The notes under the pieces are model-generated. The model worked only from the letters and a program-made list of their open reading frames with translations. It was not told the origin of the DNA and did no database searches. Shown here in pieces: positions 1-64,000 of a DNA stretch of 64,000 bases. How positions within the stretch are numbered: position 1 is the stretch's first letter; the number at the start of each line of letters is the position of its first letter. Both the position numbers and the translations under genes were made by a program. Source of the DNA: Myxococcota bacterium (GTDB lineage Bacteria > Myxococcota_A > UBA796 > JAJRTE01); the NCBI GenBank assembly GCA_024278455.1, contig JAJRTE010000165.1, positions 1 through 64,000 of the forward strand. The letters run 5' to 3'.

Positions 1-49
1 GGGGGCATGCGGGTAGGGAATTGTGTGTGTGGCGGTACGGGGCGGGGCC

Positions 50-90
50 GACGGGGCGTGTGGGGGTGGGTTTGAAACCCGCCCCTACGG
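50..90. repeat. Imperfect hairpin repeat GGGGGTGGGTTTGAAACCCGCCCCTAC
   Basis: GGGTTT(68-73)-G-AAACCC(75-80), stem extended outward with two G-T wobbles. Confidence 0.55.
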
Positions 91-199
91 CCCCCGTGTT
101 ATTTTATCGGTCGATATCGGGGATCGATGGCCGGGCAATCCGGTTTCTGGGATCGTGTCCCCGTGCGGTCGTGGCACACGTGGAACGGGAGGGAACACC

Positions 200-2887
200 A
201 TGGCAGGGCAACGTGGATCTCGTGGGAAACAGGCCTGGCAACCGATCTTGTGTCTGTTGCCGGCGTTGACAATGGCCCTGCTGGCCGGGGCATGCGAGCC
301 GGACACCGGGGACGTCACGCCGACACGGGCGCCGTCCCTGCCGACACCGACGCCGGGCGGGCCGACCGAAGTCCCGGCCACGGGGACACCCGTTCCCGCA
401 ACTCCGACCCTGCTGGGTTACCCGACACCGACTCCACACCTCGCCGGCCCGACAGGGACGCCAGGCGGATCGAGTCCGGCGGAGACCCCCGGGGTGACAC
501 CGGGCACCACGGCGACACCGCCCACGCCCGTTGTGGAGCCGACACCAGGTGACGAACCCGCGCGATACCGGGCGGTCGTGCGCACCACGGAGAACGGGGT
601 GATCCACGTGGTCGCCGCCGACCTGGGCAGCGTGGCCTTCGGGCAGGCCTACTTCTTTGCCCGGCACTACCTGTGCACCCTCGCAGACCAGGTGGTCCGC
701 GTGCGGAGCGAACGGGCACGATACTTCGGCGAAGGGTCGGACGGGAAGTACCTGGACAGCGATTTCGGCTATCTGGCCCTCAACGTGTATGCCCACGCCG
801 AACAAGCCGTCCCCGAACAGACGCCCGAGGTCCGGGCATTGCTGGAAGGGTTCGCCGCGGGATACAACAGGTATCTCGCCGACACGCCGCCCGGGGACTG
901 GCCGGCCGACTGTGCCGGCGCCGAATGGGTTAGGCCGGTCACGGCGACAGACCTGCTCGCCTACTACATGAGCATGACCTTGCTGGCCTCCGGAGACGCT
1001 TTGATTCCAGGCATCGCTCGAGCCCAGCCGCCGGGCGCCCCCCCGGTGGGCGACCCGCCGTCGATGCGGTCCATGGCCCTGTCGCACATCGGCAGCAACG
1101 GGTGGGCACTGGGACGGGACCGCACCACGACCGGCCGCGGCATGCTGGTGGCGAACCCCCACTTTCCCTGGGAGGGGCAGCTCAAGTTCTTCGAGAACCA
1201 CCTGACCGTTCCAGGGGTGATCGACGTGTACGGCGCATCCTTGATCGGGTCGCCCCTGGTCAACATCGGGTTCAACGCGCGCGTGGCCTGGACACACACC
1301 TTCTCATGGGCATCCCGGGGGACGCTCTACCGGTTGAAGCTCAATCCCGCCGACCCCACGGCCTACCGCTATGGCAACGGGTACCGGAAGATGACCGCGA
1401 CCACGTTCCAGGTGGAAGTGCGTCAGCCCGACGGCAGCCTCGAGACCGTCTCCAGGACCCTGTACCGCACCCACTACGGCCCGATGGTGAGCACCGAGGA
1501 ACTCGGGTGGACGGGCGTCTCCGCGCTGACGTTCCGGGACGCCAACGAGAACAACACCGCCATGATCGCCCAGTTCCTGGCCATGAACACCGCCCAGGAT
1601 CTCGAGGCGTTCGCCAGGTCCCTGGAGACCATCCACGGACTGCCATGGGCCCACACCATGGCCGTCGACGCCGAAGGGAACACCTACTACGTGGACGCGT
1701 CGGCGGTGCCCAACCTGAGCGAAGCGACCCTCGACGCGTGGCAGGCCGCCCTCGAGGACGACCCGTTGACCCAGTTCGCATGGGAACTCGGCATGCCGCT
1801 CCTCGACGGGTCCGATCCGGCCAACGAATGGGTGGACGACCCTCGAGCCGGACGGCCCGGCCTGATCCCGGTGGCCGACGCGCCGCAACTCCGGCGCACC
1901 GACTTCGTGTTCAATTCCAACGATAACCACTGGCTGACCAATCCCGCCGAACCCCTCGAGGGCTTCTCGCCCCTCTACGGCCCCGAGCGGACGCCGCGAT
2001 CGTCACGCACCCGCATGAACCTGACGCTTTTGACGGAAACCGGAGACCACGCCGCGTCCGGCACCGACTTTCGGTTCTCCCTCGAGGAACTCCTGGACAT
2101 GTACTACACCAACCGGGCCATGCTCGCCGACCTCCTCCGGGCCGACGTGGCCGAGCGCTGCCAGGGAACCACGGTCGTGCCCTACGACGGCGAGCGGGTG
2201 AACATAGCCTTCATCTGCGACACCATCTCCGACTGGAATGGACGTGCCGACCTGGACGCTGTCGGAGAGGTTGCCTGGCGGGAGTTCATCGGCACATTCG
2301 AACCTGCCGACCGGGTCGACGCCGGCCCCCTGTTCGCCGTGCCGTTCGACCCGGATGACCCCATCGCGACCCCGAACACGCTGGCCCCTCCGCCCGAAGA
2401 CGGACCCGACCCCGTCCTCCAGGCCCTCGCCGCCGCGGTCTCGAGACTCGAAACCGCAGGACTGGCGCCCGATACCACGCTGCGCTCCTGCCAGTACACG
2501 CTCAAGGGCTCAGAGCGAATCCCCCTTCACGGGGCACAAGATTTCGAAGGAGGATTCCAGGTCGTCTACTACTCGAACAGCATCAACGCCACCCTGCTGC
2601 CGGCCATGTCGCGCGGGGAGGTTATCTATGCCGATACGGACCTCACCGACCAGGGGTACCTCGTCAACTACGGCACCAGCTTCATGCTCGTCCTCTCGTT
2701 CGATGACACCGGGCCTCGAGGCAAGGCCCTGCTCTCCTACTCCCAGTCCAACGACCCGGCCTCTCCCTATTTTGCGGACCAAACCCCCCTGTTCGCCGAG
2801 AAGCAATGGCGAGACGTGCGGTTCACCGAGGAGGAGATCGCCGCCTCCCCGGTCCTGGATGTCGTCGAGTTGACCGGGCCGGAGTAG
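200..2887 (+). CDS. Penicillin acylase family (Ntn hydrolase) lipoprotein with Pro/Thr-rich stalk
   Basis: ATG at 200; lipobox-like LLAGAC followed by PTPTP-rich linker; SNGWALG nucleophile motif and downstream penicillin-amidase-like sequence (NPHFPWEG, HYGPM). Confidence 0.88.
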   Translation: MAGQRGSRGKQAWQPILCLLPALTMALLAGACEPDTGDVTPTRAPSLPTPTPGGPTEVPATGTPVPATPTLLGYPTPTPHLAGPTGTPGGSSPAETPGVTPGTTATPPTPVVEPTPGDEPARYRAVVRTTENGVIHVVAADLGSVAFGQAYFFARHYLCTLADQVVRVRSERARYFGEGSDGKYLDSDFGYLALNVYAHAEQAVPEQTPEVRALLEGFAAGYNRYLADTPPGDWPADCAGAEWVRPVTATDLLAYYMSMTLLASGDALIPGIARAQPPGAPPVGDPPSMRSMALSHIGSNGWALGRDRTTTGRGMLVANPHFPWEGQLKFFENHLTVPGVIDVYGASLIGSPLVNIGFNARVAWTHTFSWASRGTLYRLKLNPADPTAYRYGNGYRKMTATTFQVEVRQPDGSLETVSRTLYRTHYGPMVSTEELGWTGVSALTFRDANENNTAMIAQFLAMNTAQDLEAFARSLETIHGLPWAHTMAVDAEGNTYYVDASAVPNLSEATLDAWQAALEDDPLTQFAWELGMPLLDGSDPANEWVDDPRAGRPGLIPVADAPQLRRTDFVFNSNDNHWLTNPAEPLEGFSPLYGPERTPRSSRTRMNLTLLTETGDHAASGTDFRFSLEELLDMYYTNRAMLADLLRADVAERCQGTTVVPYDGERVNIAFICDTISDWNGRADLDAVGEVAWREFIGTFEPADRVDAGPLFAVPFDPDDPIATPNTLAPPPEDGPDPVLQALAAAVSRLETAGLAPDTTLRSCQYTLKGSERIPLHGAQDFEGGFQVVYYSNSINATLLPAMSRGEVIYADTDLTDQGYLVNYGTSFMLVLSFDDTGPRGKALLSYSQSNDPASPYFADQTPLFAEKQWRDVRFTEEEIAASPVLDVVELTGPE

Positions 2888-3078
2888 CACCTGGTTCGGC
2901 GTCGAAGGTCGGTACGTGACGGTGGGGGAGCAGTGGGCGTCCGGCGCGTTCGGCTCATACCGGTCGAACCATGCCGGCGTTCTGTCCAGACGGTTTCGAT
3001 GAGTCCGCGGCCTGGCGAATCGCGTCGACCAATCGGCGGACTGATGTCAGTTTCGTGCGACACACGTGGCGCGCCGTC

Positions 3079-4584
3079 TCAGCGGCCCGGTTGCGCCCAC
3101 GCGGGCAGGGCGCCCAGATCGATCCCCCACACCAGGGGCAGCCAGAGGAGGGCGAAAGCAAGGATGAGGAGCGTGCCAACGAGGTTCATCCACACGCCCG
3201 CTCGAGCCATCTTGGCGATGCTGAGCTGTCCGCTCCCGAAGACGACTGCGTTGGGGGGCGTGGCGACCGGGAGCATGAAGGCGTAGGAGGCGGCCACGCA
3301 GGCGCCCACCATGAGGCCGAAGGGGTGGACCGCCATGGCCACCGCGGTACTCCCCATGATTGGCACCAGGAGAGACGCGGTGGCGGTGTTGGAGGTGAGT
3401 TCGGTGAGGAAGATGGTGAACAAGACGACGGCAGCCATCACCAGCCCGATCTGGTGAAGACCCATCGACGCCAGGTGGGCCCCGAGCCAAGCCGCCAGGC
3501 CCACCTTGTCAATCCCGGACGCCAGGGCGAGGCCTCCCCCGAACAGCACGACGACTCCCCAAGGGATCGTCACCGCGGTCTCCCAGTCCAACAGGAACGT
3601 GCCCCGTTTCGTGCCGGACGGGACGAGAAACAGGGCGACGCCGCCGGCGATGGCGATGGTCGCGTCGGCAACCATGCTCGTGTGCACGAATCCGCGCACG
3701 ATCCAGCCGGCGGCCACTGCGAGAAAGACCACCAGCACGCGCTTTTCGGCGGTTCTGATGGGGCCGAGCCGTTTCAACTCCGCCTCCACCAGGGCTTTCC
3801 CGCCTGGAATGGCCTCGATTTCCGGGGGATGGAGCACTCGAGTCAGCATGAACCAGGTGATGGCGAGAAAGGTCGCCGACAGGGGAAGCCCGAACAGCAT
3901 CCACCGTGCGAAGCCGATCGAGCGGCCGAACTGCTGCTCCACCACCCCGGCCATCACCGCGTTGGGCGGCGTCCCGATGAGCGTTCCCACCCCGCCGATG
4001 GACGCTCCGTAGGCGACGCCGAGCATCAGGGCCACCGCGAAGTTGGACCCGGACGCTCCGGTGTCCAGCCGGGCTCCATCGCCTCGAGACTGCGCGTCCG
4101 CGACCTGGGAGATGACGGCGAGGCCCACCGGGAGCATCATCATCGCGGTGGCCGTGTTGCTCACCCACATGGACAGGAATGCCGTTGCGGTCATGAACCC
4201 CAGGATGATTCGACGCGGGCTGGTCCCCATAATGGCGATGATGTGCAGCGCGATTCGCCGGTGCAGCCCCCACCGTTCGATCGTCTTCGCCAGGAAGAAC
4301 CCGCCGATGAACAGGTAGATCAGGTGGTGGCCGTAAGGCCTCGTCGCGTCGGCTGATTTCATGATGCCGAGCGCCGGGAACAGCACGATGGGGAGCAGAG
4401 ACGTGGCCGGAATCGGGATCGCCTCCGTCACCCACCAGGTGGCCATCAGCGCGACGACGGCGGCCATGCGAACCCCGTCGACGGTCAGCCGCCCGGGCAG
4501 CGGGGCAAACGACGATACCACCAAAAGCACCCCGAATGCCACGGGACCGGCGACCAGCCCGACCCTTCGCGTCCTGTTCACCAT
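3079..4584 (-). CDS. SLC13/DASS family sodium:dicarboxylate/sulfate-type permease
   Basis: 501 aa multi-TM; WWVTEAIPIPATSLLP and SNTATAMMMLPVG motifs. Confidence 0.85.
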   Translation of the reverse strand: MVNRTRRVGLVAGPVAFGVLLVVSSFAPLPGRLTVDGVRMAAVVALMATWWVTEAIPIPATSLLPIVLFPALGIMKSADATRPYGHHLIYLFIGGFFLAKTIERWGLHRRIALHIIAIMGTSPRRIILGFMTATAFLSMWVSNTATAMMMLPVGLAVISQVADAQSRGDGARLDTGASGSNFAVALMLGVAYGASIGGVGTLIGTPPNAVMAGVVEQQFGRSIGFARWMLFGLPLSATFLAITWFMLTRVLHPPEIEAIPGGKALVEAELKRLGPIRTAEKRVLVVFLAVAAGWIVRGFVHTSMVADATIAIAGGVALFLVPSGTKRGTFLLDWETAVTIPWGVVVLFGGGLALASGIDKVGLAAWLGAHLASMGLHQIGLVMAAVVLFTIFLTELTSNTATASLLVPIMGSTAVAMAVHPFGLMVGACVAASYAFMLPVATPPNAVVFGSGQLSIAKMARAGVWMNLVGTLLILAFALLWLPLVWGIDLGALPAWAQPGR

Positions 4585-4930
4585 GCCACTCCTTCCGATG
4601 GGACTTCGATGCTACCGCGCCGTTCGACCAGAACCCCCGCGCGCCGGTCATCGCCGGACGGGAAGCGGCGAGAGATGGCGACAGCTCGATAGTCGCAGCA
4701 AGCGCGAGGGAGTGCAAGGCGATTGCTGCCGCCGTGCTTCGAGCCGTCCTCCGGGAGTGTTGCGTGGGCGCCGTACCGGTCGTGAAATGCTGTTGGTGAG
4801 ATAGTGCTCCGGCGTGAGGCACAAGCTGTCATCAAATGCAACTATTGACATTTCATCTGATTGAGTGGTAGGTAAGTTCAGGCGGTCGCATGTCGCGGCC
4901 GCGCATTCGCCGTCGACAAGAGAGGTTTTC

Positions 4931-5785
4931 ATGAAACACATCAGTTTGTTGTTGCTGCCGACACTTATTGGCGCCGCGACGATGGGCATCGCCGAATGCG
5001 AAACCGGGTCCGAGCACGAGGGAATGGTTCGGGTGGAAGCCGGGACGTTCCTGATGGGGATTTGCAACGAGAAGACAAATCCGCCGTGCCGTCCCGGAGA
5101 CCCGGGGTACAATTCCTACGACTACCCCGATGTCGCCTACGAGGACGAGGTGCCTTTGCACGAGGTATACCTGGACGCCTACGACATCGACGCCTACGAA
5201 GTGACGGTGGCCGCGTACCGGGCCTGCGTCGAAGCCGGTGCGTGCGAGGCGCCGGGGGATTGGGAGGGGTGCAACTGGGGCCGCTCCGGGTACGAAAACC
5301 ACCCGGTCAACTGTGTCGGTTGGGCCGATGCCGACACCTATTGCCGGTATGCCGGCAAGCGGCTTCCCACCGAGGCCGAATGGGAGAAGGCGTCTCGAGG
5401 CACGCAGGGGCAGAAGTATCCCTGGGGGAACGCCCCGGCGACTTGCGAACTCGCCAACTTCATCGACAGCTACGATTCGGGGACCTACTGCGTGGGGGAG
5501 ACCACCCCGGTGGGGGCTTATCCGGCTGGCGTATCTCCTTATGGGGCCTACGACATGGCGGGCAACGTGTGGGAGTGGGTCGCGGACAAGTACGGGTTCA
5601 ACTACTACCAGGTGTCCCCGGAGGCCAATCCGCAGGGCCCGGCGAACGGTCTCTATCGGGTCATTCGGGGAGGCTCCTGGGACGACTACCCGTCCTACGT
5701 CCGCTCCGCCAACCGCGACAGTTTCGAGCCGGACAGCCGCCCGAAGGGATTCGGATTCCGCTGCGCCGTGACCGTGGCCGACTAG
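4931..5785 (+). CDS. Formylglycine-generating-enzyme/SUMF1-like protein, exported
   Basis: Signal-like N-terminus MKHISLLLLPTLIGAATMG; VEAGTFLMG, GKRLPTEAEWEKASRG, MAGNVWEWVAD, IRGGSW, GFRC. Confidence 0.87.
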   Translation: MKHISLLLLPTLIGAATMGIAECETGSEHEGMVRVEAGTFLMGICNEKTNPPCRPGDPGYNSYDYPDVAYEDEVPLHEVYLDAYDIDAYEVTVAAYRACVEAGACEAPGDWEGCNWGRSGYENHPVNCVGWADADTYCRYAGKRLPTEAEWEKASRGTQGQKYPWGNAPATCELANFIDSYDSGTYCVGETTPVGAYPAGVSPYGAYDMAGNVWEWVADKYGFNYYQVSPEANPQGPANGLYRVIRGGSWDDYPSYVRSANRDSFEPDSRPKGFGFRCAVTVAD

Positions 5786-6052
5786 GTATCCGGATCGCGG
5801 TCCTCTCCGCGGCCGGTGCCGGTCCCGTGCGATCCGGCGGTTCCGCTCTCCGGATTCTCACTCACATTCCCCGCGGCATCCTTTCCTCCATTTGTCGTCG
5901 GTCGGCTTGGCAAGGGGCTGGACGGCGGTGGTATTCTTGTGGCAGGAAGAGGAGCATGGAGCGTCGCGGCGTTCCAGCACGACGTGACGTTTCCTCATTG
6001 GATGAGTCGAGATGGTTGACCACAGATCGATGGACAGTCGCAGGGTGTCGGC

Positions 6053-6745
6053 ATGCCCTGGGGGGTTGAACCAATCGTCTGGACGGCCATGGCTTTGAAA
6101 ATTCAACGATTTCGCCGGCGGAAGCACGCGCGGGACCTGTCCTTCGACGAACTTCGCCGGAGGTGCATGGACGGGTCCGGGCAGGCCTGCAAGGTCTTCG
6201 TGGCGCGCTTCACGCCCCTGGTGTGGCGCACGGTCGTCATGCAGATGCCTGGTGCGTCGCTGCAGGACCAGGAAGAAGCGGTGGCGAACACCTTCTCGAG
6301 GCTGCTTGCAAACCGCGCGGAACTTCTCGGGAAGTACAACCGGGCGCTGGGGTTGTCGCCCGAATCCTACATTCGCAGGCAAGCCGTGTACCAGGCCAGG
6401 AACCGGCGGCGGAGCCTTAACACGGTCGCCAGGCGTGTCGAGGAACCATTCGAGATCCTGGAGGATGGTTCGCCGGGACAGGACACTTGCCCGGACCCGC
6501 GACTAGACCCCGAAGGGCTGCTGATCGAGCGCCAGGAGCTGGACCGGTTGATCCGCGCCCTCGAGGCCAGGCTTCCGCCGGAAGTGATCGTGACCTTTCA
6601 CTATCTCTACGAGAACGGCATGACCCCGGTGGAGGTCGCGAAGATCCTCGGCTGCTCTCCGGACATGATCTATGTCCGCAGGAAGCGCATCGTGGCCGCG
6701 ATGAAGGAGATCATGGCGGAGCGCAACAAGAGGGGAGGGCCATGA
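6053..6745 (+). CDS. Sigma-70 family (ECF-like) RNA polymerase sigma factor
   Basis: Sigma2-like region (ACKVFVARFTPLVWR) and sigma4-like HTH (MTPVEVAKILGCSPDMIYVRRKRI); ATGA overlap with next gene. Confidence 0.8.
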   Translation: MPWGVEPIVWTAMALKIQRFRRRKHARDLSFDELRRRCMDGSGQACKVFVARFTPLVWRTVVMQMPGASLQDQEEAVANTFSRLLANRAELLGKYNRALGLSPESYIRRQAVYQARNRRRSLNTVARRVEEPFEILEDGSPGQDTCPDPRLDPEGLLIERQELDRLIRALEARLPPEVIVTFHYLYENGMTPVEVAKILGCSPDMIYVRRKRIVAAMKEIMAERNKRGGP

Positions 6746-9744
6746 ATCCGACCGAGCGTGTCGCCCGGGGCGTCGTGGCCGGCGTCGCGGCCTTTTTCGC
6801 AGGCTGCCTCGCGGTGGCAATCCAGGCCTGTCGTCACGACGATACGGGACCCAGGCAGGTCAGCGTGCACTTCATCGGTCCGGTCAAGCTCTACGAGCCC
6901 CGGGAGGGGAGGAGCACGGAACCCGAATGGGCCGAGGTGTCTTCTACCGGACGCTCACCGCTACCCCGCTATCTCACCGGGCAGAAGCTCGGCCTTCTCT
7001 TCGACCCTCTTCCGAAGCAGGGGCGCCAATGCGACCCGTTCGCCGCCGGCACGCTCGAGCTTGCCCTCGAGTCGCCCGGGGGAAACACGGACGTGTCGGT
7101 CACCATACCACTGGAACCTCCCTATCTCGAGCAGGCCGGGTCGAGCTACCGTCTCTTCCCGGTGCCGCAGGCCATTCCGGCGCGACCCGAGGATGCGTTC
7201 GTCTCCATGCGTCTGCCCGAGGAGCCCGGTCTGTGGCACCTGTGTCTTGTGTGGCGTTGTGGACGAACGGAGCGCGGCGCCCGGCGGGATCGCTTTCCGT
7301 TCGTGGTCGGCCGGAGGGCTGATGAGAGTGCCTGCGATCCCTCCATCTGGATGCGCCTGGACACGGTCGATGATCGTCCTCCTCGAGACCAGCTCGAGGT
7401 GTTTCGGGCCATCCTGGACGAGCCGCTGTGCCTCGTCGATCGGCTGTGGGTCACCAAGTACTATGTCCAGACCTTGAGATCGGCAGGCGACTATCCGCAT
7501 GCCGAGTCGATGGCACTGACCTGGGCGAACCTGGCCCAGAGAGCGGGATTCCCTTCCGAGGCGGTCCTTGCCTTGAACGCAGCCCATGAGGCGGCTCGCG
7601 ACCGGGGGAATCTCCTCCAGGCGCTTTCCTACCTCGATCGTTCCCTGGCGCTGGCCAGGTCGTTGGACTACCAGGTCCGCTATCCCGAAGAGTATTTCAG
7701 CCGCGCGTGGACGCTGAACAAGCTGGGCAGACTGCTGCCGGCTCTCGAGATGGCGGTTGAGGCGGAAGACCAGGCCCGGCGCGTGGGGAAGCGGTACTTT
7801 CGGCTCGAGGCCGTACGTCTGAAGCTGTCGTTGTTGCAAGCCCTCGGTCACCACAGGCTGGTCCAACGTTACCTGGAAGAAGTCCTTGCCGAACTTCGGG
7901 AGGACGAGTCGGCCACGCTGTACAACAACATGGGGTGGCTGATTCTCAGGGGCGTGGAAGCCGGCGTGCCGCTCGACAATGACAGGCGGGAAGCGCTGGA
8001 CCTGGCCCAGGCCCTCTTCGAGAAATCGTTGCGAGGAGGGAAGCAATCGGATCCCTACCGTGCGGGGACTGTCGCCAACCTGGCCTACGTGGCCTTGCTC
8101 GAGGGAGACCTCGAGGCGGCGCGTCGTTTGCTGTCACGTGCCGAGCAGTTGCCGGCCCCATCGGACCCCGAACTCCATCTCTTCCTGGCCCGGGTGAACG
8201 CGGAGCTGGCTCTGGCCGGCGGAGATTCCCTCGATGCGTTGCAGCGTTTCGGTGCTCTCGAGCGGGAGGCCGAGGAGCACGGCCTGGTGAAGTATGCCGC
8301 GGAAGCGGCCCATGGGCAGGGCGAGGCGCTGCGCGCCAGAGGAGCGCTCGAGGACGCGATTCAAGCGTTCGACCGCGCACTTCGATGGGTCGAGGCCAAC
8401 GACGCCATTCCGTCCCCGCTCCACGAAGCGACGCTCCTGGCCGACAGGGCCGCCTGGGAGGCTCGAGCCATCCTGACACGCCTGGACCTGCACCGTGACT
8501 TGGAGGCGCTCGACCAGGTGGAGCGCTGCGCCTGGGCACGATGGCGTTCCCAGGGGAGAGCCGCGCGACGCGACCGTCTCACCGCTCGGGAAACAGCCGA
8601 ACTACGAAAACTGGAAGACACGCGCCAGGCCCTGGACCAGGAGATTGTTGCTCTCCGCAGGGTTCCGTCGCCCGGCTCCTCCCGAGTGCTGCGCGCCAAG
8701 GAGGAGAGACGGGAGGCGACCTGGGCGAGGATCGAAACGATCCTGGGAGACGCGCAGCGGGATGTTCCGCCCTTCCTCGAGATTTCCCGGTTGCGTGAAG
8801 TCCTGCCGGACAACGGAGTCCTGGTGCGTCCGGCCATCTTCCCCGGCGAACTCGTCGTCTGGACGGTGTCCCGGGAGGCCGTTTCCGTGCGTCGCGTGCC
8901 CATCGCCCGGGCCGCGCTGGAGACCTTGGCGTTCGAGTGGATCGAGGCTTGCCGGCGAGACGCCGAATCCTCCGCCGGTGCGAGGTTGAGCCGGATGCTG
9001 CTCGAGGACCTTGCCGACGCGTCGGCAGTCGTCGTGGTGGCGGACGGCGTGCTCCGGGCCATACCCTGGAGCGCGTTGCCGGTGGGCGATCGTCCTCTCG
9101 TCCAACAGCACGACCTGCTGGTCGTCCCGAGTCTTTTCTGGACCCCGCCTTCCCCGGGGAAGCTCGAGGGGACGTCGCTGATTGTGGTCGATCCGAATCA
9201 CGACCTGGCCGGCGCCGCTGGAGAAGGAGGCCGGTTGCAGGCCATTCTCCCGTCCCCACACCTGCTGGCCCGGTCGGGCGCGACGAAAGAGGCCGTCCTG
9301 ACCGCCATGACAGACGCTTCCCTGTTCCATTTCGCCGGGCACGCGGTCATCGACGAGGAGCGCCCTTTCCTCTCCTTTCTCGGGCTTGCTCGAGGAGAGC
9401 GGTTGACCAAGATGGACATCCGCGGGCTCCGGCTCCCCGGTCCCCTCGTCTTTCTCAACGCCTGCGGCGCAGGACAGGTCTCACGGGAAGGTGGGGGCGC
9501 GTTGGGCATCGCGGATGGTTTCGTGGCATCCGGCGCTCGAGCCGTGGTTGCCACGCTATGGGATGTGTCTGACTTGGAGAGTGCAAAGGTCTCCCCGCTG
9601 TTCTATCGACACCTCGAGGCTGACGACGCACCTCCGTTCGTGGCGTTGGGCAGGGTGCAACGCGACCTGATAGCAGGACGGGGCGGGGAAAGTTGCGCCA
9701 GGCGCTCGGTATGGGCGGGCTACCTGGCGCTCGGTGCCCCGTGA
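6742..9744 (+). CDS. TPR-CHAT domain protein (caspase-like fold) with N-terminal membrane/lipoprotein anchor
   Basis: C-terminal CHAT motifs FHFAGHA (His) and FLNACGAG (Cys), then ARAVVATLWDVSD; central TPR-like helices; N-terminal hydrophobic segment VVAGVAAFFAGCLAVAIQAC. Confidence 0.87.
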   Translation: MNPTERVARGVVAGVAAFFAGCLAVAIQACRHDDTGPRQVSVHFIGPVKLYEPREGRSTEPEWAEVSSTGRSPLPRYLTGQKLGLLFDPLPKQGRQCDPFAAGTLELALESPGGNTDVSVTIPLEPPYLEQAGSSYRLFPVPQAIPARPEDAFVSMRLPEEPGLWHLCLVWRCGRTERGARRDRFPFVVGRRADESACDPSIWMRLDTVDDRPPRDQLEVFRAILDEPLCLVDRLWVTKYYVQTLRSAGDYPHAESMALTWANLAQRAGFPSEAVLALNAAHEAARDRGNLLQALSYLDRSLALARSLDYQVRYPEEYFSRAWTLNKLGRLLPALEMAVEAEDQARRVGKRYFRLEAVRLKLSLLQALGHHRLVQRYLEEVLAELREDESATLYNNMGWLILRGVEAGVPLDNDRREALDLAQALFEKSLRGGKQSDPYRAGTVANLAYVALLEGDLEAARRLLSRAEQLPAPSDPELHLFLARVNAELALAGGDSLDALQRFGALEREAEEHGLVKYAAEAAHGQGEALRARGALEDAIQAFDRALRWVEANDAIPSPLHEATLLADRAAWEARAILTRLDLHRDLEALDQVERCAWARWRSQGRAARRDRLTARETAELRKLEDTRQALDQEIVALRRVPSPGSSRVLRAKEERREATWARIETILGDAQRDVPPFLEISRLREVLPDNGVLVRPAIFPGELVVWTVSREAVSVRRVPIARAALETLAFEWIEACRRDAESSAGARLSRMLLEDLADASAVVVVADGVLRAIPWSALPVGDRPLVQQHDLLVVPSLFWTPPSPGKLEGTSLIVVDPNHDLAGAAGEGGRLQAILPSPHLLARSGATKEAVLTAMTDASLFHFAGHAVIDEERPFLSFLGLARGERLTKMDIRGLRLPGPLVFLNACGAGQVSREGGGALGIADGFVASGARAVVATLWDVSDLESAKVSPLFYRHLEADDAPPFVALGRVQRDLIAGRGGESCARRSVWAGYLALGAP

Positions 9745-10019
9745 GCGAGGGCGGCGGGGGATGATGGGCGAAGGGCTGGCCGTTCTCCGTTGCCCTTCAG
9801 GGGGCCGAACGGGTCGCTGAAGAAAAAAAAGAGTGGCGCTATTCGGCTTTCAGCAGGTGAACGGCATATACAAAAGTAGGAAGATCCGTTGCTGGCGCCG
9901 TGCGGCGCGGAGGAGGACCGGCAGTGGACGGCAGGCCCGACGAGAGTCGCCGAACACGGCGTGGCCGCTGCCGGCCCATCCAGGGCCTTCGGAACAGCTT
10001 CAGGAGAGATGAGGTCGTT

Positions 10020-10808
10020 GTGGACGAGCAACACGGAGCGCATGATAGCGGGGACGTGGACGATCTGCTCGAGGAACTGGCTCGAGCGCGAAGTCTGCAG
10101 CGGGAGGCGGATTCCGACTGTCCTTCCCGCGAATTGCTCGAGAGACTGCGCGCCCATTCTCTGTCTGCCCGCGACGAAGCGGTGGTGGTTCGGCACCTGG
10201 CCGATTGCGCCGTGTGCCGTGACCACCTGGCATGTCTCGACGTCGAGGTTCCGGGCCTGCCTCACATTGCACAGCGGCAGGTCTTCCGCCTTTTCAGACC
10301 GCGAACGCCCGGATGGGCGTGGCTCCCGGTCCCGGTGATGGCCGCCGTCGCTGCCTTGCTGTTGACCACGTTCAACCCTTTTTCGTTCGTGGAAGAGGAT
10401 CTCCCTGGCTATGTCTTGGGGTTCGAGGGGTACGCCAGGGAAACGCGAGGAGAGACGCTGCACGGATTCGAACTGCCGGTCTACGGTCCAGGCAGCGACC
10501 TCGTGCTCCTGGCGCGGCCGAAGCAAGGAGAGGCGTCGACATCTCCCACCGTCGTCGCCTACATCGAGGGACCAGCCGGCGTGTTCGAGCGCTTCCCGGT
10601 CGATCCCGTGGTGACCATCACCGACACCGGGCTCATCGAGTTGCGGGTTCGCGCGGGCGAACTCCTCGGGGACCACTACGGGCGGCACAAGATCCGGTTG
10701 CTCCTGCTCCCCCATGGCACCCGGCCACCCGAACGGTTGAACGGCAGCTTTTACGCGGAGTCGGCCCGGTTGCTCGAGGGAGAACTGGACTACCGAGCAG
10801 CCCGGTAG
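10020..10808 (+). CDS. Putative zinc-binding anti-sigma (ZAS/zf-HC2) factor, single TM
   Basis: Hx3Cx2C motif RHLADCAVC followed by TM WAWLPVPVMAAVAALLLTTF and extracytoplasmic C-terminal domain; GTG start preceded by GGAGAG; the longer ORF begins at 9900. Confidence 0.68.
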   Translation: MDEQHGAHDSGDVDDLLEELARARSLQREADSDCPSRELLERLRAHSLSARDEAVVVRHLADCAVCRDHLACLDVEVPGLPHIAQRQVFRLFRPRTPGWAWLPVPVMAAVAALLLTTFNPFSFVEEDLPGYVLGFEGYARETRGETLHGFELPVYGPGSDLVLLARPKQGEASTSPTVVAYIEGPAGVFERFPVDPVVTITDTGLIELRVRAGELLGDHYGRHKIRLLLLPHGTRPPERLNGSFYAESARLLEGELDYRAAR

Positions 10809-10830
10809 GCTTGCGAAAAGGAGGTGTTCC

Positions 10831-12783
10831 ATGAACGGGAAACAGGCAGTGGCCGAGTGCATGGTCTTCTGCTGTGTTCTGCTGGGCGCCGGTCCTCCAG
10901 CCCTCGCGGCGCCTCCGCTCTTTTCGGTGCCGGAAGGCTGTGACGATCGGGTCGTGGTCGCCTACTACGCCGACTGCGCGTGCCGTGTGGACGACGGGGA
11001 GCTGGAAGATGTCGAGGTGGAGGTTGGCAAGAGCGCATCGAGGAACGCCGTGGCGAAAAATGCCCCTCTCGAACCCCCTGCCGGGGACTTCGAGTCCTGC
11101 GCCGGCCTGGTGATGCCGGACGGCCTCGTGGCGGAACGGCTCCACAGTTGCGAAACCATCGCCCAGGTGCAGGCCTTGTTCCTCGGTGACAAGGGGGACG
11201 GTCTTGCCGAAATCCTCCAGGATGCCCTCGTAGTCACGCGCGCCGACGGCGGGAAGCTCACCACGGAGGATTTACGCAGCCTCGAGAAGGCCGGGCTCGA
11301 CGAGTTCGAGCCGGTATGTTCCATCACGTTCATGGGCGATACGTCCGCCTCGCTCACCGGCATGGACTGGTGGCAACTGGTCGAGACCGGCGCGTCGGAC
11401 GCCGTTCACCATGTGCAGGAGAAACTGTCGCACGAATCGGCTGACACGCCGCCCAGGATCGCGGTCATCGATTCAGGGGTCGATCCCATCGTGGGGCAAG
11501 GGCTGCTCCAGGAGGGATGGGCATTCCCCGCGTGCAGCAAGGAACAGTGCTGGCTGATCGACGAGCAGGGGCATGGCACCTCCGTGGCCTACCTGGCCCT
11601 CGAGCAGGCAGGTTCGCTGGCCGACATCGTGTCGATTCGGGTGTTAGACGACAAGGGGGTGGGCAGCCAGAAGGATCTGGCAATCGGTATCCTGAAAGCG
11701 GTGGAACTGGGCGCCGACATCCTCAACCTGAGCCTGGCGTGGCCGGCGGACGTGACCCGCGATGACGACGGGTTCCCGGGGTACGTGGCGTTCGCCTTCG
11801 CCGCTGCAACCTCCGCGGGCGTCAAGTCCTTCGTGGCCGCGGGCAACCGGTGTACTTTCGACCCCGAGGGGTCTTGCGGGCGATTCCAACCGGCAGTGGC
11901 GCCTGAGGTCTTGGGAGAATACCCGCTGGACATCGTTGCCGTGAGCGGTGTGACGCCTTGGGGGACGCCGAGTTCGCAGGCTGTCGGCGGCGACGAGGTG
12001 GATGTGTGGGCGCCCTCCGAGTTCATCTGCTCCAGGACGTCGCCCGGTCCCACGGTCGAGGAGAGCTGGCACCGGATGAGCGGCACCTCCTTCGCCGTGC
12101 CTCAAGTGAGTGGCAGCCTCGCCCTCCTCCAGGCCTGGCGCGCCACCACGGAACTGTCTTTTTCCGACGATGAATTGGTGAAAGCCCTCCTGAACAGTGG
12201 CGAAAAGAACGTAACACAGCCGAACCTGCTGGACTTGTGCGCGGCGTTCAAGGCGTTGGGTAACCCGATCCCCGAATGTGAGGCCTGGGCAGGCAGAGCC
12301 GCGCCCCAGGATGAGAGCTGCTTCGAAACAGAAGCGAACGAGGGTATGGAGATCAAAGACAACGGCTTGGCGGATGACTTCGTTCATCCGGATCTCTCGG
12401 GCCAGGGCTTCTGGTGCGAACAACAAGAGATCCACGCTCAGCCCGACAATCCACCGTGCACGTCATGCGACTATTGCCGGCGGGAGACCGGGGACGCGGA
12501 CCTCACCCTCGAGTTGAACCTGCGACAGGTCTGCGTCTCCTTCCCCCACCTCTACCTTCGGCTCACGTTCGAGGACCAGCAGTATGTCTACCTCGACCTG
12601 GGTCCAGGCGACTTCGACGGCCACCCGGTGCGCCACGTGTCGGTCACCTTCCCTGAAGGAAACTGGCCGGAGGTCGAGGAAGTATGGTTGATGGTGGGCA
12701 ACGAGAACCACTGGGCTGGCGCCCCCCTCCTCGACATCGGCGTGGTGAATGACAGCGAGCGTCAGGTCACGCGATGTGACTGA
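10831..12783 (+). CDS. Secreted S8 family subtilisin-like serine protease
   Basis: Asp (AVIDSGVD), His (GHGTS), Asn (VAAGN), Ser (MSGTSFAVPQ) motifs; signal peptide; strong SD GAAAAGGAGGT. Confidence 0.9.
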   Translation: MNGKQAVAECMVFCCVLLGAGPPALAAPPLFSVPEGCDDRVVVAYYADCACRVDDGELEDVEVEVGKSASRNAVAKNAPLEPPAGDFESCAGLVMPDGLVAERLHSCETIAQVQALFLGDKGDGLAEILQDALVVTRADGGKLTTEDLRSLEKAGLDEFEPVCSITFMGDTSASLTGMDWWQLVETGASDAVHHVQEKLSHESADTPPRIAVIDSGVDPIVGQGLLQEGWAFPACSKEQCWLIDEQGHGTSVAYLALEQAGSLADIVSIRVLDDKGVGSQKDLAIGILKAVELGADILNLSLAWPADVTRDDDGFPGYVAFAFAAATSAGVKSFVAAGNRCTFDPEGSCGRFQPAVAPEVLGEYPLDIVAVSGVTPWGTPSSQAVGGDEVDVWAPSEFICSRTSPGPTVEESWHRMSGTSFAVPQVSGSLALLQAWRATTELSFSDDELVKALLNSGEKNVTQPNLLDLCAAFKALGNPIPECEAWAGRAAPQDESCFETEANEGMEIKDNGLADDFVHPDLSGQGFWCEQQEIHAQPDNPPCTSCDYCRRETGDADLTLELNLRQVCVSFPHLYLRLTFEDQQYVYLDLGPGDFDGHPVRHVSVTFPEGNWPEVEEVWLMVGNENHWAGAPLLDIGVVNDSERQVTRCD

Positions 12784-12992
12784 CAGCCGTCGGTGCGACA
12801 CCTACCATCGTACCCCCTTCCAGGGCGCTCTCATCGGAAATCATCTCCCGGAAACTCCACATTCGAAACAAAAACCTCCGTCCATTCGGTTTTCGGCATG
12901 CCGCCCGACTATTCCTCAGTAGAAGGGCGAAATGAGTCGTTTCATGCCCTGCTGAAAAACCACCAACAGTCGTGAGAAAAGGAGGTTCTATC

Positions 12993-13586
12993 ATGTTGAG
13001 ACTGCGTGCGATTCCATTTGTCGCCTTGATGCTTGGCAGCAGCCTGGCTTTCGGGCAGGACAAGCAGACGGAGAAGGACGACCGCAGGTGCGGCGAGCCG
13101 ATCGTCGGAGAAGTGATCGCCGCGAAGACCCACTCATACGATACTATGTACGAGTACTACATCGACACGGCGCAGCCCATCGATCTCGACAGCGACTGCT
13201 ATCGCTGGTGGGATGACGATGTGGAGTCCGCCTTCTGGGCCCCTTATTTCTCCGGCTGCCGGCTCCTCTCCGCCACGCTGACCATGAAGTTCGGTGACGT
13301 GGACTTCTACGACCAGGACGCATTCCATGCCGAGCTGTACGTGGTGCAGTTCGGCCCCGGCTCCCTTGACGTCCTCAAGGGCTACAACAATTCGTGGGAA
13401 GGGATGTCCTGGGACGTGAAGGATCGGATCCCCACCAATGAGGACGTCATGGACATCGCATTCGCCGTGAACGTCGACGCTGCACACGACTACCCTCACT
13501 GGGCCGTCTACCTGGACACCGCCCTGCTGAACACCCATTGGGGTTGCTACTACGTCGTCGAGGAAATGGCGGACATGAAGAAATAG
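12993..13586 (+). CDS. Small secreted protein of unknown function
   Basis: Signal peptide MLRLRAIPFVALMLGSSLAFG; strong SD AAAAGGAGGT, the same as upstream of the preceding protease gene. Confidence 0.6.
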   Translation: MLRLRAIPFVALMLGSSLAFGQDKQTEKDDRRCGEPIVGEVIAAKTHSYDTMYEYYIDTAQPIDLDSDCYRWWDDDVESAFWAPYFSGCRLLSATLTMKFGDVDFYDQDAFHAELYVVQFGPGSLDVLKGYNNSWEGMSWDVKDRIPTNEDVMDIAFAVNVDAAHDYPHWAVYLDTALLNTHWGCYYVVEEMADMKK

Positions 13587-13820
13587 CGCCCCCAGTGCGC
13601 AGATGGCCGCCTGCTCGCGTCGGGACCGGCTACCAACAGACCACTACCCACGCATCCAGATCCCAGGTCTTGACCAACGTCGAGAAGCCCACGACACGCT
13701 GAACGCCACACACCTGCTCCGCCTCCGCCTCCCCCTGCCTCGCGCTATCCACGGATACCACGTGAAACCGCCTCGCTCGATGCCACGAACGGCCCGGAGC
13801 GAACGCGGTACGGCATTCCG

Positions 13821-14024
13821 TCACATTCCCGGTTTCTTGTGCTCAAGGACCTTGGTCACAGGCAGCACAATCCCCAAAATGATCGCCAGGCGAAATGACG
13901 TTTCCCAATCGACCGCGCCTGCTTCATGAAAAACGAGGTTCCACAGGTACGTGACAACTGACGTGACGACAAGGACCAACAGAAATAGACCAATGAAATC
14001 GATGAGCAATCTCTTGATGTTCAT
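13821..14024 (-). CDS. Small two-TM membrane protein, unknown
   Basis: 67 aa, two hydrophobic segments (LLIDFIGLFLLVLVVTSVVTYLW and LAIILGIVLPV). Confidence 0.5.
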   Translation of the reverse strand: MNIKRLLIDFIGLFLLVLVVTSVVTYLWNLVFHEAGAVDWETSFRLAIILGIVLPVTKVLEHKKPGM

Positions 14025-14348
14025 TCTTTTCTCTCCCGTGGCTCCTTTCACACGTCTGACTGGAGGGCTGGAGTGACATCTAGCCCGAACGCCGTACCCC
14101 GATGATTTCGCTCGGGACGAACTCCTAGTTCAGGGATATGCTATCTGTTAGTACCACGTGTCGTCAAGAAGAAAGCGCCTTCCGCGAGAGCGTTGCCCCA
14201 CTTCCGGCTCCGATCCTTCCGCAAGCAGGCTCGCCCACGACCGGCGGCGCGCGTCGTTCGCGGTGCCGGTTCGTGTTGACAGTCGGGACCGACTGCCAGA
14301 CCATGCTGATTGGGCGTTCTCACCAACCGCGACCACCTGGAGCCATCG

Positions 14349-16247
14349 ATGCGACATGTCGAGCTTTCACTTCTCTTGGTGACAGCCTGGGCAATGGGGG
14401 TGCCTGCCGGTGCTCGGGCCGGCGGCGAAGTTGCTTGCCCGGATGTGGCTGGCGCCGAGCCCGCCCCGAACGAGTCGTTGCTGCCTCCGCAGCTTCCCTG
14501 GGAGGGCAACCGCCGCTCCCCGGCGGTGTCGCCGGACGATCTCTGGGCCACCCCGTTCGAGCGGTCGGGCTTTGTCGAATCCCCTTCGTATGACGAAACC
14601 GTGAGCTGGCTGCGTGCGCTGGCCGGCGCGGCGCCGGAACTCGAAGTGGTAACGCTGGGCAAGAGCGCCCGGGGCCGGGATATCGTCGCCGTGGTGGCGT
14701 CTCGCGACCGCGCCTTCACACCCGGTGCCATGGTCCGGAGCGGCAAGCCGTTGTTGTTTGCGCACGCTGGGATCCATGCCGGGGAGATTGCCGGGAAGGA
14801 CGCCGGGATGATGCTTCTGCGCGACCTGGCGTTTGGGAAAAAGCGCCGTCTGCTACGCCACGCCAGCTTTCTGTTCGTCCCGATACTCAACGTGGACGGG
14901 CACGAGCGGCGGTCGCGGTGCAACCGCATCAACCAGCGCGGCCCGGCTGTCATGGGCTGGCGAACCAACGGGCGCAATCTCAACCTCAACCGGGACTTCA
15001 GCAAGCTCGAGACGCCGGAAGTGCGTGCCGTGGTCCGTGCCTTGCGCGCATGGCGGCCCGACCTCTACCTGGACATCCACGTGACCGACGGAATCGACTA
15101 CCAGTATGACATCACGTTCGGCTTCACCGGTCCCCACGCATCGTCCCCCGCCATCTCCGGGTGGTTGACCGAAAACCTCGTACCCGCGTTCACCGCAGAC
15201 CTCGAGGCCGAGAATCACATCCCCGGCCCGCTCGTGTTCGCCGCGAACGGGAGGGACCATGCCGGGGGGACCCTCGAGTGGACGGCGCCGCCGCGGTTTT
15301 CTCACGGCTACGGCGACGCGGCCCACGTCCCCACCGTGCTCGTCGAGACCCACTCGCTCAAGCCGTTCCCGCAACGGGTGTTCGGAACCTACGTGCTGCT
15401 GGAGAGTGCGTTGAGGTTGCTGGGGAGATCGAGCGAGGGTCTGCGTGCGGCAGTCGCTCTTGACCGCGCGCGTCGGCCCGGTGAGGTCGTCCTGGCCTGG
15501 GAACCCTCCAAGGAGCCGCCGGAGCAGGTGTCTTTCAAGGCCGTCGCCTTCGAGAATGTCCCGTCCGAGACCTCCGGCGGCACGTGGACACGCTGGCTGG
15601 GCGAGCCGATCATGGCGACCGTTCCTCGTATCCGGTTCGACCGTCCTTCGATCAAGGTGACGACCCCGCTCGGATACTGGATCCCGCCCGATTGGCCCGA
15701 GGTCATCGACGCCCTGGCCGCGCACGGTGTCCGGATGGAACGGCTGGACGCGCCTCGAGACGTGCGGGTGCAGATGTACCGACTGACCGACCCAAGGTTT
15801 GCGTCATCGCCGACCGAAGGCCATCTGAGGGTGAACGCGACCGCCACGATCGAGAGGCGGCTCGAGCGGATGCCCGCGGGATCGGTCTGGGTTCCGACCG
15901 ACCAGCCGCTGTGCGAGCTGATTGTCATGCTTCTCGAGCCGGCGGCGCCGGACTCGTTTTTCCAGTGGGGCTATTTCCTGGAGATATTCGAGCGGACCGA
16001 GTATTTCGAAGCCTACGTGCTCGAGCCGCTGGCCGCCGGAATGATCGCGGAAGACCCCACTCTCGCAGATGCCTTCCGGCGTGCGGTGGCCGAAGACGAG
16101 GAACTGGCGAAGGATCCTCGAGCCCGGCTGGACTGGTTCTACCGCCGTTCTCCTTACGTGGACGAGCGTTGGATGCTCTATCCCGTGGCCCGCGTACCTC
16201 GCCGCGGCGTGCCGGAGTCATCCAATGCTGGACCGTCCGCCCGGTAG
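14349..16247 (+). CDS. M14 family zinc carboxypeptidase
   Basis: HAGIHAGEIAGKD zinc motif, NLNRDFSKLETPEV, YLDIHVTDG, ETHSLKPF. Confidence 0.87.
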   Translation: MRHVELSLLLVTAWAMGVPAGARAGGEVACPDVAGAEPAPNESLLPPQLPWEGNRRSPAVSPDDLWATPFERSGFVESPSYDETVSWLRALAGAAPELEVVTLGKSARGRDIVAVVASRDRAFTPGAMVRSGKPLLFAHAGIHAGEIAGKDAGMMLLRDLAFGKKRRLLRHASFLFVPILNVDGHERRSRCNRINQRGPAVMGWRTNGRNLNLNRDFSKLETPEVRAVVRALRAWRPDLYLDIHVTDGIDYQYDITFGFTGPHASSPAISGWLTENLVPAFTADLEAENHIPGPLVFAANGRDHAGGTLEWTAPPRFSHGYGDAAHVPTVLVETHSLKPFPQRVFGTYVLLESALRLLGRSSEGLRAAVALDRARRPGEVVLAWEPSKEPPEQVSFKAVAFENVPSETSGGTWTRWLGEPIMATVPRIRFDRPSIKVTTPLGYWIPPDWPEVIDALAAHGVRMERLDAPRDVRVQMYRLTDPRFASSPTEGHLRVNATATIERRLERMPAGSVWVPTDQPLCELIVMLLEPAAPDSFFQWGYFLEIFERTEYFEAYVLEPLAAGMIAEDPTLADAFRRAVAEDEELAKDPRARLDWFYRRSPYVDERWMLYPVARVPRRGVPESSNAGPSAR

Positions 16248-16434
16248 ATGTCCGGCTCGATGTAGACGCTTCGAGCGATGGGACAGGCCTTCCGGAGCGA
16301 CTGTTCGATGTCGTCGATGGTCCGGGTCACGCCGGCGAAGCAGCTTCGCCGACGAGCAGGCTCTTCGTCTCCGCGGCGAGCACCACGGCGATGGTGCCGA
16401 GCGGCGGGTCGATGGCGATGCTCCCGGCCTCCAT
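16243..16434 (-). pseudogene. Relic of a cation diffusion facilitator (CDF) family gene with internal deletion/frameshift
   Basis: Minus strand reads ETKSLLVGEAA in one frame, then TIDDIEQSLRKACPIARSVYIEPDIY in another; these resemble CDF segments normally separated by several tens of residues. Confidence 0.5.
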
Positions 16435-16505
16435 GCGTTCCTCCTGACAAGCGTGGAGCGTTACGGGTCGTCACCCGGGAGGCCCGCCCCTCGCCGGAAC
16501 GGCTC

Positions 16506-17264
16506 TCAGAATGGCAAGCTGTCGCCGTTGTTGTAGTACTTGCCGCCGCGTCGACCGAACCCGATCCCCACACCCGCGGTGAACATCAGCCCACCCAGCC
16601 CGTAGTCCCTGGGATCGACCCACTCGGCGGTCTCGTCCGTGAACATGGGGTAGCCCACCGTGATTTCGGGGAAGAGTTCGAAACCCATCGGGATCGGAAT
16701 CCGGATACCGGCGGACAGCGCGCCGGCGACCGCGAACAGCTTTTCCGTTTCCCCCTGCACGGTGCCGTCATCCAGCGTTTCAAACTGCCGTATCGCCAGT
16801 CGGCGGATCAACATCTTGGGGGCGACGACGAATTCTGGTCCGCCGTAGCGCGGCTGGTAGCCGAAGATCAAAGGACAGGTCCCCTCGAGGGTGGTAACGT
16901 TGTGTATCCCGTCGGGCATCTTGTAGAACATGACCCCGTACGACGGAGCCACGGCCACGTTGAACTGGGGAGAAGCGACGAGCCGTTGCTTGACGTCGCC
17001 CACAAGACCGCTCGAGCCGCCCCGCAGCCCGATGTCAACCAACTCATGCACGCCGTAGCGGACCTCCGCCTCGGTCCCGAACGCGACCGCGGATTTGTCA
17101 TCCATCACCTGGGTGAACACCTCCGGGCGAACCTGGACCTGGGTGAATCCCGGCTTGACCGTGGTCGCGGACTGGAACGTCCCGATCGGTGCACAACTCG
17201 ATCCCAATGAGGGCACGACGGTGAGCAACATAAGATACAGTGTGCGCGCTTGTCGAGAATTCAC
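16506..17264 (-). CDS. Exported lipoprotein/outer-membrane-like beta-rich protein, unknown
   Basis: LGSSCAP lipobox-like; Gly/aromatic alternating beta-barrel-like C-terminus. Confidence 0.55.
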   Translation of the reverse strand: MNSRQARTLYLMLLTVVPSLGSSCAPIGTFQSATTVKPGFTQVQVRPEVFTQVMDDKSAVAFGTEAEVRYGVHELVDIGLRGGSSGLVGDVKQRLVASPQFNVAVAPSYGVMFYKMPDGIHNVTTLEGTCPLIFGYQPRYGGPEFVVAPKMLIRRLAIRQFETLDDGTVQGETEKLFAVAGALSAGIRIPIPMGFELFPEITVGYPMFTDETAEWVDPRDYGLGGLMFTAGVGIGFGRRGGKYYNNGDSLPF

Positions 17265-17624
17265 GAGTCACCTCCACACCACGATGTCTAATCAATGCAC
17301 CGGAGCCAACGGACCGGTGCAGGAGTTCACGGAAAACGTCGCCACCGGCGGTCTCGCTTTCGTGCTCTCCGAGCGGATCGTCATGCACCCGTTACGCCGA
17401 GCGCGCGGACGTGCTGCGTGCTTGCGGTCCGGACCGATTCCGTGCCCAGGAGCGGTCAACGACCTGATTGAGCGATAGCACAATGGGGATTGGGAATCAA
17501 GACGGCAATTCTCGTTGTGACGGGAACCCGCGCGACGGGCGTCGTGGCCGGTTGATTCCCGCGTTCGTTGTTGGTATGGTGACGATATCGTCGCTGTACT
17601 CGGCGTCAGGGGGAAGCACGATCG

Positions 17625-19448
17625 ATGAGAACCGTTTTCATAGGCGGTGGCAAGGGGTGCCGGGATGTCCTCGAGTTGATCTTGCGAGGGCGGCTGGGCG
17701 TGCTGAACATCGAACCCATGGTGGTCGTGGACATCGACCCGGAAGCGCCCGGTGTGCGCCTCGCTCGAGACACCGGCATCCCCGTGCTCGACACGATACC
17801 GGGTGCGCTGGCGTTGCCTCGAGTGGAACTGGTGGTGGAACTCACCGGCAAACAGGCCGTGCTCGACGAGATCTACCGCCATCTCCCCCAGGGCGTCCGG
17901 GTGATGGACCACGTGCTGGCTCGAGTCTTCTGGGACCTCGACGACGCGGTGCAACACCTGGCAGACGAACTCGAGGAGAAGACCCGGCTCGAGGCCCAGC
18001 TCGAGGAGGAGCGTGCCCGGCTGCAGGAGATCCTTGACACGGTTCCCGACATGGTGATGGTCCTGGACGAGAACATGCGCATCGTCAGGGTCAACCAGAG
18101 GTTCGAGGAGGAGACGGGAGTCCCCCGCTCCCGGGCCAAGGGCATGTACTGCTACGAGGCGATATGTGGCTTGCCGGGATTGGAAGCGTGCAAAGAAGAT
18201 GAGTGCCCCTATCTCAAGGTGCTGCGAACGGGGGAGTCCGTGAACCTGGTCCGCAGCGATTTCGGCGACGGGTGTCTCGATGGCTACTACCAGGTGACGG
18301 CCACCCCTATTCTCGACGAAGAGGGTCATGTCGTTCGGGTCGTGGAGACGTCTCGAGAGATCACCGAATTGGTCGTGCTCAAGCGGGAGACCGAGGAGTC
18401 GGCGCGGCGCTTCGAACAGATCCTGGATACCGTGCACGCCATTATCACCATCAAGGACACCGATGGACGGTACCAACTCGTCAATCCCTATGCCGCCGAG
18501 GTGTTCGAGTCCAGGCGCGAGGACATGGTGGGACGGACGGACGCCGAGCTGTTTCCCCCCCCTGTGGCCCAGGTGCTCGCTCGATCAGACAGCGCGGCCG
18601 CGTCTATCGGGGAAAGGGACGTCCAGCGGATGGAACTGCACCTGGACACCGGCGTTCGCGTGCTCGTGGGCGAGACGTTCCCCCTGTACGACTACAAGGG
18701 AGACCGCGTGGGCACCTGCATGGTGGCTCGAGACGACACGCGCCGGGAGGAACTCCAGAAGGAATTACTCAACTCCGAGCGGCTCGCGGCGGTCGGCAAG
18801 CTCGCCGCCGGTGTCGCACATGAATTGAACAACCCGTTGACCGGTATCCTTACTTTCGTCGAAGACCTCCTCTTCGACGCCGACGAGGGGGATCCCAGGA
18901 AAGAGGACTACGAGGTCATCCTGAACGAAACCATTCGCTGCCGGCGCATCGTGCGCGACCTGTTGGACTACTCGAGGCAGAAAGCCCCCGAACGCAAGCT
19001 CATGAACATCAACCAGGTCATCGAGCGGACGGTGAACATGGTGGCGCACCAGGCATCGTTCCACCATGTCTCGTTCGACCTCCGCCTCGGCGACCGGCTC
19101 CCTGACGTGCACATCGATCCCAGCCAGATACAGCAGGCGATTCTCAACCTGGTGATAAACGCTCGAGACGCCATTTCCGATGCCGGAGAAGTCAGGGTTT
19201 CCAGCCGTGAGGATCGTGAACGTGGCGCGGTCGTCGTGGAGGTGTCGGACACGGGGTGCGGTATCCCGCCAGGACGTCTCAGGAAGATATTCAAGCCCTT
19301 CTATTCGACCAAGGGCGACCAGGGCAACGGCCTGGGACTCCCGGCCGTGGAGAGTATCGTGACCCAGCACGGAGGCACGATGAAGGTGGAGAGCAAGGTG
19401 GGAGAGGGGTCCACGTTCCGATTCTCCCTGCCCGTCCCAGGCAAATGA
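17625..19448 (+). CDS. Histidine kinase: N-terminal Rossmann-like domain, PAS, PAS, HisKA, HATPase
   Basis: VFIGGGKGCRDVLELI start; two PAS-like regions; GVAHELNNPLTGI H-box; NLVINARDAI N-box; DTGCGIPPG; GNGLGLPAV. Confidence 0.88.
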   Translation: MRTVFIGGGKGCRDVLELILRGRLGVLNIEPMVVVDIDPEAPGVRLARDTGIPVLDTIPGALALPRVELVVELTGKQAVLDEIYRHLPQGVRVMDHVLARVFWDLDDAVQHLADELEEKTRLEAQLEEERARLQEILDTVPDMVMVLDENMRIVRVNQRFEEETGVPRSRAKGMYCYEAICGLPGLEACKEDECPYLKVLRTGESVNLVRSDFGDGCLDGYYQVTATPILDEEGHVVRVVETSREITELVVLKRETEESARRFEQILDTVHAIITIKDTDGRYQLVNPYAAEVFESRREDMVGRTDAELFPPPVAQVLARSDSAAASIGERDVQRMELHLDTGVRVLVGETFPLYDYKGDRVGTCMVARDDTRREELQKELLNSERLAAVGKLAAGVAHELNNPLTGILTFVEDLLFDADEGDPRKEDYEVILNETIRCRRIVRDLLDYSRQKAPERKLMNINQVIERTVNMVAHQASFHHVSFDLRLGDRLPDVHIDPSQIQQAILNLVINARDAISDAGEVRVSSREDRERGAVVVEVSDTGCGIPPGRLRKIFKPFYSTKGDQGNGLGLPAVESIVTQHGGTMKVESKVGEGSTFRFSLPVPGK

Positions 19449-19590
19449 CCGGCCTGGATCGCGGCGCCGTTTGCTCGAGGCAATGACAGCGAACGCCCGG
19501 GCCGTTCCGCCGGGCACCCCCGGTCCGAAGTGCCTCACACGCAGTGTGTGAAGTGCCGGCTTCCGGGGCTGGTATCGAAGGAGTGAGGAC

Positions 19591-20445
19591 ATGACCCGTC
19601 CGAACGCGGCAAACTCCGCTCAGTCTCCCACGGGATCCAGGATCCTCGTCATCGACGACGAGGAGATCATTCACAAGAGCCTGCGCAGGATCCTCGAGCG
19701 GCATGGACACGTCGTCGAAAGCGCCATGCGGGCCCAGGATGGCCTGGAAAAGCTGCGCAAGACCCGCTTCGACCTCGTACTCACAGACCTGATGATGCCG
19801 GAGATGAACGGCATACAGTTGATCGAGACCATGAACAAAGAGGGAATCCTCGTCCCCGCTATCATGATAACCGGATACCCCACCATCCGAACCGCCGTCG
19901 AGGCGCTCCGGCTCGGCGCCGTGGACTACCTCGCCAAGCCCTTCACTCGAGATGAACTGCTCGGGCCGGTCAACCGAACGCTTCGCCGGCGCGACGGCGG
20001 CAACGAGCGCACGATGGGAGAGCATATCGCCCCCGCCGAAATGGGCGATAGCGACGGATACGACACACCGGTCATCGACATCGTGCCAGGCGAAACCGTC
20101 TTCCTGCCGGAGCACGCCTGGGCGACTTATGCACAGAACGGGACGTTCGAGGTCGGGATCGAGCCCTCTTTCCTGGGGACCCTCGATCCCGTCGTCGCCG
20201 TCGAATTGCCCGCGGAGGGCGACCTGGTGGAACAGGGATACGTCTTCGCACGGCTGCGGACCACCACCGGGGAGACCCACGGGGTCTTCGTCCCCCTGAG
20301 TGGCCAGGTGGTCGGCGTGAACACCGCTCCGGCTCGCGACCCGGCTTCGATCGATCCCCATACCTGGCTGGTTCGCGTCCTTCCGACCCGGCTTGCGCAG
20401 GAACTCCCCCTGCTGAAGCGGCGAGCGGCGAGCGGCGAGCGGTGA
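19591..20445 (+). CDS. Response regulator: receiver domain fused to GcvH (glycine cleavage H)-like domain
   Basis: Receiver ILVIDDEE...VLTDLMMPEMNG...YLAKPF; C-terminus VFLPEHAWATYAQNGTFEVGIEPSFLGTLDPVVAVELPAEGDLVEQGYVFARL...FVPLSGQVVGVN resembles GcvH. Confidence 0.83.
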   Translation: MTRPNAANSAQSPTGSRILVIDDEEIIHKSLRRILERHGHVVESAMRAQDGLEKLRKTRFDLVLTDLMMPEMNGIQLIETMNKEGILVPAIMITGYPTIRTAVEALRLGAVDYLAKPFTRDELLGPVNRTLRRRDGGNERTMGEHIAPAEMGDSDGYDTPVIDIVPGETVFLPEHAWATYAQNGTFEVGIEPSFLGTLDPVVAVELPAEGDLVEQGYVFARLRTTTGETHGVFVPLSGQVVGVNTAPARDPASIDPHTWLVRVLPTRLAQELPLLKRRAASGER

Positions 20446-20652
20446 GCGGTGAGCGGTGAGCGGTGAGCGGTGAGCGGTGAGCGGTGAGTGGTGAGTGGTG
20501 AGCGGCGAGTGGTGAGCGGTGAGCGGTGAGCGGTGAGCGGTGAGCGGTGAGCGGTGAGTGGTGAGTGGTGAGCGGTGAGCGGTGAGCGGTGAGCGGTGAG
20601 CGGTGAGCGGTGAGCGGTGAGCGGTGAGCGGCGAGCGGCGAGCGGTGAGCGG
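20419..20652. repeat. Heptamer tandem array (GCGGTGA/GTGGTGA/GCGGCGA)n, about 33 units
   Basis: Directly visible 7-bp periodicity; supplies the last codons and stop of the upstream response regulator. Confidence 0.95.
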
Positions 20653-20695
20653 CCGCTGTGCCGGGGGGGCAGGCGTTGACGTTCTGTTGCCGGGG

Positions 20696-20721
20696 TGTTA
20701 CGATTCTCCAGTAGCGTAACA
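20696..20721. promoter_or_regulatory. Candidate NikR operator TGTTAC-N14-GTAACA
   Basis: Perfect 6-bp arms, 13 bp before the nikR ATG. Confidence 0.65.
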
Positions 20722-20733
20722 TGCGGAGCCGCC

Positions 20734-21162
20734 ATGGGGAGCAACAGGGTCGCACGCTTCAGTGTCTCGATGCCGTCGGCGCTCGCCGAGCAGCTCGACG
20801 CCATGGTCGTCGACCGTGGCCTGGCCAACCGGTCGCAGGCGATTGCCGAGATGGTGAGGAACGAACTGGTCGAGCATGGTGCCCGCATGGGCAGCGAGGA
20901 GATTGCCGGCACCATCACCCTGGTCTACAACCACCGCCGGCCGAACCTCCAGGCGCGACTGACCCGAGTCCAGCACGATCACCATGAGTGGATCATCTCC
21001 ACGCTGCACGTCCACCTGGATCACGAGAACTGCCTCGAGGTGCTGGTAGTGCGCGGTCCGGCGGACGCCATCCGGGCCTTGTCGGACAGCCTGGTTTCGG
21101 CCAAGGGGGTCAAGCACGGGCGACTCGCGGTGACGACGACCGGGAGGGCGTTTCCGGGCTGA
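20734..21162 (+). CDS. nikR: NikR nickel-responsive transcriptional regulator
   Basis: RHH N-terminus RFSVSMPSALAEQLDAMV; nickel-site residues in HVHLDHENCLEVLVVRG; adjacent nickel/cobalt transporter. Confidence 0.9.
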   Translation: MGSNRVARFSVSMPSALAEQLDAMVVDRGLANRSQAIAEMVRNELVEHGARMGSEEIAGTITLVYNHRRPNLQARLTRVQHDHHEWIISTLHVHLDHENCLEVLVVRGPADAIRALSDSLVSAKGVKHGRLAVTTTGRAFPG

Positions 21163-21217
21163 CCGCATCCGCATGGCAGGCGAGGGCGTCTCGAAAGCTT
21201 TCGCGAGGAGGCTGGTT

Positions 21218-22174
21218 GTGCACATTCCTGACGGATTCCTGAGTCCTGCGACGGCGTTGGTGACCGGGGGCCTGGCAGCGGCCGGCCTCGGGTATGCGCT
21301 GAGACGCGCCCGGAAGACACTGCCCTCGAGCGCCACCCCGCTCCTGGGACTGGGGGCGGCGTTCGTGTTCGCCGCCCAGATGCTGAACTTCCCGGTGGCA
21401 GGAGGCACGTCGGGTCACCTCATCGGCGGTGTCCTCGTGGCAGTGCTCCTGGGGCCCATGGCCGCGGTCGTCGTGATGAGCGCGGTGCTGATGCTGCAAT
21501 GCTTCCTCTTCGCTGACGGTGGGGTCACCGCGCTCGGCGCGAACCTTTTCAACATGGCGATCGTGGCGCCGGGGGTGGGGTACGCGGTCTATCGTGGGGT
21601 CCGGCGCCTGTTCGGGGGGCTCCGCGGCCGGTTGTTCGCCACCGCATTCGCCGCCTGGCTGTCCACCGTGGTGGCGTCGGTCGCCTGTGCCGGCGAGCTG
21701 GCGCTGTCCGGTATCGTACCGTGGCGCCTGGTATTGCCTGCCATGGCCGGCGTGCACATGCTCATCGGCGTCGGGGAGGCCTTGATCACCACGTTGGTGG
21801 TGGCCGCGGTGGTGCGCGTCCGCCCGGACCTCTTCGACCCGGACGTCGAGCGGGAACGTGCGCCTCGAGCCGGCGACGTGGCGGTCTACGGTCTGCTGGT
21901 CAGCGCGGGCCTCGCCGTGTTCGTCGCGCCGTTCGCCAGCGGCTGGCCCGACGGCCTTGAGAAGGTCGCGGGAGTGTTGGGGTTCGATCACCATGCCATG
22001 ACCGCTCCGCTCGTGGGTGCGCCCCTGCCGGGCTACGGCGTTCCCGGCATCGACTCCGGGACCCTGGCGACCATCGTCGCGGGTCTGGCCGGCACCCTGG
22101 CCGCTTTCCTCGCCTCGTACGCCTTGGCCCGTGTGCTTGCGCCCCGTGAGCGGGCAGTGGAAACGGGCGAGTAG
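21218..22174 (+). CDS. cbiM: ECF nickel/cobalt transporter S component, CbiM/NikM with fused NikN-like PDGLE segment
   Basis: VHIPDGFLSP N-terminus; multi-TM; WPDGLEKVAG C-terminal motif. Confidence 0.87.
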   Translation: MHIPDGFLSPATALVTGGLAAAGLGYALRRARKTLPSSATPLLGLGAAFVFAAQMLNFPVAGGTSGHLIGGVLVAVLLGPMAAVVVMSAVLMLQCFLFADGGVTALGANLFNMAIVAPGVGYAVYRGVRRLFGGLRGRLFATAFAAWLSTVVASVACAGELALSGIVPWRLVLPAMAGVHMLIGVGEALITTLVVAAVVRVRPDLFDPDVERERAPRAGDVAVYGLLVSAGLAVFVAPFASGWPDGLEKVAGVLGFDHHAMTAPLVGAPLPGYGVPGIDSGTLATIVAGLAGTLAAFLASYALARVLAPRERAVETGE

Positions 22175-22183
22175 GAGGCAGGC

Positions 22184-22798
22184 GTGCCGAGGGAGACGTT
22201 GGATCGATTCGCGCGCATGGACAGCCCGGTCCACCGGCTTCCGGCAGGGGTCAAGTTCGGGGTCGCCTTCGGGTTCGTGGTCCTCACCCTCCTGGTGCCC
22301 AGGCATGCCTGGTGGGTCTACGCGGTGGAGAGCCTGTTGCTGGTGGCCGTCGCGGTGGTGAGTCGGATCCCGCCCTGGTTTCTCCTCCGCAGGATCCTGT
22401 GGCTCGAGCCGGTGTTGATGGGTGTGGCCTTGCTGGCCCTCTGGCAACCCGGCGGGCCCGGGCTCTTCGCAGCGTTGGTCGCACGGAGCACCTTGTGCCT
22501 GGCAGGAATGATGCTCGCCGCCGCCACGACGCCGTTCTCCGACACCCTCCGCCTGCTGGAGCGGTTGCATGTGCCTCGCATGTTGATGACGACCCTCGCG
22601 CTGACTTTTCGCTACCAGTACCTGCTCCTCGACGAGTCGGACCGGATGCGGCGAGCCAGGCGGAGTCGAACGTTCCACGCCCGGCGCGGCGTCGAGTGGC
22701 GCATGTTGTCCACGGTGGTCGCCCACCTGTTCCTGCGGTCCATCGACCGTGCAGCGCGCATACACGCCGCCATGTGCGCCAGGGGGTGGCGGCCGTGA
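22184..22798 (+). CDS. cbiQ: ECF transporter T component CbiQ/NikQ
   Basis: Multi-TM; RMRRARRSRTF coupling-helix-like motif; position between cbiM and cbiO. Confidence 0.85.
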   Translation: MPRETLDRFARMDSPVHRLPAGVKFGVAFGFVVLTLLVPRHAWWVYAVESLLLVAVAVVSRIPPWFLLRRILWLEPVLMGVALLALWQPGGPGLFAALVARSTLCLAGMMLAAATTPFSDTLRLLERLHVPRMLMTTLALTFRYQYLLLDESDRMRRARRSRTFHARRGVEWRMLSTVVAHLFLRSIDRAARIHAAMCARGWRP

Positions 22799-23547
22799 AC
22801 GCGCTCGAGGTTGATCATCTTTCCTACCACTACCGGGACGGTAGGGCAGCCCTGGCCGATGTCTCCTTCGAGGTGCGGGAGGGAGAACGGGTCGCTCTCG
22901 TCGGTCCAAACGGGGCCGGGAAATCCACGTTGTTGCTCCATCTCAACGGGCTTTTGCCCGAGCGGGCGGCTCGAGAGCCCCACGTCACCGTGTTCGGCAT
23001 GCCGGTCTCGGAGTCCAACCTGCTCGAGGTGCGTGCCAGGGTCGGGTTGCTGTTCCAGGACCCGGATGACCAGCTCTTCTGTCCCACTGTATTCGACGAT
23101 GTCGCGTTCGGCCCGCAGCAGCAAGGACTGTCGGTGCACCAAGTGCGCGAGAGGGTGACGGAGGCTCTTCGCGACGTGGGGCTCGAGGGGTTCGAGCAGC
23201 GGATGCCGCACCACCTGAGCCGTGGCGAAAAGCGGCGGGTCTGCCTCGCTGGTGTGTTGGCGTGTCGTCCCGGCTTGCTCGTCCTCGACGAACCGACGTC
23301 CGACCTGGACCCTCGAGGCCGGCGGGAGCTGATCGCGTTGCTTCGCAGCCTCCCGGTTACCCAGCTCATCGCTACCCATGACCTCGAGCTGGTCGTCGAG
23401 CTGTGCCCGGCCTTGATCCTGATGGACCGCGGGCGCGTGATCCGGCAAGGTCCATCCATCGAGCTGCTTTCCGACGAGGGCCTCATGCTCGCCCACGGTC
23501 TCGAATCCCCGCACATCCTGCACCACCTGGATGGACGGGACAGGTGA
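22795..23547 (+). CDS. cbiO: ECF transporter ATPase CbiO/NikO
   Basis: Walker A GPNGAGKST; LFQDPDDQLF; LSRGEKRRV signature; LVLDEPTSDLD; GTGA overlap with cbiQ. Confidence 0.9.
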   Translation: MNALEVDHLSYHYRDGRAALADVSFEVREGERVALVGPNGAGKSTLLLHLNGLLPERAAREPHVTVFGMPVSESNLLEVRARVGLLFQDPDDQLFCPTVFDDVAFGPQQQGLSVHQVRERVTEALRDVGLEGFEQRMPHHLSRGEKRRVCLAGVLACRPGLLVLDEPTSDLDPRGRRELIALLRSLPVTQLIATHDLELVVELCPALILMDRGRVIRQGPSIELLSDEGLMLAHGLESPHILHHLDGRDR

Positions 23548-23797
23548 ACGCGGGTGCAATCGTACGGGGGCGTGCGTGGAGGCGAGGTCCCGACCACCCG
23601 GCTGATATGGGACCGCCGGCAGGCGTGAGCGCGAGAGCACGTCTGGCAAGGGTGACGTGGCGTCTTGCTGCACCGACAAGCGCACTCGGCACCCGTCGTT
23701 CCATCGCATGAACAAGCGCATGTCCCCATGCACAGTCCCCTGTTTTGCCCACGATCTGCTATAGTACTCCCCGGCACGCGGGAGCGCAGGCAAGGTA

Positions 23798-23816
23798 GAC
23801 GCGGCGTCTCGCCGCG

Positions 23817-23818
<2 letters not shown>
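23798..23818. terminator. Perfect 9-bp hairpin GACGCGGCG-TCT-CGCCGCGTC between convergent genes
   Basis: Inverted repeat read directly; overlaps the stop codon of the minus-strand activator gene. Confidence 0.5.
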
Positions 23819-25222
<1,404 letters not shown>

Positions 25223-25226
<4 letters not shown>

Positions 25227-25765
25227 TCCATGTCCATGCCACCGTCGTGGCCCTTCTTGTCGGCCCCGCTGACGATTTCGCCGCAGTGAAGCATGGACGC
25301 GCCATAGTAGGGGTTCATGACCGTCGCGCCCTTCTGGACCCATGATCCCTTGGACATGGAGCAATAGACCACGTTCAACCCCGCGGGATGGCTCATCGTC
25401 ACCCACATGGCGACGGGTTTCGACAGGTCCTTGAACGCTTCTCGAGCCGACGTCAGGTCGGTGGCCGACTTGAGAGTCTTTGCTGCCGCCTGGATCTGCC
25501 CCGGGAGCTTCTGGTAGTGGGCGGCGTGCTCTCCGGTCACACTCGCTGCGTCCAGTTTTGTGGCCAGCGTCGCGATGCGCTTCGCGGCACCGGGGACGCC
25601 TGCCAGGCTGTCGGATGCCAAGGCCTGGTGAATCCTGGCATACTCGGTGTAGAGCGGTTTCATCTGCTTGTCGAACGCTTCCGTGCCCCCGAGGGCCGTG
25701 CTCGAGACGAGCAGTGTAGCTGCGATCAGGAACAGGGTGCGTAAGGCCGTGGATGTTGTTCTCAT
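25223..25765 (-). CDS. DUF3347-like exported protein
   Basis: Signal peptide; MSHPAGLNVVYCSMSKGSWVQKGATVMNPYYGASMLHCGEI resembles proteins next to Cus systems. Confidence 0.65.
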
Positions 25766-25786
25766 GTCGTGTCTCCTGTCCTTCGG

Positions 25787-25877
25787 GGTTCCTGGTTTCG
25801 GGTTTCTGGTTTCGGGTTTCTGGTTTCGGGTTCCTGGTTCCTGGTTCCTGGTTTCGGGTTCCTGGTTCCTGGTTCCT
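25787..25877. repeat. Heptamer tandem array (GGTTYCK), 13 units
   Basis: GGTTCCT/GGTTTCG/GGTTTCT units read directly. Confidence 0.95.
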
Positions 25878-25890
25878 CTCTTCTCACTCC

Positions 25891-26442
25891 TCACTCCTCA
25901 TGCGAGTCGGATTCTCCATCATGGTGCGGAGGAGCATCCTGCTGGGTGTGCTCCTCGTGCCCGACGGCATTGCCGGCGTGCTCGTGGTCTTCCCCGGCAC
26001 TGCTCCCATGGGTATGGCCTTCGGTCGCCCAGGGAGCCATGCCGGGATGCACGAACTCCCCGCCCTGGTAGCCGGTCAGGCCCATGCCCCCGGCCACGAG
26101 CAACGAGGCCGGGACAAGGTAGCGCGGGTGAGCGCGCGCCGTCCCGCGCAGGGCCCAGCCTGCCCAGACCGCGACGAGCGCCGACAGGACAGTCGCCAAC
26201 AGGGCGGCGTTCTTGTGGCCTTGAAGGATGTCCGACGGCCCCGCTTCTTCAATGGCATGGCTCTCGGAGAGCAACCCGGTGGTCGCGGCGGGGACGGCCA
26301 CGACAGCCGTTGCAACGAGTAGCCACAGGGCCACGATCTGGGGTCCCGGTTTTCGAACCGCCACGCCGTAGATGGCCATCAGGGCCGCCCCCAGCGCAAG
26401 TGTGAGGGGAAAATGGAGCAACAGGTGGTGAAGATAGGGCAT
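25891..26442 (-). CDS. DUF2231-like membrane protein with His-rich C-terminal tail
   Basis: Four hydrophobic segments; tail GHTHGSSAGEDHEHAGNAVGHEEHTQQDAPPHHDGESDSHEE. Confidence 0.65.
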   Translation of the reverse strand: MPYLHHLLLHFPLTLALGAALMAIYGVAVRKPGPQIVALWLLVATAVVAVPAATTGLLSESHAIEEAGPSDILQGHKNAALLATVLSALVAVWAGWALRGTARAHPRYLVPASLLVAGGMGLTGYQGGEFVHPGMAPWATEGHTHGSSAGEDHEHAGNAVGHEEHTQQDAPPHHDGESDSHEE

Positions 26443-26470
26443 GCCGAATTCTCCTTGCCGCGCAGGACTG

Positions 26471-29400
26471 TCAGTGCTGTCCCGACACCAGCTCCCGGTG
26501 GCTGATACGTTTCCAGATAAGGTAGACCGCGGGGATGATCACCAGGGTGAGAACCGTGGATGAGACCAGCCCTCCCACCATGGGGGCCGCGATACGTTTC
26601 ATGATTCGGGTGCCGGTCTCGGTGCCGAACATGACCGGTAGGAGGCCGATGGTCGTGGTGGCCACGGTCATCAGCTTGGGTCGCACTCGGTCGACCGCCC
26701 CTTCGATAATGACCTCCTTGAGGTCGGCAAGAGACCGGAGGCGGCCTTCGGTGAGCCGGCTGTCGAAGGCGCCGTCCAGGTAGACCAGCATGACCACCCC
26801 GGTTTCGGCCGCGAGACCGGACAGGGCGATGAAGCCCACCGTCGCGGCGACCGACAGGTTGTAGCCGGCCAGGTACATGAGCCAGACGCCACCGACCAGT
26901 GCGAAAGGAAGCGTGACCATCACGATCAAGCTCTCCGTGACGTTCCTGAAGTGGATGAACAGGAGGAGGAAGATGATGGTGACGGTGAGAGGAACGACCA
27001 CGACGAGCCGCTTGTTTGCGCGCTCCATGTACTCGTACTGTCCCGACCACGCGATGGACACCCCGGGCGGTAGCGACACCTGCTCGGCGACGATCTTTTT
27101 CGCCTGCTCCACGAACCCTCCCACGTCCGATGTCTTGAGATCCACGTAGATCCAGGCGGTCCTGCGCGCGTTCTCGCTCTTGATCGCCGGCGCGCCCTTG
27201 GTGATCGAGATGTCGGCCACACTGGCGAGGGGGACGGCGTGGCCCATGGGCGTCGGCACCGCCACCCGCCTGAGTGACTCGAGGTCGGAGCGGAGTTCGC
27301 GGGGATAGCGGATGTTGATCGGGTACCGCTCGAGCCCCTCCACCGTCCAGTCCACGTTCATGCCGCCGATGGCGCTTCGGATGACATCCTGGACATCGGC
27401 GACGGTGAGACCGAATCGGGCAGCGTCCTGGCGGCGGACCTGGATATCGACGAAGTTCCCTCCCACGACGCGCTCCGAGTAGGCCGAAAGCGTGTCTGGC
27501 ATCTCGCGCACGAGCGCTTCGATACGTTCGCCCACCTTGGAAAGCACCTCGAGGTCGGGGCCCATCAGCTTGATGCCCACGGGGGTCTTTATCCCGGTGG
27601 CGAGCATGTCGATCCGCGTCTTGATGGGCATGGTCCAGGCATTGGTTACGCCGGGAAACTGGACCATGGCGTCCAGTTCTTTGATGATGTCCTCGATGGT
27701 CTTGCCCTCGGGCCACGTATCCTCCGGCGTGAGGATGATGGTCGTCTCGATCATCGAGAGCGGGGCCGGGTCCGTGGCCGTTTCCGCCCGGCCGATCTTG
27801 CCTAGGACGTGTGCCACCTGTGGGTGCAGGGCGATGATCTTGTCGGTCTGCTGCAGGAGTTCCTTCGCCTTGGTGATGCTGATCCCCGGCGGCGTCGTGG
27901 GCATATAGAGCAGATCACCCTCGTTGAGCGGCGGCATGAACTCGGACCCGAGCTTCGAGTAGGGGTAGTAGGACACCGCGGCGAGCATGAGGGCGATCGC
28001 GATGGTGGTGACAGGGAACTTGAGCACGGTGTGGATGAGCGGTTTGTACACCCAGATGAAGAACCGGCTGATGGGGTTCTTCGCCTCGGTGGGTATCCGT
28101 CCTCTCACGAAGTAGTACATCAGGACTGGAATGATCGTGATGGCGAGGATCGAGGAAGCGCCCATGGCGAAGGTCTTGGTGTAGGCAAGGGGGGAGAACA
28201 GCCGCCCTTCCTGCTGCTGTAGCGTGAACACCGGCAGGAAGCTGATCGTGACGATCACCAGGGAGAAGAAGAGGGCCGGTCCCACCTCCTTGGCAGACCT
28301 GATGACGAGTTCGGTCTGGGTCAACCCGTGGTCCCGCTCCTTGTGCTTGTGCAGGTTCTCCACCATGACCACGGAAGCATCCACCATCACACCGATGGCG
28401 ATGGCGATCCCTCCGAGGCTCATGATGTTCGCATTGACCCCCATGGCGCGCATGACGATGAAACTCGCCAGGATGCCCACAGGGAGGGTGAAAAGGGCCA
28501 CGAACGCCGAACGGAAGTGCAGCAGGAACAGGATGATGACCAGGGCGACCACGATCATCTCTTCGGTGAGCTTGTTCTTGAGCGTGTCGATCGCCTTGAG
28601 GATCAGCGTGGATCGGTCGTAGGAGGTGTGGACCTCCACCCCTTCGGGAAGACCGGACTCGAGTTCCTTCAGTCGCTCCTTGACACGCCGGATGACCTCG
28701 AGAGCGTTCTCTCCGAAACGGATGATGACGATGCCGCTGACCACCTCCCCCTCACCGTTCATCTCCATGACACCCCGGCGAATCTCGGGGCCGATCTGGA
28801 TGTTCGCAACCTGGGACAACAGCACGGGGGTGTGGGTCTCCTTGTCCACGGCGAGCGGGATGACCTCCAGGTCGTCGATGGACTGAATGTACCCCTTGCC
28901 CCGGACCATGAACTCGGTCTCGCCCATCTCGAGAAGCCGCCCGCCCACGTCTATGTTCGAGCGTTTCACCGCCTGGTTGACCTGTTTCAACGTCAGGCCG
29001 TAGGCCCGCAACTTCTCCGGATCGACCTCGATCTGGTACTGCTTGACATAGCCTCCCCCACTGGCCACTTCCGCGACCCCAGGAAGGCTCATCAATTCGT
29101 ACCGGAGGTACCAGTCCTGGATCGAGCGCAACTGGGCCAGGTCATGCCGGTCCGATGTAAGGGAGTAGATGTAGACCCATCCTACGCCGGTCGCGTCCGG
29201 GCCGAGCTGCGGCGTGATGCCCTTGGGAAGTCGGCCCTGCACGAAGTTGAGGTACTCGAGGACCCTGGAACGCGCCCAGTAGAGATCGGTACCATCCTCG
29301 AAGATGATGTACACCATGGAGAAGCCGAAGAAGGAGTAGCCGCGGACCGTCGTGGCATAGGGAACCGAGAGCATGGCCGTGGTGAGCGGATAGGTCACCT

Positions 29401-29590
29401 GGTCCTCCACCACCTGGGGCGCCTGCCCGGGGTACTCCGTGTAGATGATGACCTGCACGTCGGAGAGGTCGGGGATGGCATCCACCGGCGTGGTCAGCAT
29501 GGACCACACACCGATCGCGATGACTATCGCGGTCAGGATGATGACGAAAAACCGGTTCTTGACACTTTTTTCGATGATCCAGTCTATCAT
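26471..29590 (-). CDS. cusA: Heavy-metal efflux RND pump, CusA (Cu/Ag) type
   Basis: MIDWIIEKSVKNRFF start; GGIAIAIGVMVDASVVMVENLHK TM4 signature; about 1039 aa. Confidence 0.92.
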   Translation of the reverse strand: MIDWIIEKSVKNRFFVIILTAIVIAIGVWSMLTTPVDAIPDLSDVQVIIYTEYPGQAPQVVEDQVTYPLTTAMLSVPYATTVRGYSFFGFSMVYIIFEDGTDLYWARSRVLEYLNFVQGRLPKGITPQLGPDATGVGWVYIYSLTSDRHDLAQLRSIQDWYLRYELMSLPGVAEVASGGGYVKQYQIEVDPEKLRAYGLTLKQVNQAVKRSNIDVGGRLLEMGETEFMVRGKGYIQSIDDLEVIPLAVDKETHTPVLLSQVANIQIGPEIRRGVMEMNGEGEVVSGIVIIRFGENALEVIRRVKERLKELESGLPEGVEVHTSYDRSTLILKAIDTLKNKLTEEMIVVALVIILFLLHFRSAFVALFTLPVGILASFIVMRAMGVNANIMSLGGIAIAIGVMVDASVVMVENLHKHKERDHGLTQTELVIRSAKEVGPALFFSLVIVTISFLPVFTLQQQEGRLFSPLAYTKTFAMGASSILAITIIPVLMYYFVRGRIPTEAKNPISRFFIWVYKPLIHTVLKFPVTTIAIALMLAAVSYYPYSKLGSEFMPPLNEGDLLYMPTTPPGISITKAKELLQQTDKIIALHPQVAHVLGKIGRAETATDPAPLSMIETTIILTPEDTWPEGKTIEDIIKELDAMVQFPGVTNAWTMPIKTRIDMLATGIKTPVGIKLMGPDLEVLSKVGERIEALVREMPDTLSAYSERVVGGNFVDIQVRRQDAARFGLTVADVQDVIRSAIGGMNVDWTVEGLERYPINIRYPRELRSDLESLRRVAVPTPMGHAVPLASVADISITKGAPAIKSENARRTAWIYVDLKTSDVGGFVEQAKKIVAEQVSLPPGVSIAWSGQYEYMERANKRLVVVVPLTVTIIFLLLFIHFRNVTESLIVMVTLPFALVGGVWLMYLAGYNLSVAATVGFIALSGLAAETGVVMLVYLDGAFDSRLTEGRLRSLADLKEVIIEGAVDRVRPKLMTVATTTIGLLPVMFGTETGTRIMKRIAAPMVGGLVSSTVLTLVIIPAVYLIWKRISHRELVSGQH

Positions 29591-29673
29591 GACCGTTCCT
29601 CGAGGCTGCCGGATCCTCTCGCCTGGTTCGCCCCGGAGAGAGGTGCCCGCCCCTGATAGTTGTCCTGGCCTTC

Positions 29674-31347
29674 CTACCGATGTCTCTCCACGAGATTCAT
29701 GCCGCAGATGGGGCACGTGCCCGGGCCGTCCTGCACCACGGACGGGTGCATGGAACAGGTCCAGTAGCTGGTCTGCTCCGGTGCCTGGAGCGCTTTGCCC
29801 TGCCCGGCGCTCCCCTGTGACACCTGTTTCTGCTTCGCCTCCAGGCGGGCCTCGAGCAGCTTGGCGACGGCTTCCTGGAGCTGGCTCTCGGAATCGAGGA
29901 GGAACTGCCCGGATGTCACCACCCGTTCTCCCTCCTCGAGCCCGGAAAGGACTTCGGTCCGGTGGTCGGTGCCCATGAGCCCGGTGACGATCTCGCGCGC
30001 TTCGTAGCGGCCCATACCCTTGGCCACGAACACGAGTTGCCGTTCACCGGTGTCGAGGATCGCCTCGGTCGGAAGAATGAGGACGTCCTCCCGCTTCTGT
30101 GCTTCGATGCGGACCGTGGCGAACATGCCCGGCTTGAGCGCGATGCCGGGGTTGGGGAACTCGAGGCGGACGGTCAGTGTGCGGCTGCGCTTGTTGAGCG
30201 TCGGATAGACGTAGGCGACCTGTCCCTCCCAGCGCCTGCCGCGCTGAAACGAGAGTTCCATGGTGGCGGTCTGGCCCTCGCGGACCCAGGGCGCGTCGAA
30301 CTCGTAGACTTCGGCGTTCACCCAGATCTTCCGGAGGTTGCCGATCCGGTAGAGATCTGCTCCGGCCACGACTCGAGCCCCTTGCACGATGTTCTTGTGC
30401 AGCACGTAGCCGGAGCGGGGCGCGGTCACGACCACGTTCCTGTGGGCATTCCCGTCGGCCAGGATGCGTTCGAGATGATACCGGGGAATGTCCCACAGTT
30501 GCAGCCGTCTCGCCGCGGACCTGGCCAGTTCGCTGCCCTTGCCCGCCGTGTTGACGGCGAGCAAGTATTCCTCCTGCGCCGAGACCAGTTCGGGAGAGTA
30601 GATGCTGAAGAGCTTGTCGCCCTTGTCGACGTGCTGCCCTGTCTCGTCGACCCAGATCCGCTCCACCCAGCCGGAAAAGCGGAGGTTGACCACGGAAATC
30701 TCGTTCTCGGCGACGTCCACCTCCCCGATCGTGCGGATGTTCCTGGAGAGAGCGCCACGCTCCACCGCAGCGATCCGCACGCCCATGTTCTGGACGACCA
30801 CCGGATCGATACGGACTACTCCCGCCTTGGACGCCGGACCGTCATCCTCGTATACCGGCACAAGGTCCATGCCCATGGGCGATTTCCCCGGCTTGTCCGA
30901 AATGTAGGTGGGATCCATCGGGGCCACCCAGTACTTGATTTTGCCGGAACGGGACGCGTCACCGGGTTTCGAGCCACCGGCCCCAGTCGCCGCGGCGTTC
31001 CCAGCGGAGGCTTGCCCGGCAGCTTCCCCCGCAACGGGTGACTCCTTCACGACCAGGTCCATTCCGCAGATCGGGCAGGTCCCAGGCGCCTCCTCGATGA
31101 TCGTCGGGTGCATCGGGCAGGTGTAGAAGGTCTCAGCGGCCAACGCAGGGTGGCTCAGCGCGATCCGGGCTAGAGCGCTCGCGCCACTCCCGGGCTCCCG
31201 CAGGCCCTCCATGACCATGGGCACGATTGCCACTCCTGCCAGAACCAGCACGACCAACCCAACGCCCGCTCCGATGAGCCTGGAGCGGCCCCGGCGTCGA
31301 TGTCCTTGTCCGTTTGGCAGATTGTCAGGCTGACGTTCGTTCTTCAT
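29674..31347 (-). CDS. cusB: Efflux RND periplasmic adaptor CusB with three heavy-metal-binding-domain-like segments
   Basis: YTCPMHPTIIEEAPGTCPICGMDLV, YWVAPMDPTYISDKPGKSPMGMDLV and YWTCSMHPSVVQDGPGTCPICGMNLV; HlyD-like core. Confidence 0.9.
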   Translation of the reverse strand: MKNERQPDNLPNGQGHRRRGRSRLIGAGVGLVVLVLAGVAIVPMVMEGLREPGSGASALARIALSHPALAAETFYTCPMHPTIIEEAPGTCPICGMDLVVKESPVAGEAAGQASAGNAAATGAGGSKPGDASRSGKIKYWVAPMDPTYISDKPGKSPMGMDLVPVYEDDGPASKAGVVRIDPVVVQNMGVRIAAVERGALSRNIRTIGEVDVAENEISVVNLRFSGWVERIWVDETGQHVDKGDKLFSIYSPELVSAQEEYLLAVNTAGKGSELARSAARRLQLWDIPRYHLERILADGNAHRNVVVTAPRSGYVLHKNIVQGARVVAGADLYRIGNLRKIWVNAEVYEFDAPWVREGQTATMELSFQRGRRWEGQVAYVYPTLNKRSRTLTVRLEFPNPGIALKPGMFATVRIEAQKREDVLILPTEAILDTGERQLVFVAKGMGRYEAREIVTGLMGTDHRTEVLSGLEEGERVVTSGQFLLDSESQLQEAVAKLLEARLEAKQKQVSQGSAGQGKALQAPEQTSYWTCSMHPSVVQDGPGTCPICGMNLVERHR

Positions 31348-31351
31348 GCTG

Positions 31352-32719
31352 TCACTCTCCTCGTGCACCTCGAGACGCCGGTATGTCGCCGGTAAGCGTC
31401 TCGATCCGCACTCGTTGAATCAGGGTCTCCACCACGGCGACGCTGACCGCGCGCTCGAATTCGAGCAACTGCAGCTCGGCCTGGTAGAGAGAAGCGAAGT
31501 CCGCACGATCCACCTTGTAGGCCGCGAACGTGGCTTCGAGGGTCGTCGTGGCATCCGGAATGAGCCTGGAAGAATAGAAAGCGGCCTTGCCAGCAGCACG
31601 CTCCCACGCGGCGAGCGACGAAGCCAGTTCCGCGTCGATTCGATCGATGGCGGCCAGCCGCGCCTGTTCTATGGCACGGGCCCTCTCGAGCTGCTCCCCC
31701 TGGCGGGCCTTCGAACGCCCCGTGTAGTCGAAGGGCAGGGGCACGGCCACGCCGACCGAGAAGAAATCGGTTCCCGGATCGGTCGCGGCCTGGGCACGTA
31801 TCCGGTAGCCCGCCCAGACAGTGAAGTCCGGCAGCCGCTCGTACCGCGCGAGTTCCGCGGCGCTTCGCCGTGCGTCGGCCTGGGCCGCCATCTGCCGCAG
31901 CCACGGACGATGTGCCAGGGCTTGAGCCTGGAGCCTCTCAAGGGAGGCGGACGCGGGGATGTGGGAGATGTGCGCCGGCGTCGCGATGGGCGTGGTCACG
32001 TCCCGGTGGAGCGCGGCATTGATAGTCGCCGTCAGGGCCGACTCGCGTTCCGCAAAATCTCCCAGATCGTCGGTAAGCCGGCCGCGCAGCACCTCGAGGC
32101 GTAGGAGATCGTGCTGCCCCACCCGCCCCACCTCGTACTTCGCCCTGACAGACTCGATCAGCATGTTCACGAGGTCGATGTGCCTGGCCGTGATGTCGCG
32201 GAGCTGCCGGGTGAGAGCCAGTGCCCAATAGGCTCGCTGGACGGCGCCCCGCACTTGGAGCCGTTTCTCCTCCAACTCCCATTTCCCGGCTTCGATGTCT
32301 CCGGCCACAACGGTGACACGGCGCGCGTTCTTGCCCGGAAGCGGCACTGCCTGCTGCAGCTTGACCTGGAGACCGGACATGGGCGAATCCCCAAGTGCCC
32401 ACGTGTCCCAGGGGACGTTGCTGTATTCTACCGACAATACCGGGTCGGCGAACACGCGAACCGCTTCCGACCGGCGCTCGAGGGCCGCCACTTGCGCTGC
32501 AAGGGCCTCCACGTCCGGGTTCGCCAGCACAGCGATCTCCGCCAGTTCGACCGGATCGTCCGCCAGCCGCTCCTCGGCGCCGTCCCCGGCACGCTCCGAC
32601 GCGTCCCCAGGGCCACCGTCTTGGGCGTCATCCTGGGCCCGCGCCGGAAACACCCCCAACGGACCAAGGGGAATCAGAACCAGCACTGTCAGCATCAGCA
32701 GCAGACGATGTCTCGACAT
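31352..32719 (-). CDS. TolC-like outer membrane efflux protein
   Basis: Signal peptide; OEP coiled-coil repeats; first gene of the cus operon. Confidence 0.87.
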   Translation of the reverse strand: MSRHRLLLMLTVLVLIPLGPLGVFPARAQDDAQDGGPGDASERAGDGAEERLADDPVELAEIAVLANPDVEALAAQVAALERRSEAVRVFADPVLSVEYSNVPWDTWALGDSPMSGLQVKLQQAVPLPGKNARRVTVVAGDIEAGKWELEEKRLQVRGAVQRAYWALALTRQLRDITARHIDLVNMLIESVRAKYEVGRVGQHDLLRLEVLRGRLTDDLGDFAERESALTATINAALHRDVTTPIATPAHISHIPASASLERLQAQALAHRPWLRQMAAQADARRSAAELARYERLPDFTVWAGYRIRAQAATDPGTDFFSVGVAVPLPFDYTGRSKARQGEQLERARAIEQARLAAIDRIDAELASSLAAWERAAGKAAFYSSRLIPDATTTLEATFAAYKVDRADFASLYQAELQLLEFERAVSVAVVETLIQRVRIETLTGDIPASRGARGE

Positions 32720-32831
32720 GCTCTCTCCTGGGGTACCATTTCGTTCCATGGACGTTCCTTTCCGCGGCGCACCCTGCGCAGCCGCCGGTCGCAAGCGACC
32801 TGCGACACGGGTCACCGTCGGTGCGGCAGTA

Positions 32832-32847
32832 CTCAAGATATGTGCCA
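32832..32847 (-). promoter_or_regulatory. Candidate sigma54 promoter TGGCAC-N5-TTGAG upstream of the cus operon
   Basis: Reverse strand TGGCACATATCTTGAG; matches TGGCAC-N5-TTGCW except the -12 GC reads GA. Confidence 0.5.
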
Positions 32848-32984
32848 CGAGGTGGAATGGCACGCACAACGCTCGAAGTTGTAGCGTACCCCCTCGATTC
32901 CGGCAATGCCAGGCTGTTTTTCATCGTGTTCCGCAGGGCAGAGGCGCCGCCGGCGGGGACGACGGACCCCGTGGACTCGGACAG

Positions 32985-33003
32985 TGTAACCTGCATGGTT
33001 ACA
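32985..33003. promoter_or_regulatory. Palindrome TGTAACC-TGCAT-GGTTACA (putative activator site 1)
   Basis: Perfect 7-bp arms; identical arms and spacer length to site 2. Confidence 0.65.
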
Positions 33004-33074
33004 GTTGAGGCGGGTTTCCCCAGTACGGCAGTGGAGGCCGGCCGAAGAGGGGCGGAAATGCGGGAGAAAGACGG

Positions 33075-33093
33075 TGTAACCAGCGGGGTTACA
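33075..33093. promoter_or_regulatory. Palindrome TGTAACC-AGCGG-GGTTACA (putative activator site 2)
   Basis: Perfect 7-bp arms; centre exactly 90 bp from site 1. Confidence 0.65.
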
Positions 33094-33259
33094 GTGGTGT
33101 CTTGCTCTTCCGGACAGCGGCGGAGTGCCGACAGCCCTCCATCGAGACGCCTACCCCAAAACGTTCACGACTCGCCGTTCGCTGCTCGCCTCTCGCGCAT
33201 GGCTGCGCGCAGCAAATGGTACCGTGGACTCGGGAAGCGGAATGCCGGGAGGGTGACGC

Positions 33260-33281
33260 GGCGTCACGGCCCCGTGACGCC
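33260..33281. terminator. Perfect 10-bp inverted repeat GGCGTCACGG-CC-CCGTGACGCC
   Basis: Spans the stop codon of the minus-strand glycosyltransferase. Confidence 0.5.
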
Positions 33282-35027
33282 GCCCGGATCGGGGCCAGAG
33301 TCACCGGCGCGCGTGCGCTCATGGGCTGCCTGGACGACCTGGCCGTTCGCCTCGTACATCCGGGCCAGCCGGCGGTGGACAGCGGCGTTCCCGGTGATGT
33401 CGAAGACATGGATGCTGTAGCCGACGTTGGCGTACATGGGGATGTCGTCGAGCCAACGGTAGTAGTCGTGGTCCCTTTTCAGCGTGGCTTGCCGGTTGAC
33501 CACGCTGATGGCCAGCAACTCCCGTTTCTGGTCCAGGGGCATGAGCGCGCCGGGAAAGGGCGAATCCGGGAGCCCCTGGTAGGTGATGCCGGCAGCCTCC
33601 GGGAGGTGTCCTCCGAAGTAGGAGAGATAGACGTGGTCCACCTGCTCCGTTTCCATGAACGTGCGCAGTTCGGGCAGGGCCTGGCCCCAGTCCACGTTGG
33701 AGTCGGAGAGGTATTTCCAGCCATTGTCCGGACCGCCCGCGAGCTGGTTGAAATAGGGGATGTAGTCAGGGTGGTACCGGAACGACTCGAATCCCAGCCA
33801 GGCCAGCAGGCACGCCACGGTGGTCACGGCGACCCAACGGCGTGCCCGCTCGAGCCGTGCGACCTCAAGGCCGGCCGAGCCAAGGATGCATGCGAGCGGA
33901 AGGCAGGGGAGCATGTACCTGAAGCCGACATCGATTCGCGCGTATGTGATGATGGCGAACCAGGACAAGGCCGGTGCCCACAGCCACTCGAGACGCCTGC
34001 CCTGGAGGCGATCGTGCCGGTGGCGCAGGGCCAGGGCGGTGCCTGCGACCACGAGGAGCAAGGAGGGGAGGGGGGTCTTGAGTCCGGCCGCGACGAGGAA
34101 GTAGGACCACCATCCTCCTGCCCGGTATTCGCCGAGGAAGTAGCTCATACGGGGGACACGGGTATGTCCGGTCATGCCGAGCAGTGCGCCGGCGATGAGG
34201 TCGGCGTTCTGGAACCCGAAGCCGGCCCAGGCGCCGAACGCCGCGAGGGGGAGAAACGCCAGGGCTGGTAGGATGCCACGTCTTCCCTGCTCGAGGACGA
34301 GGAGTCCCATGCAGAGCGGAACCAGGAAGATTCCGGGGTACTTGGTGGCGAACGTGAGCCCGCACAACAGGCCGGCTAGGACGAGGTACGCTGCGGACCT
34401 GTTCTCGGCGTATCGCCACGCGGTGTAGAGCGTGGCCAGGCACATCACCATCAACGGGACGTCGGAGCCGGCCACGGCACAGTGGGCGATGATGTTCGGA
34501 TCGAGCGAAAACAGGGCCAGGGCGATGACGCCTGCCCGTTCGCCTGCGACACGTGCCGCCCACGACGCGACGATGAGGCATCCGAGCAGCCCCCACAGGA
34601 TGCCGGGCAGCCTGGCCAGAAACAGGAGGACCTCCGGGGGGACCGCCCGGGTGAAGAAGAACAGCCTCCCGAATGTCTGCAAGTGGCGGTCAGGGTGGGG
34701 ATCTTCCAGGATCGTCCGCACCGCGGGGATGCCGGGGGAGAAGTCAAGGTCGAGGGGGAGGAGGGGAAGTGCTGAGATTGCCTTGGGGATGGGGGCGTGG
34801 TCACGCCCCAAGGGCATCTCCCCGGTCTTGAGCAGCAGGTAGCCGGCAGCCGTGTCGAAGAGTTCGTCCGGGGTCGCGGACGTGGATTTGGCCACCAAGG
34901 CCACGCGGAAGACCATCTGGGCCATCAATACAACGGCCAGCCATCTCCAGCCCTGGGTCTCGAACCAGGATATGAGCGAACGCGCTCTTCCCACGACGCC
35001 CTCACCATGGCGAAGCTCGGCCGGCAA
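33264..35027 (-). CDS. GT39/PMT-like multi-TM glycosyltransferase
   Basis: 587 aa multi-TM; TPDELFDTAAGY near N-terminus; LARLPGILWGLLGC. Confidence 0.72.
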   Translation of the reverse strand: MPAELRHGEGVVGRARSLISWFETQGWRWLAVVLMAQMVFRVALVAKSTSATPDELFDTAAGYLLLKTGEMPLGRDHAPIPKAISALPLLPLDLDFSPGIPAVRTILEDPHPDRHLQTFGRLFFFTRAVPPEVLLFLARLPGILWGLLGCLIVASWAARVAGERAGVIALALFSLDPNIIAHCAVAGSDVPLMVMCLATLYTAWRYAENRSAAYLVLAGLLCGLTFATKYPGIFLVPLCMGLLVLEQGRRGILPALAFLPLAAFGAWAGFGFQNADLIAGALLGMTGHTRVPRMSYFLGEYRAGGWWSYFLVAAGLKTPLPSLLLVVAGTALALRHRHDRLQGRRLEWLWAPALSWFAIITYARIDVGFRYMLPCLPLACILGSAGLEVARLERARRWVAVTTVACLLAWLGFESFRYHPDYIPYFNQLAGGPDNGWKYLSDSNVDWGQALPELRTFMETEQVDHVYLSYFGGHLPEAAGITYQGLPDSPFPGALMPLDQKRELLAISVVNRQATLKRDHDYYRWLDDIPMYANVGYSIHVFDITGNAAVHRRLARMYEANGQVVQAAHERTRAGDSGPDPGGVTGP

Positions 35028-35879
35028 TCACGGCCCGAAGTATGACGCGCGCACGACTCGAGGTTGGAATGCGAGCATGAAACTGCGTGTACCCGGTGCC
35101 CAACCCGCACGGTACCTGGCAGGGACCGTGTAGTCGCCGAATGTCCGCTCGGTCTCGATTTCACCGCCGTAGACATACCTTCCCCAGACGTCCGGGGAGT
35201 AGGGATTGCCCCAGCGCAAAAGCTGGAACGCCTCGAGCCGTCCATCCGGAGCCACGGTGAGCACGAGGCTCGCCGCGTCATCCTGGACCGGGATTCGGAC
35301 CGCGACCCGCCGGTCGTCCACGGCATCCCACCGGGCGCCGAATTGGGGCAGCAGCACCGCAGGGCACCAGAGCGCATCGACGAGTAGGCGGTCGGCAGCC
35401 CACTTGACCAGGTCCGGGGTGCTCTCCTCGTGCAGAACCGGGATGGTCCGGTGAAGCCACACCTGGGCGTGGGCGAAGTCGTCGAGGTGCCCCTCGACCC
35501 ACCGCCTGCCTGCCTGCTTCGCGCCCGTGGTCGCCCGCCACACGAACCCGTGGGGAGGGACCAGGAGTTCCGAACCCACGAAGGGAAGCCATTTCGAGCC
35601 AAGCTGGAAAGCGCCGGCGACGTCCAGCCGTGCCGCCCGGGGCAGGGCGGCTCCCTCGCGAATGGCATGGCGAAGGTAGCGTTCCGCCGCGTCCGGCAGG
35701 TCCCACACCATGTCCCGGTGAAACGGGCGCTCCGGGGTCTGGGCCCGTGCCCGCTTCTCGAGTTCGAGCCAGCACCGGTTGACCTCGGCCTCGGCCTGCC
35801 TGCGGGTGGTCCTCAACTCGTGCCCGAGCGCCGCGACGGACAGGCCCGCCGCCCATGCGATCCAGCCTCTTGTCGCCAT
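35028..35879 (-). CDS. DUF6544/DUF6920-like protein
   Basis: LPDAAERYLRHAI...GSKWLPF...GFVWRA pattern. Confidence 0.5.
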   Translation of the reverse strand: MATRGWIAWAAGLSVAALGHELRTTRRQAEAEVNRCWLELEKRARAQTPERPFHRDMVWDLPDAAERYLRHAIREGAALPRAARLDVAGAFQLGSKWLPFVGSELLVPPHGFVWRATTGAKQAGRRWVEGHLDDFAHAQVWLHRTIPVLHEESTPDLVKWAADRLLVDALWCPAVLLPQFGARWDAVDDRRVAVRIPVQDDAASLVLTVAPDGRLEAFQLLRWGNPYSPDVWGRYVYGGEIETERTFGDYTVPARYRAGWAPGTRSFMLAFQPRVVRASYFGP

Positions 35880-35960
35880 GTCATGCCTCGTCTTGTCGGG
35901 GCGGCCGCGGTCCCACGCGGTCGTCCCGGTTGTGTCTTCGAGCGGTCCGTGCACCTCTCC

Positions 35961-37688
35961 CTACCGCGCCTGCTTTCCTTGTTGCCTGGCGATCTTGGCC
36001 CAGGTGTCCCGCAGCGTGACGATCCGGTTGAACACGAGATGACCCGGCCTCGAGTCGTGGCGGTCGGTGCAGAAGTACCCCAGCCGTTCGAACTGGTAGC
36101 GGGTCTCCGGGGGGGCGTCCGCCATGCCTGGCTCCACCTTGCACCCGGTGAGAACCTCGAGGGAGTCGGGGTTGATGAAGGTGCGGAAGTCGGTCTTCTT
36201 GTGTCCGGCTGGGTCTGGGACCGTGAAGAGCCGGTCGTAGAGCCGGACCTCGGCCTCCAGCGCGTGCGCGGCCGACACCCAGTGGATGACGCCCTTGACT
36301 TTGCGTCCGTCCGCCGGGTTGCTTCCCAAGGTGGAGGGGTCGTGCGTGCACCGGAGTTCCACGATTTCTCCCGTCCCTGCGTGCTTCACCACCTCTTCGC
36401 ACTTGATGACGAAAGCGTGACGCAGCCGCACCTCGCGCCCCGGTGCGAGCCGGCGGAACTTTCGGGGAGGATCCTCCATGAAGTCGTCACGTTCGATGTA
36501 GACGACGCGGGAGAACGGCATGGTCCGCGTACCGAACGAGGGGTCCTTTGGGTGGACAGGGGCCTCGACCTGCACCACCTGGTCTTCCGGGAAATCGGTG
36601 ATGACCACCCGGAGCGGGCGGAGCACCCCCGTGGCTCGAGGCGCGTGCTTGTCTAGGGCCTCGCGAACAGCATGCTCGAGCAGTGCGATATCGACACGAT
36701 TGTCCGCCTTGGAGACACCCACGCGGTCGCAGAAGTTTCGTATCGCGGCGGGGGGGACGCCTCGCCGCCGGAGACCCTGCAAGGTCGGCAATCGCGGGTC
36801 GTCCCACCCTTTCACGTGGCCTTCCTCCACGAGCTGCTTGAGCTTGCGCTTGCTCGTGATGGTGTAGGTGAGGTCGAGCCGGGCGAACTCGATCTGCTGG
36901 GGGTGGCACGGGACCGGCAACTGGTCGAGCACCCAGTCGTACAAGGGGCGATGATCCTCGAACTCGAGCGTGCACAGGGAATGGGTGATGCCTTCGATCG
37001 CGTCGGAAAGGCAGTGGGTGTAGTCGTACATGGGGTAGATGCACCAGGCATCACCGGTCCGCGGGTGCGGCTTCTTGCGTATCCGGTACAGGATGGGGTC
37101 ACGCATGTTCATGTTGGGGGACTGCATGTCTATCCTGGCGCGGAGCACGTGTTCTCCCTCGTCGAACTCGCCGGCTCGCATGCGTTCGAAAAGATCGAGA
37201 TTCTCCTCCACCGTGCGGTTGCGGTACGGGCTCTCCTTGCCGGGTGTGTAGAAGTCACCACGGTAGTGCTTGATCTCCTCCCCGGAGAGGCTGTCCACGT
37301 AGGCCTTGCCTGTCTCGATGAGCTGGATGGCGTATTCGTGAAGCTGATCGAAGTAGTCGGAGGCGTGGTAGAGGCGATCTCCCCAGTCGAACCCCAGCCA
37401 TGCCACGTCGGCCTCGATGGCCTCGATGTATTCCACCTCCTCGGTGTCCGGATTGGTGTCGTCGAACCGGAGGTTGCACGTACCGCCGAACTCCTCGGCC
37501 ATGCCGAAATTGAGGCAGATCGACTTGGCGTGGCCGATGTGGAGGTAACCGTTGGGTTCCGGGGGGAACCGTGTTGCCACCCGGCCGCCGTTCTTGCCGG
37601 CGCGTAAATCCTGCCGAATGATGTCCCGAATGAAGTGGGACGGCCCGGTCGCTTCCGTGCCGCCATGCTTGTCGTTGTCGCTGCCCAT
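35961..37688 (-). CDS. glnS: Glutaminyl-tRNA synthetase
   Basis: [39 protein letters not shown]. Confidence 0.97.
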
Positions 37689-37964
37689 GTCGTCGTTCTC
37701 GTGCTCGAGGTGAATGGTTGATGGCCGGCCGGGCCATGCGGGCGGTTTCCGGATCTTCGCCTGCTCGGCGCCAGCCTCGTGCCTGGGTCAGCATTGTGCA
37801 CCGAACCGGGGCCTGGCCGCAAGTATTGCGTCGAGGTCCGGGGTGATTGCGTTGTCGGGAAGGAAGGGGGAGAGGCTTCCGGCAGGTCGCGCTTCGAAAT
37901 CCGCGCCGCGGTCACAAGCGGAAATCGGGGCAGGACGGTCACGGCGTCCGCCGCGGAATCTTCC

Positions 37965-40900
37965 CTACGGGGAGGTCGTGTCGGCGATGAGATCCACCTC
38001 CCGGGCGAGGAGATTGCCTACCGCGTAGTTGCCGACGTCGAAGCCGTTGCCGCTGGAGAGGCATTGCATGCCGATGGTATGGGTCCCCACCGGGATACCC
38101 GTGTAGACCCGGCTGCGGTGCCACATGCCATGGTGCCCGGTGCCGGTGGAGATCTTGTTGAATGCCCCCTCCTCGTCGTTGCTGGTGAAGGGGAGACCGG
38201 CGTAGCTGCCGGCCCAGAGCCCATCGATGGTGGGCCGGCAAGTGAGCCAGTAGCCGGTGGGCACGTCGTGCGTATCGGTATGAAGGTAGATCTCCAGGCT
38301 GCCCGTGGTCACGTCGGCCTGGGTACGGAAATTGGCCAGATCGTACCACCTGGAGTCCACGCCGTCAGCAATCTCCCAGCCGTTGCCATAGGCGTCCAGG
38401 GACTGGGCCGACTGGTAGAGGGTTTCGTCGAGTTCTCGAGCAATGATGACCGAGGCCCCGTCGGTGACGCCGATGTTCAGGGTGCCCGAGTCGTTGTAGC
38501 ACCGGATGGAGAAGGTGTGGGTTCCGGCGGGGATGTCCTGGTAGGTCCTGGTGTGGTGCCACATGATCCAGCCGTTGTAAGTAGACTCGAGCCCGGCGTA
38601 CCAGAAGGTATTGCCGTAGCCTGGATTGGAAGGAATCGGCGCTCCGTCCATCCACTCGAGGCAGCCTGCATGGCCGCCGGTGCCGATGGGCAGGCTGATG
38701 GTGATCTCCAGGGTTTCACCGGTAGTGTCCATGACCAGGTCGGTCCCCGGGACCTTGACCATCCCACTGGTCACGCCGATGGATGACCCCTGGAGGGAGA
38801 CCGTCTGGGCCACGCGGTCAGGTTCATGGTACTCCCTCGTGATGACGATCGCGGACGAGGTGCCCCGCCCGACGGTCAGCGAGCCGGCGTCGGTGATGCA
38901 CTGGACGGCGACGGTGTGAGGACCCTCCGGGATGTCGTAGTAGATGCGGGTCCGGGTCCACATGCGTGGCTGGCTTCCGTTGTTGTAGCCGGTGTAGTCC
39001 AACCCTTCGATCCAGATGTAGTCTTCGGAGTACCCCTCGAACGATCCGGCCCAGGCCCCGTCGATGGTGGGACGGCAGGCCGAGTGGCTGCCGCCTACCA
39101 GGGGGATGCTCATCTCGATCTCGAGGGGGTCGCCCTTGGTGATCACAACGAACTCGGACCCCACGATGTCGGTCCAGCCCTGGTCCGTGGCCACCGTGGC
39201 GGTGCCCTTCCATCGGTGCTGGTAGACCGGCATGCTCCCGCAGCTTCCGTTGAGGCAGGTGGGCCCTTCGCCGCCTTCGCCGCAGACGACGAAGCAGCCG
39301 CCGCAGTTCTCCGGGTCGTTGTCGAAGTCGATCGCCTGGTCGGATTCATCGACTCGACCGTCGCAGTCGTTGTCCGCGCCGTCACATATCTCCTGCCCGA
39401 ACGGGTTGATCTCGGCGTTCGAATCGTCGCAATCCAGTCCGCCGCAGCCGGTGGGCTGGAACCCGTCGTTGTCGTCGTCCACGTCGTCCACGACCCCGTC
39501 GCAGTTGTCGTCGAAGTCGTTGCAGATCTCGGGCTGGCCGGGATGCACCTCGAACTCGAGGTCGTTGCAGTCTTCGTTGTTGGACACCCAGCGGTCGGAT
39601 GGCGGCGAACAGGCCTCGAGGGGCGTGTCATCGCCACCGTAGCCGTCCTGGTCGGCGTCGTAGTAGTATGCCGTTTTGGCTCCTTCGTCGATGGTCGTGT
39701 CGCAGTCGTTGTCCCTGCTGTCACAGAGTTCGTCCGCACCTGGATAGGTGGTGGTATCCGCGTCGTTGCAGTCATCGGGCTCCAGGGCGTATCCGGCGGG
39801 CAGCGTGCAGCCCTGGATGGTGGCGTAGGTCTGACCGTAGCCGTCGCCGTCGTTATCGAGGTAGAAGGTCGACTTGGCCCCTTCATCGGCAGTGCCGTCG
39901 CAGTCGTTGTCGAGCCCGTCGCACAACTCCTCGGCGTCCGGGTGTACGGCCGGTTCCATGTCGTCGCAGTCGGTGTGGTCCGCCACGTATCCGTCGGGGG
40001 CCGCGCAGGCTTCGGTGGTGACGGTCGCGTCGCCGTAGCCGTCGCTGTCGGCGTCCTGGTAGTAGGTGGTTTTCACGGCCTCGTCGACGGAGGCATCGCA
40101 ATCATCGTCCACGCCGTTGCAGGACTCGTCCGCGTCCGGATGGACCGATGGCTCGAGGTCGTCGCAGTCTCCGCCGGTAGTCACGAACAGGGAGGAAGGC
40201 GGGGCGCAGCCGGTGGTGGACCCCGCCTCACGGCCATAGCCGTCGCCGTCCGCGTCCAGGTAGTAGGTGGTGAGCACGCCTTCATCGACCTGGCCGTCGC
40301 AGTTGTCGTCCTGGTCGTTGCACACTTCTTCTGCATCCGGGTGGATGGCTGCATCGGTGTCGTTGCAATCGTCCCCGTTGGTCGTGTAGCCCTCCGGTTG
40401 CTCACATCCCATCAGGGCGTCGTTGGAGCGGCCATAGCCGTCGCCGTCGCCGTCGAGGTAGAATGGCGTCTCGCCCGACTCGTCGACAGCGCCATCACAG
40501 TTGTTATCCTTGCCGTCGCAGGTTTCGGGGGCGTCCGGGTAGATGGACGGGTCGTTGTCGTCGCAGTCGCCGGTGTGGGCGCCGTAGCCGTCTGGCGCGG
40601 TACAGCCCTGGATGGTAGGCGCCTCGAGGCCCCAGTCGTCGCCGTCCCCGTCGGCGTAGAAGGTGGACAGGACCTCCTCGTCGGTGGTGCCGTCGCAATC
40701 GTTGTCCAGGTCGTCACAGATTTCGATGGCGCCCGGGTAGGTGATGTCGTTGCCATCGTCGCAATCTCCGGGTTGGAGTACGTAGCCCTCGAGCGGATCG
40801 CAGGATTCGACGGTGTCGTCCCCGGTTCCGAACCCATCTCCGTCGGCGTCGGCGTAGTAGTTCTTCAGAGCGCCCTCGTCGATGGTGCCGTTGCAGTTGT

Positions 40901-42335
40901 CGTCAGCGTCATTGCACCGTTCGTCCGCCGCGGGGTTGACCATGGGGTCTGTGTCGTTGCAGTCCGCGGCGTTGGCCACGTGCCCTTCCGGGGTGTCGCA
41001 GGCCTCGGCGGGGGAGGCCGGATCGCCGAATCCGTCGCCGTCGCTGTCCAGGTAGAAGGTGGTCCGCACGCCTTCGTCGATATCGCCCTCGCAGGTATTG
41101 TCCTTCGAGTCGCAGATCTCCTCCGCGCCCGGGTAGGTGGACGCGTCGGCGTCGTCGCAATCGTCGTCCAGGATGGAGAGGCCGGTGGCGTCGCAGGCTT
41201 CGATTGGAGAGCCGGGGTCGCCGTGGCCGTCGCCGTCGGCGTCGATGAAGTAGGTGGTCGTGCCTTCCTCGTCGATCTCCCCGTCGCAATCGTTGTCCTT
41301 GGTGTCGCAGATTTCCTGGGCACCAACGAAGATCGAGGGGTCGGTGTCGTCACAATCGGAGCCGTCCCCGGAGACACCGGCGGTCACACCGCAGGCCTCG
41401 AGCGTGGTCGCGGAGCCGTAGCCGTCCAGGTCGGCATCGACGTACAGGGTTTCGAGGGGCAGGTCCTCGTCGATCTCCCCGTCGCAATCGTCGTCGATAC
41501 CGTTGCACACCTCTCCCGCGCCAGGGTTGACCGCGGGGTCCGTGTCGTCGCAGTCGTCGTCGGTCGTGGCGAACCCGGGGCCGGGGTCGCACGCTTCGAG
41601 CGAGTCGCCGCCGGTCCCGTAGCCATCACCGTCCTGGTCCGGATACCAGACCGGCTTGCTGTCGTCGGCGATGCCGTTGCAGTCGTTGTCGATACCGTCA
41701 CACAGCTCCAGCGCGCCTGGGAACACCTCGGGGTCCCCGTCATTGCAGTCCCCGGCGAGAGAAGAAGTGCCTTCGAGCGGACCGCAGGCCGCGATCGCTT
41801 CGCCGTCCCCGAACCCGTCGAGGTCGGCGTCGACGTAGACGTCATCCAGGGGGAGATCCTCGTCGACGAGGGTGTCGCAATCATCGTCCACACCGTTGCA
41901 CACCTCTTCGGCCCCGGGGTTGACCGCGAGGTCCGTGTCGTCGCAGTCTCCCGCGGCGATGGTGTAGCCGTCGCCGTCCTGGTCGCGTTCGGCGGCCGGG
42001 GTGGGGGTGGCACCGGTGGGCGTCGGGCTCGGTGCGGCCGGACTCGGGGTGGCCCAAAACGGCGTGGGGCTCACAATGGCCGGCGTTGGGGTGGCCCAGC
42101 CCTGCGTTGGAGTGACTGCCATCGGCGTGGGAGTGGCCTCGGCCGGAGTCGGGCTCGGTGCGGCCGGGGTCGGGGTTTCGTTGTTGATGGGGGGCGCGGT
42201 GGGCGACGTGGTCGTATCGTCATCGTCGCCGGGGGGACATCCGGCGAACAGGAGAACCGTCGCCGGCACGAAGAGGGCAACACAGAGCGCGCGCAAGCAA
42301 GACACGAGAACCCGCGAGAAGAACCACATGAGCAC
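37965..42335 (-). CDS. MopE-like multi-repeat putative metal-binding lipoprotein with PTP stalk and three C-terminal beta-like domains
   Basis: Lipobox LLFAGC; PTP-rich stalk; 14 copies of the DCDDTDPxxxPGAxExCxGxDNDCDGxxDE repeat counted in the translation. Confidence 0.88.
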   Translation of the reverse strand: MLMWFFSRVLVSCLRALCVALFVPATVLLFAGCPPGDDDDTTTSPTAPPINNETPTPAAPSPTPAEATPTPMAVTPTQGWATPTPAIVSPTPFWATPSPAAPSPTPTGATPTPAAERDQDGDGYTIAAGDCDDTDLAVNPGAEEVCNGVDDDCDTLVDEDLPLDDVYVDADLDGFGDGEAIAACGPLEGTSSLAGDCNDGDPEVFPGALELCDGIDNDCNGIADDSKPVWYPDQDGDGYGTGGDSLEACDPGPGFATTDDDCDDTDPAVNPGAGEVCNGIDDDCDGEIDEDLPLETLYVDADLDGYGSATTLEACGVTAGVSGDGSDCDDTDPSIFVGAQEICDTKDNDCDGEIDEEGTTTYFIDADGDGHGDPGSPIEACDATGLSILDDDCDDADASTYPGAEEICDSKDNTCEGDIDEGVRTTFYLDSDGDGFGDPASPAEACDTPEGHVANAADCNDTDPMVNPAADERCNDADDNCNGTIDEGALKNYYADADGDGFGTGDDTVESCDPLEGYVLQPGDCDDGNDITYPGAIEICDDLDNDCDGTTDEEVLSTFYADGDGDDWGLEAPTIQGCTAPDGYGAHTGDCDDNDPSIYPDAPETCDGKDNNCDGAVDESGETPFYLDGDGDGYGRSNDALMGCEQPEGYTTNGDDCNDTDAAIHPDAEEVCNDQDDNCDGQVDEGVLTTYYLDADGDGYGREAGSTTGCAPPSSLFVTTGGDCDDLEPSVHPDADESCNGVDDDCDASVDEAVKTTYYQDADSDGYGDATVTTEACAAPDGYVADHTDCDDMEPAVHPDAEELCDGLDNDCDGTADEGAKSTFYLDNDGDGYGQTYATIQGCTLPAGYALEPDDCNDADTTTYPGADELCDSRDNDCDTTIDEGAKTAYYYDADQDGYGGDDTPLEACSPPSDRWVSNNEDCNDLEFEVHPGQPEICNDFDDNCDGVVDDVDDDNDGFQPTGCGGLDCDDSNAEINPFGQEICDGADNDCDGRVDESDQAIDFDNDPENCGGCFVVCGEGGEGPTCLNGSCGSMPVYQHRWKGTATVATDQGWTDIVGSEFVVITKGDPLEIEMSIPLVGGSHSACRPTIDGAWAGSFEGYSEDYIWIEGLDYTGYNNGSQPRMWTRTRIYYDIPEGPHTVAVQCITDAGSLTVGRGTSSAIVITREYHEPDRVAQTVSLQGSSIGVTSGMVKVPGTDLVMDTTGETLEITISLPIGTGGHAGCLEWMDGAPIPSNPGYGNTFWYAGLESTYNGWIMWHHTRTYQDIPAGTHTFSIRCYNDSGTLNIGVTDGASVIIARELDETLYQSAQSLDAYGNGWEIADGVDSRWYDLANFRTQADVTTGSLEIYLHTDTHDVPTGYWLTCRPTIDGLWAGSYAGLPFTSNDEEGAFNKISTGTGHHGMWHRSRVYTGIPVGTHTIGMQCLSSGNGFDVGNYAVGNLLAREVDLIADTTSP

Positions 42336-42708
42336 TTCCTCCAGAAAGGTGCATCAGCCGCAACCAAGCAAACGAATCATGTGCACTCAGGGCGAAGTCT
42401 ACCGCTTTTCGATAGGGAGAGCAAGGAAGTGCACGCATCTCGCTCAACCCGAAACCTTTCGGAACAGGCGATTACCGGGACTCATGGCCGTTGCCTGCGG
42501 GATGCGGACCTGCCCAAAGGCGTGGGGTTGACAGCCGGGGGCGACCACGGGCGCCGCTGGGGGGATCCAACACAAGACATTTTTCACATCAAACGGCTGG
42601 ACGCCGGTGCGTGAATGTGGTCCAATCGCGAAATATCATCTGTGCTGCGAACCCCCGGGCGCCACGCCGGCGATATCGGGCAGGGTCGCGCTTGCCAAGG
42701 AGGAGACC

Positions 42709-42909
42709 ATGTCCTACGCCGCCTGTCCCGCCTGCGGGTTCAACAAGAAGGCGACAGCCTTTTCCGGTGCCTATTTCAACGTCTATCGGTGCTCGAAGTG
42801 CGGGCAGGAATACTGCTACGAATGCCGCGGGTCGAACGGCGCCCGCAAGTGCCCGAAATGCGGTTCGACGTCGCGCCAGACAATCGGGAAGGTCACCCTC
42901 CGGCGTTGA
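42709..42909 (+). CDS. Small zinc-ribbon protein
   Basis: 66 aa with CPAC, CSKC, CYEC, CPKC pairs; AAGGAGGAG SD. Confidence 0.65.
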   Translation: MSYAACPACGFNKKATAFSGAYFNVYRCSKCGQEYCYECRGSNGARKCPKCGSTSRQTIGKVTLRR

Positions 42910-43171
42910 GCATCCGCCGGACCCCGGGCGGACGTTTTCCACCGACTCGGCCGGGGTCTCTCGCGGGTACAGGACCGGCCGGGCGAAGTGCCTGTTCGCG
43001 CACGGTTCTCGTTGACTTCGCTCGAAGAAGGCAGTACACTCCGGTCCAGGTAGAATGGTGCGGCACCCGGCCAGGCACGCGCGAACTCAGCGGCAGCATT
43101 TCGTGCTGCCGGTGGCCGGCCGCGGTGGATGATGTGTCCGGCACCAGGGTGCTTCCGAAGGGGAGGTCGTT

Positions 43172-43753
43172 GTGCCCGTATCGCATGGGTTCGAGCCGCG
43201 GCGGCTCGACAGGTTCGTGGTAATGGTCCTCTGGGTGGGGCTCCTCGCCCTGAATCTGCCGGCGGCTTCGGCGGCCGGGCGGAACCATTTCGTGCGTCCC
43301 GAGATAGGGTTCGGCGGCGGTGTCCAGGACTCGAGGACCGGCGCAATGTCCCTGGTAAAGCTCGACCTGGCCAGCGGACTGGAACGTCTCGGACACAGGG
43401 GAAGCTACGGGTTCCTCTTCAGGCTGGACAGGTTCTGGCTCCCACAAGACATCTACCGGCTCCATGTCGGCGTGCTCGCCTACTACAACTTCAGCCGGCC
43501 CCTGGTGCTCCGCCGCGTCCGCATTGGAGTGGGACCACTGGTCTCTCGGTGGGAGAGGTACCATGAGCCGTTCGGCGGCTTCGGGGCCCAGGCGGAATTG
43601 TCAGTAGGTATCCAGGAGTTTGCTGACTGGTGGGTGTTCACCTACTACGACCACGGGGAGATGACCTATTCGGTCTGCGCCATGACCGGCATCCGGCTCA
43701 GTACGAGCCTGTTCCGATTGCTCAAGTACGACAAGCGCGAACGCTGGTGGTAG
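43172..43753 (+). CDS. Exported protein, possible outer membrane beta-barrel, unknown
   Basis: Signal peptide; aromatic/alternating beta pattern. Confidence 0.5.
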   Translation: MPVSHGFEPRRLDRFVVMVLWVGLLALNLPAASAAGRNHFVRPEIGFGGGVQDSRTGAMSLVKLDLASGLERLGHRGSYGFLFRLDRFWLPQDIYRLHVGVLAYYNFSRPLVLRRVRIGVGPLVSRWERYHEPFGGFGAQAELSVGIQEFADWWVFTYYDHGEMTYSVCAMTGIRLSTSLFRLLKYDKRERWW

Positions 43754-43947
43754 CGGCCTCCAGGTGCGGCTGCCCCTGGAGAACGCTTCGCCAAGTGGAA
43801 CACCGTCTGGGGTTCGTGATGCCCCTTGGCCGGCCTGACCGGCCCCCCTGGTGCGAGCAAGCCCCCCTCGCAGCCTCGTGTGGTCTCGTCTTTCGCGGGT
43901 GCCGTGCGCCCGGGGCAACGGAGAGGTGACCCAGCACGCCGGTGGTA

Positions 43948-46821
43948 TCAGTTCAGCGAGGCGAGTTTCTCACGCGCAAGCATGAAATCGTGGACCTCCT
44001 GCTTCTTGTCGGAATTCTTGAGCGCAAGGCGGTAGAATGCTTTCGCTCGAGGGTCCATTCCCAGGCGGTGGTAGGTATCGCCGATCCAGAACAGCTTGTG
44101 CGTGTCGCCCGCGAACGCGACTGGGGTGAGCCTGATGGCTTCGGCCGCTTCGCGAGACACTCTCGCGGCCTCTTCGTTGCCCAGGGTCTCCAGTCCCTTC
44201 GCACGCGTGGCCAGGCCTGACAACGTGGTGACGGGACAACGAGCGGCACGGCCCAGCATCGTGGCAGCCTCTGCCGTCTCCAAGGCCTTGTCGGGGAGGT
44301 CGAGAGCGAGTTGGACCTCGGCTTTTCGCGCCAGGAACATCGCCTCGGTGCGCAGGTCGCCATGACGCCTGGCCAACGCAATACCCTCTTCCGCGGTCTT
44401 GAATGCCCGTCGCGGCTGACCCAGGTTGTTGTAGTGGAAGATCAACGCCATCATCGTGCTCGCGGCGCCCCTGATGTCGCCGGCATCGAGGTCGACAGCC
44501 TGCTTCTTCCGCAGAAACGTCAGCCCCGACTCGGTCAGGCCCGGCTCGATGTAGATCTCCGACATCATGGACAGGATGACGGATGCGAGCCGCGTGTACC
44601 CGACCTTGGCGAATGCGTCCAGCGTCGTCATGGCACTGTTGATCGCCTGGTCGCTGAAACCCACCAGCAAGAAATCATCGTAATAGAACGCCTTCGAGGA
44701 TAGTGTCTCGGCCAGGTCCATGTTGTCGCCGAGGCTTGCGGCGGATGCCGTTGCCAGCCGTGTGCGATCGTATTCCTGGACTTCGCCGGCGAATGCTTCA
44801 AGCGAGTAGAAGGGAAGGCGGCGCAACGCGAACGGGAATGCCTGTGGCCTGGCGAGGGACTCGGGGTCTCCGAACAGGTCCTGCGTGCCCAGGTAGCGGA
44901 ACATCCAGGTCGTGTTGGCATACTCCCCCAGCGGTGCGTGCATGACCGGCCCCCAGATCTGTGCGTTGGGCAGCGTGAGTGACTGGAAATTGCGCACAAG
45001 GACCCCGAGCGGTCGCCCGGTCGCCCGGTACCTCGCCTTCAGCGTGAGCACGGTTTTCTTCTGCCAATCCACGTCTCCTGCGTCGCGAAACCAGCGGTAG
45101 GCTTCCTCGATGCACGCGGTGGCCCCCCGCTGGTCGCCGGACCGATCCAGGATGCGGGCGCGATCGAGCAGCAACAGACCCCGCTTGGTGAGGTTGTATG
45201 CCTCCGTGTAGGCGACCCTGGCCTGGTCGAGCACTGCAAGCCCGGCTTCACGGCCATCGACAAGGGCGACTGCCGACCCGGTGAACCGGAGCAGGTCTCC
45301 TCTCAGGTCCGAAACATCGATACGCTCGACCCTGGACCGCGCATCCAAAACAAGGTCACCGAGCCGGTCGATGTCGCCGGCCGCTTCCAGCAACTTCATC
45401 GCCTTGCCGAAGACGCGGATCTCGTCCTCGACCAGCCCGACCCCAGCGTAAATGGCCCGCGCCATCTCGTAAGCCTCCCGGGCCTTGGAAACCTGCCCCA
45501 GTTCGTCCAGCAGGCTGCCCCGGAATTCGTAGATGGCTCCCTCCACGGGGTGGTGCGCCCCCACCTCGGCGACCTCGGTGCCGACTTCGACCTCGGTGCC
45601 GACCTCGACCTCGGTGCCGACCTCGACCTCGGTGCCGACCTCGACCTCGGTGCCGACCTCGACCTCGGTGCCGACTTCGACCTCGGTGCCGACTTCGACC
45701 TCCTCGCTCGATCCCTCGAAGCCGGTGTCGGTACTGCCGGTGAAGAGCGCCGGGGGAGGGGGGAGTGGCGGTTGCATGAAGTCGGCCACCTTGGAGAGCA
45801 GCCTGTCCTGAGCGGCGAACACCTTGGTGTAGTCCCCCTTCCACTGGTAGGTCTTCCAGAGCGTGACATGTGCGCCGAGATCCGGCGATACGAGGTTGTC
45901 GCCTGGCGCGTTCCAGGGATCGGGCAAGAGGGCGATGGCTTTCTCGCACACCGCGACGGCTTCCCTGTACTTGCCCAGAATCAGCAAGGGAAAGACCATT
46001 TGCTGATAGACGTCGGCCTCGAGCCTGGGTTGTGCCTCTCCGGCGTAGATTTGGGCGGCGCGCGTCATCAGGTCGAGGCCCTCACCGGGCTTGTGAAGGT
46101 CCACGGCAGCCATGCCGAGGTGCAAAAGGGCTCGAGCCTGGAGCAAGGGGAGGCCGGCATCCTCGGCGATATCCAGGGCGGACTCGAACTTGTCACGGCC
46201 CAGCTCGGTCTCGCGCGTTCTCAGGTACAGGCGTCCGAGTTCGATGGTGAAGGCGGCGCGCGCGGCGGGTTCACGGCGAAGACCGCGAATGGCCTTGTCG
46301 AAGTGGCCCATGGCGGCAGTGGGGTGGACCATCTCCACCTCCGCCATGCCGATGTAGCCTTGCACCATGGCGCGACCGGTACGGTCGCCGGACTCGCTGT
46401 ACAGCTTTTCAGCGCGCTCGAGGAACGCCATGGCGCGATACGGGTGGTGCATCAGCACCTGGATGTGGCCTGCTCGAGCCAGCAGGCCCGGGTTGCCGAT
46501 ATTGTCGATGTCGTGCTGGAGGATCGGCGCCAGGGCCCTCCAGGCGGTGGCCGTGTCGCCCGAAGTCAGCGCGGCGTCCAGGTCATGGAGTTCCGGCGCG
46601 GTCGTGTTGGCAGGCGCCGGTCCTGGAAGCCTCGCGATCGAGATCGCGGTATCTGGGAAGGTCTCCTTCTCGGCAGGCCTGGATGGACGTGGTTGCGCGA
46701 TAGGGTGCAGCGTGAGGCGAATGGGAGCGGAACTGGCGGGCCATGGGTCCAACGTCGCGGCACCGCACAGCAGGAGAAGCGCGCAGATCGAACGTATCCA
46801 AGTCTTTCCCTGGTCCGGCAT
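43948..46821 (-). CDS. Exported TPR-repeat protein with internal (TEVEVG)n coding minisatellite
   Basis: Signal peptide; multiple TPR-like helices; tandem TEVEVG. Confidence 0.77.
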   Translation of the reverse strand: MPDQGKTWIRSICALLLLCGAATLDPWPASSAPIRLTLHPIAQPRPSRPAEKETFPDTAISIARLPGPAPANTTAPELHDLDAALTSGDTATAWRALAPILQHDIDNIGNPGLLARAGHIQVLMHHPYRAMAFLERAEKLYSESGDRTGRAMVQGYIGMAEVEMVHPTAAMGHFDKAIRGLRREPAARAAFTIELGRLYLRTRETELGRDKFESALDIAEDAGLPLLQARALLHLGMAAVDLHKPGEGLDLMTRAAQIYAGEAQPRLEADVYQQMVFPLLILGKYREAVAVCEKAIALLPDPWNAPGDNLVSPDLGAHVTLWKTYQWKGDYTKVFAAQDRLLSKVADFMQPPLPPPPALFTGSTDTGFEGSSEEVEVGTEVEVGTEVEVGTEVEVGTEVEVGTEVEVGTEVEVGTEVAEVGAHHPVEGAIYEFRGSLLDELGQVSKAREAYEMARAIYAGVGLVEDEIRVFGKAMKLLEAAGDIDRLGDLVLDARSRVERIDVSDLRGDLLRFTGSAVALVDGREAGLAVLDQARVAYTEAYNLTKRGLLLLDRARILDRSGDQRGATACIEEAYRWFRDAGDVDWQKKTVLTLKARYRATGRPLGVLVRNFQSLTLPNAQIWGPVMHAPLGEYANTTWMFRYLGTQDLFGDPESLARPQAFPFALRRLPFYSLEAFAGEVQEYDRTRLATASAASLGDNMDLAETLSSKAFYYDDFLLVGFSDQAINSAMTTLDAFAKVGYTRLASVILSMMSEIYIEPGLTESGLTFLRKKQAVDLDAGDIRGAASTMMALIFHYNNLGQPRRAFKTAEEGIALARRHGDLRTEAMFLARKAEVQLALDLPDKALETAEAATMLGRAARCPVTTLSGLATRAKGLETLGNEEAARVSREAAEAIRLTPVAFAGDTHKLFWIGDTYHRLGMDPRAKAFYRLALKNSDKKQEVHDFMLAREKLASLN
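45571..45696. repeat. 18-bp coding tandem repeat, 7 full units plus partial unit
   Basis: gacctcggtgccgacYtc repeated; in-frame with the TPR protein. Confidence 0.93.
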
Positions 46822-47007
46822 GTAAACTCCCTCGTCGCTGGCAAGAAGATGGAATGGGAAACGACAGAATGCGTTGCCGATGTGCGAGAAATGCTACCAC
46901 ACTTGCGTGGCAGGGGCAAGCACTGTGTCAATCAGGCGTTGCGTGGGCGTTCGGTTGCTGGTAGGATGGTGCCATGCGAGGATGATGATGGATTTCGGAG
47001 TGGTCGG

Positions 47008-47424
47008 ATGAACGCAGTCTGGTTCAAACGAGTGTTGGTAGGTATGTCGGCCTTGCTGCTTCCCGCGTGCGTGGTGTTCGATCCCCTGGTCGGCGTCTGG
47101 AAGGCCGTCATGGTGATGGGCGAGACGTTTCCTCGAGCCGGGGTGGGGGAGAACCCGGACTGCGTCTACTACGAGGACGGACGGACGCTGACGGTCAACG
47201 ACGAACTCCGCGGGTACCTCGAGCGGGACGGACAGGCTGATTGCGGCGAGGGCGAACTCTCGGATCTGTCGGCGATCGGGTTCACTATCGAGAAATGGCC
47301 TCCCGACTACAAGATGTGGTACACGGATTTCGTGGACTGGACCCTGGATTGCTCGCTGGACGGTGATAATCTCGACTGTGTGGACTGGGAAGGTCGCACC
47401 TGGTCGTTCGTTCGCGCCGGGTGA
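47008..47424 (+). CDS. Small lipoprotein, unknown
   Basis: LLLPAC lipobox-like; 138 aa. Confidence 0.55.
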   Translation: MNAVWFKRVLVGMSALLLPACVVFDPLVGVWKAVMVMGETFPRAGVGENPDCVYYEDGRTLTVNDELRGYLERDGQADCGEGELSDLSAIGFTIEKWPPDYKMWYTDFVDWTLDCSLDGDNLDCVDWEGRTWSFVRAG

Positions 47425-47498
47425 AGGTTGTCCAGGGCCTGTCCGGGGCTGTCCCGCCGGGGACGCCCGGGGTGCATCCGGTGTCGAGGACGCTCGGG

Positions 47499-48755
47499 TC
47501 AAGCAGTCGGGGAGGCGTCCGAATCGTCGCGGTGCCTCGAGTCGACTGCCGGTGGGATACGGACCACGAAGGTGGATCCCTGTCCTACCGCCGACTGCAC
47601 GTCGATGGTGCCTCCCAGTTTCGTCACGGCTTTCTTCGCCAACGCCAGCCCGATCCCGGTGCCCTCGTACTCGGTCCGGGCGTGCAGCCGTTCGAACACC
47701 TTGAAAATCCGCTCATGATACCTGGGGTCGATGCCGATACCGTTGTCCGTGACGCGGATTTCGACGGTCCCATCGGCTTCGACGCTGCATGCGATGTCGA
47801 CGGTCGGGCGCGGTGATTCGTTGAAAGTAACGGCATTGAGGAGGAGGTTCTGGAACACCTGGCGGAGGAGGGTGGGGTCGCTCCGGATTGTCAGATCGCA
47901 GTGGGTGAACATGATCTTGGCGTTCGGCGGCAAGGTCAGGGTGCTCACCAGGTCGGCGAGGAAGCTGGCGACGTGGACGGGAGGAGCGACTTGTTCGTGG
48001 CGCCCGATTCGTGACAGTGCGAGCAGGTCGGCTACCAGGCTGTCGGCATGGTCGATGGCGCCGAAGATCTTGTCCAGGCAGGTCAGTGCCCCGCTGGACA
48101 TTCCGCCGGCATGATCCTCGAGAAGCTCCGTGGCGAAGTGGCGGATGGCTCTCAACGGGGCCTTGATGTCGTGAGAGACCGCCGTGGCGAACTGGGAGAG
48201 TTCCTCGTTGGCCTGCTGGAGCTGCTCGGCGGTCTTGGACAGGCTCTCGTGGGCCGCTTTCAGCGCGTCCTCGAACCGCTTGCGGTCGGAGAAGTCCTCG
48301 ACGACGCCCTGCAGCCCGACAAGGTTGCCTTTTGCGTCCTTCAAAGGGGTCAGGTGGTAGCGCAAGTAGGACTGCTTGCCCCACTTGGAAAGGTAGGGGT
48401 GCTCGGAGACGAGGGGCCGGCCAGCCTCGATGCAGCGGCGAAAGTCGTCGGCGACGCCGGCCTTCACCAGCGGGGGGAACCGTAACACGTTGATCGCCTG
48501 TGTCGCTTTGGCCGACGGCGACCCGAGAATCTCGAGCAACGCCCGGTTGACCACTGTTATGTTGCCCTCGGCGTCCGCCACGATGATCCCGAGTGGTGCA
48601 TTCTCGACAAGCGTGCGGTACCTGTCCTCGCTGGTGCGCAACGCTTCGCGCGTGCGAAGATGTTCCGCCTGCTCCTGCTCCAACTCGCGGACTCGAGCAC
48701 GAAGACGCTCGAGTTCCTGGGACAATTCCTCGGTGTTGCCGTTGGGGGTGGGCAT
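47499..48755 (-). CDS. Orphan PAS-HisKA-HATPase histidine kinase
   Basis: PAS YRTLVENAPLGIIVADAEGN; H-box AVSHDIKAPLRAI; NLLLNAV; DNGIGID; GTGIGLALAKK. Confidence 0.88.
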   Translation of the reverse strand: MPTPNGNTEELSQELERLRARVRELEQEQAEHLRTREALRTSEDRYRTLVENAPLGIIVADAEGNITVVNRALLEILGSPSAKATQAINVLRFPPLVKAGVADDFRRCIEAGRPLVSEHPYLSKWGKQSYLRYHLTPLKDAKGNLVGLQGVVEDFSDRKRFEDALKAAHESLSKTAEQLQQANEELSQFATAVSHDIKAPLRAIRHFATELLEDHAGGMSSGALTCLDKIFGAIDHADSLVADLLALSRIGRHEQVAPPVHVASFLADLVSTLTLPPNAKIMFTHCDLTIRSDPTLLRQVFQNLLLNAVTFNESPRPTVDIACSVEADGTVEIRVTDNGIGIDPRYHERIFKVFERLHARTEYEGTGIGLALAKKAVTKLGGTIDVQSAVGQGSTFVVRIPPAVDSRHRDDSDASPTA

Positions 48756-49112
48756 GATCCGATCCTCCCCTGGTTTGGCTCTGACGGACGACGCCGAGAG
48801 GAACTCGTCGGGCCGTTGAACATGACCGTCCCGTCGATACAACCTCGAGTTCCGGTCGAGACAGCCTGGTCTCGCTCCGGTCGTGCGTGAGTTTATGACA
48901 CCGCACAATCGAGTGCAATGCAAAAATCCCACTTTCCGTCGGTAGTGGTGGAGTCGTTTTTGCCATCGGTGCCGTATCGGCTTGCCCGCTGTCCGTGCGT
49001 TCCACTATAATACGCCCATCAACACCCCACCGGATGCCCCCCGGTGCGAACGATCTCGACCAGGGGGTGGCCCTTGGCGCTGGGAACCAACGAAGCAAGG
49101 ACGGCCTCAGGC

Positions 49113-50741
49113 ATGAGTACGAAAACGTGGTGGCGTGACGGCGTGTTCTACCAGATTTATCCCCGTTCCTTTTCCGACACCAACGGGGACGGCATAGGCG
49201 ACCTCCAGGGGATACTCGAGCACCTCGACCATCTCAAGGGCGCGCCGGATTCCCTGGACATCGATGCGGTCTGGCTTTCCCCCATCTATCCGTCACCGAA
49301 CTTCGACTTCGGCTACGATATCGTCGATCACGAGGCCGTCGACCCGGCCTTCGGGACTCTCGAGCTGTTCGACACGCTCGTGCAGGAGTGCCACAAGAGG
49401 GACATCAAGGTCGTGCTGGACCTCGTCATGAACCACACTTCCCATCAGCACCCGTGGTTCCTGGAGTCATGCAGTGCTCGAGACAACCCCAGGCGGGACT
49501 GGTACCTGTGGGCCGATCCGCTGCCGCACAGGCGTCCGCCCAACCGGTGGAAATCGGCCTTCGGCGGGTCCGGCTGGGAGTGGCACGAAGGAACGGGCCA
49601 GTACTACTACCATATGTTTCTCAGGGAGCAGCCGGACCTGAACTGGCGCAATCCCGAGGTTCGCGAACGCATGTTCCAGACCATGCGCTTCTGGCTGGAT
49701 CGCGGCGTCGACGGCTTCAGGCTCGACGTGTTCAACGCATACGTCAAGGACAACCTGCTTCGGGACAATCCGTTGAAACTGGGACGCAGGCCCTATGACA
49801 TGCAACGGCACATCTACGACCTGGATCGGCCCGAACTGCTGGAAGTGCTCCAGGAGGTGCGCAAGGTCACGGACGACTACCCGGACCGGGTCCTCGTCGG
49901 AGAACCCCTGGGCTCCGATCCGGACATCGCCGCCCGGTACGCAGGAGACGGGTCCGATTTGCTCCAGATGGTGTTCAACTTCGATTTCACCGAGCGCCCG
50001 TGGCACCCGGCACACTTCCAGCGGGCGATCAGGCGATGGGATTCGGCTCTCCACCCGAACGCCCAGCCCTGCTACGTCCTGAGCAACCACGATGTGAGCC
50101 GGCACGCTTCACGCTTCGGCGGTGGCGAAAACTCCGACGCTCGAGCCAAGGTCGCCGCCGCCATGCTGCTGACGCTCAGGGGCACTCCGTTTCTCTACGC
50201 GGGGGAGGAAATCGGGCTCAAGGACACGCCGATCCCCTACATCGAAATCAAGGACCCGCTCGGCAAGCGCTACTGGCCGTTCTTCCGGGGCCGCGACGGC
50301 TGCCGAGCCCCCATGCCCTGGAACTCGAGCCAACACGGGGGGTTCACCTCCGGCCAGCCATGGATGCGGATCACACCCGAGTACGCGACCAGGAACGTGG
50401 AGGCGCAGAAGCAGGACCCGGACTCGGTCTACCACTTCTACAGGAAGCTCATCGCGTTGCGGCGCACGTCCCCGGCGTTACTCCACGGTCGATGGCTGCC
50501 CATGATAGCGAAACCGACTCGAGTACTGGCCTACCTGCGCGAATGCGCGGACCAGACCTTGCTGGTGGCACTCAATTTCACCAACGTGCCGGTACGGGTG
50601 AATCTCTGTTCCGCGCTTCCTCCCTACCGGTGGAAGCTCCGGCTCTCGAGTTCCCGTTCCGGCCACGAGCGGCTCCGTGGAACGAGTACGCGCATCTCGC
50701 TCGATGCCTTCGAGGCATGCGTGATGGAGCGCGCGCGGTGA
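49113..50741 (+). CDS. GH13 alpha-glucosidase/oligo-1,6-glucosidase-like
   Basis: WWRDGVFYQIYPRSFSDTNGDGIGDLQGI; DGFRLDVFNAY; VGEPLG; LSNHDVSR. Confidence 0.92.
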   Translation: MSTKTWWRDGVFYQIYPRSFSDTNGDGIGDLQGILEHLDHLKGAPDSLDIDAVWLSPIYPSPNFDFGYDIVDHEAVDPAFGTLELFDTLVQECHKRDIKVVLDLVMNHTSHQHPWFLESCSARDNPRRDWYLWADPLPHRRPPNRWKSAFGGSGWEWHEGTGQYYYHMFLREQPDLNWRNPEVRERMFQTMRFWLDRGVDGFRLDVFNAYVKDNLLRDNPLKLGRRPYDMQRHIYDLDRPELLEVLQEVRKVTDDYPDRVLVGEPLGSDPDIAARYAGDGSDLLQMVFNFDFTERPWHPAHFQRAIRRWDSALHPNAQPCYVLSNHDVSRHASRFGGGENSDARAKVAAAMLLTLRGTPFLYAGEEIGLKDTPIPYIEIKDPLGKRYWPFFRGRDGCRAPMPWNSSQHGGFTSGQPWMRITPEYATRNVEAQKQDPDSVYHFYRKLIALRRTSPALLHGRWLPMIAKPTRVLAYLRECADQTLLVALNFTNVPVRVNLCSALPPYRWKLRLSSSRSGHERLRGTSTRISLDAFEACVMERAR

Positions 50742-50806
50742 GCGAGTCGCTCGGTTATCTCATGGCCTCTGCGCTGGCGGCGGAACTCGAGGGAGGATGG
50801 TAGAGG

Positions 50807-51397
50807 ATGGAGCAGATATTACCCGTCTTGATGACCTTGGCGGTAGTGGTGGTGGCCTTCGTGCTCATCGGCAGCAACCTGCGCAAGTACCGGGAGTACC
50901 TGTTGCCGCTCAGCCGCCAGCTCGAGAACGCCACCATCGAGGGCAAGTTCAACATCAAACTCGTCGGGCGCTACTCGGGGTACGATGTCCGCGTCGAGCC
51001 GCACCAGGGAGGGAAGAACACGCCCCCGTTCATCCTGGTTCGCCTCTACAAGAAGTCGTCTCTCACCTTCACCGTCACACCGGAGGGCACCGTGGCGCGT
51101 CTCTTCAAGCGCCTGGGGTTGGTCAAGGAGATAGAGGTGGGGGACCCAGGGTTCGACCAGAGGTTCGTGCTTCGCGTCAGCGACGAGATGACCGGCCGAA
51201 TGTTCTTCTCGAACAATGAGGTCCGGGACGCGGTCGACCGGGTTTTCCAGAGCGGATACCAGCACCTCCTGGGGCGCAAGGGTGAACTGTTCGCGAGGAA
51301 GAAGACAGGAACGTTCCAGATGGAGGCGGACCTGCGGCCCGAAATGATCGTTCCGGTACTCGACGCCCTCGTGACCCTGGCGAAATACCTGCCATGA
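50807..51397 (+). CDS. N-terminally membrane-anchored protein, unknown
   Basis: 196 aa with one N-terminal TM. Confidence 0.6.
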   Translation: MEQILPVLMTLAVVVVAFVLIGSNLRKYREYLLPLSRQLENATIEGKFNIKLVGRYSGYDVRVEPHQGGKNTPPFILVRLYKKSSLTFTVTPEGTVARLFKRLGLVKEIEVGDPGFDQRFVLRVSDEMTGRMFFSNNEVRDAVDRVFQSGYQHLLGRKGELFARKKTGTFQMEADLRPEMIVPVLDALVTLAKYLP

Positions 51398-51445
51398 AAT
51401 CCGCCCCCCCCCGGCCACCGGGCTGATCCGCCGGGGGGCGACAGG

Positions 51446-51790
51446 TCACAACAGGGCTTCGATGTCCTCCAGCGTGGGGCGCATGAGAAGCGTACCCTGC
51501 ACATCGACAACCGGGAGATCCACCGGCCCCCCGTCGAACCAGTCGGCGTCGGCAATCTTGCCCAACAGCTCCTCCTCCGCACCGGGATCGGATTCAATGT
51601 CCTTGAATGTGTAAGGGATCGCCGCACCGTCCAGGTCGCTCATCAGGCCTGTCGTGTACCCGCACGACACCGTGCCGTAGACGATGACATCAGATGCCGA
51701 CAGGTTCGTGGTCGTAACTTCAGAGTCGCAACCGGACCAGGCGGCAATGCCCATCAGCAAGACGCACATCATGGAGAACGACCGTCGCAT
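51446..51790 (-). CDS. Glutaredoxin/thioredoxin-fold-like lipoprotein with CGYT motif
   Basis: Lipobox AWSGC; VIVYGTVSCGYTTGL...VDLPVVDVQG. Confidence 0.6.
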   Translation of the reverse strand: MRRSFSMMCVLLMGIAAWSGCDSEVTTTNLSASDVIVYGTVSCGYTTGLMSDLDGAAIPYTFKDIESDPGAEEELLGKIADADWFDGGPVDLPVVDVQGTLLMRPTLEDIEALL

Positions 51791-52232
51791 CACTCCCTCC
51801 TGCTCGATACCCGCAAACACCGTGTCCCGTTCCGGCAGCCATTGTAGCACAATGAGCCGCCGGCAATCCAGGAAGCAATGAGCGACACCGGGGAGTCATG
51901 GTGATCCCCGCCGTAAGCAACGCCCGCCCGCGTGGCCGCCGGCCTCCTCAAGCCCGGCCTGGAACGTGCCGATGACCACGTGAGGGGGAGAGGGCGCGTG
52001 GCAAGCCGAACCTGGCGCAACCGGCGGGCGAGAGAGAAGCGTGTGCCCGCGCGTGTAGCACAGCGACCGCGAAAAGGGCCGGATACGGCCATGGCGGCCA
52101 TCGCGCGAAACCCGTTGCAACGGGAAGGCCGTGGGTTACGCTCGCCTGCCGCCCCTCCCGGCCGGGGCAAATGCATTGAATCAGTACGGGACTCCAGCCA
52201 CAATGGGTGGTGTCGACAGGCCGAGGAACTTC

Positions 52233-53546
52233 ATGACGAACCGACCACCTGCCGCGGTATTCCCGGAAGAGGACCACATTCGGGGTGCGCTCACCCGCTC
52301 GAGTCCAGGTTCCCGTGTGCGCTCGAGCCGGCTGTTCGGCCGGCCCCGCAACGCCTCGCCCGGACGGCGTACTCGCCCCCGTCCCCCCAGCCGCCGCGGG
52401 CCGATTTTCATCAAGCCCTGGGTGCCGTTCGAAGTGGGTGTCCTCCACAAGCAGAACATCGTCGCCCGCGACTGGGAAGGGTACGAGGGCTTCAACCACC
52501 TCGTCGTTCGAATTCGGCACCCGGGCCGCTACGACGCGAACCGGCCGGAAGTCATCCTGATCCCCGGTATCCTGTGCAACGGCAACCTGTTTCGCCTCTC
52601 GTGGGGAGGCAAGAGCTTCAAGGACCTCAACCATCCCCTGTCGTTCGCCAATGCCCTCGCTTTCGCCGGGTATTCCGTCGTCCTCGTCCACCCACGCGAC
52701 TCCAGGTGGATCTATTCTCGTTATGTCAACGACGTGCTCGGCGTCCCGAACACGTTCTCCGACGACTTCAGCATCGCAGACGCCGTCGATGATATCTGCT
52801 TCCACATCGACACGGTCACGAAGATACGAGAACAAGAACATGCACCGCCTCGAGTCGTTGTCTTGGGATTCAGTCTCGGTGGGATCAAGCTGCTGGACAT
52901 GCTCGGCTCCCGGCCGCTCCATCCGGCGATCGCCGGGCTCGCCTTCCTGTCGACGCCGGTGGAGTTCGATACGAACGGGGAGAGGTTGATACCACTGGTC
53001 CGCATCTACTCCCAGGCGGCACGACTGATGCCCGTGGAACACTACGGGGCGCTCAACCTGATCGACCGCAACGTGATCGTGGCCAAGAGGGTGGCAAGGC
53101 GACTCCTGGGAGACACGTCGCCTCGAGTCGCCGGGCGGTTGCTCCGGCGTGTTCCCCTGATTTCAGACGTGTTTCACGTGTCCGATCCGAGTTTCGACCT
53201 CAGCATACTGCTCCCCCTCGTCTCCTACGTGCTGGAACCGGTGTCTGCAACGATCATGAAAGAGCTGCTCTACGCTGTTCGCAAGGGACGCCTGGTGAAG
53301 AGAGACGCGGAAGACGATTGCCTCGACCTGCTGCCTGAGACGGTTCCGCCGTGGGTCGTTATTCGGGGGAGCGAGGACCGCATTGTGACGCCCAGGAGCC
53401 ACGACATGCTGGACGGAGCGCTGACATGCCGGCAGAAGAGCGGGTACACGGCGACCATCGCCGGCCTGGGGCACGACGACTTGGTCGTGTCTCGCGCCGT
53501 ACTGCGGGAGGTGCTCTACTTCCTGGAGGGATTGCCGGTATCCTGA
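52233..53546 (+). CDS. Alpha/beta hydrolase
   Basis: ILIPGILCNGNLF oxyanion region; GFSLGG nucleophile elbow; GLGHDD catalytic His. Confidence 0.75.
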   Translation: MTNRPPAAVFPEEDHIRGALTRSSPGSRVRSSRLFGRPRNASPGRRTRPRPPSRRGPIFIKPWVPFEVGVLHKQNIVARDWEGYEGFNHLVVRIRHPGRYDANRPEVILIPGILCNGNLFRLSWGGKSFKDLNHPLSFANALAFAGYSVVLVHPRDSRWIYSRYVNDVLGVPNTFSDDFSIADAVDDICFHIDTVTKIREQEHAPPRVVVLGFSLGGIKLLDMLGSRPLHPAIAGLAFLSTPVEFDTNGERLIPLVRIYSQAARLMPVEHYGALNLIDRNVIVAKRVARRLLGDTSPRVAGRLLRRVPLISDVFHVSDPSFDLSILLPLVSYVLEPVSATIMKELLYAVRKGRLVKRDAEDDCLDLLPETVPPWVVIRGSEDRIVTPRSHDMLDGALTCRQKSGYTATIAGLGHDDLVVSRAVLREVLYFLEGLPVS

Positions 53547-53694
53547 CGTGGGCGCAATGGCGGGCGGGTTGCCCGGGGAGACCTCGTTGGACCGTTCCGG
53601 CCAGGTCGTTGCCGGGTGCCGGTGGTGGGAGGGGGAGAGAGAACCGTGCCCGCGCCGGGATCACCGGCTGCTCCGGGCGAAGCGATGATCCAGG

Positions 53695-54156
53695 TCACGA
53701 TCTGCCGGCTGGGCCTCCCTCGAGGCCAAGCAGGTGTTGCCAGATCCGCTTCGCGAGCATTTCCATTTCGGCGGCCTGTTCGCTGGTCTGGTGGTCGTGG
53801 CCCATCAAGTGCAAGATGCCGTGGACGAGCAGGAACAGGAATTCGTGCCGGCTCGAGTGGCCACGTTGTCGTGCCTGGTTCTTGACCGCGTCGACCGAGA
53901 TGACCACGTCTCCGAGCAGATGGTGGGGCGGGTGTTCTCCTCCTGACATCGGGAATGCCAGCACGTCGGTAGGCCTGTCCACACCCCGGTAGTCCCGGTT
54001 CAGGCGGTGGATCTCGGCGTCGCCAGTGACAAGGATGCTCAGTTCGGCGGCTGAGTGGGCACCGGCGCGTCTTAGTATGGCGCGCGCCGATCGTTCGACC
54101 TCCTGGATCGAGATCACGTCATCCATAGTGACATGGCAAGCGACATCTACGTGCAT
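53695..54156 (-). CDS. ybeY: YbeY endoribonuclease/rRNA maturation factor
   Basis: FLLVHGILHLMGHDH zinc motif; RPTDVLAFP. Confidence 0.92.
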   Translation of the reverse strand: MHVDVACHVTMDDVISIQEVERSARAILRRAGAHSAAELSILVTGDAEIHRLNRDYRGVDRPTDVLAFPMSGGEHPPHHLLGDVVISVDAVKNQARQRGHSSRHEFLFLLVHGILHLMGHDHQTSEQAAEMEMLAKRIWQHLLGLEGGPAGRS

Positions 54157-54228
54157 GGGGTGTTTCCGTCCTTGCGGGTGGAGCCGAAGCGGGCCGGGAT
54201 TCCCTCCCGGCGGGACATGGGCAGTGGC

Positions 54229-56940
54229 TCAGGAGCGCGGGGGTCGGGGTTCGTGTTTGTCATCGGGCGGCGTCTCCTTCTCGGATTCCGGCTCGAACTC
54301 GGCGGTGGTGGTGACGACGAATTCCCCTGTGAAGAGCGCACTTCCGGAAGGTTTCGGTGCCTCGACGCCCTGGCTGTTCTCCTTCGAGCCTCCGGTGGCG
54401 GCTGTCTCGAGCGTGAGGACGGCGCCGGTCCCCTGGCCGGGTACGGCGGCGCCGCGGTACTCGGTCGGGTAGGCGATGCGGCTGTGGTATATGCCATTGA
54501 GGACCTTGAGGAACGTCTCGGAGATGCGTGCGAGGTCCTTCAAGGTGAGGGGGCATTCGTCCAGTTGACCGTCTGTCACGATGCGCTGGAAGATCCTCTG
54601 CAGGTTGGCACGGATTTTTGCCGGCGTGATGTCCTGGATCGACCTGGTCGAGGCTTCGGTGGCATCGGCGAGCATGATGATGCCCGCCTCGCGGGACTGG
54701 GGCTTGGGGCCCGGATAGCGGAATTCGTTCTCGTCTACCACGGTTCCCGGTTCGGCCTGCTGCAAGGCCTTGTTGTAGAAAAAGCTGATCAGGGCAGTGC
54801 CCTGGTGCTGCGGAATCATGTCGATGATCGGTTGCGGCAGGCGATGCTGGCGAGCCATTTCAATGCCGTCCCGGACATGCCCCGCGATGATCCGGGCGCT
54901 GAGGTCGGGACTCAGCCTGTCGTGCTTGTTCTCGTTCACGTTGCGCAGGTTCTCGATGAAGTACTCCGGCTTCCTGACCTTTCCGATATCATGGTAGTAG
55001 CAGGCGACTCGAGCGAGCAGGGCATTGCAGCCGATTTCCTGGGCCGCGGCCTCGGATAGCGATCCGACGATGACCGAGTGATGGTAGGTCCCCGGCGCGT
55101 GCAGCATCAACTCCTTGAGCAACGGGTGGTTCAGGTTGGTCAGCTCGAGGAGCTTGTAGTCGGTGACATAGCCGAACATCTCGAAGAAAGGCACGACGCC
55201 AAGGGCCAGAATGGCGGCGACGAGCCCGCCGACGAACGCAAACACCAGGTCATAGGTCAGGTATCCCGACCCCACGACTATCGACGAATCGATCATGCGG
55301 GTCTGTACGAGGAAAATGGCCAGGACCATGAGGACGTTGGCACCGGCGGCAATACCTCCTCCCCTGAGCACATGCACGCGCTCCTTGGTGTGTGCAATCC
55401 CTCCTGCAGCAGCCAGGCCCGAAACGAAGAAGAAAATGAAGTAGAGGGCATCGTATTCGACGATGATGGCTGCCAGCGCGCTGCTAACGATGGCGAAAAT
55501 GATGGCGGTCTCCGAGTTCATCAGGATACGGACCAGGACCACGCCGCATGCCACGGGAATGGCGAAGTAGTAGCACGAGACCGGAATGGCCGCGACTCGA
55601 GTCGCGAGCGCGTCAGCGATCTCGACGGAGATGCGGGCAAGGGCCACGACAAAGACCAGGATAATGCCCAGGACGACCAGGTCCTTCATCGAAGTGGCGA
55701 ACTTCCGGATGTAGGTCGACGCGAAAAGACAGGTGGTGGCAAGCAAGACCAGGGTGAGAAGCCCCATCGAGAGGAACATGGCTCCGGCTTGATACTGCTC
55801 CTTGGCCTTGGCGATCTCTCTCAGAAGGACGATCTTCTCCTCGTCGATGGGGTCTCCGGCCCGGATGATCATGGTGCCCCGCTTTATCAGGTGCGTCTCC
55901 GGCCGGACGCTCTGGCGCGCCCTGGCGCGCCGTTCACTCGTAAGAGAGCCGTTGTAGGTCAGATTGGGTTGAATCAGGCTGCTCGCTATGGCAAACACCG
56001 TGTCGCGATAGAGCTTGGGCCGATCGGCGAGCAGGTCCTCCACCTGGTGCTTCGCCAGGTCGAGCGCCTCTCCGGCATCCAGAATGTCTTCGGCGCGATA
56101 CGCCGTGGTCTCGGGCTCCCCGGCTTCACCCGCGCGCACGACGGATATCCCGAGGCGCGAAAGGTCGGTGGGCAAGATACCCTTCTCTTCCAGGATGTAT
56201 TTCTGATTCACGCGGCGAACGACGCCCACGACCGCCGCTTCGACCTGCGGATCGAATTCCATCAGGAGCAGGTTCTGGTAGAACACGTCCAGCAGTTCCA
56301 CCCCCAGTGCCGCCATGAATTCCCGCTTGGTGTCGCCCGGTTCGATGGCGGCTTGGTTTCCGTCGCTCACAGGAACAGGCGCATCGGCGCCCCCTGGCCG
56401 GTCTTCGTGCGAAACTGCTGTGCGCCCGCCAGGCTCGATGTCGGGGCCGGAGGCCCCCGGCGCCAGGTCACCTGCGGGAGTGTGCGCCGACTCCTGCCCG
56501 GCGGAGGGGACGCTGGCAAGGTCTCCGGAATCGCCCGGCTCGCCTGCTGTCGTCGGCCTTTCCCCCGCGCTCGAACCCTTCACCGCGGCGCGGCCGATTT
56601 CGAATGCGCGGTGCACCCGTTTCGCGATCCGCTCCGCAGCGAGGGCGTCATAGGTGAACACCGGGCGGACATTCGAGACGGCAATCGCGCGCTTCCTGTC
56701 CGTGGTCCGTGTGTCGGGTATCTCGAGAGTCCGCGTGGCACGGATGTCCCGGTCGGCCACGTCCCCCGGTTTGAAGTCGAAGTCGCTGGGGTTGACGTAG
56801 TCGATGGTCAGGAATGAGACCAGACCGCTGACGAGGAGGGCCAGGATACCGCGCTGCACCGGCGGTGAAAGCAAGGTCCCGACCCCCCATCGCCGCTGCG
56901 GGCCGTTCGTGTCGTTCGCCCGGATGTAGGCAGGGCACAT
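54229..56940 (-). CDS. PgpH/YqfF-type 7TM HD phosphohydrolase
   Basis: 7TM region; HHSVIVGSLSEAAA; YYHDIGKVRKPEYFIEN; adjacent ybeY and phoH. Confidence 0.9.
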   Translation of the reverse strand: MCPAYIRANDTNGPQRRWGVGTLLSPPVQRGILALLVSGLVSFLTIDYVNPSDFDFKPGDVADRDIRATRTLEIPDTRTTDRKRAIAVSNVRPVFTYDALAAERIAKRVHRAFEIGRAAVKGSSAGERPTTAGEPGDSGDLASVPSAGQESAHTPAGDLAPGASGPDIEPGGRTAVSHEDRPGGADAPVPVSDGNQAAIEPGDTKREFMAALGVELLDVFYQNLLLMEFDPQVEAAVVGVVRRVNQKYILEEKGILPTDLSRLGISVVRAGEAGEPETTAYRAEDILDAGEALDLAKHQVEDLLADRPKLYRDTVFAIASSLIQPNLTYNGSLTSERRARARQSVRPETHLIKRGTMIIRAGDPIDEEKIVLLREIAKAKEQYQAGAMFLSMGLLTLVLLATTCLFASTYIRKFATSMKDLVVLGIILVFVVALARISVEIADALATRVAAIPVSCYYFAIPVACGVVLVRILMNSETAIIFAIVSSALAAIIVEYDALYFIFFFVSGLAAAGGIAHTKERVHVLRGGGIAAGANVLMVLAIFLVQTRMIDSSIVVGSGYLTYDLVFAFVGGLVAAILALGVVPFFEMFGYVTDYKLLELTNLNHPLLKELMLHAPGTYHHSVIVGSLSEAAAQEIGCNALLARVACYYHDIGKVRKPEYFIENLRNVNENKHDRLSPDLSARIIAGHVRDGIEMARQHRLPQPIIDMIPQHQGTALISFFYNKALQQAEPGTVVDENEFRYPGPKPQSREAGIIMLADATEASTRSIQDITPAKIRANLQRIFQRIVTDGQLDECPLTLKDLARISETFLKVLNGIYHSRIAYPTEYRGAAVPGQGTGAVLTLETAATGGSKENSQGVEAPKPSGSALFTGEFVVTTTAEFEPESEKETPPDDKHEPRPPRS

Positions 56941-56981
56941 GTAGCACCTCGAGCAGGACGGTCCCGCGGAAAGAGCGCTTT

Positions 56982-58022
56982 TCAGGGGAGGGTTTCGCGG
57001 GCAGTGCTGCAGGATGCGTGCCCGTCCGCTTCGCGCCTCTCCCTCCGTTGCCCCTCCCAGTGTTCGTATGCGTCGACGACTTCCTGCACCAGCCGGTGGC
57101 GCACGACGTCGTTCCGGGTGAACTCGATGAACCGCAGCCTGGGCACGTGGCGAAGGACTTGCCGGGCTTCGAGCAGACCACTGACACGCCCCTGGGGCAG
57201 ATCGATCTGGGTCACATCGCCCGTGATAACAGCCTTGGACCCGATACCCAGCCGGGTGAGAAACATCTTCATCTGCTCCGACGTGGAGTTCTGGGCTTCA
57301 TCGAGAATGACGAAGGAATCGTTCAACGTGCGTCCTCTCATGAAGGCCAGCGGGGCCACCTCGATCACGCCCCTCTCCACCAGCCGGTTCGCCTTGTCGA
57401 AATCCATCATGTCATGCAGCGCGTCATAGAGCGGACGCAGGTACGGATTGACCTTCTCAACCAAGTCCCCAGGAAGGAACCCGAGCCGCTCACCGGCTTC
57501 CACCGCCGGCCGCGTCAATACGATCCTGGCCACCTCTTTGCGAAGAAGACTCCCCACCGCCATGGCCATGGCAAGATAAGTCTTCCCCGTGCCAGCCGGA
57601 CCGATGCCGAATACGATGTCGTACTTGCGGATGGCGTCGACGTAGAGCTTCTGGACATGGGTGCGAGGCACAATCGGCTTCTTCCTGGCGGAGAGGACCA
57701 CCGTGTCCAGGAAGTAGTGCCGCAGCGAGGATGCACGGTCGTACCGCAACAGGCGGACTGCGTGATCGATGTCGGACGGAAACAGCGGGAAACCATCTCG
57801 CACGAGTTCATAGAGCTGCTCCAGCAAGGAGGCGGCCATCTCGGTGTCCGCGCCGTCGCCGGTGATGGATAGCGTGCTGCCCCGCACGTTGACCGTGACC
57901 TCGAGGTGCTGTTCTATCACCTTCAGGTTGCGACCCTGGGGGCCGAACAGGACCTGTGTCGTGCCGTTGTCCTGGAAGACGAGTTGTTTCGTTTCCCTCT
58001 CGAGTTGTGTAGCGGTCTCCAA
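56982..58022 (-). CDS. PhoH family ATPase
   Basis: GIGPAGTGKTYLAMA Walker A; FVILDEAQNSTSEQMKMFLTR; TGDVTQIDLP. Confidence 0.95.
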   Translation of the reverse strand: METATQLERETKQLVFQDNGTTQVLFGPQGRNLKVIEQHLEVTVNVRGSTLSITGDGADTEMAASLLEQLYELVRDGFPLFPSDIDHAVRLLRYDRASSLRHYFLDTVVLSARKKPIVPRTHVQKLYVDAIRKYDIVFGIGPAGTGKTYLAMAMAVGSLLRKEVARIVLTRPAVEAGERLGFLPGDLVEKVNPYLRPLYDALHDMMDFDKANRLVERGVIEVAPLAFMRGRTLNDSFVILDEAQNSTSEQMKMFLTRLGIGSKAVITGDVTQIDLPQGRVSGLLEARQVLRHVPRLRFIEFTRNDVVRHRLVQEVVDAYEHWEGQRRERREADGHASCSTARETLP

Positions 58023-58156
58023 GTTCTATGCCACCTCCTGCGCTGGCCGGGGTCACCCCGGGCGCGACGACCGCGCCGGCCGACCTTGCCCCTGGAAGCC
58101 TTCCCGGGCTTGGGCGCCGGGGCGGGCGCCTTGCGGGAGAACCGTCGCCGAAACGC

Positions 58157-60979
58157 CTACGCCTTCGTCAGTTCGTCCACGTGTATCGTCACGGCAAGGG
58201 TGACTTCATCCTCCCTGCCCGGCAGCCGGACGACCACGGGCAATTGAATGGTCGCGGCGTCCACCCGCGTGGCTTCTCCCCACGCCACGACCTGCGGCGT
58301 CGCGGCCCGGGCCGCTTCCCCGGCAGACGCAGTGTCAGGAATCGGCTCGGCGAGTTCCTCCTCGATGTAGCTCTCCGCCTCCGCCTCCAACTCCGTTGGC
58401 GCGCGTTCGTCAACCGGCTCCTCGACGATGGACTCGAACACGGCCTCGTCGTCCGGCGGGGTCAATCTCGCTTCCTCCCCGGCCGTTGGCTCCGCGGCTT
58501 CGTCCGGAACGACCTCTTCCTCCAGCGCCGCCGGTTCACCATCCCCGGCCTCGTCCTGCGGCGCCTCCCGGTCGCCCGGCACTTCCAACTCGATGTCGTC
58601 CGGCACGCCGGTACCCTCGAGCAGTGCCTCACCTCCTGCGCCGCCTTCTTCAACGGTGAGATCCACGGCCTCCTCCGGCAGATCGAGGGTCGATTCGGAC
58701 GGTGCTGCGACCGGTCCGCCGTCGTCTCGCCCGCTGGTGTCTTCAAGTGCGGTCAAGGCGTCGCTGGGCACCGATTCCTCCACGAATGCGACCTCGGGCT
58801 CGAGCGCCTGCTCCGGGGCGGCGGATGGCTCGACGATGCCGCCGGTGTCGGCTGCCTGTTCCTGGGCGGCGGATGGTTCGACCTCATGGCCGGCGCCGCC
58901 GTCAGGCTCGATGGATACGTCCAGGTCCATCACCGGCGGGGGAGGAGGTTCTTCCTCGATGTGCTCGGGATGGTCGCCGGGAGCAGCCTCGAGTTCGGCG
59001 GCTTCGCCATCGGCCAGTTCCAGTTCCTCGCCGAGTTCCTCTTCGGTTTCCTCCAAGAGCATGTCGTCGTCGAGTTGGAGTTCCTCCTCTTCCAAGAGCC
59101 GGCTGCCCAGCCGGATGACCGGGCCATCATCCTCCTCCTCGTCGTCGGCATAGGTCTGAATCTTGATGTCGGGCTCCCCGGTAAGTCCCGGGACCAAGGG
59201 AATGGATGCCAGGGACGGACCTTCGCTGAGCGCAAGGGGATGCGTGGTTTCTTCCTCTTCCTCGCTCCCCGGTTCGTAGTCCGGCTCCTCCCCGTCGAAC
59301 TCCTCCTCGAGCCCTTCGTCCTCCTCGGCACCGACGGCGATGACATCCACCTCATCGGTTTCCACGGCGAGCACGGCCTCTTCCGCCTCCAAGGAGTCGA
59401 CGGCGTAAGGCATGTCCGCGTCGCCGAAACTGAACGACGTCTTCAGGAAGTCGTCCCCGGTGGCCACGTCTTCACCCGGCTCGTCCATGTCCCTCGGCAC
59501 AGAATCGGCACTGTCGGGCTCCACATCTTGCTCGGGCTCCGCGGCTGCTTCGACTGCCTCGCCCGCTTCGTCTCCCGTACCCTCCCCACCTGCATCCTGC
59601 GCCGCAACGGCATCCGCGTCCGGTTCCTCGTCAGGAGGCTGCATGGCACCGGCCTCGTCTTCGGGTTCATCGCCGGATCCGGGCTCGCCGGCCGAAACGG
59701 GTTCCGCCGCGACCGCCACGTCACCCGCCTCCTGCTCGCCGGTTTCGCTTTCGGCATCCCCGGAGGCACCAGGCGCGGCTTCGGCTGCCGCCACGCCGGG
59801 CTCAAGGACCGGTTCGTCGCCGGGAACGCCTGGTTCGGCGATCGGCTCGGGGGCCGGCTCGGATTCCTCGGACGCCGGTTCTTCGCCTTCACCGTCCGGC
59901 GGAGCCACCGGTGAGGGTGTTGCCCCACGGGAATGTTTTCTGGCCCCCCGCCGCTTACGCTGCTTCTTCGCCGGGGGCGGAGCCGCGTCTGCTTCGGGTT
60001 CCTCTGTCAGGGGTCGGGTTTCCTCGAGGGGTTGCTCCGGTTCCCCGACCCCTTCCGGGCGCCGGGGTGGACCGGGTTCCGTCTCTCCCTCCGGTCCCCC
60101 TGCGCTACCAGCCACTTCGGCCGCCCCGGATTCCGGTTGGGAGGGCGGCTCGCCGACCTCGCGCTGAGTCTCGTGGACCAGTTCCTCGCTATCGTCCGTT
60201 TCGCCCTGGATGGAGTCCTCCCCGGTCCTGGGCGGAGGCTCGGTCTCGAGCGTGACTTCGGCGGGTGGAGCAGGGGATTCGGCGGTGGCACCCTGTGCAC
60301 GATCTCGCGCGAATTGCGCGGCTTCGACCTCGTCACGGACCTTCTGAGCACCCTCGCCGGCACGTGCCGCGCGCTCGCGAGCAATCAACTGCAGCCTGGC
60401 TCGGCGGACGGCCATCTTGGAGACCAGCGCGAACGTGTCCCGCACGCCCTGGCCGGCGGATGCGACGGCCTGGAAGCTGGGCTTTCCCTCGGGATTCAAC
60501 TGGGACTCGAGTTCCTCGATGGTGGCGACTTCCGGCAGGTCACGCTTGTTGTACTGGATGACCACGGGAAAGGAGTCGTACTCGATGTCCCACCACTGGA
60601 GTTCCTCCTTGAGGTTGGCGAGGCTCTCCATGTTGTCTTCCACGCGCTCGGGGTGCGAGTCGACGATGAAGACGACGCCAGCCGCCTCGTTGAGGAGGTT
60701 GAGACGGGTCTCGAGGCCGTCTTCGCCGGAGGGAGCGGAGTAGATGTAGAGATTCGTCTCGATGCCCTTGAGTTCGCCGAGTTCTATGGGCAGGAATTCG
60801 TAGGACACGTCGGGATAGCCGTCCTGGCACAGGGTGGAGACCTGTCCCCGCTGGTCGGGCTTGAGCTTCCGGTGTATGATCCGGTGTATGAACTGTATGT
60901 TCGAGGTCTTGCCCGCCCCGGAAGGACCATACAGGATGATATTGACGTTTATCACCTTTCGCTTGGCATCCGTCGCCAT
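58157..60979 (-). CDS. MglA-like small GTPase with about 730 aa acidic low-complexity extension
   Basis: NIILYGPSGAGKTSNIQFIH; VIQYNKRDLP; acidic E/D/P/A-rich remainder. Confidence 0.82.
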   Translation of the reverse strand: MATDAKRKVINVNIILYGPSGAGKTSNIQFIHRIIHRKLKPDQRGQVSTLCQDGYPDVSYEFLPIELGELKGIETNLYIYSAPSGEDGLETRLNLLNEAAGVVFIVDSHPERVEDNMESLANLKEELQWWDIEYDSFPVVIQYNKRDLPEVATIEELESQLNPEGKPSFQAVASAGQGVRDTFALVSKMAVRRARLQLIARERAARAGEGAQKVRDEVEAAQFARDRAQGATAESPAPPAEVTLETEPPPRTGEDSIQGETDDSEELVHETQREVGEPPSQPESGAAEVAGSAGGPEGETEPGPPRRPEGVGEPEQPLEETRPLTEEPEADAAPPPAKKQRKRRGARKHSRGATPSPVAPPDGEGEEPASEESEPAPEPIAEPGVPGDEPVLEPGVAAAEAAPGASGDAESETGEQEAGDVAVAAEPVSAGEPGSGDEPEDEAGAMQPPDEEPDADAVAAQDAGGEGTGDEAGEAVEAAAEPEQDVEPDSADSVPRDMDEPGEDVATGDDFLKTSFSFGDADMPYAVDSLEAEEAVLAVETDEVDVIAVGAEEDEGLEEEFDGEEPDYEPGSEEEEETTHPLALSEGPSLASIPLVPGLTGEPDIKIQTYADDEEEDDGPVIRLGSRLLEEEELQLDDDMLLEETEEELGEELELADGEAAELEAAPGDHPEHIEEEPPPPPVMDLDVSIEPDGGAGHEVEPSAAQEQAADTGGIVEPSAAPEQALEPEVAFVEESVPSDALTALEDTSGRDDGGPVAAPSESTLDLPEEAVDLTVEEGGAGGEALLEGTGVPDDIELEVPGDREAPQDEAGDGEPAALEEEVVPDEAAEPTAGEEARLTPPDDEAVFESIVEEPVDERAPTELEAEAESYIEEELAEPIPDTASAGEAARAATPQVVAWGEATRVDAATIQLPVVVRLPGREDEVTLAVTIHVDELTKA

Positions 60980-61075
60980 GAGCAAACGCCCTTTCGTCTT
61001 CGAACGGCCGTGGCTGTTTCCGCGAGAGCGAGCCCGGTGCCGCTCGTCGCGCCGTCCGCGGCACGGCCGGGTATT

Positions 61076-62203
61076 CTAATGTGGAGCCTTTCGCCTGAGC
61101 AGTTGCTTCGCCGTCGTAGTGATCACGCTCGGGACGTTTCGATTGCCGGACAGTCGCTTGAGATCATGAAGCATCAACTGGCTGACAATGGGAACCGACA
61201 CGGCCGCGGGGGTCTTGGGATTGTTCACCAACGCCAGCTTGATCGCGTAGATCCTGAACCACTCCTTGTTTCGGGCGATTTCCCTGAGAACATCGTCGCA
61301 CACGTTGCGATTGTTGGCAATGGACAAGACTTCGCTGTCGGTCAGACCAGGGCTGTTCATCACCGCGCTGGCGACGACCTTGTTGGAATCGCGAATCAAG
61401 ATCGACCGCACGGTGGCGTTTCCGAGATACGCCAACTTGATCTTCTGTCCCACGGACATCTTCGAAATCCGCGTCCAGAGGTCGCGTTTCTCCTCCCCGG
61501 TCTTCCTGTCGTCCTCGTCGTCGAGCCAGTCGTCGGGGAACTCCTCTTCCTCGTCGTCGTCGAACCCATGCTCGAATTCGTAGTCCTCTCCAGCCGGGAA
61601 CTCGAGGGCGGGAGCGGTCTCCGCCTGCAGGTTCGCCGCGGGTGCCGCCGCCGGTTGCCCTTCGTCCTCATCCGACTCCAGGTCCAGGGCATGGTAGATA
61701 CGGAGAAACGCCTCGACACGATCCAGCGTAGCACGAGTTGCATGAGGGTTCTTCTTGAGGTACTGGAAAATCCTGGGCGTAATCAGCAGGCGCTGCTGGT
61801 TGCTCGCTATCATCTCCACGTGCCGGGGACCAGCGTGCTCGGCGAGATAGAACATCGTGTTGTCGTTCGTCTGACGCCGCAACAGGATGAGTTCGACGAT
61901 ACGTTCGTCGTCACTCCGGTTGACAGCGAAGTACTCGAGGATCTTCGGGTGCGTGTTGTCGTCGATCGCATTCTCGAGCACGCTCGACGGGTAACCGAGA
62001 AGTCCCTCTCTCGCGGCGCCCGCGACCTCCTCGTCCGGGTCGGCGAGGAGGCAATACTGCATGGCCATCAGCACCTTGGGAGGGGCGGGCAGGAGGCCTC
62101 GAGCGGCCATGAGCTTGATTTCCCTGGGGCTGGCTCCGTCCACGTACCTGGCCAGTTCCTTGGGAATGCCCAGCTTGTCCAGCGGAATCATCTTGTGGTC
62201 CAT
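61076..62203 (-). CDS. Helical-repeat (HEAT/DUF2336-like) protein, unknown
   Basis: Alpha-helical repeats (DPDEEVAGAAREGLLGYP...ILEYFAVNRSDDERIVELILLRRQ); next to the GTPase. Confidence 0.55.
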   Translation of the reverse strand: MDHKMIPLDKLGIPKELARYVDGASPREIKLMAARGLLPAPPKVLMAMQYCLLADPDEEVAGAAREGLLGYPSSVLENAIDDNTHPKILEYFAVNRSDDERIVELILLRRQTNDNTMFYLAEHAGPRHVEMIASNQQRLLITPRIFQYLKKNPHATRATLDRVEAFLRIYHALDLESDEDEGQPAAAPAANLQAETAPALEFPAGEDYEFEHGFDDDEEEEFPDDWLDDEDDRKTGEEKRDLWTRISKMSVGQKIKLAYLGNATVRSILIRDSNKVVASAVMNSPGLTDSEVLSIANNRNVCDDVLREIARNKEWFRIYAIKLALVNNPKTPAAVSVPIVSQLMLHDLKRLSGNRNVPSVITTTAKQLLRRKAPH

Positions 62204-62370
62204 GCCGTCGAATCCCCTGCCGTTCGCATCCCGCCGCGTACCGCGCCCGGAGGCGCAATCGGGCAGGTGGGCCAACCTCGCCACAGTCTCGAATACCGAG
62301 ATCGGCAAGGTGAAGACTCTACCGTTTCACCTCGAGCAAGTCAAGAGATAACGGACCGGCAGCACCACCG

Positions 62371-63153
62371 TCATCCGCCCCGGTTCCGCTCATACAGTAT
62401 TCTCAAACCTCTCAAGGTCAGCAACTCGTCCACGGCTTCGATGGCGTTCGATTCATCCTCGAAGAGCCGCGCGATACCGCCAGTACTGATCACCTTGGGA
62501 TCGAACGTCAATTCGGCCTTGATGCGGCGAACGGTTTCGTCGACGAGCCCGATGTATCCGAAGTAGATCCCGGATTGCATGCTCGCAACCGTGTTCCTGC
62601 CGATGGCCCGCCGGGGCCGCGCAACCTCGACGCGCGGGAGCTTCGATGTCTCCCGGAACAGTGCCTCGGCGGAGATGTGGAATCCCGGCGCGATGGCTCC
62701 GCCGAGGTACTCGCCCCGCGGAGAGACGCAGTCGAACGTGGTGGCGGTGCCGAAGTCGACGATAATGCAGCCTTGACGATAGGTTTCGTAGGCGGCGACG
62801 GCATTGACGATGCGGTCGGCCCCGACTTCTCGAGGGTTGTCGGTCAGGATGGGCATGCCCGTCTTCGTGCCAGGCTCGATACCCATGATCGGGTGCTTGA
62901 GATAGCGCAAGGCCATCTCCTCGAACACCGAAATCAGGCTGGGCACCACGCAGCACATGATGCAGCCGTCGATCCGGGATGCCTGGATGCCCTTGGTGCT
63001 CAACAGGCTGAGAACCAGGATACCATACTCGTCGGCGGTCCGCTTCTTGTCCGTCTCGACACGCCAATGCTCGAGGAGATTCCGGCCCTTGTAGACGCCC
63101 AGGCCGGTGTTGGTGTTGCCGACATCGATGACCAAAAGCACGCATCCCTCCAT
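62371..63153 (-). CDS. coaX: Type III pantothenate kinase
   Basis: LLVIDVGNTNTGLGVY; GADRIVNAVAAY; DFGTATTFD. Confidence 0.95.
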   Translation of the reverse strand: MEGCVLLVIDVGNTNTGLGVYKGRNLLEHWRVETDKKRTADEYGILVLSLLSTKGIQASRIDGCIMCCVVPSLISVFEEMALRYLKHPIMGIEPGTKTGMPILTDNPREVGADRIVNAVAAYETYRQGCIIVDFGTATTFDCVSPRGEYLGGAIAPGFHISAEALFRETSKLPRVEVARPRRAIGRNTVASMQSGIYFGYIGLVDETVRRIKAELTFDPKVISTGGIARLFEDESNAIEAVDELLTLRGLRILYERNRGG

Positions 63154-63172
63154 GCCATGGCTCGACCGGCTG

Positions 63173-64000
63173 CTAGAGCAGGTCCAGGCCGATGTCCACC
63201 CACCGGGCGCCGTGGATGAGACTCCCGGCGGAAATGAGATCGACTCCAGTCTCCGCGATCTCGCGGACGGTCTCGATCCGCACACCACCGGATGCCTCGA
63301 GAAGCGCGCGCCCGCCGGCTCGAGCGACAGCGGCACGCAGCATCGATGGGGGCATGTTGTCCAGCATGATCACGCCCGCACCGCTGGCCAGCGCTTCTTC
63401 GAGCTGCTCGAGAGAGTCGACCTCGACTTCGATATTTACCAGGTGATGCGGCCGGTTCGCCTCCGCCGCCACCACCGCCTCCCGCACACCTCCGACAGCT
63501 TCGATATGGTTGTCCTTGATGAGTATGCCGTCGGAAAGGTTGAACCGGTGGTTGTGCCCGCCCCCATGACACACGGCTGCCTTCTCGAGATACCGGTATC
63601 CGGGCGTCGTCTTCCGGGTGTCGACGATCCGCGCACCCGTGCCCGCCAGGGCCTCCACGAAACGACGGGTATGGGTGGCAATCCCCGAAAGGTGCCCGAG
63701 GAAGTTCAAGGCCACCCGCTCCCCAGCCAGGATAGAACGGCTCGATCCCTCGACCTCCAGCAACGGGTCCCCGGCACCAAGGGCGCCACCGTCCGCCGAC
63801 AAAAGCGTCACACGCAACGCGGGATCTACTCGCTGAAAGACGTATTCGGCCACCTCCAGCCCGGAAACGACCAGCGGCTCTCGAGCCACGATACGCCCAA
63901 CGGCTGCAGGGTCGGATTCGCCGAGAACGGCCCGGGTCGTGATGTCGCCATGACCGATGTCTTCTGCCAGGCCGATTTCGACCAGGTGTCTCCACCCAAA
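63173..64000 (-). CDS. nadC: Nicotinate-nucleotide pyrophosphorylase, 5' end truncated by window edge
   Basis: EDIGHGDITTR at edge; GERVALNFLGHLSGIAT; TRKTTPGYR; KDNHI; EVEVDSLEQ. Confidence 0.94.
   Translation of the reverse strand, partial: FGWRHLVEIGLAEDIGHGDITTRAVLGESDPAAVGRIVAREPLVVSGLEVAEYVFQRVDPALRVTLLSADGGALGAGDPLLEVEGSSRSILAGERVALNFLGHLSGIATHTRRFVEALAGTGARIVDTRKTTPGYRYLEKAAVCHGGGHNHRFNLSDGILIKDNHIEAVGGVREAVVAAEANRPHHLVNIEVEVDSLEQLEEALASGAGVIMLDNMPPSMLRAAVARAGGRALLEASGGVRIETVREIAETGVDLISAGSLIHGARWVDIGLDLL

Follow-up and report, generated by a model that had tools for sequence, protein, structure and literature searches.

A locus for an ECF-type sigma factor, a transmembrane anti-sigma factor and a separate TPR-CHAT protein, probably a split relative of the Myxococcus DdvS/DdvA pair

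The locus described here raises the question whether five neighbouring genes form one signalling system, and which part the proteases among their products would play in it. The genes encode an ECF-type sigma factor, a TPR-CHAT protein, a transmembrane (TM) zinc anti-sigma factor (ASIG), a subtilase (S8) and a small secreted protein, and lie in a row at 6089-13586 on the forward (+) strand of the window, i.e. the whole stretch of 64,000 nt that was analysed; all features given below are on this strand. The five-gene set of the preliminary description is real. The same gene set occurs in many related bacteria and is therefore probably a real envelope-sensing system. The locus is probably one copy, arranged like an operon, of an envelope-sensing sigma/anti-sigma module that recurs in related genomes, and this module is probably a split relative of the DdvS/DdvA pair of Myxococcus.

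The reading frame of the sigma factor (6089..6745) is open from 6053, with the likely ATG at 6089 and the stop codon at 6743-6745. Its product matches the ECF sigma-factor profile TIGR02937 (sigma70-ECF, E 5e-12) with 45.7 bits, which is above the cut-off of 42.9, and homologous sigma factors are found next to CHAT and anti-sigma genes in the loci L031, L032, L092, L095 and L096. The ATG of the CHAT gene at 6742 overlaps the sigma stop codon as ATGA, just as the preliminary description had it. Between the CHAT and anti-sigma genes there is a gap of 275 bp (9745-10019), so the sigma-CHAT pair and the anti-sigma gene do not necessarily share one transcript. The gene order of this copy, sigma-CHAT-ZAS-S8, is not the usual one of the module. 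The classified flanking genes encode a transporter, an FGE-sulfatase and an M14 peptidase (Pfam). There are no Cas genes among the classified neighbours of the locus, which fits the CRISPR independence that had been inferred earlier. Neither Cas7-11 nor CRISPR was seen at the locus in the classified flanking genes and in the Rfam search of the window, which gave no match in the 64,000 nt. PADLOC indicated no specific defence system among the proteins of the window; the S8 protein alone was matched, generically, as subtilase and IetS.

The TPR-CHAT protein (6742..9744) consists of a signal peptide, an Ig-like domain, a TPR superhelix and a CHAT protease domain (8977-9735). Pfam assigns PF12770 to it with an E value of 9.5e-38, in addition to TPRs. 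An AlphaFold2 (AF2) model with a pLDDT of 79 was used for a Foldseek search, in which Csx29 and DdvA were the top matches and the separase fold was also matched. The His/Cys dyad is intact, as claimed earlier, with His867 (codon 9340..9342) in FHFAGHA and Cys908 (codon 9463..9465) in FLNACGAG, and is kept in 48 of the 48 CHAT proteins of the module. The CHAT fold together with this dyad places the protein among the clan-CD proteases. Its N-terminus is a probable lipoprotein signal peptide (6742..6831), and the lipobox cysteine, Cys30 (codon 6829-6831), is near-invariant across the module family. An N-terminus of the SPII type is present in 35 of 49 CHAT proteins; another 8 have a signal-like segment. 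The CHAT protein is thus predicted to be an exported lipoprotein; for CHAT as well as for S8, export is predicted from hydropathy and a lipobox heuristic. Neither the CHAT protein nor an alignment of two sequences, when scanned against the whole collections of named genomes and viral contigs, revealed a relative.

The listed reading frame of the anti-sigma factor is 9900-10808. The shorter version, 10020..10808, is likelier because a GTG with a good ribosome site is found at 10020 and the similarity to homologues starts there. The protein comprises an N-terminal, inner helical domain, a single TM segment (10323..10373 by hydropathy scan, helix 104-117 of the model) and an outer Ig-like beta-sandwich; the pLDDT of its AF2 model is 78 overall and about 90 for the outer domain. 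The CHAT protein, if exported as predicted, would lie on the same side of the membrane as this outer domain. That the protein is of the ZAS type had been proposed from its Hx3Cx2C motif. This motif was found by regex scan as HLADCAVC (10194..10217) in the helical domain and the single TM segment is present as well, but the zinc motif is missing from most of the homologous anti-sigma factors. Pfam gives no match at all for the window copy; zf-HC2 is below the cut-off in the sister L031 (E 1e-3) and over the cut-off in the sister L032. The TM segment is present in 20 of the 20 anti-sigma factors of modules scanned. We infer that the protein is a putative inhibitor of the neighbouring sigma factor.

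The S8 protein (10831..12783) is a subtilase by its match to PF00082 (E 8e-14) and is predicted to be secreted. Pfam and an alignment with subtilisin indicate the catalytic residues D214/H248/S420 and the oxyanion residue N339, i.e. the Asp/His/Ser triad in an S8 fold that characterizes peptidases S8, and the earlier claim of a signal-peptide subtilase with an intact triad holds. The possibility that the S8 proteins of the module are dead for want of a GTSxxxP motif was rejected, as in the alignment they have G[TS]S and retain the triad; His and Ser are each present in 34 of 34. The window S8 was not found to be of the same lineage as the usual module S8 but belongs to a different branch in the tree, in which few other S8 proteins were sampled. 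A sister operon in the same genome, whose CHAT protein is 42% identical to that of the window, encodes a PLD at the place of S8. The last slot of the module therefore varies: it may hold an S8 protein, from more than one branch of that family, a PLD or a small secreted protein. S8 is absent from about one third of the CHAT modules, so that the subtilase is not a fixed member of the circuit. The fifth gene (12993..13586, ATG at 12993) encodes a protein of 197 aa that belongs to no family; it has a signal peptide, in agreement with the preliminary description. It has no Pfam or NCBIfam match and no homologue in 91 relatives, and the small proteins beside other modules show no likeness across distant modules. 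It is possibly a chance neighbour.

Co-occurrence was examined in 61 neighbourhoods picked by anti-sigma sequence alone. A sigma factor is present in 54, CHAT in 48-49 and S8 in 34 of them, while about 12 have no detectable CHAT nearby, some of these at contig ends. The neighbourhoods come from at least 27 genomes and show more than 15 gene orders, that is, the content is kept and the order is scrambled. A first set of 20 loci, from a three-sequence profile, contained CHAT in 15 and S8 in 14 cases. The preliminary description had made its proposal dependent on conserved co-occurrence, and sigma, anti-sigma, CHAT and S8 do occur together across the phylum, which is probably Myxococcota in view of the link to DdvA. 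Divergence of the anti-sigma factor is correlated with that of CHAT (r 0.80 overall, 0.62 among same-genome paralogues) more tightly than with that of sigma (r 0.62 and 0.27), and for CHAT and S8 r is 0.81. Co-divergence of this kind can also result when genes are inherited together, or because fast-evolving proteins span a wider dynamic range. The anti-sigma factor and CHAT are the more tightly co-diverging pair.

Among known systems, the closest is DdvS/DdvA from Myxococcus xanthus, where an ECF sigma factor goes together with a TM anti-sigma factor joined to a TPR-CHAT part in which CHAT His and Cys are present, as here. DdvA (8ROT, 8RW5), deposited as a TM anti-sigma factor and thus a known case of a fused anti-sigma/CHAT protein, is the nearest solved sequence relative (E 1e-15) and the second by fold. 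The signal that inactivates it was unknown in 2015 (PMC4374960). While DdvA is one polypeptide, the anti-sigma factor and the predicted lipid-anchored CHAT protein with its own signal peptide are separate here, and an exported S8 is added. The TPR-CHAT part would be outside the membrane in both, as predicted here from the lipoprotein-type signal peptides. The type III-E Craspase/CASP system (Cas7-11, Csx29, Csx30, CASP-sigma) likewise links TPR-CHAT to an ECF sigma factor and its inhibitor, and Csx29 is the best fold match (8eey, E 4e-16). It cleaves Csx30, the inhibitor of the ECF sigma factor (PMC10028731). The parallel drawn earlier does not extend to the compartment, because Csx29 is cytoplasmic and RNA-activated (PMC10028731) whereas the CHAT protein here is a predicted exported lipoprotein. 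Csx30 is also a different inhibitor (PMC10028731), the candidate here having one TM segment and an Ig-like outer domain, and the anti-sigma profile matched neither Csx30 nor DdvA among solved chains. In the type III CRISPR system CalpL/CalpT/CalpS a protease cuts an anti-sigma factor and frees an ECF sigma factor (PMC11417357). That protease, however, is a SAVED-Lon protein activated by a cyclic nucleotide, with no CHAT domain and no exported protease involved, and no SAVED or Lon was found in the five window proteins (Pfam, PADLOC). Proteolysis of the RseA/DegS/RseP type resembles the locus in its single-pass anti-sigma factor with an outer domain and in a presumed site-1 step followed by a site-2 step, but uses an HtrA protease where the candidate here is the CHAT lipoprotein.

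We give about an even chance to a model in which CHAT senses a ligand and drives the site-1 step by which the anti-sigma factor is inactivated, S8 being either its partner or an output. In this scheme sigma would be tethered to the inner membrane by the anti-sigma factor. A cue from the envelope or from outside the cell would be sensed by the CHAT lipoprotein through its TPR/Ig part, and its CHAT domain, once activated, would act in trans to cleave the anti-sigma factor in its outer domain. Release of sigma would be completed by the housekeeping site-2 protease (M50) together with ClpXP, and sigma would then transcribe its regulon, probably including its own operon. S8 or PLD would be accessory, either helping CHAT to mature or serving as an exported effector that is produced once the system is activated. 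A site-2 protease of the M50 type was found; such proteases are, to our knowledge, universal, hence this is little informative. Binding alone does not require an invariant His/Cys dyad, which makes it improbable that the TPR/Ig lipoprotein is a co-sensor that binds the outer domain and alters the grip on sigma without cutting, even if DdvA was solved as a dimeric TM protein (PDB titles) and Ig-like outer domains resemble binding domains. Its invariance would be explained just as well, however, if CHAT cut a substrate other than the anti-sigma factor.

It is unlikely, though less so than the co-sensor, that the proteases are outputs, i.e. that sigma and anti-sigma sense the cue otherwise and switch on two exported proteases (or PLD), whose targets would be other cells, the envelope or secreted proteins, for instance in predation or in competition among kin. 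The prediction of CHAT and S8 as lipoproteins or secreted proteins and the variable last slot would suit such a role, but about 80% of the loci contain CHAT, its divergence follows that of the anti-sigma factor more closely than the divergence of sigma does, and the CHAT domain of DdvA is part of a protein deposited as anti-sigma factor. A periplasmic cascade of two steps, in which one of the two proteases, S8 or CHAT, matures or activates the other and the latter cleaves the anti-sigma factor, would agree with the co-divergence of CHAT and S8 and with both active sites being kept. Among the CHAT loci surveyed S8 is moreover found only beside sigma-linked CHAT proteins (0 of 44 sigma-less loci). 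Since modules lacking S8 and the sister operon with PLD exist, S8 cannot be essential everywhere, and the cascade is, if anything, slightly more improbable than the non-cutting co-sensor. That unrelated genes merely happen to sit together is hardly credible: the gene order is unusual here and S8 is of another branch, but the content is conserved in at least 27 genomes, which refutes a chance neighbourhood of sigma, anti-sigma and CHAT, and the sister operon carries a related CHAT protein.

Extending the CHAT-driven site-1 step to the whole family is more tentative. CRISPR-free exported CHAT lipoproteins may possibly be in-trans, ligand-controlled site-1 proteases of TM anti-sigma factors, often joined by an exported subtilase to form a cascade, and thereby an envelope branch of the type III-E sigma/inhibitor/TPR-CHAT logic. 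The resemblance between Craspase and DegS/RseA was described as convergent by Strecker et al. (PMC10028731). The Craspase wiring may possibly have its source in a sigma/anti-sigma/TPR-CHAT module that is widespread and CRISPR-free. The module also ties DdvA to a family of separable proteases which can be assayed in vitro, and should CHAT prove to cleave the anti-sigma factor, it would represent a caspase-like site-1 protease, a kind of enzyme otherwise not found in the literature searched.

The genome from which the window derives has 36 sigma matches in 7.03 Mb, and a sigma factor lies within 3 kb of five of its nine CHAT/caspase places, which exceeds what chance would give (P ~9e-6). Of these five places, C105 is more aptly classed as a C14 caspase.

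The five forward-strand genes claimed for the window in the preliminary description are real. The sigma factor, which scores above the TIGR02937 cut-off, is encoded by an ORF open from 6053 with a likely start at 6089, and the proposed ATGA overlap with the next gene is borne out at 6742, where the TPR-CHAT protein begins (6742-9744; PF12770, 9.5e-38, plus TPRs). Then come the ZAS protein, an anti-sigma factor with the motif HLADCAVC and one TM segment, whose most likely start is GTG 10020, a subtilase (S8) with a complete triad (10831-12783), and a small protein with a signal peptide (12993-13586), for which no known family was matched.

A three-protein profile of the anti-sigma factor matched 38 of 377 genomes in the phylum, and a 20-sequence profile matched 45 genomes at E 1e-6. 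The first 20 neighbourhoods contained a CHAT gene in 15 and an S8 gene in 14 cases; among 61 neighbourhoods the anti-sigma gene is adjoined by sigma in 54, CHAT in 48-49 and S8 in 34, in more than 15 gene orders. Co-occurrence of these genes in other genomes is conserved. The commonest order of this module is sigma, anti-sigma, CHAT, S8, and that of the window is unusual; here and in the sister operon L031 of the same genome sigma is present but parted from the anti-sigma gene by CHAT. S8 genes were found near none of 44 control CHATs without a neighbouring sigma factor (Fisher p 7e-14), a comparison of sets that differ in taxonomy, with modules sampled phylum-wide and controls within the class. 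The association of sigma, anti-sigma, CHAT and S8 is real. Module CHATs group together in the tree, with modest base support (0.59) and no sigma-less CHAT inside, and the window/L031 pair branches apart from them. A second sigma-linked group of seven CHATs is separate with a support of 0.999; its loci (L066, L079, L080, L082, L084, L086, L087), from the same class, encode sigma, a zinc or related anti-sigma factor and an exported CHAT, without S8.

The genome of the window contains no more than 36 sigma matches across 7.03 Mb, yet sigma lies within 3 kb at five of nine CHAT/caspase places. The protein at one of these five, on contig C105, is more aptly classed as a C14 caspase. In L031 (contig C93) sigma, TPR-CHAT and anti-sigma are 44%, 42% and 36% identical to the window copies, and a phospholipase-D-like protein (L031 11780-13456) follows the anti-sigma factor where S8 would stand. 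A third and more distant locus, L032 (C47), encodes sigma, a zf-HC2 protein and TPR-CHAT. The window S8 groups with other S8 proteins of its own genome, apart from the usual module S8. Its nearest relative is an orphan exported S8 on C235 (L107 7685-9604), near which sigma, anti-sigma and CHAT were not found. Since the S8 slot varies and the window S8 falls outside the usual module S8, an accessory or output role is likelier for the subtilase than that of core switch.

The CHAT His and Cys described as intact, His867 and Cys908, are invariant in 48/48 proteins. The S8 catalytic residues are conserved as well (His and Ser 34/34, Asn 33, Asp 30 with four alignment gaps). The AF2 model of the CHAT protein (pLDDT 79) comprises a signal helix, an Ig-like domain, a TPR superhelix and the CHAT domain, that of the anti-sigma factor (pLDDT 78) a four-helix inner domain, the TM segment and an outer Ig-like sandwich. 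By heuristic prediction, neither SignalP nor experiment, 35 of 49 CHAT N-termini carry a lipobox signal peptide and eight more a signal-like segment, S8 proteins are also exported, and anti-sigma factors have one TM segment in 20/20 modules scanned. The window CHAT N-terminus MNPTERVARGVVAGVAAFFAGCLAVAIQAC aligns with module CHAT signal peptides, Cys30 being nearly invariant. The parts and motifs of the preliminary description stand, and this predicted signal peptide on CHAT itself is its main correction. Both proteases are predicted to share one side of the membrane with the anti-sigma outer domain, with sigma on the other.

The Myxococcus pair DdvS/DdvA, through which M. xanthus regulates a CRISPR-Cas system, has the same parts as the module, but anti-sigma factor and CHAT are joined in DdvA. 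Foldseek ranked Csx29 first for the CHAT protein, DdvA second and separase next; a CHAT-domain profile matched DdvA (1e-15) and Craspase (1e-8), with H and C kept in both. By its sequences the module is a split, putatively lipid-anchored relative of DdvA with an extra protease of predicted export; no description of such a split module was found in the open-access literature, to which the search extended. DdvS is activated by inactivation of DdvA, for which the signal was unknown in 2015 (PMC4374960). Craspase (PMC10028731) and CalpL (PMC11417357) have sigma-factor inhibitors as targets and work in the cytoplasm.

Divergence correlates between anti-sigma and CHAT at 0.80 (0.62 among same-genome paralogues), and between CHAT and S8 at 0.81; for sigma with anti-sigma the values are 0.62 overall and 0.27 among same-genome paralogues. 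This suggests, without proof, that the direct coupling is between the anti-sigma factor and CHAT. In the favoured reading CHAT would sense a cue and act as site-1 protease on the anti-sigma factor; sigma binding, cleavage, site-2 release and a regulon would be the steps. This proposed CHAT-driven proteolytic mechanism is plausible; what the analysis shows is gene content, conservation, active-site residues and predicted membrane sides.

Elsewhere in the genome, on C105, sigma and an anti-sigma-like protein with one TM segment are encoded consecutively with a lipoprotein caspase (PF00656, E 8e-16; L048 4043-7344), an arrangement of the same logic in which a C14 caspase replaces CHAT. On C277, also in this genome, a TPR-CHAT lipoprotein, a sigma-like ORF and a SAVED-CHAT protein are consecutive (L043 5346-15227), followed by an opposite-strand S8 gene, possibly a cyclic-nucleotide-linked relative. 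In S8-less modules (L165, L166, L167, L168, L194, L195) the gene after CHAT often encodes a small, lineage-specific Cys-bearing lipoprotein; these, likened to the small secreted protein of the window, are possible substrates or released signals. Exported FGE-sulfatase (SUMF1-like) proteins flank two modules (window 4865-5785; L151 5119-8508), which may be coincidence.
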